From Streptomyces akebiae (GTDB lineage Bacteria; Actinomycetota; Actinomycetes; Streptomycetales; Streptomycetaceae), in contig NZ_CP080647.1 of NCBI RefSeq assembly GCF_019599145.1, forward strand, positions 8,680,001 to 8,744,000: a stretch of DNA of 64,000 nt, in the 5' to 3' direction. Both the position numbers and the translations under genes were made by a program. How positions within the stretch are numbered: the first letter of the stretch is position 1; every line of letters begins with the position of its first letter. Shown one piece after another: positions 1 to 64,000 of the stretch. The notes under the pieces were generated by a model. The model made no database searches and was not told the origin of the DNA. It worked only from the letters and a program-made list of their open reading frames with translations.

Positions 1-754
1 AGACGAGTTCCTCGGTGCGGGTGGACGCATCCTCCCAGGGCACGATCAGCGAGGGGTACGTCCGTGTCGGCCAGGGCAGGCCGACGTGGTCCACCAGGAG
101 GGTGGCCCTGAGCGTCGGCAGCGCGTGGGCGAGGTCGAGGGTGGCGTCGCGACGGTCGTGGGTGGTGCCGTTGAAGAGGTAGCCGTCGGCGGCGATCAGG
201 ACGGTGGGTTCGAGCTGAGCGAACCGGTCGGCGGCGGCCTTGGGCGCGTAGTCCTGCCCGCACACCGACCAGACGGCGCCGAGGCTCGCGGCGGCCAGGA
301 ACGACACGATCGCGTGCGGGGTGTTGGGCAGGTAGCCGACGACCCGGTCGCCCTTGGCGACACCGAGGTCACGCAGGGTGGCGGCGACGGACGCGACCAG
401 GGCACGCAGCCGCTCACCGGTCATCTCGTACCCGGAGCCGGTCTCGTCGAGGGCGACGATCGCCACGCCGTCGTCGGCGACGTCGCGCAGGGCATGGTGG
501 GCGTAGTTGAGGGTGGCGCCCGGGAACCACTGGGCGCCGGGCATCCTCTCCTCGGCCAGCACGCTCTCGTACGGGGAGTCCGCGTCGATGTCGAAGTAGT
601 CCCACACCGCGCCCCAGAAGCCCTCCAGGTCGGTGACCGACCACTGGTGCAGTGCGGCGTAGCCGTCCGGGGCGATGCCCTGACGCCGGGCGAACTCCGC
701 GACACGACTGGCGGCCGCCGTGTCCGGCTCGGGTGTGAAGAAGGGAGTGGTCAT
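1..754 (-). CDS. Acetoacetyl-CoA synthetase, N-terminal part (cut by window edge)
   Basis: About 251 N-terminal codons are present; the gene runs off the left edge. The start is the ATG at 754, overlapping the stop of the upstream monooxygenase gene by 4 bases (ATGA), so the two are translationally coupled. The visible protein begins MTTPFFTPEP and contains WFPGATLNYA and the YLPNTPHAIV/GAVWSVCGQDY stretches typical of acetoacetate-CoA ligases of the AMP-forming family, which activate acetoacetate to acetoacetyl-CoA. The AMP-binding P-loop and C-terminal domain lie outside the window. As last visible gene of an aromatic-type catabolic operon it may activate an acetoacetate-like product of the upstream hydrolase; that role is inferred. 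Confidence 0.88.
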   Translation of the reverse strand, partial: MTTPFFTPEPDTAAASRVAEFARRQGIAPDGYAALHQWSVTDLEGFWGAVWDYFDIDADSPYESVLAEERMPGAQWFPGATLNYAHHALRDVADDGVAIVALDETGSGYEMTGERLRALVASVAATLRDLGVAKGDRVVGYLPNTPHAIVSFLAAASLGAVWSVCGQDYAPKAAADRFAQLEPTVLIAADGYLFNGTTHDRRDATLDLAHALPTLRATLLVDHVGLPWPTRTYPSLIVPWEDASTRTEELV

Positions 755-2331
755 CGCGTCGTACTCCGCAACAGGCTTTTCCTGGAGGTCCGTTCGGACG
801 GAACGGGGCTTCGTGTGGTGTGCAGCAGGGACGCCCAGGCGGCGGTCGACGTGAAGTCCCCGCCGCCTGACGGGACGACGTCCATCACGACCCGGTCGGG
901 CCGCACCAGGACGGCGTCGACGCGTCCGGCGCGCAACCAGGCGGCGAGCGAGCCGTCGTCGCCGAGGTCGGTCACCGGGACCGCGCTGACCCCGAGGCCC
1001 TGGGCCAGCGCCGTCAGCGAAGGCCCGGGTTCCGCCGCGGTCAGTACGGTGAAGGAGTCGCCGAGCACCTCGTCGAGCCGGGTGCGGCGCCCGCTGACGC
1101 TCACCCACGGTTGCGGACAGTGAGTGCCCACCAGGCCCCGGCGGACCCCGCGCCGCACCAGCGGCCCGGCCGTCAGAGGCGGGCTGAGGTCGCGACCGGC
1201 CAGCTCGGTCAGGCCGGGGACACGGCAGGCAGCTGCCAGCAGCCTGCGGCGGATCGCGGCGGCCCCGTCCTGGCCGCCGGTCATGGCCCAGCCCATGGCG
1301 ACCGCGAGCCGGACCACATGCCGGGCGTGCGGCCGGCGCTCGCTCTCGTAGGTGTCCAGTAGCCGCTCGTCGCCACCCTGCTGGAGAACCCGGGCGAGTT
1401 TCCAGGCGAGGTTGTAGGCGTCCCGCAGTCCCGAGCACAGACCCTGCCCGATGAACGGCGGTGTGAGGTGCGCGGCATCCCCGAGCAGGAAGACCCGTCC
1501 GCTGCGCCACCGGTCGGCGACGCGCGCCCGGAAGGTGTACTGCGTCTCGCGGACGACCTCGAAGTCACCGTCGTACGAGGGGGACAGCCACGGGGCGATC
1601 AGCTCGCGGACCGTCTCCTGCCCGTCCCCGAGCCGGAACTCCCAGCGGTAGCGGGTCTCGTTCACCCGCATGAAGGTCCCCGGCCGCTCCGGGTCGCAGA
1701 CTTGGTCGACGCCCTCCCAACAACGGACCGGCCCCGTCGTCTCGGCGTCGATGACGGTCCAGCGCTCCTCGAAGTGCAGATCCTCCCAGACGCCGCCGAT
1801 CGCCTCACGGGTGAGGCTGTTGGCGCCGTCGCAGCCGAGGGCCGCCTCGGCCCGCAGCTCGTGTTCGCCGTCGTCGTCGCGGTAGGTGACGCGTACGGGC
1901 CCCGTGGTGTCCGGGCCGACGCCGGTGACCTCCACGCCACCGCGCAGTTCGCACTCCGGGCGCCGGGCCAGTTCGGCACGCAGCACGCCTTCCAGCTCGG
2001 GCTGGTCGAACATGCTGGACTTCGGATAGCCGTGCCGGCCCTGCGGGGAGCGCCGGAACTCGGCCATCACCTGATGCCGGGCATCCAGCAACCGCAGACC
2101 GCCCGCCGGGCGGGAGATCGCGGTGAACTCCTCTCCGACGCCCGCGGCCTGAAGGATCCGGTGGATCTCGTCGTCGTTCGCGACGGCGCGCGGCAGCGGA
2201 TAGACGTCCCGGTGGCGTTCGAGGACGACACTGCGCACGCCGCGCCGGGCCAGGAGGAGGGCGGCCGTCACGCCCACCGGTCCGGCCCCGACGATCACGA
2301 CGGGCACACGTGCGGCTTCATCGGCGGTCAT
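751..2331 (-). CDS. FAD-dependent aromatic monooxygenase (MhpA-like)
   Basis: 526-residue flavoprotein hydroxylase of the class A family that includes 3-(3-hydroxyphenyl)propionate hydroxylase MhpA and pentachlorophenol monooxygenase. The N-terminal dinucleotide fold is seen at residues 15-20 (GAGPVG), followed by a second basic/aromatic segment, and the FAD-ribityl motif GDAAHLTPP lies near residue 300, followed by GQGLCSGLRDAYNLAWKL. These enzymes use NAD(P)H and O2 to add a hydroxyl ortho or para to a phenol. The ATG at 2331 is preferred over the in-frame ATG at 2487 because it follows a GAGGTGAG ribosome site and immediately precedes the FAD fold; the longer reading would overlap the neighbour. 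It lies 17 bases after the hydrolase gene. The substrate cannot be deduced. Confidence 0.9.
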   Translation of the reverse strand: MTADEAARVPVVIVGAGPVGVTAALLLARRGVRSVVLERHRDVYPLPRAVANDDEIHRILQAAGVGEEFTAISRPAGGLRLLDARHQVMAEFRRSPQGRHGYPKSSMFDQPELEGVLRAELARRPECELRGGVEVTGVGPDTTGPVRVTYRDDDGEHELRAEAALGCDGANSLTREAIGGVWEDLHFEERWTVIDAETTGPVRCWEGVDQVCDPERPGTFMRVNETRYRWEFRLGDGQETVRELIAPWLSPSYDGDFEVVRETQYTFRARVADRWRSGRVFLLGDAAHLTPPFIGQGLCSGLRDAYNLAWKLARVLQQGGDERLLDTYESERRPHARHVVRLAVAMGWAMTGGQDGAAAIRRRLLAAACRVPGLTELAGRDLSPPLTAGPLVRRGVRRGLVGTHCPQPWVSVSGRRTRLDEVLGDSFTVLTAAEPGPSLTALAQGLGVSAVPVTDLGDDGSLAAWLRAGRVDAVLVRPDRVVMDVVPSGGGDFTSTAAWASLLHTTRSPVPSERTSRKSLLRSTTR

Positions 2332-2348
2332 GTGCGGCTCACCTCGGG

Positions 2349-3287
2349 TCAGTTCGCGTCCGCGACGGGCGTACGCTGCTCGCCGAGGTCGATGCGGCCG
2401 TCCGGGGTCGCGATCGTCGCCGTGATCACGTCCCCGGTGTGCAGGTAGTGCGGGTTCTTCGTCTGGCTCTTGAAGAAGGCCTTCCACTTCACCGCGGGCG
2501 GCAGCAGCGCGCCGATCTTCTCCACGGCCTTCGGCGGAGCCTTCAGCGCCGTACCACCGGGGGTTCCGGTGAGCAGCAGGTCGCCGGCGTCCAGGGTCTG
2601 GAAGCGGGCCAGCAGGGTGAGTGCCCGCGCCGGGCGGACGATCATGTCGGCGAGGGTGCGGTCCTGCCGTAGCTCGCCGTTGACGCTCAGCCTCAGTCGC
2701 AGATCCAGGAGATGGGCGAAGTCCTCCGGTTCGAGCAGCGTGAGGTGAGGGCCGGTCGGCGTGAAGGTCGGGTACGACTTGCTCTCGTAGAACTGCGTCT
2801 TGGTCAGCTGCACCTCGCGGGCGCTGATGTCGTTGGTGATCACCAGTCCGGCGACGTACGACGGCAGGTCCCGCTCCTCGACGACCGTGCCGACGGGCAG
2901 GGACGCACCCATGACGAGCCCGAGTTCGATCTCGTAGTCGAGGAACTTCACGTGCGTGGGGCGGACGACGGCCTCGCCAGGGCCGCTGACCGAGCCGGAG
3001 GCCTTGCGGAAGAAGGCGGGCGGGATGTCGCCCTTGAAGCCCGAATCGCGGGCGTGGCTACGGTAGTTGACCATCTGTGCGACGACGCGGCAGGGCGTGG
3101 TGACCGGGGACAGCAGGACCAGCTCGGTGACCGGCGTGCCCGGCTCGCGGGCGGCGGCGGCCTGCTGGACGGCGGCGCGGTCGGCCAGCAACTCGGCGGT
3201 GGTGACGGCCTTGGTCTCGACAGGGAAGGCTCGGTCGCCTCGGGCGACCCACCAGCCGTCGGCGGTGCGCAGGACATTGGTGCTCAT
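2349..3287 (-). CDS. Fumarylacetoacetate hydrolase family protein
   Basis: 312-residue protein with the FAH fold. The metal-binding set is visible: FLDYEIELGLVMG (two Glu) and NDISAREVQ (Asp), followed by a LLTGTPGG segment near residue 245. Family members hydrolyse acyl-pyruvate or acyl-acetoacetate products, or act as 2-oxo-hydratases or decarboxylases, in aromatic ring degradation. It lies 37 bases downstream of the dioxygenase gene and 17 bases upstream of the monooxygenase gene, so all are probably one transcript. With a ring-cleaving dioxygenase before it and acetoacetyl-CoA synthetase after it, cleavage of a ring-fission product is the likely job. Which C-C bond it cuts is not determined here. 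Confidence 0.88.
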   Translation of the reverse strand: MSTNVLRTADGWWVARGDRAFPVETKAVTTAELLADRAAVQQAAAAREPGTPVTELVLLSPVTTPCRVVAQMVNYRSHARDSGFKGDIPPAFFRKASGSVSGPGEAVVRPTHVKFLDYEIELGLVMGASLPVGTVVEERDLPSYVAGLVITNDISAREVQLTKTQFYESKSYPTFTPTGPHLTLLEPEDFAHLLDLRLRLSVNGELRQDRTLADMIVRPARALTLLARFQTLDAGDLLLTGTPGGTALKAPPKAVEKIGALLPPAVKWKAFFKSQTKNPHYLHTGDVITATIATPDGRIDLGEQRTPVADAN

Positions 3288-3324
3288 GTCAGTGCCTTTG
3301 TGAGGGGATTCGCTTGCGGGGCGT

Positions 3325-4470
3325 TCAGGAGCTGGCGGCCTTGAGCAGGCCGAACAGTCGCGCCGGGTCCATCTCGTTGTCACCGCGCAGGGCCTCGATG
3401 ACGTCACGGACCCGCTGCGGGGAGGGGTTGGCGCCGAGGAAGTCGCGGGTGGCCGGCGGTCCCCACTGGGCCAGACCGCTGGTTGACATGGGCGCCCAGC
3501 CCGGCTCCACGTCGCAGGAGAACAGGTCGCCGTCGGCGAAGTGCTCCAGCATGAAGTGGTCCGGGTCGCGCCAGTAGTCGAAGAGCTGGCTGCCCTGGAT
3601 GTGCCGACCGATGCCCCAGCTGCGCTTGTAGCCGCGCTCCTTGAGGTACTCACCGCCGGCGGCGAGCGAGTCGAGATCGGTGACCTGGTAGGCGGAGTGG
3701 GCATAGCCGCTGCCCGGCCCCAGGTGCATCGCCAGGGTGTGGTGGTCGGCCGGCACGCCACCCAGGTCACAGCGGATGAATGCCATCGTCGGGCCCCGGT
3801 CGCGCTGCCCGTCCAGGAACAGGAAGTCGGAGACGATCATCCCGAGGGTGTCCAGGTACCAGTCCAGGGCCCGGCCGAACACCCGTGTCTCCAGCACCAC
3901 ATGCCCAAGACGCTGGATGCGGGAGGGCTCGCGTGGTGGCCGCTGGGTGGCGTTGGTACGACGGTGATCCGTGCCGAAGTTGAGGAGCAGCGGCTGCTGT
4001 TCCGGCAGCGCCGGGAGCTGATCGCCGCAGTGCACGACCCGCACCGGGAAGCCCGAGGGGTCGAGCAGGTCGATCACCTGGCCGCCGCCGGGAACGTCCC
4101 CTTCCCGTACGGACGATCCGGTGGCGCGGGCCAGCCGGTCCAGGTCGGCCCGCTCGGCAGCACGGAACGCCGGGCCGATGAAGCGGGAGGTGCGCCCCTT
4201 ACGGATCACCACGCAGGGTGGGCCGGCGAAGGTGCCGCGCAGCCAGAGTTCCCGCTCGGTGCGTGCCGCGATGCCGAACCCGAAGTCCCGGGCGAAGACC
4301 TCGGCGCGGTCCAGGTCGGGCTTCTCGAACTCCAGCCAGGCCAGGTCCGCCACCTTGATCACTGGGTTCCGGGAGCGGCCGGGGTGTTCCCCTCGCAGGG
4401 CGCCCCGCTCGCTGTGGAGATCCTGGTGGGCCGTGATGACGTCGGCCCCGTTGACGTGGATTTCAGACAT
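3325..4470 (-). CDS. Type I extradiol (VOC-fold) ring-cleavage dioxygenase
   Basis: 381-residue two-domain vicinal-oxygen-chelate protein. The catalytic C-terminal half carries the expected iron ligands: His in GHVVLE, His in YAHSAYQV and Glu in MLEHF, with an additional His pair in DHHTLAMH that fits the second-shell catalytic His. Such enzymes open catecholic rings next to the diol using Fe(II) and O2. The ATG at 4470 follows a GGAGGG site; an upstream in-frame ATG at 4581 would run through the operator region. It is the first gene of the minus-strand operon and is divergent from the TetR gene at 4605, with two palindromes between them. The substrate is unknown. Confidence 0.85.
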   Translation of the reverse strand: MSEIHVNGADVITAHQDLHSERGALRGEHPGRSRNPVIKVADLAWLEFEKPDLDRAEVFARDFGFGIAARTERELWLRGTFAGPPCVVIRKGRTSRFIGPAFRAAERADLDRLARATGSSVREGDVPGGGQVIDLLDPSGFPVRVVHCGDQLPALPEQQPLLLNFGTDHRRTNATQRPPREPSRIQRLGHVVLETRVFGRALDWYLDTLGMIVSDFLFLDGQRDRGPTMAFIRCDLGGVPADHHTLAMHLGPGSGYAHSAYQVTDLDSLAAGGEYLKERGYKRSWGIGRHIQGSQLFDYWRDPDHFMLEHFADGDLFSCDVEPGWAPMSTSGLAQWGPPATRDFLGANPSPQRVRDVIEALRGDNEMDPARLFGLLKAASS

Positions 4471-4510
4471 GGTGCCCTCCGAGCGACATCGCCGTAATGA
4501 GGAAATCATC

Positions 4511-4523
4511 AACTGTGACAGTT
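4511..4523. promoter_or_regulatory. Candidate TetR operator 1 (13-bp palindrome)
   Basis: AACTGTGACAGTT is a perfect inverted repeat around a central G, in the 134-base gap between the divergent dioxygenase operon and TetR gene. The surrounding sequence is unusually AT-rich for this genome. Its location fits repression of one or both promoters by the adjacent TetR protein; binding is inferred. Confidence 0.5.
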
Positions 4524-4551
4524 TCATCGTCAAGGCGTTCGCTGCGGGAAA

Positions 4552-4565
4552 TGATGAATTCATCA
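4552..4565. promoter_or_regulatory. Candidate TetR operator 2 (14-bp perfect palindrome)
   Basis: TGATGAATTCATCA is a perfect palindrome about 40 bases from operator 1 and 40 bases before the TetR start codon. An ATGA...TCAT pair at 4497-4509 partly repeats its half-site, so this may be the true repeated recognition unit. Confidence 0.5.
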
Positions 4566-4604
4566 GGACTGCTGCCGTCATCGTCCGGCGGTTAGACTCT
4601 GAGC

Positions 4605-5240
4605 ATGTCTACGTCAGCCCTGCCTGGGAACCGGTTCGAGCGTCGTCGCGCGGAGACCCGCAACGCTCTTGTGCGAGCGGCCAGGCAGATACTCGCCGAG
4701 AGCGGTGACACCAGCGCGAGCATCCAGGCGATCGCCGAGCGCGCGGACGTGGGCTTCGGCTCCTTCTACAACCACTTCGACTCCAAGGCGGAGTTGTTCG
4801 AGACGGCGGTGGTGGACGCCTTGGAGGAGTTCGGTCAGGCCTTCGACGAGAGGCTGACGGGGATCGACGATCCGGCGGAACTGGTCGCCGCCGGCTTCCG
4901 GCTCAGCGCCCGTATGGCCGACTCGCATCCGGAGCTGATGCAGGTCCTGCGCCGCCGCGGCCTCGGCCACATCCACTCGGACAACGGCCTGGCCCGCCGG
5001 GCGCTGCGTGATCTCCAGGTCGGCATCGCCTCCGGCCGCTTCACCGCCCCCGACCCCGTGGTCGCCCTGTCCGTGCTGGGCGGAACCCTGCTGTCCCTGG
5101 TGGAGCTGCGCTTCGCCCGCCCCGAGGTGAACGGCGACCAGGCCGCGGTGAACCTCGCCGAGATGGTCCTGCGCATGCTGGGCCTGTCGACGGACGACGC
5201 CCACGAGGTCGCCCGGCGCCCCTTGCCCGACCTCGACTGA
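4605..5240 (+). CDS. TetR-family repressor of the aromatic operon
   Basis: 211-residue TetR/AcrR regulator. The N-terminal helix-turn-helix is clear at residues ~15-60 (RNALVRAARQILAESG ... SIQAIAERADVGFGSFYNHFDSK), followed by an all-helical ligand-binding part that is poorly conserved as usual. The start at 4605 gives a standard length with a short arm before the HTH. It is transcribed away from the dioxygenase-hydrolase-monooxygenase-CoA ligase operon, and the gap holds two palindromes, so it is the likely repressor of that operon, with a pathway substrate or intermediate as effector. The effector is not known. Confidence 0.88.
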   Translation: MSTSALPGNRFERRRAETRNALVRAARQILAESGDTSASIQAIAERADVGFGSFYNHFDSKAELFETAVVDALEEFGQAFDERLTGIDDPAELVAAGFRLSARMADSHPELMQVLRRRGLGHIHSDNGLARRALRDLQVGIASGRFTAPDPVVALSVLGGTLLSLVELRFARPEVNGDQAAVNLAEMVLRMLGLSTDDAHEVARRPLPDLD

Positions 5241-5242
5241 CC

Positions 5243-5350
5243 TCAACCGGACGACGCGTCCGGGCGGAACGTGACCGGGCGGCCCGTGAAGTGGGCGTCG
5301 ATCCCGTCCTCGGTGGTGGTGACCGACCGCAGGCGCAGCCCTTCTGGCCC
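5243..5350 (-). pseudogene. C-terminal remnant, possibly of a DUF2993 lipid-binding protein
   Basis: The minus frame ending at the TGA at 5243 reads GLRLRSVTTTEDGIDAHFTG and then VTFRPD before the stop. This resembles the last beta strands of DUF2993 (LmeA-like) proteins. Upstream in this frame the sequence loses sense, so it looks like a truncated relic. The match is short and by eye only; it could be chance. Confidence 0.3.
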
Positions 5351-5531
5351 GACTCGTCGCCTGCGACACCTCCACGCCGAGCGCGCTCGACGCGTCCGCG
5401 TACGACGGATGGGCGGTCGCCCGAAGGCTGCTGTCGGGGTCGGTCGTGTCGGACCTCCGGTCGACGGGGGGCGACCAGTAATTGCACATCTATGAATAAC
5501 AAGCCGGTCTGCTCGTCGAGGCGGGAGATCC

Positions 5532-5723
5532 GTGGTGGCCGTGGTGGCCGTGGCGCGGTGGCTCGGCCACTCCACGCCGGCGATCACCCGCGGTTACTAT
5601 GCTCACTTCATGTCAGAGGCCGGAAGTGAGGGGCGGACAACCCTTGACGGTCTGCTGGGGCGGCGGGGGATTCGCGTCCCGGTCGAAGCTCCCCAGTCTC
5701 TCCCCAGGGCTGATGGTGGGTGA
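5532..5723 (+). pseudogene. Tyrosine recombinase (integrase) C-terminal remnant
   Basis: The frame contains WLGHSTPAITRGYYAHFM, which matches the last catalytic box of tyrosine integrases: the His of LGH and the nucleophilic Tyr of YxH. It is followed by a typical actinobacterial integrase tail (EGRTTLDGLLGRRG). The N-terminal and core domains, with the first catalytic Arg, are missing, and the sequence upstream is not integrase-like. It is a decayed end of an integrated element or phage. The rest of the 5241-5792 gap holds no recognisable gene and I see no tRNA attachment site. Confidence 0.7.
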
Positions 5724-5792
5724 TTGGCGTCTTTCCGTGACTACGAGGTCGGCCGTGGATTGTAAGGGAAATGAAGTGGGTGGCCTGAGGAA

Positions 5793-6548
5793 ATGTTGAA
5801 GCAGGTCGCCGCGACTCGCTATATCGCACCCCTGCGTGAGGGGGGATCGCTCCCTGGCCTCGTCGAAGCCGACGACCGCGGCACGTACGTCCTGAAGTTC
5901 ACCGGCGCCGGTCAGGGCCGCAAGACGCTGGTCGCGGAGGTGGTCTGCGGCGAGTTGGCGCGCCGGCTCGGACTGCGTGTGCCCGGTCTCGCGACCGTCG
6001 ACCTCGACCCCGTCCTGGGCCTCGGCGAACCCGACGAGCAGGTGCAGGAACTGATCAAGTCCAGCGGCGGCACCAACCTGGGCATGGACTTCCTGACCCG
6101 AGCCATCGGCTTCGATCCGCTGGCCTTCGAGGTCGGCCCCGAGGAGGCCGGGCGGATCGTCTGGTTCGACGCGCTGATCAACAACGTCGACCGCTCCTGG
6201 CGCAACCCCAACCTGCTGATGTGGCACGGCGAGCTGTGGCTCATCGACCACGGCGCCACCATGATCTGGCACCACCACTGGCCCGGCGCCCGTGCCTCCG
6301 CCGCCAAGCCGTACGACGCCGCCGACCACGCCCTCGCCCGCTTCGGCCCCGATGTCGCGGCGGCCGCCGCCGCCCTCGCGCCCCTGATCACCGAGGATCT
6401 GCTCGACGAGGTGACCGCCGAGATCCCGGACGTCTGGCTGATCGACGAGCCCGGCTTCGACTCGCCGGACGCGCTGCGGCGGGCGTACGCGCAACCCTTG
6501 CTCGCCCGTGCCGCCGGCATTCACGAACGCATCGAGGGGATCAAGTGA
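5793..6548 (+). CDS. HipA-like kinase family protein
   Basis: 251-residue single-domain protein resembling the HipA/PI3-4-kinase-like fold used by small actinobacterial HipA relatives. Features include an N-terminal lysine in VLKFTGAGQG (expected to bind ATP), WFDALINNVDRSWRNPN (catalytic Asp-Arg-Asn loop region) and LWLIDHGATM (the metal-binding Asp motif). It is much shorter than E. coli HipA (~440 residues) and lacks the HipA N-terminal subdomain; no HipB-like antitoxin gene is adjacent. It overlaps the following DUF3037 gene by GTGA, so the two probably act together. The substrate is unknown. A GAGGA site lies just before the ATG. Confidence 0.8.
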   Translation: MLKQVAATRYIAPLREGGSLPGLVEADDRGTYVLKFTGAGQGRKTLVAEVVCGELARRLGLRVPGLATVDLDPVLGLGEPDEQVQELIKSSGGTNLGMDFLTRAIGFDPLAFEVGPEEAGRIVWFDALINNVDRSWRNPNLLMWHGELWLIDHGATMIWHHHWPGARASAAKPYDAADHALARFGPDVAAAAAALAPLITEDLLDEVTAEIPDVWLIDEPGFDSPDALRRAYAQPLLARAAGIHERIEGIK

Positions 6549-6955
6549 GCGACCGCTTCCTGGGGACCGGGGCGACCGGGCAGGACGTCTACGAGTACGC
6601 GCTGCTGCGGATCGTGCCCCGCATCGAGCGGGGCGAGTGCTTCAACGCGGGCGTCCTCGTGTACAGCCGCTCCCGGGCTCTGGTGGCGGCCCGTACGCAC
6701 CTCGACGAGGCCAAGCTGCTCGCCCTCGACCCGGGGGCGGACGTGGCGGGCGTACGCGCCGCGCTGCGCGCCGTGGAGGGCGTGTGCGCCGGGGGAGAGG
6801 CGGCCGGGCAGGCCGCCCGTGACGACGCCGGACGGCGGTTCCGGTGGCTTGTCGCGCCCCGTTCCACGGTCGTCCAGGCCGGACCCGTGCACACTGGGCT
6901 CACCGCGGACCCGGCCGCGGAGGCCGAGCGGCTGCTCGCCCTGCTGGTGAAGTGA
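6545..6955 (+). CDS. DUF3037 family protein
   Basis: 136 residues, starting at a GTG that overlaps the stop of the HipA-like gene. YEYALLRIVPRIERGECFNAGVLVYSR is the characteristic DUF3037 N-terminal block. No catalytic residues or membrane segments are obvious. DUF3037 genes are typically found next to small HipA-like kinases, so it may be a regulator, partner or substrate. The function is unknown. Confidence 0.8.
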   Translation: MSDRFLGTGATGQDVYEYALLRIVPRIERGECFNAGVLVYSRSRALVAARTHLDEAKLLALDPGADVAGVRAALRAVEGVCAGGEAAGQAARDDAGRRFRWLVAPRSTVVQAGPVHTGLTADPAAEAERLLALLVK

Positions 6956-6989
6956 ACGACCAAGGTAAGGGATCACACCTGGTGGAACG

Positions 6990-7018
6990 TTGACACCGCG
7001 TGCCAGGACTTCTAGCGT
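6990..7018 (+). promoter_or_regulatory. Vegetative-type promoter before the fabG pair
   Basis: TTGACA at 6990-6995 and TAGCGT at 7013-7018 are separated by 17 bases, which matches the HrdB-type consensus. It lies about 80 bases before the first reductase start and fits expression of the two-gene reductase operon. Confidence 0.65.
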
Positions 7019-7101
7019 CACGTGTGCTGAAGGTACTAAGCGGTCGCTCACCAGATGGGGGCGCCGCAGGAGCCGCATCCCAAGGGCGAGGAGAACCAGC
7101 A

Positions 7102-7863
7102 ATGTCCACCACTGAGCAGCGTGTCGCCGTGGTCACGGGTGGCGCGCGCGGCATCGGCGCCGCGACCGCCGTACGACTGGCCGCCGAGGGGCGGGCCGTC
7201 GCGGTGATCGACCTCGACGAGGCCGCGTGCAAGGACACCGTCGAGAAGATCACCGCCGCGGGCGGCAGGGCGCTCGCGGTCGGCTGCGACGTCTCCGACG
7301 AGGCCCAGGTCGAGGCCGCCGTCACCCGGATCGCCGAGGAACTGGGCGCCCCGACGATCCTGGTCAACAACGCGGGCGTGCTCCGCGACAACCTGCTGTT
7401 CAAGATGAGCGCGTCCGACTGGGACACGGTCATGAGCGTGCACCTGCGCGGGGCCTTCCTGATGGCGAAGGCCGTGCAGAAGTACATGGTCGAGGCCAAG
7501 TTCGGCCGGATCGTGAACCTGTCCTCGTCGTCCGCGCTCGGCAACCGGGGCCAGGTCAACTACTCCGCCGCCAAGGCCGGTCTGCAGGGCTTCACGAAGA
7601 CCCTGGCCATCGAGCTCGGCAAGTTCGGCGTCACCGCCAACGCGGTCGCCCCCGGCTTCATCGTCACCGACATGACCGCCGCCACCGCCGCCCGCGTCGG
7701 CATGGGCTTCGAGGACTTCCAGGCGGCCGCGGCCACCCAGATCCCCGTGCAGCGTGTGGGCCGACCGGAGGACATCGCCGGAGCCATCGCCTACTTCACG
7801 GGCGAGGACGCCGGATTCGTCTCCGGCCAGGTGCTGTACGTCGCCGGCGGACCGCTCAACTAA
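7102..7863 (+). CDS. fabG: 3-oxoacyl-ACP reductase (FabG-like SDR)
   Basis: 253-residue classical short-chain dehydrogenase. It has the cofactor motif GGARGIG (residues ~11-17), NNAG (~90), the catalytic Ser in the SSSSALGN stretch, and YxxxK in NYSAAKAG. The C-terminal VAPGFIVTDMT and GRPEDIAGAIAYF blocks match FabG-type NADPH ketoreductases. The ATG at 7102 is preceded by GGCGAGGAG; the in-frame start at 7000 lies upstream of the promoter's expected transcript start. It heads a two-gene operon with another SDR 12 bases downstream. The physiological acyl substrate (fatty acid, PHA or other) is not determined. Confidence 0.85.
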   Translation: MSTTEQRVAVVTGGARGIGAATAVRLAAEGRAVAVIDLDEAACKDTVEKITAAGGRALAVGCDVSDEAQVEAAVTRIAEELGAPTILVNNAGVLRDNLLFKMSASDWDTVMSVHLRGAFLMAKAVQKYMVEAKFGRIVNLSSSSALGNRGQVNYSAAKAGLQGFTKTLAIELGKFGVTANAVAPGFIVTDMTAATAARVGMGFEDFQAAAATQIPVQRVGRPEDIAGAIAYFTGEDAGFVSGQVLYVAGGPLN

Positions 7864-7875
7864 GGGATCCAGAAC

Positions 7876-8643
7876 ATGACTTCGGTGGAACTCCCCGAGC
7901 CTTCGGGCAAGGTCGCGCTCATCACCGGCGCCAGCCGCGGCATCGGCTACGGCATCGCCGAGGCCCTCGTCGCGCGCGGCGACCGGGTCTGCATCACCGG
8001 CCGCAACGAGGACGCGCTCAAGGAGGCCGTCGAGCAGCTCGGCGCCGACCGCGTCATCGGCGTCGCCGGCAAGGCCCACGACGAGGCCCACCAGGCCCAT
8101 GCCGTCGAGCGCACGATGGAGGCCTTCGGCCGCGTCGACTTCCTGGTCAACAACGCCGGAACGAACCCGGTGTTCGGCCCGATCGCCGACCTCGACCTGA
8201 ACGTGGCCCGCAAGGTGTTCGAGACCAACGTCGTCTCCGCGCTCGGCTTCGCCCAGCGGACCTGGCACGCCTGGCAGAAGGACAACGGCGGCGCCATCGT
8301 CAACATCGCCTCCGTCGCCGGTGTCTCCGCGTCGCCGTTCATCGGCGCGTACGGCATCAGCAAGGCCGCCATGATCAACCTGACCATCCAGCTGGCGCAC
8401 GAGTACGCGCCCAAGGTCCGGGCCAACGCGATCGCGCCCGCCGTGGTGAAGACCAAGTTCGCCCAGGCCCTCTACGAGGGCAGGGAGGCCGAGGCGGCCG
8501 CGTCCTACCCGCTCGGGCGGCTCGGCGTGCCCTCCGACATCGGGGGCGCCGCCGCCTTCCTCACCTCCGAGCAGTCCGACTGGATCACCGGACAGACCCT
8601 CGTGGTCGACGGCGGCATCTTCCTCAACGCCGGGGTGGGCTGA
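7876..8643 (+). CDS. SDR family oxidoreductase (FabG-like)
   Basis: 255-residue short-chain dehydrogenase. TGASRGIGYGIA binds the cofactor, NNAGTNP follows near residue 95, IASVAG supplies the Ser and YGISKAA the YxxxK. It follows the first FabG-like gene by 12 bases, with an independent ATG. It ends GQTLVVDGGIFLNAGVG, as in typical 3-oxoacyl-ACP reductases. The two reductases differ enough to be functionally distinct rather than a recent duplication. Confidence 0.83.
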   Translation: MTSVELPEPSGKVALITGASRGIGYGIAEALVARGDRVCITGRNEDALKEAVEQLGADRVIGVAGKAHDEAHQAHAVERTMEAFGRVDFLVNNAGTNPVFGPIADLDLNVARKVFETNVVSALGFAQRTWHAWQKDNGGAIVNIASVAGVSASPFIGAYGISKAAMINLTIQLAHEYAPKVRANAIAPAVVKTKFAQALYEGREAEAAASYPLGRLGVPSDIGGAAAFLTSEQSDWITGQTLVVDGGIFLNAGVG

Positions 8644-8653
8644 CAGAGTACGC

Positions 8654-8696
8654 ACGGGCGCCGGTGCGAGATTCACCGAACATCTCCGGCGCCCGT
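8654..8696 (+). terminator. Hairpin after the fabG pair
   Basis: ACGGGCGCCGG at 8654-8664 pairs perfectly with CCGGCGCCCGT at 8686-8696, starting about 10 bases after the stop codon. There is no T-run, as is common for Streptomyces terminators. Confidence 0.6.
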
Positions 8697-8825
8697 CCGC
8701 ACCCCTCACGGGGCCTCGACAACGCCGTCACACGCGGACCGGCCGAGGGCTCCACCAGCCGGGCAGGACCGGTCGGCGGGCCTGCGGTATCGTTCGGCCA
8801 CTCTTGGTACGGCATTTCGAGGAGC

Positions 8826-10412
8826 ATGCACGTGTTCAACCGGAACCGATACTTGCCGCCACTCGCGGTGATCGCGTCCATATCCATGGTGACCGGGTGT
8901 GGTGTGTTCTCCTCGGACGCCTCCGACGAAGCGGACCCCATCATCGTGGGGACCACCAGTACGCCGAGCACCCTGGACCCGGCCGCGGCCTGGGACAGCT
9001 CCTGGGAGTTGATGCGCAACGTCTTCCAGCCCCTGCTCGGCTACTCGCCCGGCGGGTCCGAGCCCGAGCCGGACGCCGCCGAGAGCTGCGAGTTCACGGA
9101 CAGCTCCAGCACGGTCTACAGCTGCACGCTGCGCGAGGGCCTGAAGTTCTCCAACGGGCACACGCTGGACGCCAAGGCCGTCAAGTACTCGTTCGACCGC
9201 ATCAAGAAGATCAACGTCAACGGTGGCCCCGCCGGCCTGCTGACCACCCTCTCCCGGGTGCAGACGAAGGGCGACCGCGAGGTCGTCTTCCACCTCAGCC
9301 AGCCCGACGCGACCTTCCCCCTGGTGCTCACCACGCCCGCGATGTCGATCGTGGACCCGGAGGAGTACCCCGCGGACAAGCTCCGCGAGGGCGGGGACAT
9401 CGCCGGCTCCGGGCCCTACAACCTCGCCTCCTACGACGAGGGCAAGACGGCCGAGCTGGTCCGCAACGACAACTACAAGGGCATCGCGGACCTCAAGAAC
9501 TCCGCCGTCACCATCCAGTACTTCCAGCAGTCGGACACGATGGTGAAGGCCCTCAAGAACAAGGACATCTCGGTCATCTACCGGGGGCTCGGCGCCTCGG
9601 ACATCGTGGACATCCAGGCCAACCACGACGAGGAGGGGCTCCAGATCGTGGAGAACCCCACCACCGAGATCAGCTACCTGGTGTTCAACCCCAAGGACCC
9701 CTGGACGAAGAACCCCGCGGTGCGCAAGGCCGTCGCCCAGGTCCTCGACCGGCCGGCGCTCGCGCACAACATCTACAAGGACACCGTCGAGCCGCTGTAC
9801 TCCATGATCCCCAGGGGTCTGGTGGGCCACACGACGGGCTTCTTCGACGACTACGGCAACCCCAGCGCGACCAAGGCGAAGGCCATCCTCGCCGAAGCGG
9901 GCATCACCGAAACGGTTCCGCTGGAGCTCTGGTACACCACCGACCGCTACGGCTCCCAGACCAAGCCGGCCTTCGAGGAGCTGAAGCGACAGCTGGAGGG
10001 CTCCGGCCTGTTCGAGGTCACGCTGAAGAGCCGCCCCTGGAAGACCTACTCCGAGGGCTACCAGAAGGGCGAGTACCCGGTCTTCGGGCGCGGCTGGAAC
10101 CCCGACTTCAACGACGCCGACAACTTCATCGCCCCCTTCGTGGGCGAGCAGAACGCGCTCGGCACGCCGTACGACGCCCCCGAGATCACCAAGAAGCTCC
10201 TGCCGGAGTCGCGCGCCGAGAGCGACCGCGGGGCCGTGTCCGAGGAGTTCGAGGAGGCCCAGCAGATCCTCGTGGACGACGCCCGTCTGATCCCGCTGTG
10301 GCAGGGCAAGGCGTACACGGCCGCGAACGAGGAGATCGCCGGCCTGGAGAACGTCATCGACCCCGCGACGATGATGATCATGTGGCAGCTGTCCTGGAAG
10401 ACCAGTTGGTGA
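8826..10412 (+). CDS. ABC-type peptide/oligopeptide-binding lipoprotein (SBP family 5)
   Basis: 528-residue extracytoplasmic solute-binding protein. The signal peptide is of lipoprotein type with lipobox MVTGC (Cys25) after a hydrophobic stretch. The mature part has the family-5 pattern (STLDPAAAWDS, LREGLKFSNGHTLDAKAVKYSF, GSGPYNL, RPWKTY). Family members capture di- or oligopeptides, or nickel or sugar oligomers, for import. The start ATG at 8826 follows CGAGGAG. No permease or ATPase genes are adjacent, so it is an orphan binding protein that may serve a distant transporter or act as a sensor or scavenger. Confidence 0.88.
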   Translation: MHVFNRNRYLPPLAVIASISMVTGCGVFSSDASDEADPIIVGTTSTPSTLDPAAAWDSSWELMRNVFQPLLGYSPGGSEPEPDAAESCEFTDSSSTVYSCTLREGLKFSNGHTLDAKAVKYSFDRIKKINVNGGPAGLLTTLSRVQTKGDREVVFHLSQPDATFPLVLTTPAMSIVDPEEYPADKLREGGDIAGSGPYNLASYDEGKTAELVRNDNYKGIADLKNSAVTIQYFQQSDTMVKALKNKDISVIYRGLGASDIVDIQANHDEEGLQIVENPTTEISYLVFNPKDPWTKNPAVRKAVAQVLDRPALAHNIYKDTVEPLYSMIPRGLVGHTTGFFDDYGNPSATKAKAILAEAGITETVPLELWYTTDRYGSQTKPAFEELKRQLEGSGLFEVTLKSRPWKTYSEGYQKGEYPVFGRGWNPDFNDADNFIAPFVGEQNALGTPYDAPEITKKLLPESRAESDRGAVSEEFEEAQQILVDDARLIPLWQGKAYTAANEEIAGLENVIDPATMMIMWQLSWKTSW

Positions 10413-10466
10413 TTTCGGGTGCCGGGTCCCGTTGTCAGTGGGCGCCTGTAGGTTCTGTGCTCTGAC

Positions 10467-10491
10467 GGCGGCCGTGCTTCGCGCGGCTGCC
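10467..10491 (+). terminator. Hairpin after binding-protein gene
   Basis: GGCGGCCGTGC (10467-10477) can pair, with G-U pairs, to CGCGGCTGCC (10482-10491) around a TTCG-type loop. It lies 55 bases after the stop. The prediction is moderate and made by eye. Confidence 0.4.
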
Positions 10492-10544
10492 CATGGCCGC
10501 GCGTTCCGTGGCCGTGAAATGAGCGCACACCGGAGGAAGTTGAC

Positions 10545-11228
10545 GTGACCGACATCGCCATGCTGCCCGAGTCCTGGCGCGGGGCCCTGGGGGACGAGCT
10601 GCAGCAGCCTTACTTCAAGGAACTCACCGAGTTCGTCGAGGAAGAGCGTGCGAAGGGTCCCGTCTACCCTCCCCGTGAGCAGGTCTTCGCCGCGCTCGAC
10701 GCCACGCCGTACGAGAGCGTGAAGGTGCTGGTCCTCGGCCAGGACCCCTACCACGGCGAGGGCCAGGGCCACGGGCTGTGCTTCTCCGTGCGGCCCGGGG
10801 TGAAGACCCCGCCGTCGCTGCGGAACATCTACAAGGAGATGCAGGCCGAGCTGGGCACCCCGATCCCGGACAACGGCTATCTGATGCCGTGGGCCCAGCA
10901 GGGCGTTCTGCTGCTCAACGCGGTCCTCACGGTCCGGGCCGGCGAGGCCAACTCGCACAAGGGCAAGGGCTGGGAGAAGTTCACCGACGCCGTGATCCGC
11001 GCGGTGGCCGACCGGCCCGACCCGGCGGTCTTCGTGCTGTGGGGCAACTACGCGCAGAAGAAGCTCCCGCTGATCGACGAGGAGCGCCACGTGGTGGTGA
11101 AGGGCGCGCACCCCTCGCCGCTGTCGGCCAAGAAGTTCTTCGGCTCCCAGCCGTTCACGCAGATCAACGAGGCCGTCGCCCGGCAGGGCCACGAGGCGAT
11201 CGACTGGACGATCCCCGACCTCGGCTGA
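10545..11228 (+). CDS. ung: Uracil-DNA glycosylase (family 1)
   Basis: 227-residue family 1 UDG that removes uracil from DNA to start base-excision repair. The catalytic water-activating motif GQDPYHGEGQGHGLCFSV lies at residues 65-82, with the Asp in GQDPYH; HPSPLSAKKFFGSQPF near residue 188 is the minor-groove loop with the catalytic His. It starts at a GTG preceded by GGAGG. Its length and motifs are canonical. It appears to be monocistronic, with a strong GC hairpin about 65 bases after its stop. Confidence 0.95.
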   Translation: MTDIAMLPESWRGALGDELQQPYFKELTEFVEEERAKGPVYPPREQVFAALDATPYESVKVLVLGQDPYHGEGQGHGLCFSVRPGVKTPPSLRNIYKEMQAELGTPIPDNGYLMPWAQQGVLLLNAVLTVRAGEANSHKGKGWEKFTDAVIRAVADRPDPAVFVLWGNYAQKKLPLIDEERHVVVKGAHPSPLSAKKFFGSQPFTQINEAVARQGHEAIDWTIPDLG

Positions 11229-11293
11229 CGGGCCGCTCGTCCCGCCGCACCCGCCGCCCCCTGCCCCACCCCCTCCGTACGCGCGTGTCCGTC

Positions 11294-11313
11294 CGGCGGC
11301 CGTACGGCCGCCG
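11294..11313. terminator. Perfect 20-bp palindrome after ung
   Basis: CGGCGGCCGTACGGCCGCCG is fully self-complementary and can form a very stable stem about 65 bases after the ung stop. It is likely the terminator, although an operator cannot be excluded. Confidence 0.5.
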
Positions 11314-11420
11314 GGGCGCCCCCGCGGTCGTACGGAGCGGCCTGACCGGGATTGCGGGTGCCTGCCGTTAGCGTCGGGAGGGACAGGCAGGTCTCAGGGC
11401 CGACGAGTGCGGAGGACGCG

Positions 11421-11942
11421 GTGGTGGAGCGACAGGACCGGATGGCGCCGGACGCCGTGATGACCCGGATCGGGCAGGCGGTCATGCTGCACCACGGAGG
11501 TGACCGCGAGGAGGCCCGGGACCGTCTGCTGCGGCTGTGGGCGGAGCTCGGGGAGGACGGCGCCCCGCTCCACCGCTGCACCCTGGCGCACTACATGGCC
11601 GACACCCAGGACGACCCCGACACCGAACTGGCCTGGGACCTCAGGGCGTTGTCGGCGGCCGACGAACTCTCCGAGGGCCGTACGGCGCAGGCCGGCGACG
11701 AGCTCGCGGTGCGGGCCTTCTACCCCTCGCTCCACCTCAACCTCGCCGCCGACTACGCCAGGCTGGGCCGCCACGACGCGGCCCGCAGCCACCTGCGGCT
11801 GGCCCGGGGAGCGCTGGCCACCCTGGGGGACGACGGCCATGGCGACGGCGTCCGCACCGCCCTGGCCCGCCTGGAGGCCCGGCTCGACGAGACGGGCCCC
11901 ACCGAAGGTGAGACACCGGGGCCGCCGCGACAGCGACCCTAG
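11421..11942 (+). CDS. Tetratricopeptide-like helical protein
   Basis: 173-residue soluble protein, all-helical by composition. Repeated Leu/Ala-rich segments such as HHGGDREEARDRLLRLWAEL, HLNLAADYARLGRHDAARSHL and ALARLEARL look like degenerate TPR helices. No catalytic motif is seen. The GTG at 11421 is preferred because GGAGG precedes it at an ideal distance. The family is widespread in Streptomyces with unknown function, presumably a protein-interaction scaffold. It converges on the lipoprotein gene at 11999. Confidence 0.7.
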   Translation: MVERQDRMAPDAVMTRIGQAVMLHHGGDREEARDRLLRLWAELGEDGAPLHRCTLAHYMADTQDDPDTELAWDLRALSAADELSEGRTAQAGDELAVRAFYPSLHLNLAADYARLGRHDAARSHLRLARGALATLGDDGHGDGVRTALARLEARLDETGPTEGETPGPPRQRP

Positions 11943-11962
11943 GGCCCTGAGGGGTGTTGCCG

Positions 11963-11977
11963 GGCCGGGCGCCGGCC
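11963..11977. terminator. Short GC hairpin between convergent genes
   Basis: GGCCGG-GCG-CCGGCC forms a 6-bp stem between the convergent TPR-like and lipoprotein genes and could serve both strands. Confidence 0.35.
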
Positions 11978-11998
11978 TGGTGCGGGGGCCGTCGGGGA

Positions 11999-12502
11999 TC
12001 AACGGCCGTAGACGTCCTTGCAGATGGCTGCCTGGGGGGTGTCCTTGCCCCAGCCGCCGTATCTGTGGCCGAGTGCGCAGACGTCGGAGTTCTTCGGCGG
12101 GGTCGTCGGGACGGACTTGGGCAGGGGCGGGATCTCGACGTGGGGGCGGGAACCGGGCGGCGGGCCCGGCCGCTCGCGGGGAGCCGGCCGCTCGTCGCGG
12201 GGTGGCGGGGGCGCGGCGGGGGTCGGGGCGGCGTCGGTGACGGGCGGGGCGGACGTGGCGGGCTTCGGCTCCGGGGGCGCGCTCGGGGTGGGTTCGCGCG
12301 GTGGGCCGACCCGTCTCAGGGCCTCGCGCGCCGGAGCCTCCACGATCTGGGTCTCTGTGGTGCCGTCCGGGCGGGGTTCCGAGGGCCGGGACGGGAGGGG
12401 CGATGCCTGCCGCGGGGGCGGGTGGGGCGCGGTCACGCAGCCGGTGAGAGCCGAGACGGCCACGGTGACCAGGAGCGTTGCGGTGGTGGTCGGTCGATGC
12501 AC
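11999..12502 (-). CDS. Proline-rich secreted lipoprotein, unknown function
   Basis: 167 residues from the GTG at 12502 (an in-frame ATG at 12562 would add 20 residues). A positively charged N-terminus and hydrophobic core end in VSALTGC, a lipobox. The middle is a long Pro/Ala/Glu linker, and the C-terminal ~30 residues (NSDVCALGHRYGGWGKDT then QAAICKDVYGR) form the only compact, conserved-looking part, with two Cys that could form a disulfide. It is likely anchored outside the membrane with a small globular tip. I do not recognise a function. Confidence 0.65.
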   Translation of the reverse strand: MHRPTTTATLLVTVAVSALTGCVTAPHPPPRQASPLPSRPSEPRPDGTTETQIVEAPAREALRRVGPPREPTPSAPPEPKPATSAPPVTDAAPTPAAPPPPRDERPAPRERPGPPPGSRPHVEIPPLPKSVPTTPPKNSDVCALGHRYGGWGKDTPQAAICKDVYGR

Positions 12503-12721
12503 GCGCGCAACTCTGCTGTGTCCGCGCCGCTTTGGGGAGGGAGCGGGCGGATGATGCCCCACACGGGTGACGCCCGTGGCTCCCCGACGACGCCACGCGC
12601 CGCACCCTGCGGGAACGCGACCCCGGCCTCCGCTCCCCGGTTCCTTGCTTCCCCCGGTCTGACGCCCCCGGTCCGTCGCCTCCCCGGTCCGTCGCCTTCC
12701 CGGTCCTTGCCCCCGCCTCGT

Positions 12722-13234
12722 TCAGTACCCGGTGGCCCCGTCGATCCGCTCCCGGAGCAGGTCCGCGTGACCGTTGTGCCGCGCGTACTCCTCGATCATG
12801 TGGGTGTAGAGCCACCGCAGGCTCGGCGCCTCGCCCGACCGCCGGTGAACGGCCTTGGCGACGTCGTCCAGGGCGAAGCCCTCCGCGTTGCGGCGGGCGA
12901 TCGCGATCTCCGCCTGCCAGGTGCCGTACGCCTCCCCCCAGGTGTCGGCCGGGGTGGGGTGGAACTCCCCGTCCGGATCCGCTTCGCTGAAGTAGATCGG
13001 CCCCTGGTCGTCGTCCACGAGCACCTTGCGGAACCAGATGCGCTCGACCTCCGCCATGTGCCGTACCAGACCGAGGAGGGACAGCTGCGAGGGCGGGACC
13101 GAGGCGCGACGCAACTGGTCGTCGTCCAGGCCCTCGCACTTGAGCGCGAGGGTCTGCCGGTGGTAGTCGAGCCAGCCTTCGAGCATGGCCCGTTCGTCGG
13201 CGGTGACGGAGGGTTCGGAGCGCAGTTCGGTCAT
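12722..13234 (-). CDS. DinB/DUF664 family protein
   Basis: 170-residue four-helix-bundle protein of the DinB/DUF664 superfamily, which includes mycothiol-dependent enzymes of actinobacteria. The His residues expected to bind metal are visible: RHMAEVERIW (after LLGLV), and HMIEEYARHNGHADLLRERI near the C-terminus. The ATG at 13234 has GAGG at a good distance; a second ATG at 13243 is nearly as good. The DUF664 subgroup fits best because of the HNGHADLLRE ending. The substrate is unknown. Confidence 0.8.
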   Translation of the reverse strand: MTELRSEPSVTADERAMLEGWLDYHRQTLALKCEGLDDDQLRRASVPPSQLSLLGLVRHMAEVERIWFRKVLVDDDQGPIYFSEADPDGEFHPTPADTWGEAYGTWQAEIAIARRNAEGFALDDVAKAVHRRSGEAPSLRWLYTHMIEEYARHNGHADLLRERIDGATGY

Positions 13235-13307
13235 GCCGGCCATCCTCGCAGCCCCCGTATGCTGCCGACGAGGCATTTCGACGGCACACCGTGGACGGGA
13301 GACCCCT

Positions 13308-14216
13308 GTGAAGGTCGGCTGCATCGGGCTCGGCGACATCGCGCGGAAGGCGTATCTGCCGGTGCTCGGCACCCAACCGGGGCTCGAACTCCATCTCCAG
13401 ACACGGACGCCCGCCACCCTCACCCGCGTCGCCGACAGCCTCCACCTCCCGCCGGACCGGCGGCACACCGGCCTCGACGCGCTGCTGGCCCAGGACCTCG
13501 ACGCGGCCTTCGTGCACGCGCCCACCGTGGCCCACCCCGAGATCGTGGAACGCCTGCTGGAGGCGGGGGTGCCGACATACGTCGACAAGCCGCTCGCCTA
13601 CGAACTGGCCGACTCGGAACGGCTCGTACGGCTCGCGGAGGAGCGCGGCGTCGGGCTCGCCGTGGGATTCAACCGGCGGTACGCGCCCGGATACGCCCAG
13701 TGCGCGGACCATCCGCGCGAGCTGATCCTCATGCAGAAGAACCGCATCGGCCTGCCCGAGGTGCCGCGCACGATGGTCCTGGACGACTTCATCCATGTCG
13801 TGGACACCCTGCGGTTCCTGGTGCCGGGCGAGATCGAGGACGTGACCGTACGAGCCCGGACCGAGGGCGGACTGCTGCACCACGTCGTGCTCCAGCTCTC
13901 CGGAGCGGGATTCACCGCGCTCGGTGTCATGAACCGGCTCAGCGGCTCGGCGGAGGAGATCCTGGAGGTCTCCGGACAGGACACCAAGCGACAGGTCGTG
14001 AACCTCGCCGAGGTCGTCGACCACAAGGGACAGCCGTCGATCAGGCGGCGGGGCGACTGGGTGCCGGTGGCCCGACAGCGCGGCATCGAGCAGGCCGTCC
14101 TCGCCTTCCTCGACGCGGTGCGCGCGGGCCGGGTGCTCAGCGCGCGGGACGCGCTGGCGACCCATGAGCTGTGCGAGCGGGTGGTGCGGGCGGTGGAGGA
14201 CCGGTCCGCCGCCTGA
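13308..14216 (+). CDS. Gfo/Idh/MocA family oxidoreductase
   Basis: 302-residue NAD(P)-dependent oxidoreductase starting at GTG 13308. The N-terminal fold VGCIGLGDIARKAYLPVL binds the nucleotide; VDKPLAYE near residue 95 carries the EKP-type catalytic Lys, here as DKP. The C-terminal alpha/beta domain is shorter than in sugar dehydrogenases (~340 residues) of this superfamily. Its 3' end overlaps the lnt gene on the opposite strand by 80 bases. The substrate is not evident. Confidence 0.8.
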   Translation: MKVGCIGLGDIARKAYLPVLGTQPGLELHLQTRTPATLTRVADSLHLPPDRRHTGLDALLAQDLDAAFVHAPTVAHPEIVERLLEAGVPTYVDKPLAYELADSERLVRLAEERGVGLAVGFNRRYAPGYAQCADHPRELILMQKNRIGLPEVPRTMVLDDFIHVVDTLRFLVPGEIEDVTVRARTEGGLLHHVVLQLSGAGFTALGVMNRLSGSAEEILEVSGQDTKRQVVNLAEVVDHKGQPSIRRRGDWVPVARQRGIEQAVLAFLDAVRAGRVLSARDALATHELCERVVRAVEDRSAA

Positions 14217-15735
14217 CCCGTACGGCCCGCCCGCCCTCGAAGGCGGCCCAGGCGAGCAGGGTCAGCAGCGCCGCGTCCACCGGCCAGTCCCCGAAGCGGA
14301 CGTACGGCGTCGTACCACTCGCCAGCGGCACGTCGTACACCCCCGTCGTGCTCTCGTCCGTGCCGAGCCGGGCGCCGACGCGCTCGCCGTCCGGGCCGTG
14401 GACCGCCGAGACGCCGGTGAGCGTCGCGTGGGCCATCGGGCGACCGGTCTCGGCGGCCCGCAGCGCCGCCAGCGAGGCGTGCTGCTCGGGGGCCCAGCTC
14501 TGCTGGAACGTCGAGGTCGCCGACTGCGCGAGCAGCAACTCGGCGCCGTCCCGGGCGAGATGACGGCTCATGTCGGGGAAGGCGGACTCGAAGCAGACCA
14601 TGGGGCCGATCCGCAGTCCCTTCCCGGAGTCGAACACGACCTGCTCGGTGCCGCGCCTGCGGTCCTCGCCGGCCGCCTCACCGACGGAGGTGGCCCAGCC
14701 GAGCAGCGAGCGCATCGGGATGTACTCGCCGAAGGGGACCAGGCGCATCTTGTCGTAGCGGTCGCCGGTCGGGCCGTCCGGCCCCACGAGCACCGAACTC
14801 TTGTAGATGCCGGGACGGTCGGAGCGGCGGGCGTCCACGTTCACCAGGATGTTCGTGTCCGTCTCGCGGGCCAGTGCGGCGATCCGGTCGGCGAGGTCGG
14901 GGCGGTCGGCGAGGTCGTGGCCGACGCTGCTCTCGCCCCACACGATCAGGTCGAGGTGCTGCCCGGCGAGCCGTCGGGTGAGCGCCTCCTCACGGTCGAA
15001 CCGGTTGTCGGGGCCGTCGGTGACACCGGGCTGCACGACGGCGATCCGCACCTCGCCCCGGACGTCGGGACGCGGCGACCACAGCCACACCGCCGAGGTC
15101 GCGGTGGCCGTCGCGACGAGACCGGCGAGCGCCGGCGCCCGCGACCGGCGTACGGCGACCAGCACGGTGACCGCGACGTTGACGGCCACCAGCAGGAAGC
15201 TGATCAGCCAGACCCCGCCGACCGAGGCCAGTCGCAGCGCGGGCTCCACCTGCCACTGGCTGGACCCCAGCAGCCCCCACGGCCCGCCGAGGCCCTGCCA
15301 GGAGCGGACGAGCTCGATCGCCAGCCAGCCCGACGGCACGACCAGCAGCGCGGCGGCGACCCGGCCCGGCGACGGCGCCCCGGCCAGGAACCGGCGCACC
15401 AGCCAGGCCCAGGGGGCCCACAGCGCACCCAGCAGGCCGGCGATGACCAGGGTGAACACATGGAGGTTCGGCAGCAGCCAGTGGTGCATGGCCAGCATGA
15501 ACGCGCATCCGCCGAGCCAGCCGTCGTACATGGCCCGGCGCCCGGTAGGGGCCGTGCGGATCACGAGCATCCACGGCACCAGCGCCCCCCACGCGAACCA
15601 CCACAGGCCCGGTGCGGGGAACGCCAGCACCGGCAGGGCCCCGGCCACGACGAGCACTGCTCGTCGCCGCCACGGGGAGGCCGACCAGTCCGCCGTCCGC
15701 CGCCATGGGGAGGCCACCCAGTCCGCCGTCCGCAT
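14137..15735 (-). CDS. lnt: Apolipoprotein N-acyltransferase
   Basis: 532-residue membrane protein that adds a third acyl chain to lipoproteins. The N-terminal half has about six hydrophobic segments; the C-terminal nitrilase-like domain carries the triad Glu (WGESSVG), Lys (DKMRLVPFGEY) and Cys (MVCFESAFPD). The C-terminus has a further hydrophobic segment and an unusually Pro/Arg-rich tail, which overlaps the oppositely oriented Gfo/Idh gene. The first 24 residues contain a direct duplication (ADWVASPWRR, ADWSASPWRR), encoded by a 33-bp tandem repeat. S. coelicolor is known to have two Lnt homologues; this gene's neighbourhood suggests the lnt2 counterpart (from memory). Confidence 0.9.
   Translation of the reverse strand: MRTADWVASPWRRTADWSASPWRRRAVLVVAGALPVLAFPAPGLWWFAWGALVPWMLVIRTAPTGRRAMYDGWLGGCAFMLAMHHWLLPNLHVFTLVIAGLLGALWAPWAWLVRRFLAGAPSPGRVAAALLVVPSGWLAIELVRSWQGLGGPWGLLGSSQWQVEPALRLASVGGVWLISFLLVAVNVAVTVLVAVRRSRAPALAGLVATATATSAVWLWSPRPDVRGEVRIAVVQPGVTDGPDNRFDREEALTRRLAGQHLDLIVWGESSVGHDLADRPDLADRIAALARETDTNILVNVDARRSDRPGIYKSSVLVGPDGPTGDRYDKMRLVPFGEYIPMRSLLGWATSVGEAAGEDRRRGTEQVVFDSGKGLRIGPMVCFESAFPDMSRHLARDGAELLLAQSATSTFQQSWAPEQHASLAALRAAETGRPMAHATLTGVSAVHGPDGERVGARLGTDESTTGVYDVPLASGTTPYVRFGDWPVDAALLTLLAWAAFEGGRAVRVRRRTGPPPPAPPARTAHGSPARPAR
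15667..15732. repeat. 33-bp tandem duplication in the 5' end of lnt
   Basis: Two near-identical 33-bp units, 15667-15699 and 15700-15732, differ at only a few positions and encode the doubled ADWxASPWRR peptide. The duplication keeps the reading frame, so it lengthens the cytoplasmic N-terminus without breaking the gene. Confidence 0.7.
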
Positions 15736-15822
15736 ACAGCGCCTCCCTCCCCACCGGTGAGTTCTTCCAGTGTGCGCGCCGGGGACGATCTCCGACAGAG
15801 GGCCTGGACGGTGTGGGGGTGG

Positions 15823-16317
15823 TCAGGCCGGGGAGGGGTGCTGGGCGGGGGCGAGGCCCTCGGGGGCGCGGCGCCATTTCTCCTGGACGACGACCTCGCG
15901 CAGGCGCCAGCCGTCCGGCGTGCGGACCAGGGCGAAGGCGTAGCGGCCGCCGCAGACGAAGTCGGGGGCGGTGGATCCCCCGTCGTGGCCGGCGAAGCGC
16001 ATCGGGTTGACGTAGTCCGCCCGGACCCGGGCGGTGTCGCCGGTGTCCTGCTCCAACAGTTCGAAGCTCAACCGCCGGTTGACGATCAGGTGCTGGCGCA
16101 TGGGGAAGAGCTCCATGCTCCGCGCCAGCCACCCGGCGACCTGCCCGGCGTCGCCCTCGATGCCGCCGGCCGAGCGGTAGTCCGCGCGGCCCTGCGGGGC
16201 GAACAGGTCCCGGTACGCCGCCCAGTCGCCGTCGTCCACCGCCACCGCGTACTCGGTGATCAGGCCGTCGACGGCGAGTCGGTCCATCACGGTCGCGAGC
16301 TCCACACGCTGCGTCAT
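15823..16317 (-). CDS. SnoaL-like / NTF2-fold protein
   Basis: 164-residue protein with the cone-shaped NTF2 pattern: an N-terminal helix LITEYAVAVDDGDWAAYRDLFAPQG, then strands with RQHLIVNRRLSFE, ARVRADYVNPMRF and GRYAFALVRTPDGWRLREVVVQEKW. This matches SnoaL_4-type proteins related to aromatic-ring dioxygenase small subunits and scytalone dehydratase. A catalytic role (dehydration or isomerisation) or just ligand binding is possible. The ATG at 16317 gives a normal length. It is transcribed away from the DUF4291 gene. Confidence 0.78.
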   Translation of the reverse strand: MTQRVELATVMDRLAVDGLITEYAVAVDDGDWAAYRDLFAPQGRADYRSAGGIEGDAGQVAGWLARSMELFPMRQHLIVNRRLSFELLEQDTGDTARVRADYVNPMRFAGHDGGSTAPDFVCGGRYAFALVRTPDGWRLREVVVQEKWRRAPEGLAPAQHPSPA

Positions 16318-16466
16318 CGGCACAGTCTTGGGGCAGGACACGCGCCACGCCAAGGGGCGTGCGGTCGGATGGGGGATATTTCCGGGACGGGGGGCGGCTC
16401 CGGGCCGCGCGTCATCCGTGGATATTCGGTGGCTCGAAGGCGTCGCCGTGATCGAACCTGGTCCCC

Positions 16467-16638
16467 GTGAGTGAAAGTGAACGCCCTTCGGCGACCGAGC
16501 CCAGGTTCCGTGTCCGTGCCCGCCACACGGCCGACACGGTCACCGTCTACCAGGCGTACCGCCCGGAGATAGGCGGCCCGGCCGCGCGGCACGGCCGTTT
16601 CCCGGCCGCGTGGAAGCGGGACCGGATGACCTGGGTCA
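16467..16638 (+). pseudogene. DUF4291 gene, N-terminal fragment (interrupted)
   Basis: Begins at GTG 16467 and encodes the DUF4291 N-terminus: HTADTVTVYQAYRPEIG, then RFPAAWKRDRMTW. It breaks at base 16638, exactly where the first inverted-repeat segment begins. Joining 16467-16638 to 20017-20462 gives 618 bases, an uninterrupted frame of 205 codons plus stop, with the junction reading MTWVKPSFLWMM, as in the intact paralogue at 18424-19017. The split is therefore an insertion into a once functional gene. DUF4291 has no known activity. Confidence 0.88.
16630..16638. repeat. Left copy of 9-bp target duplication
   Basis: CCTGGGTCA directly precedes the left terminal repeat of segment A. The counterpart after segment C is CCTGGATCA (20008-20016), one base different. 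It also equals the spacer between segments A and B (18342-18350). Confidence 0.65.
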
Positions 16639-16657
16639 TCAAGCCGCGTTCACAGCC

Positions 16658-16960
16658 TCCAGGGGCGCGCCGGGACGGGGCAAGCCGAGTGACCCGTTCG
16701 AGCGCGGTCCAGCGTCGAAGAACGAACCATCGCCGTCCCACCCCCGGGAAGCAGGTGCGCTCGGCCGTGCCGCTGATGCCGCCACCAGCCGTCAGGCCCG
16801 ATCACGGTCGCCCCGGCCCGTGGCCGACGGCTCGGCGGGCATGGCAGACGGGAGGCATTCACCTCACTGGGACACTTGGGTGATGAGGTGCGAGGAGTTC
16901 GCCGCGCTCGGCACTCACCACCCCCGCAGGAGATAATGAGGGTTCGCCGCGGTAGGTGAG
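16658..16960. other. Non-coding leader of cassette A
   Basis: No convincing gene in about 300 bases. It holds a short inverted pair CACCTCA (16860-16866) and TGAGGTG (16884-16890), with TGAGGTG again just before the start codon of the downstream gene, possibly regulatory. Confidence 0.35.
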
Positions 16961-18247
16961 GTGATGGCGGTGCCTCCATGGCATCTGCGCGACTATCACG
17001 ATGACGATCTTGACCAGGCCATCGAGATCTGGGACCAGAGCCGTCAGGCCGACGAGGACCGGGTGTTTCCTGTCTCCGAGGTGATGGCCGCGGCCAAGGC
17101 AGGACAGACGGCGGTGGTCGCGGTGGTCGGCGATGAACTGGTGGGCATGGCCGTGGCGCAGGCCTACGGCCAGCGGGGGTGGATCCTCCTGGTGGCACTC
17201 GCCTCCCGCTGGCGTGAGCGCGGGATCGGCAGTGCTCTCCTCGCCGAGCTCGAACGGCGCCTGCGGGCCGTGGGCGTGCGCCACATCAGCGCGCTGCTGC
17301 CCGCCCACGCCGCCGGCACGAAGGCTCTGGAGCACTCCGGCTACCAGTCCCGCGACGGCCTGACCTACTACGAGAAGCTCGAACCACCCGGAGCCCCCAA
17401 CGCTGATGTCCTCGCGTCACTGGGCGGCCGGATGCTGCTCGGGGAACTGTGGGACGCCATGGCCGGCATGGAGCGGGAGAAACAGGTCGTCGAGCGCCGG
17501 GTCGTGCTCCCACTGACGGAGCCTGGGCTGGCCGACCGTTACGGGGTCGTCCCTCCGAAGGCAATCATCCTGTTCGGCCCTCCCGGCACCGGGAAGACCA
17601 GCTTTGCCAAGGCGGTCGCCTCCCGGCTCGGCTGGCCGTTCGTGGAGCTCTTCCCCTCCCGGCTCGCGGCCGACACGAGCGAGGGGCTGGCTACGGCGCT
17701 GCGGGAGGCCTTCGCGGACCTGGCGGAACTCGACTCGGTGCTGCTCTTCATCGACGAGGTCGAAGAGATCGCCGGCGTGCGGTCCGGGAAAGCGGTCGAT
17801 CCGGGACATGGGGTGACCAACGAGTTGCTCAAACTGATCCCTGTCTTCCGTGAACACGACGCACGGCTGCTGGCCTGTGCCACCAACTCCGTGCGCTCGC
17901 TGGACCCGGCCTTCTTGCGGCCGGGCCGGTTCGACTACGTCATTCCCATCGGCCCACCCGACCCGACCGCCCGCGCGGCGATCTGGGCCCGCTATCTCAG
18001 GGCCGCCGGTGACTCGGTGGACCTCATGCAACTGGTCGAGGCCAGCGAGTTGTTCACCCCGGCCGACATCGAATTCGCAGCCCGCAAGGGCGCGCAGGCG
18101 GCGTTCGAGCGCGAGGTCGCACAGCGAGAGGGCCGACCGGCCACCACCGATGACTTCATGACCGCCATCGCCGACACCCGGCCGACGCTCACCGCACTGG
18201 CGATCAAGGAGTTCACCGAGGACATCGAGAAGTACAGTCGCCTCTGA
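16961..18247 (+). CDS. GNAT acetyltransferase fused to AAA+ ATPase
   Basis: 428 residues from GTG 16961 (ATG 16964 equally likely). Residues ~8-140 form a GNAT domain (LRDYHDDDLDQAIEIWDQS, ILLVALASRWRERGIGSALL with the acetyl-CoA loop R-x-R-G-I-G, and ALEHSGYQ). Residues ~190-420 form a classical AAA+ domain: Walker A GPPGTGKTS, Walker B LLFIDEVEE, sensor region CATNSVRSLD, arginine finger in RPGRFDY, and a C-terminal helical lid. AAA+ proteins of this SpoVK/FtsH-like class remodel proteins. Fusion to an N-terminal acetyltransferase is uncommon and could couple modification with unfolding. It is the sole gene of cassette A. The target is unknown. Confidence 0.82.
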   Translation: MMAVPPWHLRDYHDDDLDQAIEIWDQSRQADEDRVFPVSEVMAAAKAGQTAVVAVVGDELVGMAVAQAYGQRGWILLVALASRWRERGIGSALLAELERRLRAVGVRHISALLPAHAAGTKALEHSGYQSRDGLTYYEKLEPPGAPNADVLASLGGRMLLGELWDAMAGMEREKQVVERRVVLPLTEPGLADRYGVVPPKAIILFGPPGTGKTSFAKAVASRLGWPFVELFPSRLAADTSEGLATALREAFADLAELDSVLLFIDEVEEIAGVRSGKAVDPGHGVTNELLKLIPVFREHDARLLACATNSVRSLDPAFLRPGRFDYVIPIGPPDPTARAAIWARYLRAAGDSVDLMQLVEASELFTPADIEFAARKGAQAAFEREVAQREGRPATTDDFMTAIADTRPTLTALAIKEFTEDIEKYSRL

Positions 18248-18321
18248 GACCGGTGCCGGCGCTCAGTGCGGGTCTCCGGTCCGCGCAAGTGAGGCGACCG
18301 ATGCCTCCGTGCACGTGACAA

Positions 18322-18370
18322 GGTCTGTGGACACGGCTTGACCTGGATCATCAAGCAGCGTTCACAGACC
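18322..18370. repeat. A/B junction: facing inverted repeats around a 9-bp spacer
   Basis: Right end of A (GGTCTGTGGACACGGCTTGA, 18322-18341), spacer CCTGGATCA (18342-18350), then left end of B (TCAAGCAGCGTTCACAGACC, 18351-18370). The arms are imperfectly complementary and could form a hairpin with a 9-base loop. Confidence 0.8.
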
Positions 18371-19170
18371 CTCGCCGCCATGTGACCCGTGGGTGATGCC
18401 GGCGGCTGTGCCCGGAGTGCCGGTCAGGGACGCAGGTGGGCCAGGAGTTCTGCACTGGCGGGGTACTCCTGTTCCTGGGGGAGCAGTCGGGCAGCTGAGT
18501 CCAGTTCGCCGTCCCTGACGAGTGCGTGGATCTCGTGGGCGAGCGGGGTGACGTCGCTGATGGACACGATCCACTCGTCGGCGTAACGCGACGACGCCTC
18601 ACCCGAGAGCCCCAGTTGCAGCGAGCGGTACGGCAGGGGATGCAGGTGCAGATCGCGTTCGGGATCCCACTGGACACGGGACGGTGCGCGCTTGAGGTCA
18701 CGCTGCCAGGTGTCGCGATCGGGATGCAGTCCGCGGACGTAATGCGACAGGCAGGCATGGCGCAGCGCCCAGTCGAAGCCCTCGCGAGTGATCTCGAAGG
18801 CCAGGACGGTCTCCTGACCTTCCTTCATGCCCCAGCCGGAGCGGTACATCATCCACATGAAACTGGGTTTGATCCACGTCATGCGGTCAGGCTTCCACGC
18901 GGCGGGAAAGCGGCCGTCGCGGATGGTGGGCAGTCCGATTTCAGGGGAGTACGCCTGGTAGACGGTGATCGTCGATGCCGTGTGAAGCGCGCGGATCCTG
19001 CGGTGCGGTTCTTCCATGGCGTACAGCGTGGAGTCGGCCTGGTCAGCAGGCCAGCGATTTTCGACCGCCGCTCGTTGCGACGGTGCACGTCGGACGCAGC
19101 ATCGTGCGGGTTGTCGGGGGCTGTGCAGAGGAGTCGGTGACAGGCGAAAGGGTCTGTGAACGAGGCTTGA
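18351..19170 (-). mobile_element. Cassette B: inverted-repeat-bounded segment carrying an intact DUF4291 gene
   Basis: 820 bases. Left end TCAAGCAGCGTTCACAGACC (18351-18370), right end GGTCTGTGAACGAGGCTTGA (19151-19170). Its only gene, on the minus strand, belongs to the same family as the gene the array disrupts. There is no transposase. Confidence 0.65.
18424..19017 (-). CDS. DUF4291 family protein (intact copy)
   Basis: 197 residues, ATG 19017. It has the complete family pattern: HTASTITVYQAYSPEIG at the N-terminus, RFPAAWKPDRMTWIKPSFMW, then GQETVLAFEITREGFDWAL, RVQWDPERDL, PLPYRSLQLGLSG and RYADEWI. It is clearly paralogous to the disrupted copy at 16467/20017 and by eye mostly identical over the C-terminal 150 residues. 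No strong ribosome site precedes the ATG, so expression may be weak or leaderless. Biochemical function is unknown. It sits alone inside cassette B, which is itself inserted in the other DUF4291 gene. Confidence 0.82.
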   Translation of the reverse strand: MEEPHRRIRALHTASTITVYQAYSPEIGLPTIRDGRFPAAWKPDRMTWIKPSFMWMMYRSGWGMKEGQETVLAFEITREGFDWALRHACLSHYVRGLHPDRDTWQRDLKRAPSRVQWDPERDLHLHPLPYRSLQLGLSGEASSRYADEWIVSISDVTPLAHEIHALVRDGELDSAARLLPQEQEYPASAELLAHLRP

Positions 19171-19199
19171 CAGAGTCATCGAACAGCGTTGACAGACTC
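19151..19199. repeat. B/C junction: facing inverted repeats around an 8-bp spacer
   Basis: Right end of B (19151-19170), spacer CAGAGTCA (19171-19178), then left end of C, TCGAACAGCGTTGACAGACT (19179-19198). This junction is more diverged than the A/B junction, suggesting an older insertion or relaxed selection. Confidence 0.7.
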
Positions 19200-19237
19200 A
19201 TGCGCGTCGGTCGGGGAAGGGGGAGCCGCCGTGCCTC

Positions 19238-19834
19238 TCAGAGGCCGGCTGGGTGGCTGGAGAGCCAGTTTGTGTGTTGGTCACGCACACGGTCGCGCTC
19301 CGCAGGCGTGGCGAGGATGACGTCTGCGCCGCCGTCGTAGGGATGGTGGATGCATCGAAGGTCCGTGTCGGTGAGGAAGACTTCGGCGAGCGCATCGTCC
19401 GCGACTGCTCGCAACAGCTCATCGACGCAGCCGCGTTCCCACGGGCGTCGGTCGATGTACAGACGTGTGTGGGTGTGGAAATCCGGGTCGGGGTCGTCCT
19501 GTTTCGACTCGGTCCACCAGCGGATGCCGTCGGGGTGCAGCATCTGTCGTGGCGTCGGGTAGCCTGCGGGCCCGGTCGGTGTGTTCGACCAATCCATGGT
19601 CACCACGAACACGTCCGTGTCGGCGAACAACTCGTCGAGGATCGTGTTGTACCGGTCCAGCACGATCGCGTACTCGTCCTCGGACTCCGGGTAGCGCTTC
19701 GAGCCGGGAAGGCTGTGGAAACGCACCCAGCGATCCGCATACCTAGTGCGAAACGTGTGAGCGACGGGAGGGCCCGACGGATGCCGTTCCCTCCACAAAG
19801 CCGCTAGAAGATCAGGGTCGATGGCGAAACTCAC
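19238..19834 (-). CDS. DUF3885-like protein
   Basis: 198 residues from GTG 19834. The block ADRWVRFHSLPGSKRYPESE followed by EYAIVLDRYNTILDELF, then VFVVTMDWS, is typical of DUF3885 domain proteins as I recall them; further on come IRWWTESKQDDPDPDFHTH and CIHHPYDGGADVILAT. No signal peptide or membrane segment. Function unknown; the family is scattered among bacteria, often in small accessory loci. A GGGG-containing site overlaps the start, so the initiation codon is not certain. It is the cargo of cassette C. Confidence 0.68.
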   Translation of the reverse strand: MSFAIDPDLLAALWRERHPSGPPVAHTFRTRYADRWVRFHSLPGSKRYPESEDEYAIVLDRYNTILDELFADTDVFVVTMDWSNTPTGPAGYPTPRQMLHPDGIRWWTESKQDDPDPDFHTHTRLYIDRRPWERGCVDELLRAVADDALAEVFLTDTDLRCIHHPYDGGADVILATPAERDRVRDQHTNWLSSHPAGL

Positions 19835-19864
19835 CCCTTGGCCAGAGCCACACCGATCGGACAG

Positions 19865-19960
19865 GAAACGCGGGTCCCGGCGTGGCCGTTGTGTTGCGGT
19901 CAAGATACTGCTGGTGGTATCCGTCGGCCGTGCAGAGCGTACAGCCCTCCAAAGAAGGCA
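19865..19960 (-). pseudogene. Fragment resembling the C-terminus of MsrA
   Basis: The minus frame reads GCTLCTADGYHQQYLDRNTT. YHQQYLxxN is the signature near the end of peptide methionine sulfoxide reductase A. Nothing else of MsrA is present, so this is a scrap captured at the right end of cassette C, upstream of the DUF3885-like gene. Short match by eye. Confidence 0.42.
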
Positions 19961-20007
19961 GGAAGCCACCCCGATCACGGTGGATGCGGTCTGTGAACAC
20001 GGCTTGA

Positions 20008-20462
20008 CCTGGATCAAGCCGTCCTTCCTGTGGATGATGTACCGCTGCGGCTGGGGCCTGAAGGAGGGCCAGGAGACGGTCCTGGCCGTGGAGATCACCC
20101 GCGAGGGCTTCGAGTGGGCGCTGCGCAACTCCTGTCTCTCGCACTACGTTCCCGAGCTGCACGAGAGCCGGGCCGCCTGGCAGCGGGAGGTACGCCGGTC
20201 GCCCGCCCGCGTCCAGTGGGACCCCGAGCGGGACCTGAGGCTCAACCCGCTGCCGTACCGCTCGCTGCAGCTGGGCCTGTCGGGTGCGGCGGCGGCACGG
20301 TACGCGGACGAGTGGATCTGCGGCATCGAGGACGTGACGCCGCTCGCGCGGGAAGTCCACGGCCTCGTACGGGCACGGGAGCTGGACGCGGCCACCGCGC
20401 TGCTCCCCGAGGAGCGGCCGTACCCGGTCGCGGACGACGTCCTGCTCCATCTGCGGCGCTGA
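20008..20462 (+). pseudogene. DUF4291 gene, C-terminal fragment
   Basis: Resumes directly after the right end of cassette C, beginning with the 9-bp target copy CCTGGATCA and reading WIKPSFLWMMYRCGWGLKEG, then GQETVLAVEITREGFEWAL through RYADEWICGIEDVTP to the stop at 20462. No start codon of its own at a sensible place. It continues the fragment at 16467-16638 in frame once the 3378-base insertion is removed. Confidence 0.88.
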
Positions 20463-20477
20463 GCCCGCAGCGGGCGC

Positions 20478-20550
20478 GCGCCGGGGTGGGGAGAGCCGAA
20501 ACGATGCGCCGGGGTGGGGAGAGCCGAAGCGAGGCGCGCGCCGGGGTGGG
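20478..20550. repeat. 28-bp direct repeats
   Basis: Two near-identical 28-base units (20478-20505 and 20506-20533, beginning GCGCCGGGGTGGGGAGAGCC) followed by a partial third copy, in the gap between the DUF4291 fragment and the convergent serine hydrolase gene. Confidence 0.65.
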
Positions 20551-20561
20551 CGTGCGGTGCG

Positions 20562-21827
20562 TCAGCCGCGGCGGGGGCCGAGCAGCGTGCAGACCGCGTT
20601 CTCCTCGACAGCGCGGAGCCTGTTCACCAGAGCGGGGTCGAGCGTCCTGTTCACCTGGGTGGTGAGCGAGAAGGTGAGGGACCTGCGGCCGTCGGGGGTG
20701 GCGGCGATCAGCTGGGTGTAGCCGGGGAAGTTGCCGGTGTGGCCCAGGACCACCCCGCAGCGCGTGTCGTAGCGGAAGATGGCCAGTCCCGCACTGTTGC
20801 GGCCGGGACCGGCCGGTTCGGACGCCCCCTCGATCCAGCGGCGCTGCTCGCGCAGGACCGCCCTCGACGTCAGCTCTCCGGCGGCGTAGCCCCGGATGAA
20901 CCGGGTCATGTCACGCGGGGTGGAGACGATCCCGCCCGAGGCCCACACCCCGGACGCGCTGAGCGCCTCGCTGACGTCCTCCGGCGGCGCGGGCGGCTCC
21001 ACGGCGTACCCGTGCATGTACGGCTCCGGCATCTCGTACCCCAGGGGAAGACTGGTGTCGGTCAGCCCGAGCGGCCGGTAGACGATCCGGCGGAGGAGCT
21101 CTTCGTACGGCTTGCGGGTCGCGGCCTCCGCCATCAGGGCGACGGCGATGTTGTCGGAGTTGGAGTACTGGTACCGGGAGCCCGGGGGGAAGCGCAGCGG
21201 TTCGTCCGCGACGAAGTCCAGCAGCCGGCGCGGGTCGAAGGTGCGGCGCGGGTCCTCGAGGAGCAGCTCCAGGAACTCTGGGTCCTCGCTGTAGTCGGGC
21301 AGCCCACTGGTGTGGTTCAGCAACTGCCTGAGGGTGACCGAGGCCCAGGCGTCCGGCAGCCGGGGCAGGGTGTCGCCGATGGTGCTGTCGAGGGCGAGCT
21401 CGCCCTGCTGCACGAGGCGGAGCGCGACGGCGCCGCTGAACGCCTTGGCCGTACTGGCGATCCGCATGTGGTCGGTGGGCTCGATCGGACGGCCCGTCTC
21501 CAGGTCGGCGACACCGGCCCGCAGGACGCGTGGTCTGCCGTCCCGTTGCAGTACGACGATCACGCCGGGCGGCCCTCCGGGGGTGGCGACCAGCTCTTCG
21601 AGCTGCCGTTGCAGGGCGAGCTCACCTCGGCCGTCGCCACCGCCGTCCGAGGCGGCGCCCGCTGTCGGGGCGAGGAGCAGACCACCGAGACAGGAGGCGC
21701 CGAGCAGGGCGACCAGGGAGGGGCGGAGACGGGACCGGAGGCGAAGACGGCGACGGGGGCGGGGGGAGCGCGGACCGCCGGCGGGGTGAGTACCGGGGTG
21801 CGGGCGGGAAGCGGGCGTGAGTGACAT
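20562..21827 (-). CDS. Secreted serine hydrolase (beta-lactamase / DD-peptidase family S12)
   Basis: 421 residues, ATG 21827. A long Arg/Pro-rich N-region and hydrophobic segment ending ...LLLAPTAGAA form a Sec signal peptide. The catalytic domain shows SxxK as STAK (IASTAKAF), YxN as YSN (QYSNSDN) and HTG (LGHTGNFPGY). This is the class C beta-lactamase/D-Ala-D-Ala carboxypeptidase (R61-like) superfamily, so it probably trims peptidoglycan or hydrolyses a related ester or amide; beta-lactam resistance cannot be inferred. Transcribed toward the DUF4291 fragment. Confidence 0.88.
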   Translation of the reverse strand: MSLTPASRPHPGTHPAGGPRSPRPRRRLRLRSRLRPSLVALLGASCLGGLLLAPTAGAASDGGGDGRGELALQRQLEELVATPGGPPGVIVVLQRDGRPRVLRAGVADLETGRPIEPTDHMRIASTAKAFSGAVALRLVQQGELALDSTIGDTLPRLPDAWASVTLRQLLNHTSGLPDYSEDPEFLELLLEDPRRTFDPRRLLDFVADEPLRFPPGSRYQYSNSDNIAVALMAEAATRKPYEELLRRIVYRPLGLTDTSLPLGYEMPEPYMHGYAVEPPAPPEDVSEALSASGVWASGGIVSTPRDMTRFIRGYAAGELTSRAVLREQRRWIEGASEPAGPGRNSAGLAIFRYDTRCGVVLGHTGNFPGYTQLIAATPDGRRSLTFSLTTQVNRTLDPALVNRLRAVEENAVCTLLGPRRG

Positions 21828-21974
21828 GGGGGTCCCGGGAGGATCGTCGGGCAGGGGCCCCCTCAGCATCGGCCGGGACCACGATGACGCGCGCGCGAGC
21901 TTGGGCTGTCCGGGCGGATCGGCCGCGCGAGCCGTGTGCGGCGAGCCGCTCCCCGCGAGTGCGGGGAGGCGCGG

Positions 21975-22946
21975 TCAGTGTGCCGCGAACTGCGCGCCGG
22001 TCCGCTGTACGACGTCCGGCCGCACCGTGAGGCCCTCGACGGTCAACCGCTCCCCGTAGATGTCGGTGATCCGGAGAGCGCCGCCGCACCCGGCGCCCTG
22101 CTCGGAGAGGAAGTAGTTGTACTCGGTGCGCGGCAGCGGGGTCCAGGCGCCACCGGCGCGGACCTCCAGCCGGGCCACCGGGTTGCGGTGTCCGAGCACC
22201 TGGATGCCGCACCAGTACTGGCTGGAGCCGGTCTTGTACCGGATCGAGAGGGTGCCGGAGGTGGCGGGGCTCAGCAGGTTCCAGGTGATCGGTATCTCGC
22301 CGCGCGAGGGCGCGGCGAGCTTGGCGAAGGCCTCGGCGCTGAGGTCGAGCTGGCCGGGCCTGCACGGTGAGGGGCACTCGTTGGTGATCCTGACCGTGAC
22401 GGCGGCGCCGCCCGCCGCGCGGACGCGCACATACGCCCCGCAGGCCTTGGACACCTCGTAGTCGGTGGTGTTCATCGCCGCCGTCATGACGTCGTCGCCC
22501 GCGCCGAACGAGCAGGCGCCGCTCCCGCCGGGCCCGGCGTCGTAGAAGGTGGCGACCCCCTCGTAGTCGACCCCGGGACGTATCCGTCCCGCCAGCTGCC
22601 CCGAGGCGGAGCCGGACCGCCCGGTGGCGGCGGTCGGCTGCTTGGTGGGCTCGGTGGCCGGGGTCGCCGACGGGGTGGTCTTCGAGGCCGACGGGGACGG
22701 GGACTTCGAGGGCGTGGCGGAGGGCTTCTTCCGCTCCGGTGTGCCCGAGGGCGGCGCGGACGCCCGGGTGGTGGCCGCGGCGGGGGTTGCCCCGGCCTTT
22801 CCGGCGGCCTCGGTGCCGGTGTCGCGGTCGGGGCCGAAGGCGATCACGAGTGATGCGGCGAGCCCGACGGCCGCCACGGCGGCGACGGACACGAGGGCGG
22901 TGCGCCGCCTGGGGCGGCGGGGAGAGCGGTGGGAACGGGCTGCCAC
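21975..22946 (-). CDS. Expansin-like secreted protein
   Basis: 323 residues from GTG 22946, preceded by AAGGA. N-terminus: basic, then a hydrophobic anchor (TALVSVAAVAAVGLAASLVIAF), then a long Ser/Thr/Pro/Lys linker to ~residue 140. The C-terminal 180 residues have bacterial expansin features: GVATFYDAGPGGSGACSFG, TNECPSPCRPGQLDLSAEAF (double-psi barrel) and a second beta-sandwich with RYKTGSSQYWCGIQVLGHRN, TEYNYFL and LRITDIYGE. Such proteins loosen or bind plant cell-wall polymers without hydrolysis. In B. subtilis EXLX1 an Asp sits where this protein has Asn-Glu. It faces away from the SDR gene at 23129. Confidence 0.85.
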   Translation of the reverse strand: MAARSHRSPRRPRRRTALVSVAAVAAVGLAASLVIAFGPDRDTGTEAAGKAGATPAAATTRASAPPSGTPERKKPSATPSKSPSPSASKTTPSATPATEPTKQPTAATGRSGSASGQLAGRIRPGVDYEGVATFYDAGPGGSGACSFGAGDDVMTAAMNTTDYEVSKACGAYVRVRAAGGAAVTVRITNECPSPCRPGQLDLSAEAFAKLAAPSRGEIPITWNLLSPATSGTLSIRYKTGSSQYWCGIQVLGHRNPVARLEVRAGGAWTPLPRTEYNYFLSEQGAGCGGALRITDIYGERLTVEGLTVRPDVVQRTGAQFAAH

Positions 22947-23092
22947 GTTCAAATCCTTCGATTCCGTGCCTGGTTCGAGAGAAAGCGTGATGCGTGTGTG
23001 GCTCGCGTGAAAGGAGCTTGCCACTCATCGGTTGCCGCCGGGGCCGGAATGGTTGCCTTCGAAAGGGAGCGAGCGCGAAGCTGCGATCGTAG

Positions 23093-23106
23093 AATGATCG
23101 ATCGTT
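23093..23106. promoter_or_regulatory. Near-palindrome in divergent promoter region
   Basis: AATGATCGATCGTT is palindromic except for one base pair and overlaps a TAGAAT (23090-23095) that could be a -10 box for the SDR gene. A regulator site is plausible; the regulator is unknown. Confidence 0.35.
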
Positions 23107-23128
23107 TTCTTCGTCGGGGAGGTTGGGG

Positions 23129-23869
23129 ATGTCACGTCCGGTCACGGTGGTCACGGGTGGGAGCCGGGGGATCGGTGCCGCCACCTGCCTGCGGCTCGCC
23201 GCGGACGGGCACGACGTGGTGGTCGGCTATGTGAACGACGGCGCGGCGGCCGAGTGGATCGCGACGGGGGCGCGGGCCAACGGCGCGCGCTGTGTCACGG
23301 TGAAGGCGGACACCTCGGTGGAGGCCGATGTGGACCGGCTGTTCGAGACGGCGGCGGACCGGCTCGGACCGGTGACCGGGCTGGTCAACAACGCCGGGGT
23401 GACCGGCCCGTTCGGGAGGCTGGCGGACACCGACACGGAGGTGCTGCGGCGGGTGGTGGAGGTCAACCTCCTCGGCGTGCTGCTGTGTTCGCGCCGGGCG
23501 GCCAAGGCGATGGCAGCCTGGGGGAGTGGCGCCATCGTCAACGTGTCCTCGGCGGCGGCCACGCTGGGCAGTCCCGGTGAGTACGTCCACTACGCGGCGA
23601 CCAAGGCGGCGGTCGACACGCTGACCATGGGGCTGGCGAAGGAGCTCGGACCGGACGGCATCCGGGTCAACGCGGTGGCGCCCGGGGTCGTCGACACCGA
23701 GATCCACGCGCGGATGGGCGACCCCGAACGCCCCGACCGGATCGCCGCGTCCGTGCCTCTGCGCCGCCCCGGTCGCGCCGATGAGATCGCCTCGGCCATC
23801 GCCTGGCTCATGTCCCCGGAGGCCTCGTACACGACGGGGGCGGTGCTGCGGGTGGCCGGGGGCCGGTGA
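23129..23869 (+). CDS. SDR family oxidoreductase (FabG-like)
   Basis: 246-residue classical SDR. GGSRGIGAATCLRLA binds NADP(H), NNAGVTGPF follows, SSAAATLGSPGEY supplies Ser, and YAATKAAVD the YxxxK. GGGGAGG precedes the ATG at 23129. Ends VLRVAGGR. It is a third FabG-like reductase in the window but not near the first two. A polyol, sugar or acyl ketoreductase role is possible. Monocistronic; preceded by a palindromic element. Confidence 0.83.
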   Translation: MSRPVTVVTGGSRGIGAATCLRLAADGHDVVVGYVNDGAAAEWIATGARANGARCVTVKADTSVEADVDRLFETAADRLGPVTGLVNNAGVTGPFGRLADTDTEVLRRVVEVNLLGVLLCSRRAAKAMAAWGSGAIVNVSSAAATLGSPGEYVHYAATKAAVDTLTMGLAKELGPDGIRVNAVAPGVVDTEIHARMGDPERPDRIAASVPLRRPGRADEIASAIAWLMSPEASYTTGAVLRVAGGR

Positions 23870-23913
23870 GACGCCGTGGGGGCGTCGTCGTCGGCGGCGG
23901 GCGCAGGCCGTGT

Positions 23914-23945
23914 GCTTGCCCGCGCGGTTCCCCGCGTCCTGGGCG
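23914..23945 (+). repeat. Dispersed GC motif, copy 1
   Basis: Contains GCTTGCCCGCGCGGTTCCCC followed by GCGTCCTGGGCG. It shares the core CGCGCGGTTCCCCGCG with copies at 29073, 30924 and 33485, each just downstream of a gene. Confidence 0.5.
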
Positions 23946-23951
23946 GCGCAC

Positions 23952-24597
23952 TCACTCGGCCGGTGAGCGGACGCCGCCCCTCTGGTCGATCAGCCGTTGG
24001 AACGCGGTCGGTGTGGGCCGGTCGGCCAGGAACTCCCTGACCCGTGCGGCGCATCGGAGCGGGTCCGACCGACTCGTGTCGCACTCGACGTCGTAGAGCC
24101 CGTGGGCGTGGACCTGCTCCAGTTGCCGTGCCGCGAGCCCGGCCGGCCGGTCGCCGCGCTCCCGTTCGCGCCGCTCCAGCTCGTCGCGGTCGCAGTGCAC
24201 ACCGACGAACACCACGTCCTGGGGCGCGAACAGGTCGAGGCAGTCCCGCAGTCGCCACTCCGCGCTCAGGACATGGTCCACGACGACGTTGTTGCCGGCG
24301 GCTGCCATGCCGGGCGATCGCGCGGTGGTAGCCCCGCCAGGTGCGGTGCAGGACGTCGGTGAGCTGGTCGGGCGGCATCTCCTGACGGGCCCGCATGGCG
24401 TGGAACGCGTCGACCGGGATGTGGAAGTACGGCTCGTCGAGGATGCCCAGCAGCTCCCTCGCGATGCTCGACTTCCCCGAACTGGACGTGCCGTTCAGGA
24501 AGATGATCAGGCCGCCGGGGGTGTCGTCCTGTGCGAGGGTGCTCCGTGACACGCGGGTGCTCCGCGGCTGGTGGGTGTGCTGAGGCGTCGCGCTCAC
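23952..24597 (-). pseudogene. Chloramphenicol-phosphotransferase-like kinase with frameshift
   Basis: Read from GTG 24597, the first part has the P-loop GLIIFLNGTSSSGKSSIARELL and YFHIPVDAFHAMRARQEM, as in CPT-like kinases. Near 24308 the frame is lost by one extra base: shifting continues smoothly as MAAAGNNVVVDHVLSAEWRL, then FVGVHCDRDELERRERERGD to the stop at 23952. The intact family has both parts in one chain (~190 residues). Either the gene is decayed, the second half starts at its own ATG (24308), or the base is a sequencing error. The downstream half alone lacks the P-loop. Coupled by GTGA to the small gene upstream. Confidence 0.7.
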
Positions 24598-24773
24598 GCG
24601 GCCTCGATCACCTCTCCCCGCATCGCCGCGGCCCATTCCACGACCAGCAGTTCGTACTCCGCCCGCTCCTGTGCCGACAGCGATGCGCCCGCGTGGCGCC
24701 ACAGGGCTCTGATCCGGTCGTTCAGGTCGTCGGCGGACCGCACGGAACCACGGGCGGGGGACTCGGGGGGCAT
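24594..24773 (-). CDS. Small hypothetical protein (59 residues)
   Basis: Read directly from the minus strand: starts ATG 24773 (MPPESPARGSVRSADDLNDR), continues IRALWRHAGASLSAQERAEY and ends in an amphipathic helix ELLVVEWAAAMRGEVIEAA. Its TGA overlaps the GTG of the kinase-like gene (GTGA), which supports both reading frames. No family recognised; the helical, charged composition fits a small regulator or partner of the kinase. Confidence 0.6.
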   Translation of the reverse strand: MPPESPARGSVRSADDLNDRIRALWRHAGASLSAQERAEYELLVVEWAAAMRGEVIEAA

Positions 24774-24913
24774 GCGGACAAGAGTAGGTGCCCGGACTGA
24801 CAGAGCGCCACCGGGCGGCTACGGATGTCGTATGTGGTTGGTCACGGAAGGGAGTTGAGGAGGGGCACGCTGATTCGGGACGAGGGGCGGGCTGTTCGGG
24901 GCCGCCCGCCCCG

Positions 24914-25789
24914 TCAGCTCCCCGACTCGCCGGCGTGCGGGCTCAGGACGCCCATGGAGACCAGGACGACAATGAGGATGCCGAGGGCGATGCGGTACCA
25001 GACGAACGGCATGAAGCTCTTGGTGGAGATGAACTTCATGAACCACGCGATGACCGCGTAGCCGACGAAGAAGGCGATGACCGTGGCGAAGATCGTCGGG
25101 CCCCAGGAGACATGGCCGCCCTCCATCGCGTCCTTGAGCTCGTAGCCGCCCGAGGCGATCACGGCCGGGATGGCGAGGAGGAAGGAGTAACGCGCGGCGG
25201 CCTCACGCTTGTAGCCCATGAGGAGGCCACCGCTGATGGTGGCGCCGGAGCGGGAGACACCGGGGATCAGGGCCATGGCCTGGCAGAGGCCGAAGATCAG
25301 GCCGTCCTTGACGCTGAGCTGTTCGAGGCCCTTGCGCTCCTTGGCGGCGCGGTGCTTGCCACCGGTCTCGTCGCGCGCGGCGAGGCGGTCCGCGACACCC
25401 AGGACGATGCCCATGACGATCAGCATGGTGGCCGTGAGGCGCAGATCGCGGAACGGGCCCTCGATCTGGTCCTTGAGGGTCACACCGAGGACACCGATCG
25501 GGATGGAGCCCACGATCACCAGCCAGCCCATCTGGGCGTCGTGGTCGCTCCGCATCTCCTTGTTGAACAGGGAACGGGACCACGCCGAGATGATGTTGAC
25601 GATGTCCTTGCGGAAGTAGATGAGCACCGCGGCCTCGGTGCCGATCTGGGTGATCGCGGTGAAGGCCGCGCCCGGGTCCTCCCAGCCGGAGAAGGCGGCC
25701 GTCAGGCGCAGGTGCGCACTGGAGGAGATGGGGAGGAATTCGGTCAGCCCCTGGACGAGTCCGAGGATGAGGGATTCAAACCAAGACAT
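24914..25789 (-). CDS. uppP: Undecaprenyl-diphosphatase (UppP/BacA)
   Basis: 291-residue integral membrane enzyme that dephosphorylates undecaprenyl pyrophosphate so that the lipid carrier can be reused in cell-wall synthesis; overexpression gives bacitracin resistance. Signature 1 QGLTEFLPISSSAHLRL is at residues 13-29, with the catalytic Glu; signature 2 PGVSRSGATI lies near 170. Seven or eight hydrophobic segments are visible. Start ATG 25789. Monocistronic; transcribed away from the LacI-type operator region upstream. Confidence 0.95.
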   Translation of the reverse strand: MSWFESLILGLVQGLTEFLPISSSAHLRLTAAFSGWEDPGAAFTAITQIGTEAAVLIYFRKDIVNIISAWSRSLFNKEMRSDHDAQMGWLVIVGSIPIGVLGVTLKDQIEGPFRDLRLTATMLIVMGIVLGVADRLAARDETGGKHRAAKERKGLEQLSVKDGLIFGLCQAMALIPGVSRSGATISGGLLMGYKREAAARYSFLLAIPAVIASGGYELKDAMEGGHVSWGPTIFATVIAFFVGYAVIAWFMKFISTKSFMPFVWYRIALGILIVVLVSMGVLSPHAGESGS

Positions 25790-25982
25790 GAAGTTACGTG
25801 GTCCAAGCGCTGATCGTGGAGGGCCGACGGAAGACGTGCCGCGCCGCGGGGCGGGTGATCACAGGTGCTGGGGGCAGCCTAGCGCCCCGTGAGCGCGGGG
25901 CTGTCACCGGGTTTCGCGGGGCCGTGCGGGGTCCGGGCGGAGCGCGGGCGTTCCGAGGCGTGGAACGGCCGGATCCGTGGTG

Positions 25983-26010
25983 TTGACCAGTCACTATGTC
26001 CGCACATACT
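25983..26010 (+). promoter_or_regulatory. Promoter of the Gfo/Idh-DUF6807-cupin operon
   Basis: TTGACC (25983-25988) and CATACT (26005-26010), 16-base spacing. Followed immediately by the LacI-type operator. Confidence 0.5.
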
Positions 26011-26021
26011 TTGCTGGCGAG

Positions 26022-26035
26022 GGAAAGCGCTTGCA
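26022..26035. promoter_or_regulatory. LacI-family operator
   Basis: GGAAAGCGCTTGCA has the central AAGCGCTT palindrome typical of LacI/GalR-family operators controlling sugar utilisation. It lies about where transcription from the -35/-10 pair would start, so it would repress. No LacI gene is in the window. Confidence 0.65.
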
Positions 26036-26124
26036 GTGCCGAGGGCCGCCGTTCCGCCGGAACCCCCGCCACCAGGCGCCCGCCACCGTCCGATGTCACG
26101 TTCGATGGAGTGCTGATCACGTCC

Positions 26125-27375
26125 ATGCCCACACCCAGCAACGACCCGAGCCCGACTCCGGACCACCGCACCGACGGTCATCCGGCGGCCCCACTGGCCG
26201 GCCGCCGCGTGCGGGCCGCGATCGTCGGCATCGGCGCCATCGGCGGCGGCTCCCATCTGCCCGCGCTCGCGCGCCTCGCCGAGGAGGGTGAGACCGAGGT
26301 CGTCGCCGCCGTCGACATCGACGCCGACGCGGTGGCCAAGTTCTGCGCCGGGCACGGCATCCCGCACGGCTACACCGATCTGGACCGCATGCTGGCGGAG
26401 CAGCGGCCCGACCTGGTCAGCATCTGCACCCCGCCGACGCTGCACCGCGACCAGACGATCACCGCGCTGCGGGCCGGCGCCTGGGTGTGGTGCGAGAAAC
26501 CGCCGGTGCCGACGCTCGCCGACTTCGACGCCGTCGAGGCCGAGGAGGGCGCGGAGACCGGTGGCCCGTACGCCTCGATCGTCTTCCAGCACCGTTTCGG
26601 TTCCGGCGCGCGCCACGTTCGGAAGCTGATCGCCGAGCGGAGCCTCGGGCGTCCGCTGGTCGCGCACTGCCAGACCACCTGGTACCGGGACACCGCCTAC
26701 TACGCCGTCCCCTGGCGCGGCCGCTGGGCCACCGAGGGCGGCGGGCCCGCCATGGGGCACGGCATCCACCAGATGGACCTGCTGCTCGATCTGCTCGGCC
26801 CGTGGAGCGAGGTCCGGGCCATGGCCGGGCGGCTGGTCCACGACGTGGAGACCGAGGACGTCTCCACGGCCCTCGTGCGCTTCGAGAGCGGCGCCCTGGC
26901 CACCGTCGTCAACAGCGTGCTCAGCCCCGACGAGGTCAGCCGCATCCGCATCGACTGCGAGCGCGCCACCGTCGAGCTGACCCATCTGTACGGCCATTCC
27001 AACGCCGACTGGTCCGTCACCCCGGCCCCCGGCACCCCGGAGGGGGACGCGGCGGTCTGGCGGGACTTCGGCGAGGACGTGCCCAGTTCGCACCTGGCCC
27101 AGCTGCGCGAGCTCGTGGCGAGCATGCGCGCGGGCGAGCGGCCGCGCAGCAGCGGCGCCGACGGGCGCACGAGCCTGGAGCTGATCGCCGCCCTGTACAA
27201 GTCGGCGTTCACGGACGTGACCGTACGGCGTGGCGAGATCGGACCCGGGGACCCGTACTACACGGCCATGCACGGAGGCGCCCCCGGCTGGGCGCCCGGA
27301 ACCGTCCGGGTGTCCGTCGACGCGAGTTCCGTCGGCATGAGCTCTGCCGGCACGAGTGAGGAGATCACCGCATGA
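26125..27375 (+). CDS. Gfo/Idh/MocA oxidoreductase, first gene of sugar-type operon
   Basis: 416 residues from ATG 26125. After a ~30-residue Pro-rich lead, RAAIVGIGAIGGGSHLPALARLA is the NAD(P) fold, followed by VSICTPPTLHRDQ and WVWCEKPPVPT with the catalytic Lys of EKP. C-terminal domain: GGGPAMGHGIHQMDLLLDLLG, with the active-site Asp and His. Family members oxidise sugars or inositols. Its TGA overlaps the ATG of the next gene (ATGA). Controlled by the LacI-type operator 90 bases upstream. The substrate is likely a modified carbohydrate. Confidence 0.88.
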   Translation: MPTPSNDPSPTPDHRTDGHPAAPLAGRRVRAAIVGIGAIGGGSHLPALARLAEEGETEVVAAVDIDADAVAKFCAGHGIPHGYTDLDRMLAEQRPDLVSICTPPTLHRDQTITALRAGAWVWCEKPPVPTLADFDAVEAEEGAETGGPYASIVFQHRFGSGARHVRKLIAERSLGRPLVAHCQTTWYRDTAYYAVPWRGRWATEGGGPAMGHGIHQMDLLLDLLGPWSEVRAMAGRLVHDVETEDVSTALVRFESGALATVVNSVLSPDEVSRIRIDCERATVELTHLYGHSNADWSVTPAPGTPEGDAAVWRDFGEDVPSSHLAQLRELVASMRAGERPRSSGADGRTSLELIAALYKSAFTDVTVRRGEIGPGDPYYTAMHGGAPGWAPGTVRVSVDASSVGMSSAGTSEEITA

Positions 27376-28307
27376 CCTTCCACGACGGGCTGCGCGTGGT
27401 CCACGCACACGGCGACCGGATCACGGTCACCGAACCCACCACGGGCGTCGAGCTGGTGAGCTACGTCTACCGGCCGGAGGCGGCCTGGGAGGCCCCGAAG
27501 CCGTATCTGCACCCGATCCGGACGCTGGCCGGGGACGTCGTCACCGACTTCCGGCCCAACGACCACCGCTGGCACAAGGGCCTGCAGCTGACGGCCTCGC
27601 ACCTGTCGGGCCAGAACCTGTGGGGCGGCAACTCGTACGTCCACGGCGAGGGCTATCTGCCGATCCCCGAGCGGGTCGGCTCGATGGCGCACGCCGGCTT
27701 CGACGTCGTCGAGTCGGACGGCGAGCGGGTCGTGATCGCCGAGCGGCTGACCTGGCACCCGTACACCGGGGAGCTGTGGGCCGACGAGGAGCGCCGGATC
27801 GAGATCCACGACGTGGACACCGAGTCCGGATCGTGGGCGTTGACCTGGACGAGCGCGATCACCAACCGTCGGGACGAGCCGCTGCTGTTCGGCAGCCCGA
27901 CCACCGCCGGGCGGGAGATGGCCGGCTACACCGGTCTGTTCTGGCGCGGTCCGCGCGCCTTCCGGGACGGGCGGATCATCGGGCCCGACAGCGAGGGGCC
28001 CGAGCTGATGGGCGAGCAGGCGCCCTGGCTGGCGTACGCGGGCGAGCACGACGGCACCGACGGTCACGCCACGCTCGTCTTCGCGCACGCCCCCGAGAAC
28101 GACCACACGGGAGCCGAGGGCGCCCATCCGGCGCACTGGTTCGTCCGCAACGAGCCGTTCGCCGCCGTCGCCCCCTCCTGGGCGTTCTACGAGGAGCTGG
28201 AGCTGGCTCCGGGCGAGACGCTCACCCGTCGTTACCGGGTCGTCGTGGCGGACGGCTCCTGGGAACGGGAGGAGATCGCCAAGTACCTGGAGGCGCACCC
28301 GTGGTGA
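27372..28307 (+). CDS. DUF6807 / PmoA-like family protein
   Basis: 311 residues, coupled to the preceding oxidoreductase by ATGA overlap. The pattern YRPEAAWEAPKPYLHPIRTL, DHRWHKGLQLTASHL and GSWALTWTSAITN, with PHFLxR-like blocks in the second half (HWFVRNEPFAAVAPSWAF), is that of DUF6807, often annotated 'PmoA family'. Members accompany Gfo/Idh dehydrogenases in carbohydrate operons, and the fold is beta-rich like aldose epimerases. Enzymatic role unproven. The conserved His in DHRWH may bind metal or substrate. Confidence 0.78.
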   Translation: MTFHDGLRVVHAHGDRITVTEPTTGVELVSYVYRPEAAWEAPKPYLHPIRTLAGDVVTDFRPNDHRWHKGLQLTASHLSGQNLWGGNSYVHGEGYLPIPERVGSMAHAGFDVVESDGERVVIAERLTWHPYTGELWADEERRIEIHDVDTESGSWALTWTSAITNRRDEPLLFGSPTTAGREMAGYTGLFWRGPRAFRDGRIIGPDSEGPELMGEQAPWLAYAGEHDGTDGHATLVFAHAPENDHTGAEGAHPAHWFVRNEPFAAVAPSWAFYEELELAPGETLTRRYRVVVADGSWEREEIAKYLEAHPW

Positions 28308-29014
28308 GCGGCTACGAGGGACTGCCGGGCGGGGTCGCCCTCTCGCACCTGTCCGTCTACGACTGGCCCGCGGCGGACGGGGTCTGCGGCGGAACTCCCC
28401 ATATGCACCTGACCTGTTCGGAGGCGTACGTCGTCACCGGCGGGCGCGGGGCCGTGCAGACCCTGACGGCCTCCGGGTACGAGGTCACGCCGCTGGCACC
28501 CGGGACGGTCGCCTGGTTCACGCCCGGCACGATCCACCGACTGGTCAACGAGGACGAGCTGCGCATCACCGTCCTCATGCAGAACAACGGGCTCCCGGAG
28601 GCGGGCGACGCGGTCCTCACGCTGCCTCCGGAGTACCTGACCGATCCGGAGACGTACGCCGCGGCCACCCGTATCCCGGTGGACGCCCCGGAGGAGGAGC
28701 GGGAGCGCGTCGCGCGGGCCCGGCGCGATCTCGCCCTGGAGGGCTACCGGGCGCTGCGGGAGGCGTCCGGGCCCGAGCCGCTCGCCGCGTTCCACCGGGC
28801 CGCCGCGGCGCTCGTGCGGCCCCGGCTCGCGCAGTGGCGGGCGCGGTGGGAGCGGGGTGCGCGTGCGGCCGCCGCCGCGACCGGGGAGCAGTTGGACCGG
28901 TTGGAGCGGGGGGACGTGTCGCATCTGGCCGACGCCGTCGTACGCGCCGAGGAGCCCTCCGTGTACGGGAAGTTCGGGATGTGCGGGCGGTTGGACGTCT
29001 ATAAGGGGGATTGA
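28304..29014 (+). CDS. Cupin-domain protein
   Basis: 236 residues from GTG 28304, overlapping the previous stop (GTGA). The cupin is at residues ~20-110: PHMHLTCSEAYVVTGGRGAV (motif 1: His, His, Glu) and TVAWFTPGTIHRLVNE (motif 2: His), which together bind a metal. The C-terminal half is helical and Arg/Ala-rich, without a known domain, ending VYGKFGMCGRLDVYKGD. Third gene of the operon; a sugar isomerase or dioxygenase-like role is possible. Confidence 0.78.
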   Translation: MSGYEGLPGGVALSHLSVYDWPAADGVCGGTPHMHLTCSEAYVVTGGRGAVQTLTASGYEVTPLAPGTVAWFTPGTIHRLVNEDELRITVLMQNNGLPEAGDAVLTLPPEYLTDPETYAAATRIPVDAPEEERERVARARRDLALEGYRALREASGPEPLAAFHRAAAALVRPRLAQWRARWERGARAAAAATGEQLDRLERGDVSHLADAVVRAEEPSVYGKFGMCGRLDVYKGD

Positions 29015-29072
29015 GCGCCGGGCACCCTCGCGCTCGGGGAGTGCCGCGGTGTGGCGGCTGCGGGTCGTGCGT

Positions 29073-29109
29073 GGCTTGTCGCGCGGTTCCCCGCGCCCCT
29101 TTGGGGCGC
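29073..29109 (+). repeat. Dispersed GC motif, copy 2
   Basis: GGCTTGTCGCGCGGTTCCCC then GCGCCCCTTTGGGGCGC. The last part is a small hairpin (GCGCCCC-TTT-GGGGCGC) that may terminate the cupin operon. Confidence 0.55.
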
Positions 29110-29126
29110 TCGTGTGATCCGGCGTC

Positions 29127-29597
29127 TCACCTTGCCGTCGGCCCTGCTACCGACCAGCCGGGGGACTGGGGGTGGGCCGTCAGGCCTTCGTGGCGCACCT
29201 CGCCGCCGCAGGACGCGCAGGTGACCGTCGGGACCAGCTCGTCGCCGCAGCTGTGCTCGACCACCATGGGGCGATCGTCATCCTTCCGGAGATGGCGGTC
29301 GCCCCATGCCATGAGGGTCATCAGGACCGGCTCCAGTTCCAGCCCCGCCTGGGTGGGCCGGTACTCGAAGCGCCGCGGGCGCTCGCTGTAGGCGTGCTTG
29401 TCCAGGACACCCGCGTCCACCAGGCGCCGGAGACGGGTCGCCAGCACGTCGCGCGGTGCCCCGATGTTGCGGACCAGCTGGTCGAAGCGGCCGTTGCCGA
29501 GGCAGACCTCGCGCAGGACCAGCAGGGAGTACTTCTCGCCGACGATCGCCAGGGTGTCGGCGATGGAACACGGGCGCGGATCTCGGGAGGCGGGCAT
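29127..29597 (-). CDS. HxlR-family transcriptional regulator
   Basis: 156 residues. The N-terminal Cys in DPRPCSIADTLAIVG, the winged helix GRFDQLVRNIGAPRDVLATRLRRLVDAGVLDKHAYSERPRRFEYRPTQ (shown in part) and the dimer helix AWGDRHL match HxlR/YodB-type regulators, many of which sense thiol stress through the N-terminal Cys. The C-terminus carries a CASCGGEV zinc-ribbon-like pair (and CGDEL before it), a less common addition. Divergent from the thiolase gene, with a perfect 12-bp-arm inverted repeat between them. Confidence 0.87.
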   Translation of the reverse strand: MPASRDPRPCSIADTLAIVGEKYSLLVLREVCLGNGRFDQLVRNIGAPRDVLATRLRRLVDAGVLDKHAYSERPRRFEYRPTQAGLELEPVLMTLMAWGDRHLRKDDDRPMVVEHSCGDELVPTVTCASCGGEVRHEGLTAHPQSPGWSVAGPTAR

Positions 29598-29623
29598 GTG
29601 CCCAGTCTAGGGGAGGGTTTGTT

Positions 29624-29656
29624 TTTCCAACTCACGCGGCTATGGTGAGTTGGAAA
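29624..29656. promoter_or_regulatory. HxlR operator: perfect 12-bp inverted repeat
   Basis: TTTCCAACTCAC (29624-29635) and GTGAGTTGGAAA (29645-29656) are exact inverse complements around a 9-base spacer. Located between the divergent HxlR and thiolase starts, it is the obvious binding site for the HxlR dimer. Confidence 0.78.
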
Positions 29657-29690
29657 TTCATACTGACTTATGGTCGTGGAGGACGGACCC

Positions 29691-30860
29691 ATGCGTGACG
29701 CCGTGATCGTCGAAGCCGTACGCACACCCCTGGGCAAGGGGAAGCCGAACGGCGCCCTCGCCCATGTCCACCCCGTCGACCTCCTCGCCCACACCCTGCG
29801 CGCCCTCGTCGAGCGTTCCGGCATCGATCCGGCGCTCGTCGACGACGTCATCGGCGGCACCGTCGACCAGGTGGGCGAGCAGGCCATGAACACCACCCGC
29901 TACGCCGTCCTCTCGGCCGGCTTCCCGGAAACGGTCCCCGCGACCACGGTCGACCGGCAGTGCGGCTCCTCCCAGCAGGCCGTGCACTTCGCGGCCCAGG
30001 GAGTCATGTCGGGGGCGTACGACCTGGTCGTCGCCTGCGGGGTGGAGTCGATGAGCCGGGTGCCGATGTGGTCCAACGTGCCGCCCGGCACGGATCCGTT
30101 CGGCCCGGGGGTCGCCGCGCGCTACCCCGAGGGGCTCGTGCCCCAGGGCATCAGCGCCGAGCTGATCGCCGCGAAGTGGTCGATCGGCCGTGCACAGATG
30201 GACGAGTTCGCGGTGTCGTCCCATCACAGGGCCGCGGCCGCCTGGGAGGCCGGCCTCTTCGACGCGGAGGTCGCGCCGCTCGACGGGGTGACCCGCGACG
30301 AGTGCGTACGGCCCGGCAGCACGCCCGAGATCCTGGGCGGGCTCAGGCCCGCCTACCACGACCCCGGGTTCGCCGAGCGGTTCCCGCAGATCGAGTGGAA
30401 CATCACCGCCGGGAACGCCAGCCCCGTCAACGACGGAGCGTCGGCCGTCCTCGTCGCGTCCGCCGAGACGGCGGCACGGCTGGGGCTGCGTCCCCTCGCC
30501 CGGCTGCACTCCTTCGCCGTCACCGGCTCGGATCCGCTCCTGATGCTCACGGGGGTCGTCCCTGCCACGGAGAAGGTGCTGCGCCGCGCGGGGCTGGCCC
30601 TCGACGACATCGATCTCTTCGAGGTCAACGAGGCGTTCGCGAGCGTCGTGCTCGCCTGGCAGCAGGAGACGGGCGCCGACCTGGACAAGGTCAACGTCCA
30701 CGGAGGCGCCATCGCCCTGGGGCATCCGCTGGGGGCCAGCGGGACCCGGCTGACGACGACGCTGGTGCACGCGATGCGGGAGCGCGGCGCCCGCTATGCG
30801 CTGCAGACCATGTGCGAGGCGGGTGGGCTGGCCAACGCGATGGTGCTGGAGGCGGTTTGA
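29691..30860 (+). CDS. Acetyl-CoA C-acyltransferase (thiolase)
   Basis: 389-residue thiolase. Nucleophilic Cys in TVDRQCGSSQQAV (residue ~88), NEAFAS, GGAIALGHPLGASGTRL with the catalytic His, and second Cys in TMCEAGGLANAMVLE. The enzyme makes or splits beta-ketoacyl-CoA. ATG 29691 follows GGAGG by 8 bases; an upstream in-frame start at 29670 lacks that site. Single gene under the HxlR operator. No beta-oxidation partners are nearby, so whether it is biosynthetic or degradative is open. Confidence 0.92.
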   Translation: MRDAVIVEAVRTPLGKGKPNGALAHVHPVDLLAHTLRALVERSGIDPALVDDVIGGTVDQVGEQAMNTTRYAVLSAGFPETVPATTVDRQCGSSQQAVHFAAQGVMSGAYDLVVACGVESMSRVPMWSNVPPGTDPFGPGVAARYPEGLVPQGISAELIAAKWSIGRAQMDEFAVSSHHRAAAAWEAGLFDAEVAPLDGVTRDECVRPGSTPEILGGLRPAYHDPGFAERFPQIEWNITAGNASPVNDGASAVLVASAETAARLGLRPLARLHSFAVTGSDPLLMLTGVVPATEKVLRRAGLALDDIDLFEVNEAFASVVLAWQQETGADLDKVNVHGGAIALGHPLGASGTRLTTTLVHAMRERGARYALQTMCEAGGLANAMVLEAV

Positions 30861-30923
30861 GGTGGCGGCCGTTTGAGGCGGCGGCCGTTGGCGACGGGGG
30901 TCGGGCGCGGGTGTGTGGGGGCC

Positions 30924-30976
30924 GGTCGCGCAGTTCCCCGCCCCTGGAGGGCGGCCCTTCGGGCCCCTCCAGGGGG
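30924..30976. repeat. Dispersed GC motif, copy 3
   Basis: GGTCGCGCAGTTCCCCGCCC followed by the inverted repeat at 30941-30975; same core as the copies at 23914, 29073 and 33485. Confidence 0.5.
30941..30975. terminator. Bidirectional hairpin between thiolase and TVP38 genes
   Basis: CCCCTGGAGGG (30941-30951) pairs perfectly with CCCTCCAGGGG (30965-30975). It lies between two convergent genes and can serve both. Confidence 0.65.
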
Positions 30977-30978
30977 CC

Positions 30979-31761
30979 TCAGCGGGCCCTCAGATGATGC
31001 CGCTTGCGCCACGCCACCGCCGCGCCGATCAGAGCCGGGACCGCGATGCAGGCCATGGCGATCAGGAAGGCCGGGGAGGTCGGCGACGAGGCACGGGCAC
31101 CGGCCACGGCGTAGGCGGCGGTGTTCGGGATGGAGCCGAGGGCGGTGGCCAGGAGGAAGGGCAGGTAGCCCATGCGGGAGACGGAGGCGCAGTAGTTGGC
31201 CGCCCAGAAGGGCACTCCGGGGAAGAGGCGGGCCGCCAGCATCGAGCGGAACCCGTGGCGGCTGAGCTGGCCGTCCGCCGACTTCAGCCAGCGGTGGCGC
31301 AGCAGCGGACGCAGGGCGTCCTGACCGAGGATCCGCCCCAGACCGAAGGCGAGACCGGCGCCGAGGACCGTGCCCGCGAGCGCCGACCCCAGACCGAGCT
31401 GCGAGCCGAAGAGGGCGCCCGCCGCGATGTTGAGGATCGGGCGGGGGACGAAGGCGACCGTGCACAGTCCGTACGCCACCGCGAACACCACGGCCGCGGC
31501 GGCACCGCTCAGCTGGGGCGGCCAGCCGTCGGCCAGCAGCCGCTGCGGCTCGAACAGCAGCACCGTGGACACGGCGGCCAGGAGCAGGGCGACGAGCAGC
31601 GAGAACCGCGCCCACGGCGAGAGCAGCACACTGCCCCAGCGGGCGGCGCGCCCCGGTGGCACGGCCGGGACCGTGACGGGTGTGGCGACGGCGAGCTCCG
31701 TGGCGGCGGTCCGGGGAAGGACCGTGGCGGTGCCCCCAGAGCGGGTGGTGGCATCGAGCAT
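30979..31761 (-). CDS. TVP38/TMEM64 (SNARE-associated) family membrane protein
   Basis: 260 residues from ATG 31761. Five to six hydrophobic segments. The family core is visible: FVPRPILNIAAGALFGSQLG, FGLGRILGQDAL and ARLFPGVPFWAANYCASVSR, with the re-entrant Gly/Pro-rich region also found in DedA proteins. Members act in membrane lipid or undecaprenyl-phosphate transport, or are of unknown function. Charged C-terminus RKRHHLRAR is cytoplasmic. Divergent from tuf3 across 512 bases. Confidence 0.83.
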   Translation of the reverse strand: MLDATTRSGGTATVLPRTAATELAVATPVTVPAVPPGRAARWGSVLLSPWARFSLLVALLLAAVSTVLLFEPQRLLADGWPPQLSGAAAAVVFAVAYGLCTVAFVPRPILNIAAGALFGSQLGLGSALAGTVLGAGLAFGLGRILGQDALRPLLRHRWLKSADGQLSRHGFRSMLAARLFPGVPFWAANYCASVSRMGYLPFLLATALGSIPNTAAYAVAGARASSPTSPAFLIAMACIAVPALIGAAVAWRKRHHLRAR

Positions 31762-32273
31762 TCGTCGACGGTAACCGACCCGTGTCCGGGTATGCCGTAC
31801 GGGACGTCTCACGGGTGTCACAGCAAGGGGAACAACAGGCTCGTCGGGCGGGGTGCGCCCGGACCTCGGCCGGGCACCGCGCACCGTGCTGCCTGCGCCT
31901 TCCGGACCACGGGCCCGACCCGCGCACCGTTCACCCCGTGCGCCGCCCTGTGAAGCATCTCTCTTCCGCTTCCTCTCGGAACTCCCGCGCACCGAAAACC
32001 ATTCGACGCGGGCCGACTTGTCGACCAGGATCGACCTCATGTTCCGGCACGCCTTCGTTCTCGCCGCATCCGCGACAGTCGCGGATGCCCCGAAGGCTGC
32101 CCTTCTGATCGTCGTGGCCGCCGCAGACGGCGCCCGAAGCTGACCCTTCCCGGACATTCCGGCGGACCCCGCAGGGGGAGGGTCGGCAGGACCTCGGGGT
32201 CCCCGTCCCGGCCGCCGCCCTGTGCCGCCGGGGCCATCACCCAGTACCGCTGAAGAGGCTTCGAGGTACCGCC
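31762..32273. other. Long leader region of tuf3
   Basis: 512 bases between the TVP38 and tuf3 starts. Contains a strong hairpin (32066-32088) and, in the tuf3 direction, a possible 34-codon reading frame ATG 32039 to TGA 32143 (MFRHAFVLAASATVADAPKA...). The AT-richer stretch around 31960-32030 may hold the promoter. No other gene seen. Confidence 0.45.
32066..32088 (+). promoter_or_regulatory. Hairpin in tuf3 leader
   Basis: GCATCCGCGAC and GTCGCGGATGC are perfect inverted repeats of 11 bases around a single A, about 185 bases before the tuf3 start. Could be an operator or an RNA element controlling this conditionally expressed elongation factor. Confidence 0.45.
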
Positions 32274-33443
32274 ATGTCCAAGACTGCTTACGTCCGTACG
32301 AAACCGCATCTCAACATCGGCACGATGGGTCACGTCGACCACGGCAAGACCACCCTGACCGCCGCCATCACCAAGGTCCTCGCCGAGCGCGGGGCCGGCA
32401 CCTTCGTCCCGTTCGACCGCATCGACCGCGCCCCGGAGGAGGCGGCGCGTGGCATCACCATCAACATCGCGCACGTCGAGTACGAGACCGACACCCGGCA
32501 CTACGCGCACGTCGACATGCCCGGCCACGCCGACTACGTCAAGAACATGGTCACCGGTGCCGCGCAGCTCGACGGGGCGATCCTCGTCGTCTCCGCGCTC
32601 GACGGGATCATGCCGCAGACCGCCGAGCACGTGCTGCTCGCCCGGCAGGTGGGCGTCGACCACATCGTCGTCGCCCTCAACAAGGCCGACGCCGGGGACG
32701 AGGAGCTCACCGACCTCGTCGAGCTGGAGGTCCGCGACCTGCTCTCCGCGCACGGCTACGGCGGTGACTCCGTACCCGTCGTCCGGGTCTCCGGGCTGAA
32801 GGCGCTCGAAGGGGACCCGCGGTGGACGGCGTCCATCGACGCGCTGCTGGACGCCGTGGACACCTACGTCCCGATGCCGGAGCGGTACCTGGACGCGCCG
32901 TTCCTGTTGTCCGTCGAGAACGTCCTGACGATCACCGGGCGCGGGACCGTCGTCACCGGGGCCGTCGAGCGGGGCACGATCCGGGTGGGCGACCGCGTCG
33001 AGGTGCTGGGCGCCGGGATCGAGACCGTCGTCACCGGCGTCGAGACCTTCGGCAAGCCCATGGAGGAGGCCCAGGCCGGGGACAACGTGGCGCTGCTGCT
33101 GCGGGGGGTGGGACGGGACGCCGTCCGACGCGGGCATGTCGTGGCCGCGCCCGGCAGCGTCGTGCCCAGGCGGCACTTCACCGCGCAGGTGTATGTGCTG
33201 TCGGCCCGGGAGGGAGGTCGCACGACCCCGGTGTCCAGCGGGTACCGGCCCCAGTTCTACATCCGTACGGCGGACGTGGTGGGGGACATCGACCTCGGTG
33301 AGGCCGCCGTCGCCCGGCCGGGGGACCGGGTCACGATGAGCGTGGAGCTGGGCCGGGAGGTTCCGTTGGAGCCGGGGCTCGGGTTCGCCATCCGTGAGGG
33401 CGGCCGGACCGTGGGGGCGGGGACCGTGACGGCCGTTCAGTAG
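32274..33443 (+). CDS. tuf3: Elongation factor Tu, tuf3-type paralogue
   Basis: 389-residue EF-Tu that delivers aminoacyl-tRNA to the ribosome as a GTP complex. G motifs: GHVDHGKT (19-26), DxxGH as DMPGH (81-85), NKAD (136-139), SGL (173-175). Domains 2 and 3 follow ([47 protein letters not shown]). It departs from housekeeping EF-Tu at otherwise near-invariant places: DCPGH is DMPGH, SAL is SGL, and the effector-side TSHVEY is IAHVEY. It stands alone, not in the str operon. In S. coelicolor a divergent tuf3 exists besides tuf1 and is linked to stress or stringent conditions (from memory). Confidence 0.93.
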
Positions 33444-33458
33444 GCGGGTCGCCGCGGG

Positions 33459-33502
33459 CGGGGGACCGCGGGCCGGCTGCCGGCCGGTCGCGCGGTCCCC
33501 CG
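33459..33502 (+). terminator. tuf3 terminator hairpin
   Basis: CGGGGGACCGCG (33459-33470) pairs perfectly with CGCGGTCCCCCG (33491-33502), 16 bases after the stop codon. Confidence 0.7.
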
Positions 33503-33509
33503 TGCCCGT
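33485..33509 (+). repeat. Dispersed GC motif, copy 4
   Basis: GGTCGCGCGGTCCCCCGTGC: diverged member of the motif at 23914, 29073 and 30924; overlaps the right arm of the tuf3 terminator. Confidence 0.4.
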
Positions 33510-33532
33510 CGCGGAGCGTTCCCTGCACCAGA

Positions 33533-34387
33533 ATGGGGATCGTGAACGAAGCCATACCCGTGTCCCGTGCCATCGATCGGGGCACCGCCAAGCTCATGCC
33601 CGACGTCGACCGGGAACGGGCCTGGCTGTTGACCGTGGACGGGGCGCCGCAGTCGTACGTCGATCTGGACGAGCCCACCCACCTGGAGTTCGAGTACGCG
33701 CGGCGGCTCGGGCACGTCCTGGACACGGTGGCGGAGCCGGGGCTGCCGCTCGACGTGGTGCATCTCGGCGGGGGCGCGCTCACCCTGCCCCGGTACGTGG
33801 CCGCCACCCGGCCCGGATCCCGGCAGCGGGTCGTGGAGTACGACAGGGGCCTGCTGGGCCTGGTCGTCGAGCGGCTGCCGCCGCCCGACGACGCGCGGAT
33901 CGCGCTGCACGGGGCGGACGCGCGGGAATGGCTCGAAGCGGCCCCCGCCGACTCCGCGGACGTCCTCGTCGGCGATGTCTTCGGTGGCTCACGGGTCCCG
34001 GCGCATCTGTCGACCGTGGGGTACGCGCGGGCCGTCGAACGGGTGCTGCGCGCGGACGGTGTGTATCTCGCGAACCTGGCCGACGCCGCGCCCTTCGCCT
34101 ATCTGCGGTCCCAACTGGCCACACTGGCAACGGTGTTCCAGGAGCTGGCGCTGATCGCCGAGCCGGCGGTGCTGCGCGGTCGGCGGTTCGGGAACGCCGT
34201 GCTGGTCGCCGCCCATCAGCCGCTCGACATCGCCGTCCTGACCCGGCGGACGGCTGCCGACGCCTTTCCCGCGCGGGTCGAGCACGGTCCGGCGCTGCGC
34301 GCGTTCATCGGCGGTGCCGCGCCCGTGCGCGAGGAGGACGCCGCACCGTCACCCGAGCCGCCCGACGGGGCCTTCGGCATCGGCTGA
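33533..34387 (+). CDS. Spermidine-synthase-like methyltransferase-fold protein
   Basis: 284 residues. VVHLGGGALTLPRYVAATRPG (~residues 67-87) is the nucleotide-binding loop, VVEYDRGLLGLV the acidic loop and ALHGADAREWLEAAPADSADVLVGDVFGG the catalytic Asp loop of spermidine synthase relatives. Lacks the usual N-terminal beta domain and the complete polyamine-binding Tyr/Asp set, so it may be a fused-MFS-type or unrelated transferase rather than a true SpeE. Starts at ATG 33533 (GTG 33542 possible). Ends 39 bases inside the convergent MFS gene. Confidence 0.78.
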   Translation: MGIVNEAIPVSRAIDRGTAKLMPDVDRERAWLLTVDGAPQSYVDLDEPTHLEFEYARRLGHVLDTVAEPGLPLDVVHLGGGALTLPRYVAATRPGSRQRVVEYDRGLLGLVVERLPPPDDARIALHGADAREWLEAAPADSADVLVGDVFGGSRVPAHLSTVGYARAVERVLRADGVYLANLADAAPFAYLRSQLATLATVFQELALIAEPAVLRGRRFGNAVLVAAHQPLDIAVLTRRTAADAFPARVEHGPALRAFIGGAAPVREEDAAPSPEPPDGAFGIG

Positions 34388-35662
34388 ACCGGGCTCGCCG
34401 CCGGCCGCCGGGCCGGCCTGGGCCCGGGCCACCGGCGTGCCGCGCCGGGTCAGGTCGCGTACGTCCCGTACGCACAGCACCGCCGCCGTCGCGACCACGC
34501 ACAGCCCGGCGCAGCCCCACAGGGCCGCCGTACGTCCGAAGGCACTCTCCGCCGGGCCCGCCAGGGCGGCGGCGAGCGGCACCATGGCCACCGAGCCGAA
34601 CCAGTCGTACGCGGAGACCCGGGACAGCTTGTCCTCGGGGATCTCCTGGTGCAGCGCGGTCATCCAGGAGACGCCGAAGACCTCGATCGACAGACCGCTG
34701 ACGAACATGGCGAGGCACAGTACGGCGATGGGCACCGGCACGGCCAGCGCGGCGGACGGCAGGGCGAAGGGGAAGACGCACAGGACGCCCACGAGGAGGA
34801 GACGGCGTGGTTTCCAGCGGGCCATGAGCAGTGCTCCGGCGGCATTGCCGGCCCCGAAGAGACCCAGGGCCAGACCCCAGGGGCCCGGTCCGCCCAGGCT
34901 GTCCCGGGCGACCTGCGGGCCGTAGACCGCGTCGGCGGCGACGATGACCGCGTTCACCAGGGAGAACTGGACCACGATCGCCCACAGCCAGGTACGGCCG
35001 GTGAACTCCCGCCAGCCGTCCCGGAGATCCGCGAGCAGTCCGCCGCCCGCCCCGCGCTCGGGTATGTGGCTCACGTCGAGGAAGGCGCGCAGCGCGCCGG
35101 CCAGGGCGAACGCCGCCGCGTCCACCGCGAGCACCCAGCCGGGTCCGATCACCGCGATCAGGGCGCCGCCGAGCGCCGCGCCGCTCATGGTCGCGCCCTG
35201 CGACGCGAAGCGGAACAGCGCGAAGGCCCGGCCCGCCTGCTCGGCGGTCACGGAGGACAGGAGCATGCCCTCGGCGGCCGGGCCGAAGAACGCCTGGCCG
35301 ACGCCGCCGAGCGCGGAGAGCAGCATCATCTGCCACAGACGCGCCTCGCCGGTGAGGACGAGGACGGCGAAGGCGGCCTGGGAGAGACAGTTGAGGACGT
35401 TCGCCGCGACCATCACCCGGTGCCGGGGCAGCCGGTCGGCGATCGCGCCGCCGACCAGCAGGAACAGCACCAGCGGCAGGGTGCGCGCCGCCGCGACCAG
35501 GCCGACGTCCCCGCCGTCGCCGCCCGCCTCCAGGACCGCGAACGCGGCCGCGATGAGGGCGCCGTTGCTGCCCAGGTTGGTGACGACCGCGGCCGTCGTC
35601 AGCAGGGTGTAGTTGCGGCCGGCCCAAGCGGGGCGGCGACGGGGGGCGGCGGGAGTGGTCAC
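34349..35662 (-). CDS. MFS transporter (EntS/MFS_3-like exporter)
   Basis: 437 residues from GTG 35662. Twelve hydrophobic segments; GGAIADRLPRHRVMVAANVL is the loop 2-3 motif of the major facilitator superfamily. YxLLTTAAVVTNLGSN at the start and ALHQEIPEDKLSRVSAYDWF near residue 330 are characteristic of the MFS_3/enterobactin-exporter-like group. Substrate unknown; neighbours give no clue. Charged Ala/Gly/Pro tail overlaps the preceding convergent gene by 39 bases. Confidence 0.88.
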   Translation of the reverse strand: MTTPAAPRRRPAWAGRNYTLLTTAAVVTNLGSNGALIAAAFAVLEAGGDGGDVGLVAAARTLPLVLFLLVGGAIADRLPRHRVMVAANVLNCLSQAAFAVLVLTGEARLWQMMLLSALGGVGQAFFGPAAEGMLLSSVTAEQAGRAFALFRFASQGATMSGAALGGALIAVIGPGWVLAVDAAAFALAGALRAFLDVSHIPERGAGGGLLADLRDGWREFTGRTWLWAIVVQFSLVNAVIVAADAVYGPQVARDSLGGPGPWGLALGLFGAGNAAGALLMARWKPRRLLLVGVLCVFPFALPSAALAVPVPIAVLCLAMFVSGLSIEVFGVSWMTALHQEIPEDKLSRVSAYDWFGSVAMVPLAAALAGPAESAFGRTAALWGCAGLCVVATAAVLCVRDVRDLTRRGTPVARAQAGPAAGGEPGSADAEGPVGRLG

Positions 35663-35834
35663 CCGCCGACTATCGCCGCCCCGGCACCTGCTGCCAAACC
35701 GTTTCCGCACCGGATGCGGCGGGATCGGGCCAGGTGGAGCGCCTCCTGGAGCCGCTCCTGGAGTCGTCCCTGGAGCCGCCCCCTGAGCCGGGCCATGGAG
35801 CAGACGCCGGGCGGGGCGGCCTCGTGGTGCCCGC

Positions 35835-36911
35835 TCAGCCGCCCGTCGGGTCGCCGTACAGCCGTACCGTGCTGAGGATCTTCTGCACCGTGGCGTCCGG
35901 GACCTCCTCCTGGACGTCCTTGGCGCCGCGGAAGGTCCAGGAGACGTAGTCACCGGCCGAGTTCTTGAAGGCGAACGAGGTCGCCTTGCCGTCGGAGTCG
36001 CACTTGTCCTTCTTTGCGACGCCCGTCGAGTACGTGGTCGCGACGCTGCCCTCGACGCCCGACGCAGTGGTGTACGCCTTGGCCTTGCCGATGGTCATCT
36101 TCTTCTTGGAGGCGTCCTTCTGGTCGGTGTAACCGGCGAAGACCCACGATGCCGAGTCGCCACGGGCAATGTCCTCGGTGCTCTTGGCGCCCTGCTGGCC
36201 CTTGGTGCCCACGGCGGCGAGGGAACTCGACTCCTCGTTGCCGTCCTTGTCGTCGTCGGAGGTGCAGTACTTCTCCTTGAGGATGGCGGGCGCCGACATG
36301 ACGATGAAGGGCGACCCGTCGCCCTTCTCGGCGTCCTCGAAGCCGGTGATGGTGTCGGGCGACTGCACCTCCCACTCGGCGGGCACGTCGAAGGCCGTGC
36401 CCCACTTGGGGTTGACGACGACCTTCCATCCCTCGACGGTCGGCTTCGCGCCCGCGTCCTCGCCGCGCGGGTTGTCCTCGGTGCTCTCGGACGCGGTGGG
36501 CGACGGGGATGCCGAGGGAGCCGACTGGGTCTCCGACTTGTCCTTGTCGCCGTCACCGCCGAGCACCAGGAAGCCCGTCACACCGGCCGCCACGACGACG
36601 GCCGTGGCCGCGATGATCGCGATCAGCTTCGTCCGGTTGCCGCCGCCTCCGCCCGGCGGCACCGGCGGGCCCGCGGGGGCCTGCGCGCCCCACTGCGGTT
36701 GCTGCCCGTACTGGGCCTGCTGGCCCGTCGACTGGTATCCGGGCTGCTGGTAGGGGTTCGGCTGCTGGTACCCCTGCTGTTGATATCCCGGCTGTCCCGG
36801 CTGTCCCGGCTGTCCCGGCTGTCCCGACTGGTCGTACCCCGGTTGCTGGTACGGGTTCGGCTGCTGCGGTTGGTGCTCGCCCCCGGGCGGCTGCTGCTGT
36901 CCTGGCCACAT
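35835..36911 (-). CDS. Gln/Pro-rich single-pass membrane protein with extracytoplasmic domain
   Basis: 358 residues from ATG 36911. Residues 1-~100 are low-complexity (PYQQPGYDQSGQPGQPGQPG...), then one transmembrane helix (LIAIIAATAVVVAAGVTGFLVLG), a Ser/Pro/Glu linker, and a C-terminal domain of ~190 residues outside the membrane with WGTAFDVPAEWEVQSPD and SFAFKNSAGDYVSWTFRGAKD. Common Streptomyces architecture with unknown function; the GQP repeats come from a 9-bp DNA tandem repeat. Lone gene, convergent to nothing, divergent from DUF4442. Confidence 0.75.
   Translation of the reverse strand: MWPGQQQPPGGEHQPQQPNPYQQPGYDQSGQPGQPGQPGQPGYQQQGYQQPNPYQQPGYQSTGQQAQYGQQPQWGAQAPAGPPVPPGGGGGNRTKLIAIIAATAVVVAAGVTGFLVLGGDGDKDKSETQSAPSASPSPTASESTEDNPRGEDAGAKPTVEGWKVVVNPKWGTAFDVPAEWEVQSPDTITGFEDAEKGDGSPFIVMSAPAILKEKYCTSDDDKDGNEESSSLAAVGTKGQQGAKSTEDIARGDSASWVFAGYTDQKDASKKKMTIGKAKAYTTASGVEGSVATTYSTGVAKKDKCDSDGKATSFAFKNSAGDYVSWTFRGAKDVQEEVPDATVQKILSTVRLYGDPTGG
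36790..36825. repeat. Four 9-bp tandem repeats encoding GQP
   Basis: Four perfect copies of GGCTGTCCC, read on the minus strand as Gly-Gln-Pro. In-frame and prone to length variation between strains. Confidence 0.8.
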
Positions 36912-37146
36912 GGCTCGTAACCATAGATGTGCCAGGGGGCGGGGTGCCAAGGGAGTCCACGAAGCTGTTTCGCGGTCGGGACGAACGACTCCAAAACGCC
37001 CCGGGCCGAGGGCTTTTGACCCGCCGCCTCTCGGGCCGGCAGGAGGTGAACGGCTCCGCGCGGGGGTGCCGGGTTCTCGGACGCGAACGCCGTTGCCCGG
37101 CGAGCGCCCCTGGTCACCGCTGCCTACTCGTGGGTAACATCGCGCC

Positions 37147-37599
37147 ATGAGCGCAGACCAGATGTCGATCGGCGAGATGCTCGCCGCCACGGTGCCGATG
37201 GCCAGGACCCTGAAGCTGGAGTTCCTGGAGACCAGTCCGGAGAAGGCCGTGGTGGCACTGCCGGACGAGGGCGAGTTCCACAACCATGTCGGCGGTCCGC
37301 ACGCCGGTGCGATGTTCACGCTGGGCGAGACGGCGAGCGGGGCGGTCGTGCTCGCCGCGTTCGGGGACCAGCTCTCCCGCGCCGTGCCGCTCGCGGTCCG
37401 CGCGGAGATCGCGTACAGGAAGCTCGCGATGGGGCCCGTCACGGCCACCGCCACGCTCGGCCGGCCCGCGGCCGAGGTCGTGGCCGAGCTCGACGCCGGA
37501 CAGCGCCCGGAATTCCCCGTGGCCATCGCCATCCAGCGCGCCGACGGGGCCGTGACGGGTGAGATGACGGTCGTCTGGACCCTGCGCCCCAACGCCTGA
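37147..37599 (+). CDS. DUF4442 hotdog-fold thioesterase-like protein
   Basis: 150 residues. Pattern IGEMLAATVPMARTLKLEFLE, NHVGGPHAGAMFTLGETASG and GPVTATATL corresponds to a hotdog fold related to PaaI/YiiD C-terminal domains (DUF4442). These usually hydrolyse acyl-CoA thioesters; the Asn-His/Gly-His region in NHVGGPHAGAMF fits an active site. Lone gene, ATG 37147. Confidence 0.78.
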   Translation: MSADQMSIGEMLAATVPMARTLKLEFLETSPEKAVVALPDEGEFHNHVGGPHAGAMFTLGETASGAVVLAAFGDQLSRAVPLAVRAEIAYRKLAMGPVTATATLGRPAAEVVAELDAGQRPEFPVAIAIQRADGAVTGEMTVVWTLRPNA

Positions 37600-37688
37600 C
37601 CTCGGCGCCCCCGCTCCCGACCCGACGCCTCGGCCCTCGTCGCCCTCCCGCCCCTCAACGGCGCGGCGAGGGCGGCTTGTTCATGTCA

Positions 37689-37717
37689 TTGACACGAGTC
37701 ACCTTCGGCTCTAGTTT
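37689..37717 (+). promoter_or_regulatory. Promoter of the carboxylesterase gene
   Basis: TTGACA (37689-37694) and TAGTTT (37712-37717), 17 bases apart: near consensus for the vegetative sigma factor, ~60 bases before the start codon. Confidence 0.7.
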
Positions 37718-37775
37718 CCCGGCCGACACGCGCACGACGTCCACCACGACGGCCTGCACGAAGGAGTGACGGCTC

Positions 37776-39401
37776 ATGTCAGAAACGGTGTCCCGGCGTT
37801 ACGGAGCTCTTCGCCCAGGACGGCCGGACCGTGGCCCGAGACGGCGGGGCGCGGCGGCGACCTCCCTCGTGGCCGCCCTCGCCACCGCACTCTCCGCCGT
37901 CCTGCTGACCCCCGCACCGGCGCGGGCGGCGACCCCGCAGCCGACGCTCGTCCGTACCGAGGCGGGCTGGGTGCGGGGCGAGACCACCGCCGAGGGGCGG
38001 CAGTTCCGCGGCATCCCCTACGCCCAGCCGCCCGTCGGGGACCTCCGCTGGGCCGAGCCGCGGCCCGTCCTGCCCTGGCAAGGGGTGCGCGAGGCGGCCG
38101 AGTTCGGCGACAGATGTGTGCAGACGGCCAGTTGGGACCCCGGCTACGAGCAGCCGAGCCACACCGAGGACTGTCTGGACCTCAATGTGTACACCCCACC
38201 GGGCAGCGCACGCCGACCGGTCATGGTGTGGCTGCACGGCGGCGGGCTCACCGCGGGCGCGGGCGAGGACGTCGTGCCGGACGCCTTCGCCCGCCGTACC
38301 GGCACCGTCGTCGTGACCGTCAACTACCGCCTCGGCGCGATGGGTTTCCTCGCCACGCCCGACCTCGACGACGAGGCCCGCGACGGCGTCTCCGGCAACT
38401 ACGGGATGCTCGACCAGCAGGCCGCCCTCCATTGGGTCCGGGCCAACATCGGCCGCTTCGGCGGCGATCCGCGTCGGGTCACCGTCGCGGGCGAGTCCGC
38501 CGGTGGCCGCTCGGTGTGCACCCAGCTGGCCTCGCCGACCGCGCGGGGCCTGTTCCGCGCCGGGATCGTGCAGAGCGGCGCGTACGGCGACTGCGCCGCC
38601 CGTACTCGTCAGGCGGCGGTGGACCAGGGCCGGACCTTCCTCGCCCGGCTGGACTGTGCGGACGTGGCCTGCCTGCGCGGCAGGCCGGCCGAGGAGATCC
38701 TCGCCGCTCAGGCGGGCCTGAACTGGGGCCCCGTCGTCGGCGGCGACTTCCTGCCCGTGCAGCCGGCCCAGGCCTACGCCGAGGGGGCGGCGGCCGGCGT
38801 GCCGGTCCTCAACGGCGCCAACCAGGACGAGGGCCGGCTCTTCGCCTTCGCCCGCTTCGACGGGGCCGGCGCGCCGCTCACCGCCGAGCGGTACCCGACC
38901 GTCATGCGCACCGACTTCGGCGACCGCGCCCTGGAGCGCTACCCGCTGTCCGCCCACCCCTCGGCGACCGTCGCGTACGCCACCGCCCAGGGCGACCAGC
39001 GCTTCGCCTGCCCCGCGCTGCGGCTGAACCGGATGCTCGCCGGACGCGGCCCGGTGTACGCGTACGAGTTCGCCGACCGGACCTCCCCGCCCTTCGCCTC
39101 GCTGCGCGACCTGGACGCGGACTTCGACTTCGGCGCGACACATGTCAACGAGGTGCAGTACCTCTTCCGCCACTTCGGCCTGGAGTCACCGCTGAACACC
39201 GAGCAGCGCCGGCTCTCGCGCCAGATGACCGACTACTGGGGCTCCTTCATCCGCGACGGGGTGCCGCGGTCCGCGGGACAGCCCACGATTCCGGCGGGAG
39301 GCGGGAAGATCCTCACGCTCCGCACCGCCGCAGAGGGCGGCAACGCACTGAGCACGGACGTGCACGGTGAGCACCGGTGCGACCTGTGGGACAACCCGTA
39401 G
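37776..39401 (+). CDS. Secreted carboxylesterase type B
   Basis: 541 residues. Twin-Arg-containing basic N-terminus (GPRRRGAAA) then a hydrophobic segment to APARA, cleaved after ~50 residues; Sec or Tat export is possible. Alpha/beta-hydrolase: RFRGIPYAQPPVG-like N-block (QFRGIPYAQPPVG), EDCLDLNVYTP, oxyanion hole WLHGGG, nucleophile GESAGG, and His in THVNEVQYLF. Acts on carboxylic esters outside the cell. Starts at ATG 37776, behind a strong promoter at 37689. Standard length for the family. Confidence 0.92.
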   Translation: MSETVSRRYGALRPGRPDRGPRRRGAAATSLVAALATALSAVLLTPAPARAATPQPTLVRTEAGWVRGETTAEGRQFRGIPYAQPPVGDLRWAEPRPVLPWQGVREAAEFGDRCVQTASWDPGYEQPSHTEDCLDLNVYTPPGSARRPVMVWLHGGGLTAGAGEDVVPDAFARRTGTVVVTVNYRLGAMGFLATPDLDDEARDGVSGNYGMLDQQAALHWVRANIGRFGGDPRRVTVAGESAGGRSVCTQLASPTARGLFRAGIVQSGAYGDCAARTRQAAVDQGRTFLARLDCADVACLRGRPAEEILAAQAGLNWGPVVGGDFLPVQPAQAYAEGAAAGVPVLNGANQDEGRLFAFARFDGAGAPLTAERYPTVMRTDFGDRALERYPLSAHPSATVAYATAQGDQRFACPALRLNRMLAGRGPVYAYEFADRTSPPFASLRDLDADFDFGATHVNEVQYLFRHFGLESPLNTEQRRLSRQMTDYWGSFIRDGVPRSAGQPTIPAGGGKILTLRTAAEGGNALSTDVHGEHRCDLWDNP

Positions 39402-39522
39402 GACTCCGACGCCGTCCGAGTAAGCGGGTAGGCTGCCCCGGCGCGCGCTCCGTCCGGAGTGTGCGCCGGGGGCCTGAGATCCGCCTGATCCACATCATCC
39501 GCCTGCACGGGAGGAACCGGCT

Positions 39523-40173
39523 TTGCACGTCCAGGAGTGGCTCGAAACAGTGCCTCCGCTCAGCATCTACCTGTTGGTGGGGCTGGTCATCGGCCTGGAG
39601 AGCCTGGGCATCCCGCTGCCGGGCGAGATCATCCTGGTCTCCTCCGCGCTGCTCGCGTCCCAGCACGGAGAGATCGACCCGTTCGTCCTCGGGGCCTGTG
39701 CCACCGCCGGCGCGATCATCGGCGACTCCATCGGCTACGCCATCGGCCGCAAGGGCGGACGCCCCCTGCTGGCCAAGCTCAACCGGCGGTTCCCCAAACA
39801 CTTCAGCGAGAGCAACATCGCCGTCGCCGAGCGCTCCTTCGACCGGTGGGGCATGTGGGCCGTCTTCTTCGGCCGCTTCATCGCCCTCCTCCGCATCTTC
39901 GCCGGCCCTCTCGCCGGCGTCCTGCAGATGCCCTACTGGCGCTTCGCCGTCGCCAACGTCCTCGGCGGCATCCTCTGGGCCGGCGGCACCACCGCCGTCA
40001 TCTACTACGTCGGCGTCGTCGCCGAGGCCTGGCTCAAGCGCTTCTCCTGGCTGGGCCTGGTCCTGGCGGTCCTGATCGGCGTCACCTCGATGCTGGTGAT
40101 CAAGCGCAAGGCGAAGAAGGCGGCGGAGAAGGCGGAAGCGGCCGAAGGGGAACTGGTCACCGCCGGGGAGTGA
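39523..40173 (+). CDS. DedA-family membrane protein
   Basis: 216 residues starting at TTG 39523, chosen because GGGAGG precedes it and no ATG or GTG fits the conserved N-terminus. Four to five hydrophobic segments; GLESLGIPLPGEIILVSSALL, GAIIGDSIGYAIGR and FFGRFIALLRIFAGPLAGVL are the DedA signature (Glu and Arg pairs in the re-entrant loops). Involved in membrane potential, envelope integrity or undecaprenyl-phosphate recycling in homologues. Lys/Ala/Glu-rich C-terminal tail. A hairpin follows the stop. Confidence 0.9.
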   Translation: MHVQEWLETVPPLSIYLLVGLVIGLESLGIPLPGEIILVSSALLASQHGEIDPFVLGACATAGAIIGDSIGYAIGRKGGRPLLAKLNRRFPKHFSESNIAVAERSFDRWGMWAVFFGRFIALLRIFAGPLAGVLQMPYWRFAVANVLGGILWAGGTTAVIYYVGVVAEAWLKRFSWLGLVLAVLIGVTSMLVIKRKAKKAAEKAEAAEGELVTAGE

Positions 40174-40175
40174 GG

Positions 40176-40197
40176 CACGCGCCGGGAGGGGCGCGTG
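40176..40197. terminator. Hairpin between convergent dedA and gamma-carbonic anhydrase genes
   Basis: CACGCGCC (40176-40183) pairs with GGCGCGTG (40190-40197), directly after the dedA stop and before the end of the opposing gene. Confidence 0.6.
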
Positions 40198-40224
40198 ACC
40201 GGCCGCGCACCGCCGCGGACGGGT

Positions 40225-40767
40225 CTACGCCCCGTACTCCTCCTGCGCCTCCCGGTGCGCCTTGGCCAACTCCGCGTAGTGCGTCCCGTTCAGCGTCACC
40301 AACTCCCGCTCCTCATCGGTGAGCGGCCGCTTCACCTTCGCCGGCACCCCGGCCACCAGCGACCCGGGCGGCACCCGCATCCCCTGCGGCACCAGGGCCT
40401 GGGCGGCGACCAGCGACCCCGCACCGATCACCGCGCCGTTCAGCACGGTCGCGCCCATCCCGATCAGACAGTCGTCCTCGACGGTCGCCCCGTGCACCAC
40501 CGCGTTGTGCCCGATCGACACCCGCTCGCCGATCGAGACGGGAAAACCGGGATCGACGTGCAGCGTGCAGTTGTCCTGGACGTTGGCGTCCGCGCCGATG
40601 ACGATGGGCTCGAACTCGGCCCGCAGCACCGCCCCGTACCAGACGCTCGCTCCCGGCCGCAGGGTCACGTCGCCGATCACCGTCGACGTGGGGGACACGA
40701 ACGCGGCCTCCTCCACCTCCGGCTTCTTGCCGCGGAACGTCGTGATCAGGGCCCGCTGCCGGTTCAT
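40225..40767 (-). CDS. Gamma-carbonic anhydrase family protein
   Basis: 180 residues, left-handed beta-helix. Hexapeptide turns run through SPTSTVIGDVTLRPGASVWY, IVIGADANVQDNCTLHVD and VSIGHNAVVHGATVEDDCLIGMGA. The three metal His are seen (DNCTLHVD, IGHNAVVH with two). Members are CO2-hydrating enzymes or carnitine-related proteins (CaiE/PaaY-like), and activity varies. C-terminal helix LNGTHYAELAKAHREAQ. ATG 40767. Confidence 0.88.
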   Translation of the reverse strand: MNRQRALITTFRGKKPEVEEAAFVSPTSTVIGDVTLRPGASVWYGAVLRAEFEPIVIGADANVQDNCTLHVDPGFPVSIGERVSIGHNAVVHGATVEDDCLIGMGATVLNGAVIGAGSLVAAQALVPQGMRVPPGSLVAGVPAKVKRPLTDEERELVTLNGTHYAELAKAHREAQEEYGA

Positions 40768-40897
40768 CGCCGCCTCCAGATGCTGGGTGAAGATCAGTCC
40801 TCACCCGCACCGTAAGCCATGGGACGCGCGTCGCGTGGGGTGAAGATCACAGCCGTACGGCGTCCTGCGGGTGCCGCCCGGTGAGTACGGTGAGCGG

Positions 40898-41641
40898 GTG
40901 CCGAAGAAGAACACGTTCTCGTCCTGGTGGGGCCGCCTCGCGCAGCGCGCCGTCCACGCGGGCTGGGCGTGGCTGCAGCGCACGGGGTCGGTGACGGCCG
41001 AACGGCCCGGCCGCTTCCGCTTCGGCGCGATGGGAACGGGTACCAGGCTGGCCTTTCCGCTCGGCACCGTCTTCGGCGAACCGTGGATCCACCTGGGCTC
41101 CCACTGCATCATCGGCGAGCAGGTCACCCTGACCGCCGGGCTGATGCCCGACCTGGACCTCGGTGCGGAACCGATCCTGCGCATCGGGGACGGGGTCGTG
41201 CTCGGGCGAGGCAGCCATGTCATCGCCGACACCACCGTCACGATCGGCAGCGACTGCTACTTCGGGCCGTACGTGTACGTGACCTCCACCAACCACTCCT
41301 ACGACGACCCGCACGAGCCGATCGGCAAGCAGTGGCCCCGCATGGATCCGGTGTCGATCGGGCCCGGCTGCTGGATCGGTACCGGTGCGGTGATCCTGCC
41401 GGGGGCGCGGGTCGGGCGGAACGTCGTGGTCGCGGCGGGGGCGGTGGTGCGCGGTGTGGTGCCGGACCACTCCGTGGTGGCCGGGGCACCCGCGCGGGTC
41501 GTGCGCCGGTGGGACCCGGCGGAGGGGTGGCAGCCGCCGATCCGGACACCCGCGCCGGTGCCGATCCCCGACGGGATCACGCCGGAGCAGTTGCTGGCGT
41601 TGGCCGAGTGGGACGCGGAGGGGGCGGAGGAGTCCGCCTAG
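40898..41641 (+). CDS. Hexapeptide-repeat acyltransferase
   Basis: 247 residues from GTG 40898 (a GTG at 40871 would add 9). Left-handed beta-helix acetyltransferase of the NodL/maltose-acetyltransferase type: WIHLGSHCIIGEQVTL, VVLGRGSHVIADTTVTIGSDCYFGP, TSTNHSYDDPHEPIG (catalytic His in NHSY) and WIGTGAVILPGARVGRNVVV. C-terminal Pro-rich extension. Acceptor unknown, perhaps a polysaccharide or sugar. Lone gene. Confidence 0.85.
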   Translation: MPKKNTFSSWWGRLAQRAVHAGWAWLQRTGSVTAERPGRFRFGAMGTGTRLAFPLGTVFGEPWIHLGSHCIIGEQVTLTAGLMPDLDLGAEPILRIGDGVVLGRGSHVIADTTVTIGSDCYFGPYVYVTSTNHSYDDPHEPIGKQWPRMDPVSIGPGCWIGTGAVILPGARVGRNVVVAAGAVVRGVVPDHSVVAGAPARVVRRWDPAEGWQPPIRTPAPVPIPDGITPEQLLALAEWDAEGAEESA

Positions 41642-41840
41642 GCCTGGCCCAGGGCTTCGGGCTTCGGGGCCCAACGGGGTGCGGTGCGTCGGCCGGTGCG
41701 TGTCGCTCTGCGGCCGGAAGCGCGGGTCCCCGCGGCCCCCCGGAAGGGACGCGGACCTCGCAGTACAGTTCGGTGAACGTCGGGTGCGTCCCACCTCCGT
41801 TCATCGTGTTGGACTCTGTCACTGAGACATTGGACGGAAT

Positions 41841-42413
41841 GTGTCGGACCTCGACCTGCTGACCCAGTCCCTGGCGCGGAACGTCAAGCGCTGGCGCACC
41901 GAGCGGGGGTTCACCCTGGACGCCTTGGCGGCTCGCGCCGGAGTCAGCCGCGGGATGCTCATCCAGATCGAACAGGCCCGTACCAACCCCAGTCTCGGAA
42001 CCGTCGTCAAGATCGGCGACGCTCTCGGTGTCAGCATCACCACACTGCTCGACTACGAACAGGGGCCCAAGGTCCGGGTCGTGCCGGCCGACCAGGTGGT
42101 CCGGCTGTGGCACACCGAGGCGGGCAGCTACAGCAGGCTGCTGGCCGGTACGGAGGCGCCCGGTCCGCTGGAGATGTGGGACTGGCGGCTGATGCCGGGC
42201 GAGGGCAGCCGGTCGGACCCGCACCCCGTGGGCACGGTCGAGATCGCCCATGTCACGGCGGGCGAGCTGACCCTCACCGTGGAGGGCGCCGAGTACCGGG
42301 TCCCGGCCGGCGCGAGCGTCACCTTCGAGGCGGGCGCGGCCCACGAGTACGCCAACCGGGGCGCGGTGCCGACCGAGATGGTGCTGACGGTCTCGGTGCC
42401 GGCCGTGCACTGA
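41841..42413 (+). CDS. XRE-family regulator with C-terminal cupin
   Basis: 190 residues, GTG 41841. HTH at residues ~12-66 (LARNVKRWRTERGFTLDALAARAGVSRGMLIQIEQARTNPSLGTVVKI, in part) and cupin ~110-185 (HPVGTVEIAHVTAGELTLTVEG ... AAHEYANRG). This two-domain class (SutR/PuuR-like) senses small metabolites through the cupin. No operator evident. It precedes the YbaK-like gene by 43 bases on the same strand and may be cotranscribed with it. Confidence 0.87.
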   Translation: MSDLDLLTQSLARNVKRWRTERGFTLDALAARAGVSRGMLIQIEQARTNPSLGTVVKIGDALGVSITTLLDYEQGPKVRVVPADQVVRLWHTEAGSYSRLLAGTEAPGPLEMWDWRLMPGEGSRSDPHPVGTVEIAHVTAGELTLTVEGAEYRVPAGASVTFEAGAAHEYANRGAVPTEMVLTVSVPAVH

Positions 42414-42456
42414 GACACCGGTCGGGGCGGCCACGGGCTTTGTTACCGTGCGGCCC

Positions 42457-43017
42457 ATGCGCGCACCCATCGGAGACTTCGACCACGCCACCCCTGCCCC
42501 CGACTGCCTGGACGACCTCGTCCGCCCGGTCGCCGACGCCGTACGCGACTGGCCCGGCAGCGTGCCCGCGGACCAGATCCTGTACGTCGAGACGGACCCC
42601 GAGTGGGCCGACACCGCGGTGTTCGTCCAGCACTACGGGCAGGAGCTGCTCGAACAGTCCGCCAACTGCGTGGTCGTCGCGGGCAAGCGGGGCGGCGAGT
42701 CGAGCCTGGCCGCGTGTGTCGTGCTCTCCACCACCCGCGTCGACGTCAACGGCGTGGTCCGCCGCCAACTGGGCGCCCGTAAGGCCTCGTTCGCGTCGAT
42801 GGACACCGCCACCGGGGAGACCGGGATGGAGTACGGCGGCATCACGCCCGTCGGGCTGCCCGCTTCGTGGCCGGTCCTCGTCGACTCGGCCGTGGTCGAC
42901 CTGCCGTACGTCCTGGTGGGCAGCGGACGGCGGCGCGGCAAGCTGCTGGTGCCGGGGAAGGCGTTCGCGGAGCTGCCGAACGCGGTGGTGCTGGAGGGGC
43001 TGGGGGTCACCGTCTGA
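42457..43017 (+). CDS. YbaK/ProX-like aminoacyl-tRNA deacylase domain protein
   Basis: 186 residues from ATG 42457. VPADQILYVETDPEWADTAVFVQ, then NCVVVAGKRGGESSLAACVVL and GRRRGKLLVPGKAF match the YbaK/EbsC fold, with the Lys (VVAGKR) equivalent to the catalytic Lys that hydrolyses mischarged Cys- or Ala-tRNAPro. GMEYGGITPVGLP is the family's GGxxPxG loop. Lies just after the XRE-cupin gene. Freestanding trans-editing factor is the likely role. Confidence 0.83.
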   Translation: MRAPIGDFDHATPAPDCLDDLVRPVADAVRDWPGSVPADQILYVETDPEWADTAVFVQHYGQELLEQSANCVVVAGKRGGESSLAACVVLSTTRVDVNGVVRRQLGARKASFASMDTATGETGMEYGGITPVGLPASWPVLVDSAVVDLPYVLVGSGRRRGKLLVPGKAFAELPNAVVLEGLGVTV

Positions 43018-43171
43018 ACGGTGGCGCCGGTGCGGGGCGCCCACGACCGTCGGCCCCGGCCGACCGGATCCGGTCGGCTGCCGCTGCCGCTGCTGTCGCG
43101 GCCTCCGGGATGCCGATGTCGGGCCCCGGGCCGTGGCCCGGAACCCGACGAGGTGGGGCTGAGGCGGGGCC

Positions 43172-43732
43172 TCAGGCGGCGGCGGTGCCCGCCTGGGCGG
43201 TGAGCTGGTTCAGGACGTCGGTGAGGCCGGTGACGACCTCGGCGTCGTCGGCCGGGTGGGTCTCCGCGAAGCGGACGACCGAGCCGGGGATGGAGAGCTT
43301 GGCGTCCTCCAGGACCGTGGCACCGGCGATGCCGAGGGCCTTGCGGGTCTCGTCCTGCGCCCACACGCCGCCGAACTGGCCGAACGCGGTGCCGACCACG
43401 GCGACGGGCTTGCCGGTGAAGGAGCCGGCGCCGTACGGGCGGGACAGCCAGTCGATGGCGTTCTTCAGGACGGCGGGGATGGTGCCGTTGTACTCGGGGG
43501 AGAAGAGCAGGAAGCCGTCGGCCTGGCCGGCGGCCTCGCGCAGCCGCGCGGCGGTGGCCGGGAGGGCGGCCTCGTTGTCGACGTCCTCGTTGTAGAACGG
43601 GACCTCGGCCAGACCCTCGTACAGCTCGATCTCGACGCCCTCGGGGGCGTGCTTCACGGCGGCCTCGGCGAGCTGGCGGTTGTGCGAACCGGCGCGAAGG
43701 CTGCCGACGAGCGCGAGGATGCGTACGGACAT
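43172..43732 (-). CDS. NADPH-dependent FMN reductase
   Basis: 186-residue flavodoxin-like protein. GSLRAGSHNRQLA (residues ~8-20) binds the FMN phosphate; FSPEYNGTIPAVLKNAIDWLSRP is the second hallmark, and VVGTAFGQFGGVWAQ the third. Reduces FMN, quinones or azo/chromate compounds using NADPH. ATG 43732; an in-frame ATG at 43759 lacks a ribosome site. Divergent from a TetR gene, with two matching operators in between; probably repressed by it and induced by a toxic quinone-like or electrophilic compound. Confidence 0.9.
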   Translation of the reverse strand: MSVRILALVGSLRAGSHNRQLAEAAVKHAPEGVEIELYEGLAEVPFYNEDVDNEAALPATAARLREAAGQADGFLLFSPEYNGTIPAVLKNAIDWLSRPYGAGSFTGKPVAVVGTAFGQFGGVWAQDETRKALGIAGATVLEDAKLSIPGSVVRFAETHPADDAEVVTGLTDVLNQLTAQAGTAAA

Positions 43733-43811
43733 GAGCTGACTCCTAGCAAGGATGTGCATGTAGAGAACACGTAGGGCAAAGCCGACGGACCGGGGCCTGC
43801 GGGAGAAGCTA

Positions 43812-43829
43812 AACGGACCGGGGTCCGTT
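43812..43829. promoter_or_regulatory. TetR operator 1 (AACGGACC-gg-GGTCCGTT)
   Basis: Perfect 8-bp inverted repeats around GG, between the divergent FMN reductase and TetR genes. Confidence 0.72.
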
Positions 43830-43847
43830 GAAATTTGTATCAGCTAT

Positions 43848-43863
43848 ACGGACCAGGGTCCAC
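43848..43863. promoter_or_regulatory. TetR operator 2 (ACGGACC-ag-GGTCCAC)
   Basis: A second, slightly degenerate copy of the same site, centred 35 bases from operator 1 and 30 bases before the TetR start. Confidence 0.68.
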
Positions 43864-43892
43864 TTGTGTGTGGTGAGCGTTACGCTCTTTTC

Positions 43893-44549
43893 ATGAAAGA
43901 GTCGCTGCCGCCCTTCCCGGCGCCTCAGGACCCGGACCCCTTCGACGGACTGCTGAACCTCGCCCCTGCCGCCACCGGCGGGCCCCGACTCCGCGCGGAC
44001 GCGGCCCGCAACCGCACGCGGCTGCTGGAGGTCGCCGCCCGGCTCGCGGCGGAGGGCGGAGCCGCCAATCTGACCATGGAGGCCGTGGCGACCGCCGCCG
44101 AGGTGGGCAAGGGCACCGTCTTCCGACGGTTCGGCGACCGGCTGGGGCTCATGCTCGCGCTCCTCGACCACCAGGAGCGGGAGCTCCAGGCCGCGTTCCT
44201 GTCAGGTCCGCCGCCGCTCGGCCCCGACGCGCCCCCGGTCGAGCGGCTCCGGGCCTTCGGCGCCGCCGTCATCCGCCACGAGTACGCCCATCGCGACCTC
44301 TACCTCGCCGCCCGCGCGGACGCCTCCCGCAGACACGCCCACCCGGCCACCCAGCTCCGCCTCGGTCACCTGTGCATGCTGCTGCGCCGCGCCGGGGCGC
44401 AGGGTGACATCGAACTGCTGGCGCAGGCCCTGCTGGGCTATCTGGACATCAACCTCGTGGACCATCTGGTGGAGCGGCGCGGGATGTCTCTCGACCGGCT
44501 GGAGCTGGGGTGGGGGGACCTGGTCACGCGGCTGGTCGTGACGGCGTAG
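43893..44549 (+). CDS. TetR-family repressor of the FMN reductase
   Basis: 218 residues. HTH at ~50-90: RNRTRLLEVAARLAAEGGAA then LTMEAVATAAEVGKGTVFRRFGDR. A ~40-residue Pro-rich arm precedes it, longer than usual. The helical C-terminus ends LDRLELGWGDLVTRL. ATG 43893. The gap to the divergent reductase holds two ACGGACC-type operators, so it likely represses both genes. Confidence 0.87.
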   Translation: MKESLPPFPAPQDPDPFDGLLNLAPAATGGPRLRADAARNRTRLLEVAARLAAEGGAANLTMEAVATAAEVGKGTVFRRFGDRLGLMLALLDHQERELQAAFLSGPPPLGPDAPPVERLRAFGAAVIRHEYAHRDLYLAARADASRRHAHPATQLRLGHLCMLLRRAGAQGDIELLAQALLGYLDINLVDHLVERRGMSLDRLELGWGDLVTRLVVTA

Positions 44550-44632
44550 GACGCCCAAAGCGACCGCTTGGTAATTTGGGGACGGGTGTCGAGGAGGGGC
44601 CTCGTACGCCGGGCGGAGCGGGGAGGGGCCAC

Positions 44633-45634
44633 ATGAGCGACACGAACGCGAACGCGAACACGGACGCGGTGAACGGCGGGAGCGGCGCAGGCGACGAGGG
44701 TGGCGCGAGCGGCGCAGGCGACGAACGCGGTGTGCCGGGTCCGAACGGGCCGCGCGGCCGGACGGACTTCGTCGGGACCGGGTTCTTCTCCTCCGTGGAC
44801 GACGTCTCCGCGCAGCTCGCCGAAGCGGGCTACCTTGCCTCCACCGCCGTCGCCACCACGGTCTTCCTGGCCGACCGGCTCGGCAAGCCGCTGCTGGTGG
44901 AAGGCCCGGCGGGTGTCGGCAAGACCGAACTGGCCAAGGCCGTCGCCCAGGTCGGTGCCGCGCGACTGGTCCGCCTCCAGTGCTACGAGGGCATCGACGA
45001 GTCCCGCGCCCTGTACGAGTGGAACCACGCCAAGCAACTGCTGCGCATCACCGCCGGGCGCGACGAGGCATGGGACGAGACCCGCTCCGACATCTTCAGC
45101 GACGAGTTCCTGCTCACCCGCCCCCTGCTGACCGCGATCAGGGGCGACGAGCCGACCGTGCTCCTCATCGACGAGACCGACAAGGCGGACGTCGAGGTCG
45201 AGGGGCTGTTGCTGGAAGTGCTGAGCGACTTCCAGGTCACCGTTCCCGAACTGGGCACGATCATCGCGACCCGACGCCCCTTCACCGTCCTCACCTCCAA
45301 CGCCACGCGTGAACTCTCCGAGGCGCTCCGTCGCCGCTGCCTCTTCCTCCATCTCGACTTTCCCGACGCCGAGTTGGAGCAGCGGATCGTACGGCTCAGG
45401 GTCCCCGGCCTCGACGCCGCACTGGCCGACTCCCTGGTCCGGGTGGTCGGCGCGCTGCGCGAGATGGAACTGCGCAAGGCTCCCTCCGTCGCCGAGACCA
45501 TCGACTGGGCGCGCACCCTGCTGGCCCTCGGCGCCGACACCCTCGACGAGACCGTCGTCCGCGACAGCCTCGGCGTGATCCTCAAGCATCAGGACGACAT
45601 CGAGAAGGCCGCGCGGAAGCTGACGCTGGTATGA
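44633..45634 (+). CDS. MoxR-family AAA+ ATPase
   Basis: 333 residues from ATG 44633 behind GGGGAGG. An Asn/Gly/Asp-rich N-terminal tail, then Walker A EGPAGVGKTEL, YEGIDESRALYEWN, Walker B LLIDETDKAD, and sensor TSNATRELSEALRRRC with the arginine finger. MoxR ATPases work with VWA proteins as chaperones that mature or insert metal into enzymes such as CO dehydrogenase. Its stop overlaps the start of the VWA gene (ATGA). Client enzyme not in the window. Confidence 0.9.
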   Translation: MSDTNANANTDAVNGGSGAGDEGGASGAGDERGVPGPNGPRGRTDFVGTGFFSSVDDVSAQLAEAGYLASTAVATTVFLADRLGKPLLVEGPAGVGKTELAKAVAQVGAARLVRLQCYEGIDESRALYEWNHAKQLLRITAGRDEAWDETRSDIFSDEFLLTRPLLTAIRGDEPTVLLIDETDKADVEVEGLLLEVLSDFQVTVPELGTIIATRRPFTVLTSNATRELSEALRRRCLFLHLDFPDAELEQRIVRLRVPGLDAALADSLVRVVGALREMELRKAPSVAETIDWARTLLALGADTLDETVVRDSLGVILKHQDDIEKAARKLTLV

Positions 45635-47148
45635 GCGGCTCTCCCGCCTCTCCGTTGGCCGAGCGGCTGACCGCGCTGGTCCGGGCGTTGCGGGGCCACG
45701 GGATACGGATCGGGCCCGGCGAGACCGTGGACGCGGCGGCTGTGCTGGAGGTGCTGGGTCTCGCCGACCGGGAGCGGATCCGGGAGGGACTGGCGGCGGC
45801 ACTGCTGCGTGCCGACCGGCAGCGTGCCGTCTTCGACGCGGCCTTCGAGCTGTACTTCCCGCTCGGTGTGGGGGAGTTGACGGGGGCGCGCGGCGCGTCG
45901 GCCGGTGACCGGGACGAGTTGCGCGAGCGGCTCGCCGAGGCGCTGGCCGCGAACGACACGGCTGCGCTCACCCGACTCGCCGCCGAGGCCGTGGAACTGT
46001 TCGGCCGCTACGGCTCCCCCGGCTCGGACGGCTGGTCGGCCCACCAGACGCTGGACCGCCTCCGACCGCAGACGCTGCTGGCACGGATCCTGGCGGGTGC
46101 GCGGGAGCAGGGGGCCGGTGGGGAGATTGGGCGCACCGGCGCCGGGTCCAGCGCGGGCGGGGGAGGCGGGTCCGGTGGTGGGGCCGGTGGTGCGTTGCGT
46201 ATGGGGTTCGGTGGGGGTCTCACGCTCGGCTCGGGAGGGGGCCCCGCGGCCGGGCTCGGTGCGGCCGGCTTCACCGAGCGGTTGGACGCCGATGAGATCC
46301 GGCGCCGTATCGAGGACTTCCGCAACCGGGTGCGTACGGAGGCGCGGCGGCGGGTCGCCGAGCGCCGGGGCGCGGAGATGATCGCCGAGCGGGGTATCGC
46401 ACCGAGCGCCGACCAGGTCGACTTCCTCGTCGCGAACCGTGAGCAACTCGTCGAACTGCGCCGTACCGTCCAGCCGTTGGCCCGCAAGCTCGCGACCCGG
46501 CTGGCCGCCAGGCGACGCCGGGCCGCGCGCGGTCAGATCGACATACGGCGCACGCTACGGCGCTCGCTGTCCACCGGGGGCGTACCGCTGCGCCCCGCCT
46601 ATCGACGGCACCGGCCGGCCCGCCCGGAGATCGTGCTGCTCTGCGATGTGTCCGGGTCGGTCGCCGGGTTCGCGAACTTCACGATGCTCCTGGTGCAGGC
46701 GATGCGGGACCAGTTCAGCAAGGTGCGGGTCTACGCCTTCGTCAACCGCGTCGACGAGGTCACCCGCCTCGTCACCACCGGGCAGGCCGATCCGGCCGAA
46801 CTCGGCCGCCGGATCGCCACCGAGGCCGCGATCACCGGGTGGCACGGCAGCAGCGACTACGGGGCCGCGCTCGGTGAGTTCGCCGAGCGCCATCTCGACG
46901 CCGTGGGCCCCCGTACGTCGGTGATCGTGCTGGGGGACGCCCGCACCAACGGGTTCGACCCCAACGCGGAGGCCCTGCGCCGCATCGTGGCCCGAGCCCG
47001 CCGCGTCCACTGGCTGAATCCCGAGACGCCGAGCACCTGGGGGACGGGCGACTCCGCCGCCCCGGTCTATGCCGAGATCGTCGACATGCACACCTGCCGG
47101 AACGCGCGGCGGCTCGGCGAACTGGTGACGCGGTTGCTGCCGGTGTGA
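45631..47148 (+). CDS. VWA domain protein (CoxE/YehL-like)
   Basis: 505 residues. N-terminal helical part with an odd Gly-rich segment (~residues 170-210, SSAGGGGGSGGGAGGALRMG), then the C-terminal von Willebrand A domain: MIDAS DVSGSVAGF (DxSxS), Thr in the middle, and GDARTNGFDP (Asp). Partner of the overlapping MoxR ATPase, as in CoxD/CoxE. Likely acts in assembly of a metalloenzyme or complex. Confidence 0.87.
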   Translation: MSGSPASPLAERLTALVRALRGHGIRIGPGETVDAAAVLEVLGLADRERIREGLAAALLRADRQRAVFDAAFELYFPLGVGELTGARGASAGDRDELRERLAEALAANDTAALTRLAAEAVELFGRYGSPGSDGWSAHQTLDRLRPQTLLARILAGAREQGAGGEIGRTGAGSSAGGGGGSGGGAGGALRMGFGGGLTLGSGGGPAAGLGAAGFTERLDADEIRRRIEDFRNRVRTEARRRVAERRGAEMIAERGIAPSADQVDFLVANREQLVELRRTVQPLARKLATRLAARRRRAARGQIDIRRTLRRSLSTGGVPLRPAYRRHRPARPEIVLLCDVSGSVAGFANFTMLLVQAMRDQFSKVRVYAFVNRVDEVTRLVTTGQADPAELGRRIATEAAITGWHGSSDYGAALGEFAERHLDAVGPRTSVIVLGDARTNGFDPNAEALRRIVARARRVHWLNPETPSTWGTGDSAAPVYAEIVDMHTCRNARRLGELVTRLLPV

Positions 47149-47152
47149 AGGG

Positions 47153-47521
47153 TCATCCCCGGCCGGTGTCGATCACACAGAAGCGGTTGCCCTCCGGGTC
47201 GGCGAGGACGACGAAGTCGGCGTCCTCCGGGTAGTCGTCCCAGTCGACGCGGTGCGCTCCGAGGCCCACCAGTCGCTCGACCTCGGCCGCCTGGTCCTTC
47301 GCGTTCCCCGCGTAGAGATCGAGGTGCACCCGCGGCCGTTCCCGCACCGGGGTCTCGCTGAGGCCCAGGGAGATCTGCGTGCCGACGCCCTCCGGATGCA
47401 CCAGGACGACCCAGTCGTGCTCCGGCTCCTCGCGGGGGACGTACCCGAGGGCCTCCGTCCAGAACGCCGCCGCCCGCCGTACGTCGGTCGCGCCCATCAC
47501 CACGGATCCGATTCTCAGCAT
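47153..47521 (-). CDS. VOC/glyoxalase-like protein
   Basis: 122 residues, ATG 47521. IGSVVMGATDVRRAAAFWTEALGYVP and VHLDLYAGNAKDQAAEVERLVGLGA followed by FVVLADPEGNRFCVIDTGRG show a single glyoxalase/bleomycin-resistance-type module. A dimer would make the metal site. Substrate unknown. Ends 4 bases from the convergent VWA gene. Confidence 0.85.
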   Translation of the reverse strand: MLRIGSVVMGATDVRRAAAFWTEALGYVPREEPEHDWVVLVHPEGVGTQISLGLSETPVRERPRVHLDLYAGNAKDQAAEVERLVGLGAHRVDWDDYPEDADFVVLADPEGNRFCVIDTGRG

Positions 47522-47712
47522 GGTCCGATTCTCGCCCCCGAGGATCCGTCCCGCCTGCGGCCGCACCATCCCGGCGTCGGCGCCGACGAAATCCGATCAC
47601 AAGGCGACCAAAGTCAGTCCTACAATGCCCACTTGCAGTCGCACGCCACCGACGCCGCGTCGCGTTCCGGTCCGTGTGGTTGGAAACGGGGGGTTTGGTG
47701 GGGGACCGAGCG

Positions 47713-50700
47713 ATGCCTGCGGGCGTGTTGCGTTTCATCGTGCTGCGCGCGTGGGTGTATCGCGCGCTTCTCGGTGCCGTGCTGCTGACCGTGCTGCTGA
47801 CCACGGCCGTGCTGGCCGCGCTCACCGCCTACTCGGGCGCGATAGGCGATGCGGCGCTGCGGCGGTCGCTCGCGGAGCAGCGCACCGCCGCCGAGGCCGC
47901 TCTGGTGCTCAAGGCCGACGTGCCGGCCGACGAGCGGCAGGCGGCCGACGACGCCGTGCGGGCGGGGGCCCGTACCGTTTTCGACGGGCTGCCCGTGCGG
48001 GTCCGCACCCTGCTGCGGTCCGGGCCGTACGCCCTTCCGGGGGCGCTGCGGCCGCCCTCCGAGCGGCGGGGGAACCCGAACCTCACCTACTTCGCGGCCC
48101 TCGATCGCACGCAGGTGCGGACCGTCGCCGGGCGGCTCCCCCGTGAGGCGGTGACCGCCGGGCCAGTCGAGGCCGCACTGCCGCAGAGCGCCGCCCGGCG
48201 GCTCGGGGTGGCGCCCGGCGCCCGGCTGACCGTCACCGACCAGCTGGACGGGCCGGCGGTGCGCGTGTTGATCACCGGCGTGTACCGGCCGGTCGACACC
48301 CGGGCACCCTACTGGCAGTTGGACGACCTGGGCGGCCGCGGCGTGAAGGCGTCGAGCTTCACGACGTACGGTCCCCTGCTCACCGCCGCGGGCGTGCCGA
48401 CGTCGGGCCGGGTGAGTGTCGGCGCGTCGGGCTGGCTGGTCTCGGCCGACTACTCCGCGCTGACGACGGACCGGATCGGCCCGCTGCGCGAGGCCGCCCG
48501 CTCGGGCACCGCGGAGCTGCGCAAGCGCCCCGCGCTCAGCAGTGCGACCATGGCGGACACCGCGTTGCCCGAGGTGCTGGACCGCGTCGAACGCTCCCTG
48601 CTCGTCACGCGTTCCAGCATGCTGATCGTCGCCGGTCAGCTCGGACTGCTCGCGGCCTGCGCCCTGTTGCTCGTCGCACGGCTGCTCGACGCCGACCGCG
48701 TGGCCGAGACCCGTCTGCTGCGTGCGCGCGGTGCCACCCGGGCACGACTGGCGGGCCTCGCCGCGCTGGAGGCCCTGCTGATCTCCGTGCCGGCGGTGGT
48801 GCTGGCCCCGCTGTTGTCCGGACCGTTGACGCGGCTGCTGGTCGCGCAGGGTGCGCTGGGCCGGACCGGGGTGCGCGTCGACGTGCCGGACGGGGGCCGC
48901 CCCGAGGTGTGGGCGGTCGCCGCGGGCGTGGCCGCGCTGTGTGCGCTGGCGGTGGCCGTACCGGCCTGGCGGGCGTCCTTCGCGGGCACCGCCGCGATAC
49001 GGGCGGGGGCGCTGCCCGCGCCCCTGCGCGCCGGGGCGGACGTCGGGTTGCTCGCCGTGGCCGGTGTCGCCTTCTGGCTGCTCGACAGCCAGGACTCCGG
49101 CGCCGTCACCGCCGACCGGGACGGGGTCCTCGGCGTCGACCCGCTGCTGGTGGTGGCGCCCGCGCTCGTGCTGCTCGCCGGAACGGTTCTGGTGCTGCGG
49201 CTGCTGCCCTTGCCGGCGCGTGTCGGCGAGCGACTCCTGACCCGCGGGCAGGGGCTGACCGCGGCCATGGTCGGCTGGCAGTTCAGCCGTCGCCCGATGC
49301 GCGGGGCCGGCCCGGTGCTGCTCCTGGTGATCTCCGTGGCGCTCGGTGTGGTGGCGATCGGGCAGGACGCGTCCTGGCGGCGTTCCCAGGCCGACCAGGC
49401 CGACTTCCGCGCGGGCGCGGAGGTGCGCGTCCTGGCCTCCGGGGGCGGTGTCGTGGGCCGTACCGACGTCTACGCGGGCCTCCCGCACGTCGACGCCGTC
49501 GCCCCCGCCGTCCGAGGCACGATGTCGCTCTCCGGCAGCCGCAAGGCGACCGTCCTGGCCCTGAACACGAAGGAGGCCTCCGGCGCGGTGCTGACACGGT
49601 CCGATCTGACGGACGGTCCACTGCTCACCGGCCTCGCGCCACGCGGAGCCCCCGCGGGCATCGACGTGCCCGAGGGCACCACCCGGCTCACCCTGACCGC
49701 CGCGCTGCACAGCAGCACGCCAGGGACGGAGGCGGACGTCACGCTCACGGTGCGGGACCGGCACGGAACCTCCTACGCGTTACCGTCCGGCCACCTCGCC
49801 GCCGACGGCCGCCCGCACCGGCTGACCCCGGATCTGAACGGAGCCCGGGGACCGCTGGCGCTGACCGGGCTCGGGCTGAGCACACCCCAGCCGACCGACC
49901 GTCCGCACCGGCACCGCCTGGTCCTCGGCGCGCTCACGGCGACAGCGGCTGACGGTGACGTCCGGCAGCTGACCCTGCCGACGAACTGGACCACCGCGGT
50001 CGAGGCCGACTCGGCCGCCGCCCCACCCGACGACGAAGCCCGGCCGACCCTTCCCCGGCTCACGTCGACGGCACCGGTCACCCTCACGTACAGCACCGGG
50101 TACCAGCTGCCCGACCTCCTGCCGCCCGCTCTGCCGCTGGAGGTCCGGCTCAAGGTCGCCCAGCCCGCGGCGCCCGAGATCGTCGCGGTCGCCACCGACC
50201 GGTTCCTCACCGCGTCCGGGGCCCGCGAAGGGCAGCGCGTGGAGGTGACGTTCGACGGCCGTTACGTGCCCGTACGCATCGTCCGCACCGCGAGAGCCCT
50301 GCCCACCACGGAAGCCACCACACAGGACGGCGGGGCCCTGCTGGTCGATCTCCGGGCCGTCAACCAGGTCCTCCAGGCCCGCTACGGAACCAGCCTCGAA
50401 CCGACCGAGTGGTGGCTGAGCACGGCCGCGCCCGGCGCCACCGCGGCGGCCGTGCGCGCCCTGACCGACGTCGACCCGGAGCAGGTGACGGTGCGCGACG
50501 AACTGGCGGAGAAGCTGCGCGACGACCCGTTCGGGGCGGCCCCGGAAGCAGCGCTGATCGCGGCGGCCGCGGTGACGGTGCTCTTCGCCTCGCTCGGCTT
50601 CGCAGTGAGCGCGGCAGGGGCGATGCGCACCCGGGACGGCGAGTTCGCCGTGCTGCGTGCCCTGGGGACCCCACGCCGTCGGCTGGCCCGGCTGGTCGCC

Positions 50701-50961
50701 GTGGAGCACGGCGTCCTGGTGACCCTGGCGCTGGTGGTCGGCACGGCCCTGGGCACGGTGCTGACGCACGCGCTGGTCCCCCTCGTCGTCCTGACCGGGC
50801 AGGCCACCCGGCCGCTCCCACCGGTACTGGTCGAACTCCCGCTCCCGCGTCTGACCGCCCTGCTGGCGGCCCTGGCGGCGGGCCCCGCCCTCGTGACCGC
50901 GGCCCTCGCCCTTCGGCGGGCGAAACCCGTGACGGCTCTCCGGGACGAGGTGACGCAGTGA
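47713..50961 (+). CDS. FtsX/MacB-type ABC transporter permease 1
   Basis: 1082 residues from ATG 47713. One N-terminal membrane helix (ALLGAVLLTVLLTTAVLAAL), a large extracytoplasmic domain, then a cluster of helices (~300-480) with the FtsX motif RGATRARLAGLAALEALLI, another large outer domain with LPTNWTTAVEAD, and a final FtsX block (LRALGTPRRRLARLVAVEHG). This duplicated layout is typical of large Streptomyces exporters of the MacB/LolCE kind. Contains a TTA leucine codon (49780-49782). Overlaps the next permease gene (GTGA). Confidence 0.87.
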   Translation: MPAGVLRFIVLRAWVYRALLGAVLLTVLLTTAVLAALTAYSGAIGDAALRRSLAEQRTAAEAALVLKADVPADERQAADDAVRAGARTVFDGLPVRVRTLLRSGPYALPGALRPPSERRGNPNLTYFAALDRTQVRTVAGRLPREAVTAGPVEAALPQSAARRLGVAPGARLTVTDQLDGPAVRVLITGVYRPVDTRAPYWQLDDLGGRGVKASSFTTYGPLLTAAGVPTSGRVSVGASGWLVSADYSALTTDRIGPLREAARSGTAELRKRPALSSATMADTALPEVLDRVERSLLVTRSSMLIVAGQLGLLAACALLLVARLLDADRVAETRLLRARGATRARLAGLAALEALLISVPAVVLAPLLSGPLTRLLVAQGALGRTGVRVDVPDGGRPEVWAVAAGVAALCALAVAVPAWRASFAGTAAIRAGALPAPLRAGADVGLLAVAGVAFWLLDSQDSGAVTADRDGVLGVDPLLVVAPALVLLAGTVLVLRLLPLPARVGERLLTRGQGLTAAMVGWQFSRRPMRGAGPVLLLVISVALGVVAIGQDASWRRSQADQADFRAGAEVRVLASGGGVVGRTDVYAGLPHVDAVAPAVRGTMSLSGSRKATVLALNTKEASGAVLTRSDLTDGPLLTGLAPRGAPAGIDVPEGTTRLTLTAALHSSTPGTEADVTLTVRDRHGTSYALPSGHLAADGRPHRLTPDLNGARGPLALTGLGLSTPQPTDRPHRHRLVLGALTATAADGDVRQLTLPTNWTTAVEADSAAAPPDDEARPTLPRLTSTAPVTLTYSTGYQLPDLLPPALPLEVRLKVAQPAAPEIVAVATDRFLTASGAREGQRVEVTFDGRYVPVRIVRTARALPTTEATTQDGGALLVDLRAVNQVLQARYGTSLEPTEWWLSTAAPGATAAAVRALTDVDPEQVTVRDELAEKLRDDPFGAAPEAALIAAAAVTVLFASLGFAVSAAGAMRTRDGEFAVLRALGTPRRRLARLVAVEHGVLVTLALVVGTALGTVLTHALVPLVVLTGQATRPLPPVLVELPLPRLTALLAALAAGPALVTAALALRRAKPVTALRDEVTQ
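49780..49782 (+). promoter_or_regulatory. TTA codon in permease 1 (bldA-dependent translation)
   Basis: Codon 690 of the gene starting at 47713 reads TTA (Leu in SYALPSG). In Streptomyces TTA is decoded by the developmentally regulated bldA tRNA. Confidence 0.78.
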
Positions 50962-53762
50962 CCCCGCGGCCGGTGCCCCGCCGGGAAGGGGCGACGAGGA
51001 CGATGCCTCCTCGGGACGAGAAGACGCAGGCGCCACGACCCCGCGTACGGGCCGGGTTGCGCACCCGGTTGAGGGCCTTCGCCGGTACGTCCGTGGCTCT
51101 CGCGCTCCTGGTGGCCGTGACCGCGGCGCTGGCCGCCGCGTACCCGCGCGCCGTCGACCGGTACGGGGACGCGGGACTGCGCCGGGCCGTCGAGCAGGCC
51201 CTGCCCGACCAGACGACCGTGCAGACGCAGGTCCCGCTGCCCTGGATGGACTCGGTCGAGGAGCTGGAGGCCGCCCTGCGCGCCGGTCCGCTCGACAAGG
51301 CGCGGGCCGAGATCCTCGCCGTGGCCGAGGCGCCCCTGGTTCCCGACCCCGCGCAGTCCTCGTACGGCGTGCGCACGACCGTCCCCATGGAGGCGTCCGA
51401 CTCCTGGCTCCCCCGACCCGCCGGCCGGCCGGCCCAACTGGTGCTCGCCGCCCAGCAGGAGCTGTCCTCCCACGTCCGGCTCAGCGAGGGCCGGCTGCCC
51501 CGCACCACGGGCGCACCGGTGACCGCGGCGACCGAGCGGGTCGAGGCCGCCGTCACCGTGGACACCGCCCGTACGCTCGACATCCGGGTCGGCTCGGTGA
51601 TCCACCTACCGGGCTCGGCGCGCGCCCCGCTCGCCGTCCGGATCACCGGGATCGTCGTCCCCCGCACTCCCGAGGGCGCCTACTGGTCGGCACTGCCGGT
51701 GCTGCGCACCCCCGCGCTGAGCCGCCGCCCCGACCTTCCGCCGGCGGAGGTCCACTGGCTCGGTGGCCTGCTTCTCGCCCCCGACGCAGGCCCGGTTCTC
51801 CTGGGCACCCCCGGCCGGCCGCAGCGGTACTGGAACGTGGCCCCCGACGTCGCCGCCCTGCGCGGCCACGATCTCGACCGTCTGGCGTCCGCCGTGGCCT
51901 CCCTGGAGTCGGGGCCGGGAGTGCAGCGACTGCGGGCGGTCGTGGACGACGGCCTGGAGGCCCAGACGAATCTCGACGAGGTCCTCGCCGACCATGCCCG
52001 GCTGCGGTCGGGGATCGACCCGCTGCTCCTCCTCGCCGCCGTCGGGACCGGCAGCCTCGCCGTGATCGTCCTGGCAATGGCCGGCGGCGTGGCGGCCGAC
52101 CGACGGCGCGCGGAACTGGCCCTGCTGCGGGCCCGCGGCGCCTCACTGCCAGATCTGGCCGTCCGGCTGCTGGCGGAGACGGCGGTGGTGGCCGTGCCCG
52201 CCGGAGCCCTCGGACTGACCGCCGCACTGCTCCTCCTGCCCGGTGCACGCACCGCGCCCGCCCTCGCCGCCGCCCTCACCGTCGTCCTGCTCGCCTGCAT
52301 GGCGCTCCCCCTGCGCGCCGTGGCGGCACACCGCACGGTGCGGATGCACGACGGACGGGAGGACCTCACCGCCACCCGTCCGTCGCGGCGCCGGACGGTG
52401 GCGGAACTGACCGTCCTGGTGATCGCGGTGGGCGCGGTCGCCGCACTGCGCCGACAGGGGTCCGGCAGCACCGCTCTGGTGGCCGCCGCCCCACTGCTGA
52501 CGGGCGTGGTCGCGGCGCTGCTGCTGGCCCGCCTGCACCCCCTGCCGCTCCGCGCGCTGAGCAGGGCGACCACGCGCATGCGGGGCCTGGTGGTCCCGCT
52601 GTCGCTGGCCCATGTCGCCCGCGCCCCCGGCTTCGCCGTGCTGCCCCTGCTGGCCCTGCTCAGCGCCCTGACCACGGCCGCGTTCGGCGGCTCGGTCCTG
52701 GCGGGGGTCACGGCGGCCCGCGACCAGGCCGCCCTCCTCGAAGTGGGCGCGGACGCCCGTATCGAGACCACCACCGGTGTCCTCCCCCGAGCCCTGGCCG
52801 ACCGCGTACGCCGACTGCCCGGCGTACGGGACATGACGGAGGCGGACGTCACCCACGACGCGAAGCCACAGCAAGGCAGTCAGCTGCTTCCGCTGGCCGG
52901 GGTGGACCCCGACGCCTATGCGCGGCTCTCGCGCCGCACGGACCTCGGGCCGTTCGACGCGGCGAGTCTCCGGCGAGCGGACACCAGTACGACGGGCGGC
53001 GCCGACCGGCCCCTGCCCGCGCTGGCCTCGCCGCGCGTGGCCGAGGAGTACGGCACCGGCCCCTACGCCGTCCTGCTCCCGGACGGCACCTCCGTCACGG
53101 TGCGGATCGTCCTGGTCCGGGACCGCACCCCGGCCGTGTTCGGCGACGACTTCCTGATCGTGGACCGTGCCGGCCTCACCCGCGGCGCGGCGCGTACGAC
53201 GACCCTGCTGCTGACCGGCGACGCCCTGAACGGCCGGGAGCTCCGCGCGGCGGCGGACGGCACAGCGGCGAACGTCCGTCTGCGCACCGAGGAACGCACG
53301 CGGCACGTCGACTCACCGCTGCAGTCCGGCGCGGAACGCCTGTACGGCGTCGCGGTCGCCGCGGGCGCCGGGTACGCGATCCTCGCGCTCGTGCTGACCG
53401 TGCTGCGCACAGCGCCCGCGCGCGGCGCCCTGCTCGCCCGGTTGCGCACGATGGGCATGACCCGGTCCCAGGGCCGCCGACTGCTGATCCTCACGGCCCT
53501 CCCGCAGGCGTTCCTGGCCGCGGCCGGCGGCGTGCTGACCGGCTGGGTCGCCATTCACCTGCTGTCGCCCGGCGTCGACCTCACGGCCGTCGCCCTGGCC
53601 TCCCCGACCGCTCTCGAAGGGGCCGTGCTGCGCACCGATCCGCTCTCACTGGCTGTTCCGGCGCTCGCCGTGCTGTTCCTGGCCGTCGGTGTGCCCGCCG
53701 GCCAGGCCTGGTGGACCGGCCGGCGTGGCTCGGTGCCCGAACTGAGACTGGGGGACACCTGA
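50958..53762 (+). CDS. FtsX/MacB-type ABC transporter permease 2
   Basis: 934 residues from GTG 50958, overlapping the previous stop; ATG 51003 is an alternative. Same overall architecture: helix near residue 40 (TSVALALLVAVTAALAAAY), outer domain, FtsX cluster with RARGASLPDLAVRLLAETAVV, a second outer domain, and final helices with RTMGMTRSQGRRLLIL. Pairs with permease 1 and the ATPase downstream to form a three-gene exporter probably acting on lipids, lipoproteins or peptides. Substrate unknown. Confidence 0.87.
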   Translation: MTPRPVPRREGATRTMPPRDEKTQAPRPRVRAGLRTRLRAFAGTSVALALLVAVTAALAAAYPRAVDRYGDAGLRRAVEQALPDQTTVQTQVPLPWMDSVEELEAALRAGPLDKARAEILAVAEAPLVPDPAQSSYGVRTTVPMEASDSWLPRPAGRPAQLVLAAQQELSSHVRLSEGRLPRTTGAPVTAATERVEAAVTVDTARTLDIRVGSVIHLPGSARAPLAVRITGIVVPRTPEGAYWSALPVLRTPALSRRPDLPPAEVHWLGGLLLAPDAGPVLLGTPGRPQRYWNVAPDVAALRGHDLDRLASAVASLESGPGVQRLRAVVDDGLEAQTNLDEVLADHARLRSGIDPLLLLAAVGTGSLAVIVLAMAGGVAADRRRAELALLRARGASLPDLAVRLLAETAVVAVPAGALGLTAALLLLPGARTAPALAAALTVVLLACMALPLRAVAAHRTVRMHDGREDLTATRPSRRRTVAELTVLVIAVGAVAALRRQGSGSTALVAAAPLLTGVVAALLLARLHPLPLRALSRATTRMRGLVVPLSLAHVARAPGFAVLPLLALLSALTTAAFGGSVLAGVTAARDQAALLEVGADARIETTTGVLPRALADRVRRLPGVRDMTEADVTHDAKPQQGSQLLPLAGVDPDAYARLSRRTDLGPFDAASLRRADTSTTGGADRPLPALASPRVAEEYGTGPYAVLLPDGTSVTVRIVLVRDRTPAVFGDDFLIVDRAGLTRGAARTTTLLLTGDALNGRELRAAADGTAANVRLRTEERTRHVDSPLQSGAERLYGVAVAAGAGYAILALVLTVLRTAPARGALLARLRTMGMTRSQGRRLLILTALPQAFLAAAGGVLTGWVAIHLLSPGVDLTAVALASPTALEGAVLRTDPLSLAVPALAVLFLAVGVPAGQAWWTGRRGSVPELRLGDT

Positions 53763-53835
53763 CAGTGACCGGACCCTGCCGACCGAGCCGCCCACGGCAC
53801 CGGCCCGTGCCCCTCCGACCGCCCAGGAGCAGCCG

Positions 53836-54840
53836 ATGACCAGCAGCCCGACCTTCCACGAACTCGCCGACCGCGCCCTCGCCGCGCGCGACGCCGCCGC
53901 CTACGGTCAGGACGCCCTGATCAGCTGCGACCGGCTGGTACGGATCTTCACCGCCGACGGCGTGGAGGTCCAGGCCCTGCAGGGCCTCGATCTCCTCGTG
54001 CGCAAGGGAGAGCTCCTGGCTCTGGTCGGCGCCTCCGGCAGCGGCAAGTCCACCCTGATGAACATCCTGGCCGGACTGGACAGACCCACCGCCGGCGCGA
54101 CCCGCGTCGCCGACCACGACCTGGTCACGATGTCCGCCAAGGAACGACTCGTCTACCGGCGCAAGACCGTCGGCTTCGTCCGGCAGCAGACCTCCCACAA
54201 TCTCCTGCCCTATTTGACCGCCGCGCAGAACGTCGCCCTGCCCCTGCAGTTGGCCCGCGCCGGAGGCCGACGCCGGGCCCGGGCCGACCGCGCCATGCAA
54301 CTCCTCGACCTGCTGGACGTCGCCGAGTGCCGCGACCGCCGTCCGCACGAGATGTCCGGCGGCCAGCAGCAGCGCGTCGCCCTCGCCGTCGCCCTCGCCA
54401 ACGACCCCGCGGTCCTGCTCGCCGACGAGCCGACCGGCGAACTCGACTCCCACACCGCCGAACAGGTCTTCGCCGCGTTCCGCACCGCCAACGAGGAGTT
54501 GGGCACCACCATCGTGATCGTCACCCACGACCAGGCCGTCGCCGGTGAGGTCCGCCGTACGGTCGCCATCCGGGACGGCCGCACGGCGACGGAGGTCCTG
54601 CGCCACAGCGAAGTCGACTCCGCCACCGGCGAGGAGAACCTGGTCGCCCGCGAGTACGCCATGCTCGACCGGGCCGGCCGCCTCCAACTCCCCGCCGAGT
54701 ACACCCGGGCGCTGGGGATGCGCGACCGTGTCGCCCTGGAACTGGAACCCGACCACATCGCCGTCCGCCCGGACGACGCCCGCGACGACCGCCACGGCCC
54801 GGGCTCTGCGGAGGAACGCCCCTGGGCCGACAGGGCCTAG
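53836..54840 (+). CDS. ABC transporter ATPase (MacB/LolD-type) with AbrB-like C-terminal segment
   Basis: 334 residues. Walker A GASGSGKST, Q-loop RQQT, signature MSGGQQQR, Walker B VLLADEPTGE, H-loop VTHD. After residue ~250 an extension reads MLDRAGRLQLPAEYTRALGM followed by RDRVALELEPDHIAVRP, the pattern of an AbrB/MazE swapped-hairpin domain (DxxGRxxLP...LGM.DxV). Other LolD ATPases end near residue 230. Its stop TAG is part of the CTAG that flanks the MITE. Third gene of the exporter operon. Confidence 0.87.
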   Translation: MTSSPTFHELADRALAARDAAAYGQDALISCDRLVRIFTADGVEVQALQGLDLLVRKGELLALVGASGSGKSTLMNILAGLDRPTAGATRVADHDLVTMSAKERLVYRRKTVGFVRQQTSHNLLPYLTAAQNVALPLQLARAGGRRRARADRAMQLLDLLDVAECRDRRPHEMSGGQQQRVALAVALANDPAVLLADEPTGELDSHTAEQVFAAFRTANEELGTTIVIVTHDQAVAGEVRRTVAIRDGRTATEVLRHSEVDSATGEENLVAREYAMLDRAGRLQLPAEYTRALGMRDRVALELEPDHIAVRPDDARDDRHGPGSAEERPWADRA

Positions 54841-55036
54841 GGGGTGTTTCGAAAGTCCCGCACAGCACCACGGCGCCCGGCACGCTCCCCCACTCTCGGC
54901 TCCGCTCGAGCGGGAGGGACCCCCACCGCCGCACCGGCCGAAACCCCAAGTACGTCCGGTACGAGGGCTTTCGTCCGGAACGCCGAGAGCACGCACCGGA
55001 CACCGCGGGCACCGTACAGGACTTTCGAAACACCCT
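54841..55036. mobile_element. MITE-like element with CTAG duplication
   Basis: About 196 bases. GGGTGTTTCGAAAGTCC (54842-54858) and GGACTTTCGAAACACCC (55019-55035) are perfect 17-bp terminal inverted repeats, one base inside a duplicated CTAG on both sides (54837-54840 and 55037-55040). The interior is non-coding. Small, transposase-less element that needs a transposase in trans. It sits between convergent genes; both CTAG copies are stop codons. Confidence 0.8.
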
Positions 55037-55738
55037 CTAGAGCACTTCCGACTCGGTGATCTCGCCGTCCTTCAGCTCCAGCACACGGTCGGCGAGGTCG
55101 AGGAGTGTCGTGTCATGGGTGGCCACGAGAGCCGTGATCCGTTCGCTGCGGACGACCGCGCGCAGCAGTTCCATCACGGAGTGCCCGGTCTCCGCGTCCA
55201 GCTGGCCGGTCGGCTCGTCGGCGATGAGGATCGAGGGACTGTTGGCCAGGGCGCGGGCGATGGCGACCCGCTGGCGCTGCCCGCCCGACAACTCGCCGGG
55301 GCGCTGCGCGGCATGGTCCGCCAGCCCCACGAGGGACAGCAGCAGCTCGACGCGCTCCCGTCGCTCGCGCGGGTCCGCCCTGCGCAACCGCAGGGGGACG
55401 CCGACGTTCTCGGCCGCCGTGAGGATGGGGATGAGCCCGAACGACTGGAAGACGAAGCCGATGCGCTCCCGGCGCAGCGCGAGGAGGGCGTCCTCACCCT
55501 GGTCGCGAAGGCGCAGCCCGTCGATGGTGACGTGTCCGCTGTCCGGTTCGTCCAGACCGCCGACGACGTTGAGCAAGGTGGTCTTGCCCGAGCCCGAACG
55601 TCCTTTGAGCGCGACGAGTTCTCCCCGAGGGACCTCGAAGGAGACGCCACGCAGGGCATGAACGGCGCCGGCGCCCCGGCCGTACGACTTGTGCACGTCC
55701 GTCACCCGCAGCATGGCCGCGGTCACCGCCTGGCCCAT
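55037..55738 (-). CDS. ABC transporter ATPase (MacB/LolD-type), second
   Basis: 233 residues from ATG 55738. Walker A KGRSGSGKTTL, Q-loop VFQSFGL, signature LSGGQRQR, Walker B ILIADEPTGQ, H-loop ATHD. No permease follows it; it converges on the exporter operon. It may be the alternative ATPase of the same pair of permeases, or a relic of another transporter. Its stop TAG is the right-hand CTAG of the MITE-like element. Confidence 0.87.
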   Translation of the reverse strand: MGQAVTAAMLRVTDVHKSYGRGAGAVHALRGVSFEVPRGELVALKGRSGSGKTTLLNVVGGLDEPDSGHVTIDGLRLRDQGEDALLALRRERIGFVFQSFGLIPILTAAENVGVPLRLRRADPRERRERVELLLSLVGLADHAAQRPGELSGGQRQRVAIARALANSPSILIADEPTGQLDAETGHSVMELLRAVVRSERITALVATHDTTLLDLADRVLELKDGEITESEVL

Positions 55739-55892
55739 CACGCCCCCGTATGCTCCGCCGATTCCGCAGCGCACCAGTCTGTCACCCGGCCGAACACCCG
55801 GCCAAGCACGATGTGCCACGCGCTTGTCCGTCTCACACGCGGGCACGGGCGCTCCGGTCCGGCCGTGCGCTCCGGTCCGGCGCCGTGCGCCG

Positions 55893-56300
55893 TCAGCCCA
55901 GGCGGGCGATCTCGATCGCCGGGCAGCGGTCCATGACCATGTCGAGGCCGGCCTCGCGCGTGCGGTGGTAGGCCTCTTCGTCGATCACACCCAGTTGGAA
56001 CCAGACCGCCCGGGCACCGATGCGGGCCGCCTCGTCGGCGACGGGCCCGGCGAGGTCGCTGTTGACGAAGACGTCGACGACGTCCACGGAGAAGGGGATG
56101 TCGGAGAGGGAGGCGTAGCCCTGCTCGCCGTGGACCGGCTCGGCCTTGGGGTGCACGGGGACGACGCGCTTGCCGTAGCGCTGGAGGACCTGGGCGACGC
56201 CGTACGCCGCCCGGTCGCGGTTGGTGGACAGGCCGACGACCGCCCAGGTGTCGCCGAGTTCCGTCAGGATCTTGCGGATCGTGGCCGGGTTGACGTACAT
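55893..56300 (-). CDS. CoA-binding domain protein
   Basis: 135 residues. WAVVGLSTNRDRAAYGVAQVLQRYGKRVVPVHPKAE is the CoA-binding Rossmann fold, and GARAVWFQLGVIDEEAYHRTREAGLDMVMDRCPAIE its C-terminal half (shown in part). Related to the N-terminal domain of succinyl-CoA synthetase alpha and to YccU. Role unknown. ATG 56300; upstream lies a CCGTCTGT repeat tract. Confidence 0.83.
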   Translation of the reverse strand: MYVNPATIRKILTELGDTWAVVGLSTNRDRAAYGVAQVLQRYGKRVVPVHPKAEPVHGEQGYASLSDIPFSVDVVDVFVNSDLAGPVADEAARIGARAVWFQLGVIDEEAYHRTREAGLDMVMDRCPAIEIARLG

Positions 56301-56314
56301 GTGTCGTCTCCTCA

Positions 56315-56377
56315 GTCCGTCTGTCTGGCCGTAGGGCTGTCTGTCCGTCGGCCCGTCTGTCCGTCTGTCCGTCTGTT
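56315..56377. repeat. CCGTCTGT microsatellite
   Basis: Region with several degenerate copies and three perfect tandem copies of CCGTCTGT (56353-56376), just upstream of the CoA-binding gene. Its length may vary between strains. Confidence 0.75.
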
Positions 56378-56539
56378 GGTGCGGGAGCGCCCGGTGGCGG
56401 GGCCTGCCTGCGCCAACAGCGTGCGGGGTCCGGCGATTCCCGGCGCCGGGCACCCTCACGGGTGTGTTCACGGCGGCTCGCTGACCGGAAGGCCGTCCTC
56501 CGCACTGCGTTCGGCCGATTCCGCGCCTACGCTCACCCC

Positions 56540-57277
56540 GTGCTGCGTATCACCGACGCCCGGACCGGCGAACCCGCCGAGATCCCCAGGGCGCTCACCC
56601 GGGTCCACGCCCATGTGCCGGGGGACGACACCTCGGCCCTGCGGGTCCTGCTGGTCGCCGACGTCCTCGCCCGTGCCCTGGAGCTGGGCGGGAGCCCCGT
56701 CCTCCTCGTCGCCGACCCGCCGGCCGCGCTGCGGCGGCGCGCCGACGACCTGGGCGTCCGACCGAGCGAGACCACCGCGACGAGGGGAGGCGGGCGGCTG
56801 CTGCGCGTGACCGGCTCGGCGGAGTCGGGGGCGAGGCCCGGCGAGCACGGCGACGCCGCCGGTGACGGTGCCGGGCTCGCCGACACCGACGTCACGGTCG
56901 AGGTCGCCCCGGTGCACGGCACCGAGGCGCCGACCACGTCCGGCACCACCCTCCGGCTCGCCCTGCTCACCCGTCCCCGCCGGACCCCCGTGACCCTCGA
57001 CGCCGCCGCGCTCACGCAGGCCGCCGACGCGCTCGACCACTGGCGTACGGCGGTGGCCGCGTGGGCGACGCGACCGTCACGGCCGGTTCCCGAGCCTGTA
57101 CGGCAGGCCTTGCGCGCCGCCTGGGAGGACGATCTGGACGTACGCGCGGTGCTCGACGTCCTGCGGGACGTGGAGGACGCGCGGGACGTACCGGACGGGG
57201 CCCGGTTCGAGACGTACGCCTACGCCGACCGGCTCCTCGGACTGGAGCTCACTCGTCAGATCGGAGCATCGGCATGA
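56540..57277 (+). CDS. Cysteinyl-tRNA-synthetase-like protein (catalytic motifs absent)
   Basis: 245 residues from GTG 56540. The beginning, LRITDARTGEPAEIP then VLLVADVLARALELGGSPV, parallels the start of cysteinyl-tRNA synthetase/MshC (LRLYNTLTRK..., FDVLRRYL). The end, RQALRAAWEDDLDVRAVLDV then FETYAYADRLLGLEL, resembles its anticodon-recognition/DALR part. But HIGH and KMSKS motifs and the zinc ligands are missing and the core is replaced. Likely a degenerate or repurposed paralogue. Overlaps the next gene by ATGA. Confidence 0.6.
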   Translation: MLRITDARTGEPAEIPRALTRVHAHVPGDDTSALRVLLVADVLARALELGGSPVLLVADPPAALRRRADDLGVRPSETTATRGGGRLLRVTGSAESGARPGEHGDAAGDGAGLADTDVTVEVAPVHGTEAPTTSGTTLRLALLTRPRRTPVTLDAAALTQAADALDHWRTAVAAWATRPSRPVPEPVRQALRAAWEDDLDVRAVLDVLRDVEDARDVPDGARFETYAYADRLLGLELTRQIGASA

Positions 57278-57864
57278 TGGTGCGCGCCGGAGCAGGCCCG
57301 CTGCGCAGACTGATCGTCCTGCGGCACGCCAAGTCCGCCTGGCCGCTGGGCGTCCGCGACCACGAGCGGCCCCTGGCACCACGGGGCCGCCGCGACGCCC
57401 CCGCCGTCGGGCGCGCCCTCGCCGAGGCGGACAGTCTGCCCGACCTCGCCGTGTGCTCCACGGCCGTACGGGCCCGTCAGACGTGGGAACTGACCGCCGC
57501 GGAGTGGGGCACCCCGCCGCCCGTACGGTACGACGCGCGGGTGTACGCGGCCGAGGTGTCCGAGTTGCTGGACGTGGTGCGCGAGACCCCCGACCGGGTG
57601 AGGACGCTCCTGCTCGTCGGCCACAACCCGGGTCTGGAGGAACTCGTCCTCGACCTCGCCGGAGACGCCCTGGACGACGCGCTGGACGAGGTGCGCGCCA
57701 AGTTCCCCACCTCTGCGATGGCCTTCCTCTCCTGGCACGGCGAGACCTGGGCCGCACTCGCCCCGGGCACGGCCCTGCTGACGGACATGATCGTGGCCAG
57801 GGGCAAGAAGGGCACCAAGGGCAAGAAAGGCACCAAGGGCGAGCAGGGCAGGAGGGGCGCCTGA
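57274..57864 (+). CDS. SixA-like histidine phosphatase
   Basis: 196 residues from ATG 57274, overlapping the previous stop (ATGA). RHG motif LIVLRHAKSAW (catalytic His), STAVRARQTWELT, and GHNPGLEELV with the second His. Member of the phosphoglycerate-mutase-like superfamily (SixA branch). The C-terminal ~18 residues are two 6-residue repeats GKKGTK, encoded by 18-bp tandem repeats (57802-57837). Pairs with the tRNA-synthetase-like gene; a shared pathway is unknown. Confidence 0.85.
   Translation: MMVRAGAGPLRRLIVLRHAKSAWPLGVRDHERPLAPRGRRDAPAVGRALAEADSLPDLAVCSTAVRARQTWELTAAEWGTPPPVRYDARVYAAEVSELLDVVRETPDRVRTLLLVGHNPGLEELVLDLAGDALDDALDEVRAKFPTSAMAFLSWHGETWAALAPGTALLTDMIVARGKKGTKGKKGTKGEQGRRGA
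57802..57837. repeat. 18-bp tandem repeat at the end of the phosphatase gene
   Basis: Two nearly identical units GGCAAGAAGGGCACCAAG and GGCAAGAAAGGCACCAAG encode GKKGTKGKKGTK. Basic, disordered tail. Confidence 0.8.
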
Positions 57865-57940
57865 TCGGCTCCCGTGGGGCACCCGTACCCCGGTCCGACG
57901 CCCGTGCCGGCCTGCCCCGGCCTGCGCATAGGCTGGCCCG

Positions 57941-58567
57941 ATGCAGGACGAGTACCGCACCGTCGCCCGCGCCGGAGTGCACGAGACCGAGGTCAACCGC
58001 TCCCGTTTCCTGTGCGCGCTCGCTCCGGCGGCCACCGAGCGGGAGGCGCAGGACTTCGTCGCGGCCGTCCGCAAGGAGCACGCCGACGCCACGCACAACT
58101 GCTTCGCGTACGTCGTCGGCGCCGATGCGGCCGTCCAGCGGGCCAGTGACGACGGGGAGCCCGGCGGCACCGCCGGCGTCCCGATGCTCCAGATGCTGCT
58201 GCGACGGGACATGAGGTACGTCGTCGCCGTCGTCACCCGGTACTACGGCGGGGTCAAGCTGGGCGCGGGCGGCCTCATCAGGGCGTACGGCGGAGCCGTG
58301 GGCGAGGCGCTGGACACGCTCGGCACCATCACGCGCCGGCGCTTCCGGCTGGCCACGGTGACCGTCGACCACCAGCGCGCCGGCAAGGTGCAGAACGACC
58401 TGCGGTCCACCGGGCGCGAGGTCCGTGACGTGCGCTACGGCGAGGCCGTCACCATCGAGATCGGGCTGCCCGACGCCGACGTGGACACCTTCCGCGCCTG
58501 GCTCGCCGACACCACCGCGGGCACCGCCCGGTTCGAACTCGGCGGCGAGGCCTACGGGAACGGGTGA
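57941..58567 (+). CDS. YigZ/IMPACT family protein
   Basis: 208 residues. ADATHNCFAYVVGADAAVQR then ASDDGEPGGTAGVPMLQML and VVTRYYGGVKLGAGGLIRAYG are the IMPACT family core; the C-terminal ferredoxin-like domain carries ITRRRFRLATVTVDHQRAGK. Bacterial members bind nucleic acids or modify translation stress; the eukaryotic relative blocks Gcn2 activation. Function in bacteria unproven. ATG 57941. Confidence 0.88.
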   Translation: MQDEYRTVARAGVHETEVNRSRFLCALAPAATEREAQDFVAAVRKEHADATHNCFAYVVGADAAVQRASDDGEPGGTAGVPMLQMLLRRDMRYVVAVVTRYYGGVKLGAGGLIRAYGGAVGEALDTLGTITRRRFRLATVTVDHQRAGKVQNDLRSTGREVRDVRYGEAVTIEIGLPDADVDTFRAWLADTTAGTARFELGGEAYGNG

Positions 58568-58690
58568 GCGAAAACACCCCTTGCGTCCCCTGCGTGCGAC
58601 AGTGTCCGGTTCTCGCCGGTGCGCGTTAAATATGTGGACTGAGACCCTCCGTCGACGGGACACTTCCGACTTCCTAACTCCGGGAGTGTG

Positions 58691-60568
58691 ATGGGGACAA
58701 CAGATACGCGAGGGTCGACGCCGGGCAGGAGCGCGGTCGTTCTGGCCCTGCGCCGCTACGGTCGGGAACTGCTGCGCCTACGACGACTGGCCCTGCCCGC
58801 GCTGCTGCTGCCGGCCGTGGGCAACATCGGCATCCGCTATGTCGCCCCCCTGCTGATCGCCAAACTGGCAGGTCAGGCCGCCGACGAGGGCGGTCTCACC
58901 CTCGGCTCGGCGCTGCCGTACGTGGTGGGATTCGGTGTGACACTGCTGCTCGCCGAGGCCGTGTGGCGGGTCGGGCAGCACTGCCTGAACCGTGTGGACG
59001 CCCTCGGTATGGAACACCTGTACGTGAGCGGCATGGATGAACTCCTCGCCAAGGACGCGGCGTTCTTCCACGACAACTTCGCCGGCTCCCTGACCAAACG
59101 GGTGCTGAGCTTCGGCAAGCGCTTCGAGGACTTCGTCGACACGCTGACCTACCGGATCGTGGGCAGTGTCGTCCCCCTGCTGTTCGGGGCCGTGGTGCTG
59201 TGGAGCTACGAACCGATGCTCGTCGTCGGCCTCCTGCTGATGATCGCGGTGACCGTGGTGGCCGCGACACCGCTGATCCGCCGTCGGCAGCGGCTCGTCA
59301 ACGACCGTGAGGCGGCGGTCGCCCGGGTCTCCGGCCATGTCGCCGACAGCCTCGTGAACATGGAGACCATCCGGGCGTTCGCGGCCGAGCGGCGGGAGGC
59401 CGAGGAACACCGCAGCCGCGTCGCGGATTCCCGGCGCCTGACGCTGCGGTCGTGGGACTACGGCAATCTGCGCGTCGACGTCCTGATCGCCCCCATGTCC
59501 GTCCTGACCAACGTGCTGGGGCTGCTGGTCGCCATCGCCTTCGGGGGCTCGGGCCGGGGGGTGGAGGAGGTCGTCGTCGCCTTCACCTACTACTCCAACG
59601 CGACCCAGATCATGTTCGAGTTCAACCAGATCTACCGGCGTCTGGAAAGCTCGATGACCGAGGCGGCGCAGTTCACCGAACTGCTGCTGGATCCGCCCAC
59701 GGTGCTCGACCCGACGGATCCCGAACCTCTCGCCCCGCGCGACACAGGCGTCCGCTTCGAGACGGTGACCTTCGCCCACGCGGGCGCGAAGCCGATCTTC
59801 CAGGGACTCGACCTGGATGTGCCCGCGGGCGCGCGCATCGGGCTGGTCGGCAGGTCCGGCGGCGGCAAGACCACGCTCACCCGGCTCCTGCTGCGGATGT
59901 CGGACATCGACGACGGACGCATCCTCATCGGCGGGCAGGACATCAGCCGGCTGCGCCAGACCGACCTGCGCTCGCTGATCGCCTACGTCCCGCAGGAACC
60001 CGCCATGTTCCACCGCAGCCTGCGGGACAACATCGCCTTCGCCCGGCCCGGTGCCACCGACGAGGAGATCCGTGCGGCGGCCGAGGCCGCGCACGTCACG
60101 GAGTTCGTCGGCCAACTCCCCGACGGCTTCGCCACGCTGGTGGGGGAGCGGGGAGTGAAACTCTCGGGCGGCCAGCGCCAGCGCGTCGCGCTCGCGCGGG
60201 CCATCCTGCGCGACGCCCCGGTCCTGCTCCTCGACGAGGCGACCAGCGCGCTGGACTCGGAGAGCGAGATCCTCGTCCAGGACGCCCTGTGGCGGCTGAT
60301 GGACGGACGGACGGCCCTCGTGGTCGCCCACCGTCTGAGCACCGTCGCCGGCATGGACCGTCTCGTCGTCCTCGACCGCGGGAACGTCGTCGAACAGGGC
60401 ACCCACGAGGAACTGCTCACGGCGAACGGCGCCTACGCCAAGCTGTGGCAGCACCAGTCGGGCGGCTTCCTCGGCGAGAGCGCCGAGACCGACCTCGCGG
60501 GAACGGTCGGGGGCGCCGGTCTCGGTGGCCTGCCCGCACCGGCCGGCCCGGCGCCGACAGGGAGCTGA
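58691..60568 (+). CDS. ABC transporter, fused permease-ATPase (exporter)
   Basis: 625 residues. ATG 58691 follows CGGGAG; a GTG three bases earlier is possible. Six transmembrane helices in residues ~20-320 (LLLPAVGNIGIRYVAPLLIA, PYVVGFGVTLLLAEAVW...). ATPase: Walker A GRSGGGKTTL, Q-loop VPQEP, signature LSGGQRQR, Walker B VLLLDEATSALD, H-loop VAHRLST. Class of MsbA/MDR exporters, functioning as a homodimer. Substrate unknown. C-terminal Ala/Gly/Pro tail. Confidence 0.9.
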   Translation: MGTTDTRGSTPGRSAVVLALRRYGRELLRLRRLALPALLLPAVGNIGIRYVAPLLIAKLAGQAADEGGLTLGSALPYVVGFGVTLLLAEAVWRVGQHCLNRVDALGMEHLYVSGMDELLAKDAAFFHDNFAGSLTKRVLSFGKRFEDFVDTLTYRIVGSVVPLLFGAVVLWSYEPMLVVGLLLMIAVTVVAATPLIRRRQRLVNDREAAVARVSGHVADSLVNMETIRAFAAERREAEEHRSRVADSRRLTLRSWDYGNLRVDVLIAPMSVLTNVLGLLVAIAFGGSGRGVEEVVVAFTYYSNATQIMFEFNQIYRRLESSMTEAAQFTELLLDPPTVLDPTDPEPLAPRDTGVRFETVTFAHAGAKPIFQGLDLDVPAGARIGLVGRSGGGKTTLTRLLLRMSDIDDGRILIGGQDISRLRQTDLRSLIAYVPQEPAMFHRSLRDNIAFARPGATDEEIRAAAEAAHVTEFVGQLPDGFATLVGERGVKLSGGQRQRVALARAILRDAPVLLLDEATSALDSESEILVQDALWRLMDGRTALVVAHRLSTVAGMDRLVVLDRGNVVEQGTHEELLTANGAYAKLWQHQSGGFLGESAETDLAGTVGGAGLGGLPAPAGPAPTGS

Positions 60569-60643
60569 GAGCGAGCCGAGAGCGAGCCGAGAAGGAGCCG
60601 AGCAGGAGTCGAGAGCGAACCGAGCAGGAGCCGAGTGGGAGCC
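60567..60643. repeat. Seven tandem 11-bp repeats
   Basis: Seven consecutive 11-base units with consensus GAGAGCGAGCC, exact periodicity, starting within the stop codon of the exporter gene. Copies 1 and 2 are identical. No obvious secondary structure; might be a spacer or a source of strain variation. The rest of the gap to sbcD (60644-60854) has a repeated GGCCGGTCGTGGGG and nothing else recognised. Confidence 0.85.
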
Positions 60644-60854
60644 CCGCCCGTACCGGGTGGGGCTCCGCGGCACGTTCCGGCACCGGCCGGTCGTGGGGCG
60701 GCATCGGCCGGTCGTGGGGGCCGGCGGACCGAGGTCCGTGACGGGGCAGGTGCCGACAGGCGTTAGCGTGGTCGGTGCTGAGAGCGGGGCCGCGTCGGTC
60801 CGGTGCCGGGTCCACGGGTGAAATAGGGGGATGCATGCAGGTCGGAGCAGTTTC

Positions 60855-62018
60855 TTGAGAATTCTGCACACCTCCGACTGGCATCTGGGTCGGACGTTCC
60901 ACCGGGTGAACATGCTCGGCGCGCAGGCCGAGTTCATCGGTCGTCTGGTCGCGACGGTGCGAGAGCGCGACGTCGACGCGGTGGTCGTGGCCGGGGACGT
61001 GTACGACCGGGCGGTGCCGCCGCTGGCCGCGGTCGAGCTCTTCGACGACGCCCTGCACCGCCTGGCCGAGCTGGACGTGCCCACGGTGATGATCTCCGGG
61101 AACCACGACTCGGCGCGACGGCTCGGTGTCGCGGCGGGCCTCATCGACCGGGCCGGCATCCATCTGCGGACGTCGGCCTCGGCCGCCGGGACGCCCGTGC
61201 TGCTGTCGGACGCCCACGGCGACGTCGCCTTCTACGGGCTGCCGTACCTCGAACCCGCCCTTGTGAAGGACGAGTTCGGGGTCGAGAAGGCGGGCCACGA
61301 AACGGTGCTCGCCGCCGCCATGGACCGCGTCCGGGCCGACCTCGCCACCCGGCCGACGGGCACCCGTTCCGTCGTCCTCGCCCATGCCTTCGTCACCGGC
61401 GGCGAACCCAGCGACAGCGAGCGGGACATCTCCGTCGGCGGCGTCTCCTCCGTGCCCGCCGGTGTCTTCGACGGTGTCGACTACGTCGCGCTGGGTCATC
61501 TGCACGGCAGCCAGACCCTCACCGACCGCGTGCGCTACTCGGGTTCCCCGCTGCCCTACTCCTTCTCCGAGGCCGAGCACCGCAAGAGCATGTGGCTGGT
61601 GGACCTCGGAGCCGACGGTTCGGTCGACGCCGAGCGGATCGACTGCCCCGTGCCACGGCCCCTCGCCCGGATCCGAGGGCGGTTGGACGACCTGCTCGCC
61701 GATCCGGACCTGGCCCGGCACGAGGAGGCATGGGTCGAGGCCACCCTGACCGACCCCGTCCGGCCGGCCGAGCCCATGGCCCGGCTGTGCGAACGCTTCC
61801 CGCACACGCTCAGTCTCGTCTTCGACCCCGAACGAGCCCCCGGCGACCCGGACGTCTCCTACGCCCGGCGCCTCGCCGGCCGGGACGACCAGCAGATCGC
61901 CGAGGACTTCGTGGCCCACGTCCGCGGTACCGGCCCCGACGAACACGAACGGACCGTGCTCAGGGACGCGTTCGACGCCGTACGGGCCGACGAGACGGTC
62001 CGGGAGGTCGCCCGATGA
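60855..62018 (+). CDS. sbcD: Exonuclease SbcCD subunit D
   Basis: 387 residues. TTG 60855 is preferred: GGAG lies 7 bases before it and the protein then begins LRILHTSDWHLG, the conserved Mre11-type start. The ATG at 60831 would put the GGGGG directly against the codon. Metallophosphoesterase motifs: DWHLG, AGDVYD, GNHDS, HAFV, GHLHG. SbcCD cuts DNA hairpins and double-strand ends with Mn2+. Overlaps sbcC by ATGA. Length is normal. Confidence 0.93.
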   Translation: MRILHTSDWHLGRTFHRVNMLGAQAEFIGRLVATVRERDVDAVVVAGDVYDRAVPPLAAVELFDDALHRLAELDVPTVMISGNHDSARRLGVAAGLIDRAGIHLRTSASAAGTPVLLSDAHGDVAFYGLPYLEPALVKDEFGVEKAGHETVLAAAMDRVRADLATRPTGTRSVVLAHAFVTGGEPSDSERDISVGGVSSVPAGVFDGVDYVALGHLHGSQTLTDRVRYSGSPLPYSFSEAEHRKSMWLVDLGADGSVDAERIDCPVPRPLARIRGRLDDLLADPDLARHEEAWVEATLTDPVRPAEPMARLCERFPHTLSLVFDPERAPGDPDVSYARRLAGRDDQQIAEDFVAHVRGTGPDEHERTVLRDAFDAVRADETVREVAR

Positions 62019-64000
62019 GACTCCACCGGCTCGACATCGCCGCCTTCGGCCCCTTCGGCGGCACCGAGTCCGTCGACTTCGACGACCTCTCGGCCGCCGG
62101 ACTCTTCCTGCTGCACGGCCCGACCGGCGCCGGCAAGACCTCGGTCCTGGACGCCGTCTGCTACGCGCTGTACGGCTCGGTGCCGGGGGCCCGGCAGAGC
62201 GGCCAGGGCATGAACCTGCGCAGCGACCACGCGGCGCCCTCGACCCGCACCGAGGTCCGCCTCGAACTCACCGTCGCCGGACGCCGGTTGGAGATCACCC
62301 GGCAGCCCCCCTGGGAGCGGCCCAAGAAACGCGGCACGGGCACCACGATCGAGAAGGCGCAGAGCTGGCTGCGCGAGTACGACGCGGTCGCCGGCTCCTG
62401 GAAGGACCTCAGCCGCTCCCACCAGGAGATCGGCGAGGAGATCACCCAGGTCCTGGGGATGAGCCGGGAACAGTTCTGCCAGGTCGTGCTCTTGCCGCAG
62501 GGCGACTTCGCGCGGTTCCTGCGTGCCGACGCCGAGGCGCGCGGGCGGCTCCTCGGCCGCCTCTTCGACACCCACCACTTCGCCGCCGTCGAGAAGCGGC
62601 TCGCCGACCGCCGCCGGGAGACCGAGGCCCGGGTGCGCGAGGGCGACGCGGCCCTGCTCGCCGACGCCCACCGGATGCAGCAGGCGGCGGGGGACGCCCC
62701 GGACCTGCCCGAGCTGGCACCCGGGGACCCCGGTCTCGCCGACGCGGTCCTCGCCTGGGCCGCCGTCGCCCGCAGCACCGCCCGGGAACGGCTCACCATC
62801 GCCCACTGCGCGCGGGCGGCGGCTGAGTCGGCCCGGGCCGCGGCCGACCGCGTCCTGGCCGACGTACGAGAACGGGCGCGGCTGCAACGGCGGTTCGCGG
62901 AGGCCCGGGAGCGGGCCGCACGGCTGGAGGAACGGGCGGACGCCCACCGGGAGGACCGGGCGCGGATGGAGCGCGCCCGCAAGGCGGAGGCCGTCGCTCC
63001 GGCACTGGAGCTGAGGGACGCGGCCGAGGCCGACCACCGGCGGGCGACGGCGGAGGAGGAGGACGCCCGAGCGCGCCTGGAGGGAGCGTACGCCGACGCG
63101 GGTGCCGCCGGACTGGCTGCTGCCGCCCGCAGGGCCTCGGAGGAGTTGGGGGCGCTGGAGTCGGCCCGTCGTGCCGAGCGGCGGCTCGCCGTACTCCGCA
63201 CCGAGCAGGCCGAGTTGGACAGCGAGGAGCGGGCGGACGAGGGCGTCCTGCAGGACGCCGAGGGCTGGCTCGCCGAGTGGGAGTCCACCCGGGCCGCCCT
63301 GCAGAGCCGTATCGAGTCCGCGCAGGAGGCCGCCGCCCGCGCCGAACAGCTCGCCGTGCGGCGGGAGCCCGCCGAGCAGCGGCTCGCCGCCGCCCGTCAG
63401 CGCGACCAGCTCGGCCGCGACACCGACGAGGCCCAGGCGCGGGTGCTCCGGCTGGCCGAGCGGGCGGCGCAGGCCCGCACCCACTGGCTGGACCTCAAGG
63501 AACAGCGGCTGTCGGGGATCGCGGCGGAGTTGGCCGCCGGACTCGTCGAGGGGCAGCCGTGCGCCGTCTGCGGCGGCACGGAACACCCCGAACCCGCCCA
63601 GAAGGTCGCAGGACATGTCGACCGGGAGGCGGAGGAGGAGGCACTCGCCGCGTTCCAGCGGGCCGACGAGGAGCGGGCCGGGGCCGAGCGGCAACTGGGT
63701 CTCGCGCAGCGGGCGTTGGCCGCCGCCGGCGCCGAGGCGGGCGACGCGCCGACCGAGCGGCTCGCGGCGACGGCGGCGGAGCTGGAGCGGGAGCACACGC
63801 AGGCCCGGCGTCGCGCCGTCGACCTCCACCCCGCCCAGGAGGCGCTGCTGCACGCCGAGCAGGAGCGCGACCGGCGGGCCGCCGCACGACAGGAGGCGGC
63901 GGTCAGGGCCGCGTCCCGCGAGACCCGGCGCGACACGCTGGCGCGGGAACGAGCCACCCTGGAGGCCGAGTTGACGCAGGCCCGGGGCGACGCCGAGAGC
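62015..64000 (+). CDS. sbcC: Exonuclease SbcCD subunit C (5' part; cut by window edge)
   Basis: 662 codons are visible, running off the right end. N-terminal ATPase half: MRLHRLDIAAFGPFGG, Walker A GPTGAGKTSVLD, then VLLPQGDFARFLRADAEAR. Long Glu/Arg/Ala coiled coil from ~residue 200, with the zinc-hook CxxC (PCAVCGGTEHPEP) near residue 516. SbcC is the Rad50-like partner that gates access to the SbcD nuclease. The second coil and Walker B lie outside. Confidence 0.93.
   Translation, partial: MRLHRLDIAAFGPFGGTESVDFDDLSAAGLFLLHGPTGAGKTSVLDAVCYALYGSVPGARQSGQGMNLRSDHAAPSTRTEVRLELTVAGRRLEITRQPPWERPKKRGTGTTIEKAQSWLREYDAVAGSWKDLSRSHQEIGEEITQVLGMSREQFCQVVLLPQGDFARFLRADAEARGRLLGRLFDTHHFAAVEKRLADRRRETEARVREGDAALLADAHRMQQAAGDAPDLPELAPGDPGLADAVLAWAAVARSTARERLTIAHCARAAAESARAAADRVLADVRERARLQRRFAEARERAARLEERADAHREDRARMERARKAEAVAPALELRDAAEADHRRATAEEEDARARLEGAYADAGAAGLAAAARRASEELGALESARRAERRLAVLRTEQAELDSEERADEGVLQDAEGWLAEWESTRAALQSRIESAQEAAARAEQLAVRREPAEQRLAAARQRDQLGRDTDEAQARVLRLAERAAQARTHWLDLKEQRLSGIAAELAAGLVEGQPCAVCGGTEHPEPAQKVAGHVDREAEEEALAAFQRADEERAGAERQLGLAQRALAAAGAEAGDAPTERLAATAAELEREHTQARRRAVDLHPAQEALLHAEQERDRRAAARQEAAVRAASRETRRDTLARERATLEAELTQARGDAES

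Follow-up and report, generated by a model that had tools for sequence, protein, structure and literature searches.

Cassette array in the DUF4291 gene of Streptomyces akebiae, probably built by a large serine integrase

The DUF4291 gene in the window, the whole 64,000-nucleotide stretch of Streptomyces akebiae DNA analysed, is split by three stacked cassettes of GNAT-AAA ATPase, DUF4291 and DUF3885 type. The question raised by this locus is by which reaction such units were inserted and stacked at one gene. From sequence comparison, a site-specific cassette array built by a large serine integrase is the reading favoured here, with a rough probability of 0.75.

The split gene and its three cassettes

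The determined positions are presented in Table 1. An earlier note on this DNA had described ends of about 20 bp, segments of 1703, 820 and 829 bases and their spacers, with one main gene and no transposase in any segment, and these descriptions were all confirmed (three proteins were checked). The insertion into a DUF4291 gene was likewise borne out by the in-frame rejoining of the 5' and 3' parts. The excision of 16639-20016 proposed in the note does give the 205 codons, but the motif then reads MTWVKPSF and is not exactly continued; MTWIKPSF was restored when 16634-20011 was taken out, i.e. with the exchange placed at the TGs. The spacers were CCTGGGTCA at 16630-16638, CCTGGATCA at 18342-18350 and again at 20008-20016, and the decayed CAGAGTCAT at 19171-19179.

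Table 1. Features of the split DUF4291 gene and its array in the window
Feature	Positions	Strand	Remarks
Split DUF4291 gene, 5' part (attB left side)	16467..16633	+	In frame with 20012-20462, giving 205 codons
attL	16629..16658	+	Host side, TG (16632-16633), element right half-site
Cassette 1, TG to TG	16634..18345	+	Among cut segments, family common only to window and L044
GNAT acetyltransferase and AAA ATPase fusion (cassette 1)	16961..18247	+	428 aa; PF00004 1.7e-24, PF00583 2.2e-10
Internal junction 1, attP-like	18320..18372	+	Two half-sites face to face; TG 18344-18345
Cassette 2, family B	18346..19174	+	Present in 8 loci; right edge approximate owing to the decay of junction 2
Intact DUF4291 gene, cargo of cassette 2	18424..19017	-	197 aa; PF14124 3.3e-73
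Internal junction 2, decayed	19149..19201	+	GA in place of TG, one base short
Cassette 3, DUF3885 type	19175..20011	+	Left edge approximate
DUF3885 gene of cassette 3	19238..19834	-	About 198 aa; PF13021 1.5e-50; start set at GTG beginning VSFAIDP, matching 198-aa ORFs of other cassettes
attR	19986..20016	+	Element left half-site, TG (20010-20011), host side
Split DUF4291 gene, 3' part	20012..20462	+	In frame with 16467..16633

Recurrence of the ends and the point of exchange

The earlier note had proposed a search for the ends elsewhere. When one genome was scanned for each species, the same ends were detected in 47 stretches of streptomycete DNA, spread over 39 genomes; the window array belongs to a wider family. 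Five places in the window's genome matched the end pattern with 0-1 mismatch, and every one of them lies inside the window array. With up to 3 mismatches, 46 matches were obtained versus 62 for the reversed control pattern; because the count falls below that of the control, the weaker matches carry no meaning. The half-site matrix, whose seeds included the window's own six half-sites, gave 9 matches of at least 11 bits in 1.67 million shuffled positions (all nulls were base shuffles), and the six half-sites of the window scored 17.2-35.3. One array extends over about 23 kb and contains eight internal junctions.

The cutting of 30 of 33 loci yielded 67 segments (10 without a left arm); the AICE-type (actinomycete integrative and conjugative element) or incomplete loci L035-L038, L085, L086, L094 and L211 were excluded. 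The median unit was 1.4 kb. About 36 families were distinguished, a rough number because family A, a single-linkage cluster, mixes DUF3885 cassettes with composites. The families reappear in varying orders, and loci other than the pair of the window and L044 share single cassettes, not blocks. A Pfam family was assigned to 13 of the 30 cargo proteins searched and none to 17; no recombinase was detected among the 30. The suggestion of the note that such cargo units are non-autonomous, form a family and stack at a single target is supported.

The claimed 9-bp target duplication did not hold. The two flanking 9-mers of the window differ, which makes the duplication an interpretation only, and attL and attR cores were unlike in 8 of 13 pairs, the window included, and identical in five. 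In these pair counts, the window and L044 probably represent a single event; L213 and L223, outside the regular expression, were left out, and their repeats also differ by eye. At L218, the likeness to DUF4291 was seen by eye, with no match at the locus. The base after TGG was A at all 36 right ends (attR) beside DUF4291, whereas at the 16 left ends (attL) it was G in 10 and A in 6. At internal junctions the counts were A 24, G 20 and C 1, and at the recounted intact sites G 18, C 8 and A 4; 29 of these 30 are host genes, since row L177 is the cassette gene of L042. Unlike repeats together with a directed base change are the pattern left by site-specific recombination between attB and an unlike attP. 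Transposition with a target duplication, as implied in the earlier note, is not supported by this directional difference, nor by the large serine integrase that relatives have at this very site.

Among the 67 segments, the TG was located at the left end in 45 and at the right end in 60. Same-family cassettes with different neighbours, counted only if identity inside was at least 0.55, had an identity of 0.89 just inside the left end versus 0.25-0.27 outside (18 pairs), and 0.80 inside the right end versus 0.34-0.42 outside (12 pairs). Pairs from different families resulted in 0.27-0.33 on either side. By these base patterns, the exchange is bracketed at the central TG, as in serine-integrase recombination. 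Dyad symmetry of attP, a fixed central dinucleotide and hybrid attL and attR were also found, save for three extra bases in the cassette left arms and the base N left of TG. Agreement at N was limited to 0.28 of the same-family pairs on the left and 0.25 on the right, which counts against a crossover at TG because exchange there should keep N with the right end of the cassette. The joined ends of L038 formed a palindrome around TG, suggesting a circle behind them.

Integrases at the same site and competing readings

Complete large serine integrase genes beginning about 30 bp inside attL of a split DUF4291 gene were found at L038, L085 and L211, and integrase remnants at a split DUF4291 gene at L037 and L094. 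The integrases of L038 and L211 contain Resolvase, Recombinase and Zn-ribbon domains (PF00239, PF07508, PF13408); the L038 protein had no sequence match at 1e-3 among chains of solved structures, a result given no weight here. L211 is a 13.6-kb AICE with the integrase, RepSA (4e-139) and FtsK/SpoIIIE (4e-26), and for its integrase, its RepSA and its Tra, matches were obtained in L085 and L086 too. In a tree with 21 relatives, where L074, L075, L082, L083 and L192 have long branches, the five integrases of the DUF4291 site group together as a single clade (100/100); L086 is counted among the five on a by-eye DUF4291-like stub of about 25 bp, its att site being degraded and a DUF4291 match absent beside its integrase. 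No DUF4291 was detected in the flanks, of at most 1.5 kb on either side, of the 21 relatives. A search for repeated arms beside related integrases in nine further genes, with some starts approximate, gave only a few 22-mers, with 4-5 mismatches, and no array; L086 is the tenth case.

In the preferred reading, attB is TGACNTGGATCA, located where the chromosomal DUF4291 gene is most conserved. An integrase for this site is carried by an AICE lineage that inserts with near-palindromic ends, and short cassettes with related ends but no integrase exploit the site too. A cassette circle bearing attP would undergo exchange at the central TG, its partner being either attB or an attL already present; in the latter case the new unit would adjoin the old one, with an attP-type junction between them. 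The integrase would be supplied in trans by the AICE, which may be lost later. Target, ends, crossover zone, recurrence, reassortment and the integrase at this site in relatives are visible in the sequences. Circles, action in trans, stacking by attP x attL and the enzyme that moves the cassettes are deduced, because the window's genome contained no related integrase and the left ends differ in spacing. To our knowledge, characterised serine integrases usually do not perform attP x attL unaided, which weighs against the explanation because stacking needs it. The second window junction without TG and the five identical repeat pairs point in the same direction.

The spacing was determined in 196 arm contexts: 64 had 9 nt and 6 had 6 nt between the arms, 105 were right arms read backwards, and 21, including the decayed junction of the window, were unclassed. 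An integrase followed all six left ends with 6 nt and none of the 64 with 9 nt. Due to this split, the AICE integrases found may not move the cassettes. An unseen sister integrase fitted to the 9-nt spacing might do so, a tentative alternative which would also agree with the recombinase-free cargo proteins. However, cassettes and integrase-bearing elements have similar right-hand half-sites and share the target and the crossover zone, and no integrase adjoining a 9-nt left arm was seen among the loci examined, in searches started from the L038 protein.

It is also conceivable, with a probability somewhat below even, that the cassettes are passive remnants, i.e. stubs of integrated and accreted AICEs or similar elements which have lost the core genes and do not move singly today. 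Cis-mobilizable elements (CIMEs) and tandem accretion are described in the accessible text of PMC5704250 and PMC9513070. In the decayed AICE L036, where no internal junction was found, the DNA adjoining attR is 74-76% identical to six array segments. A close integrase (at least 75%) was present in only 2 of the 39 genomes with such ends, with 62% in a third, and one window junction is decayed. In contrast, none of the 67 segments, the window's three included, matched, at 1e-4, any of seven L211 AICE proteins (among them the integrase, RepSA and Tra), the same families occur in varying orders with edges at TG, and the cassette left ends are a separate class.

Homologous recombination of the whole locus as the main route between species is improbable. 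The window and L044 do have the same three cassettes at 96-100% (0.96-1.00 inside the array, 0.73-0.93 in the flanks, in 250-base steps), but identity drops from 0.98 to 0.82 and 0.73 at the right att site, the left edge being finer than these steps show, and other loci share only single cassettes. A DDE transposon, insertion sequence or MITE family that is bounded by terminal inverted repeats and duplicates 9 bp of its target, to which the inverted ends of about 20 bp and the five identical 9-base repeats would correspond, was rejected as very improbable, since the exact duplication failed in the directed manner reported above, a single target is used across many host lineages, no transposase was seen and an integrase lies at the same site.

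Three other origins were discarded. No integron integrase above the cut-off (TIGR02249) was detected in the window's genome, in line with the earlier note. The exact end pattern was found in 0 viral-contig stretches and the array DNA matched no phage record; the 648 phage records with an integrase match were all below 60%, at about 29% among the ten matches listed. Part of the window was matched by 46 plasmid records, none over more than 37% of it and the best in the GNAT-AAA region; the best plasmid relatives of the integrase reached 52% across 90% of the protein, or 62% across 60% of it.

Relation to known systems

Integrons, the textbook case of genes collected cassette by cassette, rely on a tyrosine integrase, and CALINs are cassette arrays often lacking an integrase. 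Arrays of short, functionally varied cassettes are common to these and the DUF4291 site, but here the integrase is probably of the serine type and the half-sites face each other as in attP. The staphylococcal and enterococcal cassette chromosomes (SCC/ECC) are much larger than the array cassettes. They carry their own ccrAB, whereas no recombinase was found in the array units (median 1.4 kb); the SCC combination of an rlmH target and a ccrAB-type pair is replaced by a DUF4291 target and one integrase at attL. Large serine recombinases, a single target gene, variable cargo and inverted-repeat att sites, as given for SCC/ECC in the available part of PMC6222049, are shared with the DUF4291 arrays; according to the same part, tandem ECC were not directly observed.

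Among AICEs, 19 of 144 use a serine recombinase according to the accessible text of PMC3218068, where DUF4291 is not named as a target. L211, with its integrase, RepSA and FtsK-type protein, resembles these elements, unlike the cassettes, which have no integrase, Rep or Tra genes (0/67 segments). CIMEs retain att ends and lack integration and transfer genes (PMC5704250, in part), and the same was found for the cassettes. Unlike CIMEs, they have no AICE relics in the 67 segments and reassort in many orders; one link to a derivation by deletion from an ICE-type element, L036, was seen. For the ssrA islands of Dehalococcoides, the available text of PMC3146451 gives a CcrB-like serine recombinase beside attL, tandem islands and 15 islands without an integration module, named possible CIMEs, all of which have counterparts at the DUF4291 site. 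However, those islands differ in target and cargo, are larger (vcr islands with integration modules, 9-11 kb) and are not short-cassette arrays with facing half-sites. Gene collection at att sites is also known from PAISt of Streptomyces turgidiscabies, a 'mobile gene collector' which, unlike the array, uses a tyrosine recombinase, has bacA as its target and comprises modules of 105 and 569 kb (PMC4057263, in part).

The array is best read as an attB in DUF4291 with attP-like internal junctions and integrase-less passengers stacking like SCC or CIMEs at integron scale. It apparently combines an integron-like look with a different enzyme family, the integrase being a relative of that of a conjugative element. 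It is possible, though rather doubtful, that this is an integron-like gene capture of Streptomyces by a serine integrase, in which single-gene cassettes are in circulation and their modified attP (right half with a +3-base shift) keeps attL open, so that arrays grow at one conserved gene. In the literature searched, a collection with few subscription journals and without preprints, nothing was found on DUF4291 alone or with an integrase, and titles and the opening lines of abstracts showed no array of this kind. If the preferred reading is true, antibiotic-producing soil bacteria have a serine-integrase counterpart of integrons, the architecture arose more than once, DUF4291 is a chromosomal docking gene for Streptomyces accessory genes, and a natural attP that stacks becomes available. 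Small orphan cassettes would be linked to a conjugative element, a link testable with ordinary att plasmids.

One window cassette bears an intact copy of DUF4291, the gene family broken by the array; this cargo gene falls in a clade of its own.

Array of the window, its target gene and its ends

The three-cassette array reported in the earlier note was confirmed as described when the sequence of the window was read again. As cassette 2 encodes a complete DUF4291 protein, the array that splits DUF4291 itself brings another DUF4291 gene. A further DUF4291 gene of nearly full length (profile positions 1-180, no stop) is located at another place of the window's genome. The GNAT-AAA fusion gene has DNA relatives at 73-74% on large actinomycete plasmids, and a short G+C-rich tandem repeat (GCGCCGGGGTGGGGAGAGCCGAA) lies directly downstream of the split DUF4291 gene.

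Positions of the window, of the cassette genes and of associated features
Feature	Content	Position
Window	Streptomyces akebiae DNA	G000:C1:8680001-8744000
Cassette 1	GNAT-AAA ATPase fusion	gene at window 16961-18247
Cassette 2	Complete DUF4291 protein	gene at window 18424-19017
Cassette 3	DUF3885 protein	
DUF4291 gene outside the array		G000:C1:7502577-7503083
Tandem repeat		window 20473-20550
Second DUF4291-like 5' part, then another cassette	stretch of a relative, L208	L208 15654-16900

DUF4291 was present in 328 of the 394 genomes of the family. The gene was split repeatedly at the same codon in the compared stretches of relatives (L037, L038, L044, L045, L048, L049, L053 and others); in L036 the split is near the common place and the left end has been lost. 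The insertion site lies within RMTWIKPSF, a block of invariant residues. All 30 intact copies examined, 29 of them from hosts and one from a cassette, have TGACNTGG with A after it, apart from one with G. A confident structure model was obtained for the protein of cassette 2 (mean pLDDT 91), which resembles the C-terminal toxin domain of RhsP2 (E 2e-4, 14% identity, TM 0.52 by model length). The likeness to the ADP-ribosylating toxin ParT was far weaker (E 0.14). RhsP2 is an ADP-ribosyltransferase, and the predicted fold of DUF4291 may be of the ADP-ribosyltransferase type.

According to a pattern scan, close matches to the ends are confined to this array in the window's own genome. With at most three mismatches, the right-end pattern was detected in 21 of the family's 394 genomes; a few of these matches are weak or look like chance. 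The exact end pattern, scanned over one genome per species (84,980 species), resulted in 57 stretches, 47 from Streptomyces/Actinacidiphila (39 genomes) and 10 from unrelated bacteria; no stretch was found in the viral contigs scanned. A half-site of at least 15 bits was present in all 47 streptomycete stretches compared with none of the 10 others. The ends, for which a search had been proposed earlier, are thus present at other genome loci.

Size and cargo of the arrays

The array of S. rhizosphaerihabitans (L204 and L205) is about 23 kb long and has eight internal junctions, while by our count there are four each in SID12501 (L206), S. olivochromogenes DSM 40451 (L207) and S. albiflavescens (L209). 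From the arrays 67 segments were cut, 57 of them with both arms; the length of these 57 was 470-4401 bp (median 1434 bp). The mean G+C of all 67 segments was 0.66. The segments fall into about 36 families, 28 of them with a single member. The DUF4291 cassette (family B) was found at 8 loci with differing neighbours.

A Pfam family was assigned to 13 of 30 hand-chosen cargo proteins and none to the other 17. The families include F420-dependent oxidoreductase, M48 peptidase, Imm32, arginase, APH kinase, metallo-hydrolase, DNA methylase and SpoIIE phosphatases. Reversed spacers (e.g. CGATCCATG between facing arms) were observed at some junctions (L204, L205, L040, L042) and a DUF3885 cassette of L040 is inverted, therefore parts of the arrays have been flipped. 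The second 5' part of L208 with its cassette is a nested or repeated insertion close to the first array.

Crossover point and movement between species

In copies of cassette B, likeness begins at TGG and the preceding base (N) is variable. Same-family cassettes with different neighbours had an identity of 0.89 just inside the left end versus 0.25-0.27 outside (18 pairs), and 0.80 versus 0.34-0.42 at the right end (12 pairs). Since pairs were counted only with an inside identity of at least 0.55, the contrast reflects the sharpness of the ending and not the inside value; the right outside value may be inflated because many units share the target gene as their end. Different-family pairs gave 0.27-0.33 on both sides.

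The base after TGG was A, as in the host codon, at all 36 right ends beside DUF4291, and G (10) or A (6) at 16 left ends. In attL, the left end of the array, the N before TG resembles that of the host (G 12, C 2, A 2, compared with G 18, C 8, A 4 in intact genes); internal junctions are rich in A at this base (27/45), and attR, the right end, is mixed (G 17, A 15, C 4). These patterns bracket the exchange to N|TGG, and they speak against the exact target duplication proposed in the earlier note. However, at right ends no more than 0.25 of the pairs from one family share their N, which counts against a clean crossover.

Compared in 250-base steps, the arrays of the window and L044 were 96-100% identical versus 73-93% in the flanks, and the right-hand drop in identity coincides with the att site. 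In the DUF4291 tree, where row L177 is the cassette gene of L042 itself, the cassette copies form one clade (support 100/95) and the split host genes are dispersed.

Integrase of the DUF4291 site and related systems

A large serine integrase begins beside attL, within the split DUF4291, in L038, L085 and L211 (genome G422, Streptomyces sp. AC558_RSS880); remnants were detected in L037, L094 and L036. The joined ends of L038 form a palindrome centred on TG. L211 is a 13.6-kb AICE (actinomycete integrative and conjugative element) with the integrase, RepSA and an FtsK-type protein, and L085 and L086 also had matches to integrase, RepSA and Tra. Five integrases of the DUF4291 site, L086 being included solely through a stub of ~25 bp seen by eye, form a single clade (support 100/100), and DUF4291 was found in the flanks of 0 of the other 21 rows of the integrase tree. 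Nine related integrases whose surroundings were read have a different neighbour gene, e.g. ABC permease, Lon or YqeY-like, as named by reading and not by family search. The relatives in L087-L093, L095 and L096 sit near their own insertion points, which are in other genes. L087, L088 and L092, from different genomes, share one such gene, that of an ABC-transporter permease. Three further large serine recombinases are encoded in the window's genome, and the best of them matches the DUF4291-site integrase at 25% over 115 aa. The array of the window is therefore an orphan.

One result calls for caution in assigning the enzyme: all 6 left arms with 6 nt spacing were followed by an integrase; with 9 nt spacing the integrase was next in 0 of 64. 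Either the AICE integrase accepts both spacings or there is a sister enzyme as yet unseen. The AICE genes of L211 were found in 0 of the 67 array segments. L036, a decayed AICE, bears DNA of the cassette type next to its attR, with no junction found; this is the sole hint of how a cassette may arise.

No description of arrays in DUF4291 was found in the literature searched. Integrons are alike in scale and cargo variety, but by the integrase test the array is not one. As far as excerpts of the published accounts go, SCC and ECC (PMC6222049) and the ssrA islands of Dehalococcoides (PMC3146451) resemble the DUF4291 array in enzyme class and accretion, although the target of SCC differs from DUF4291. 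CIMEs, in the excerpted account (PMC5704250), are devoid of integrase and transfer genes, as are the array cassettes.
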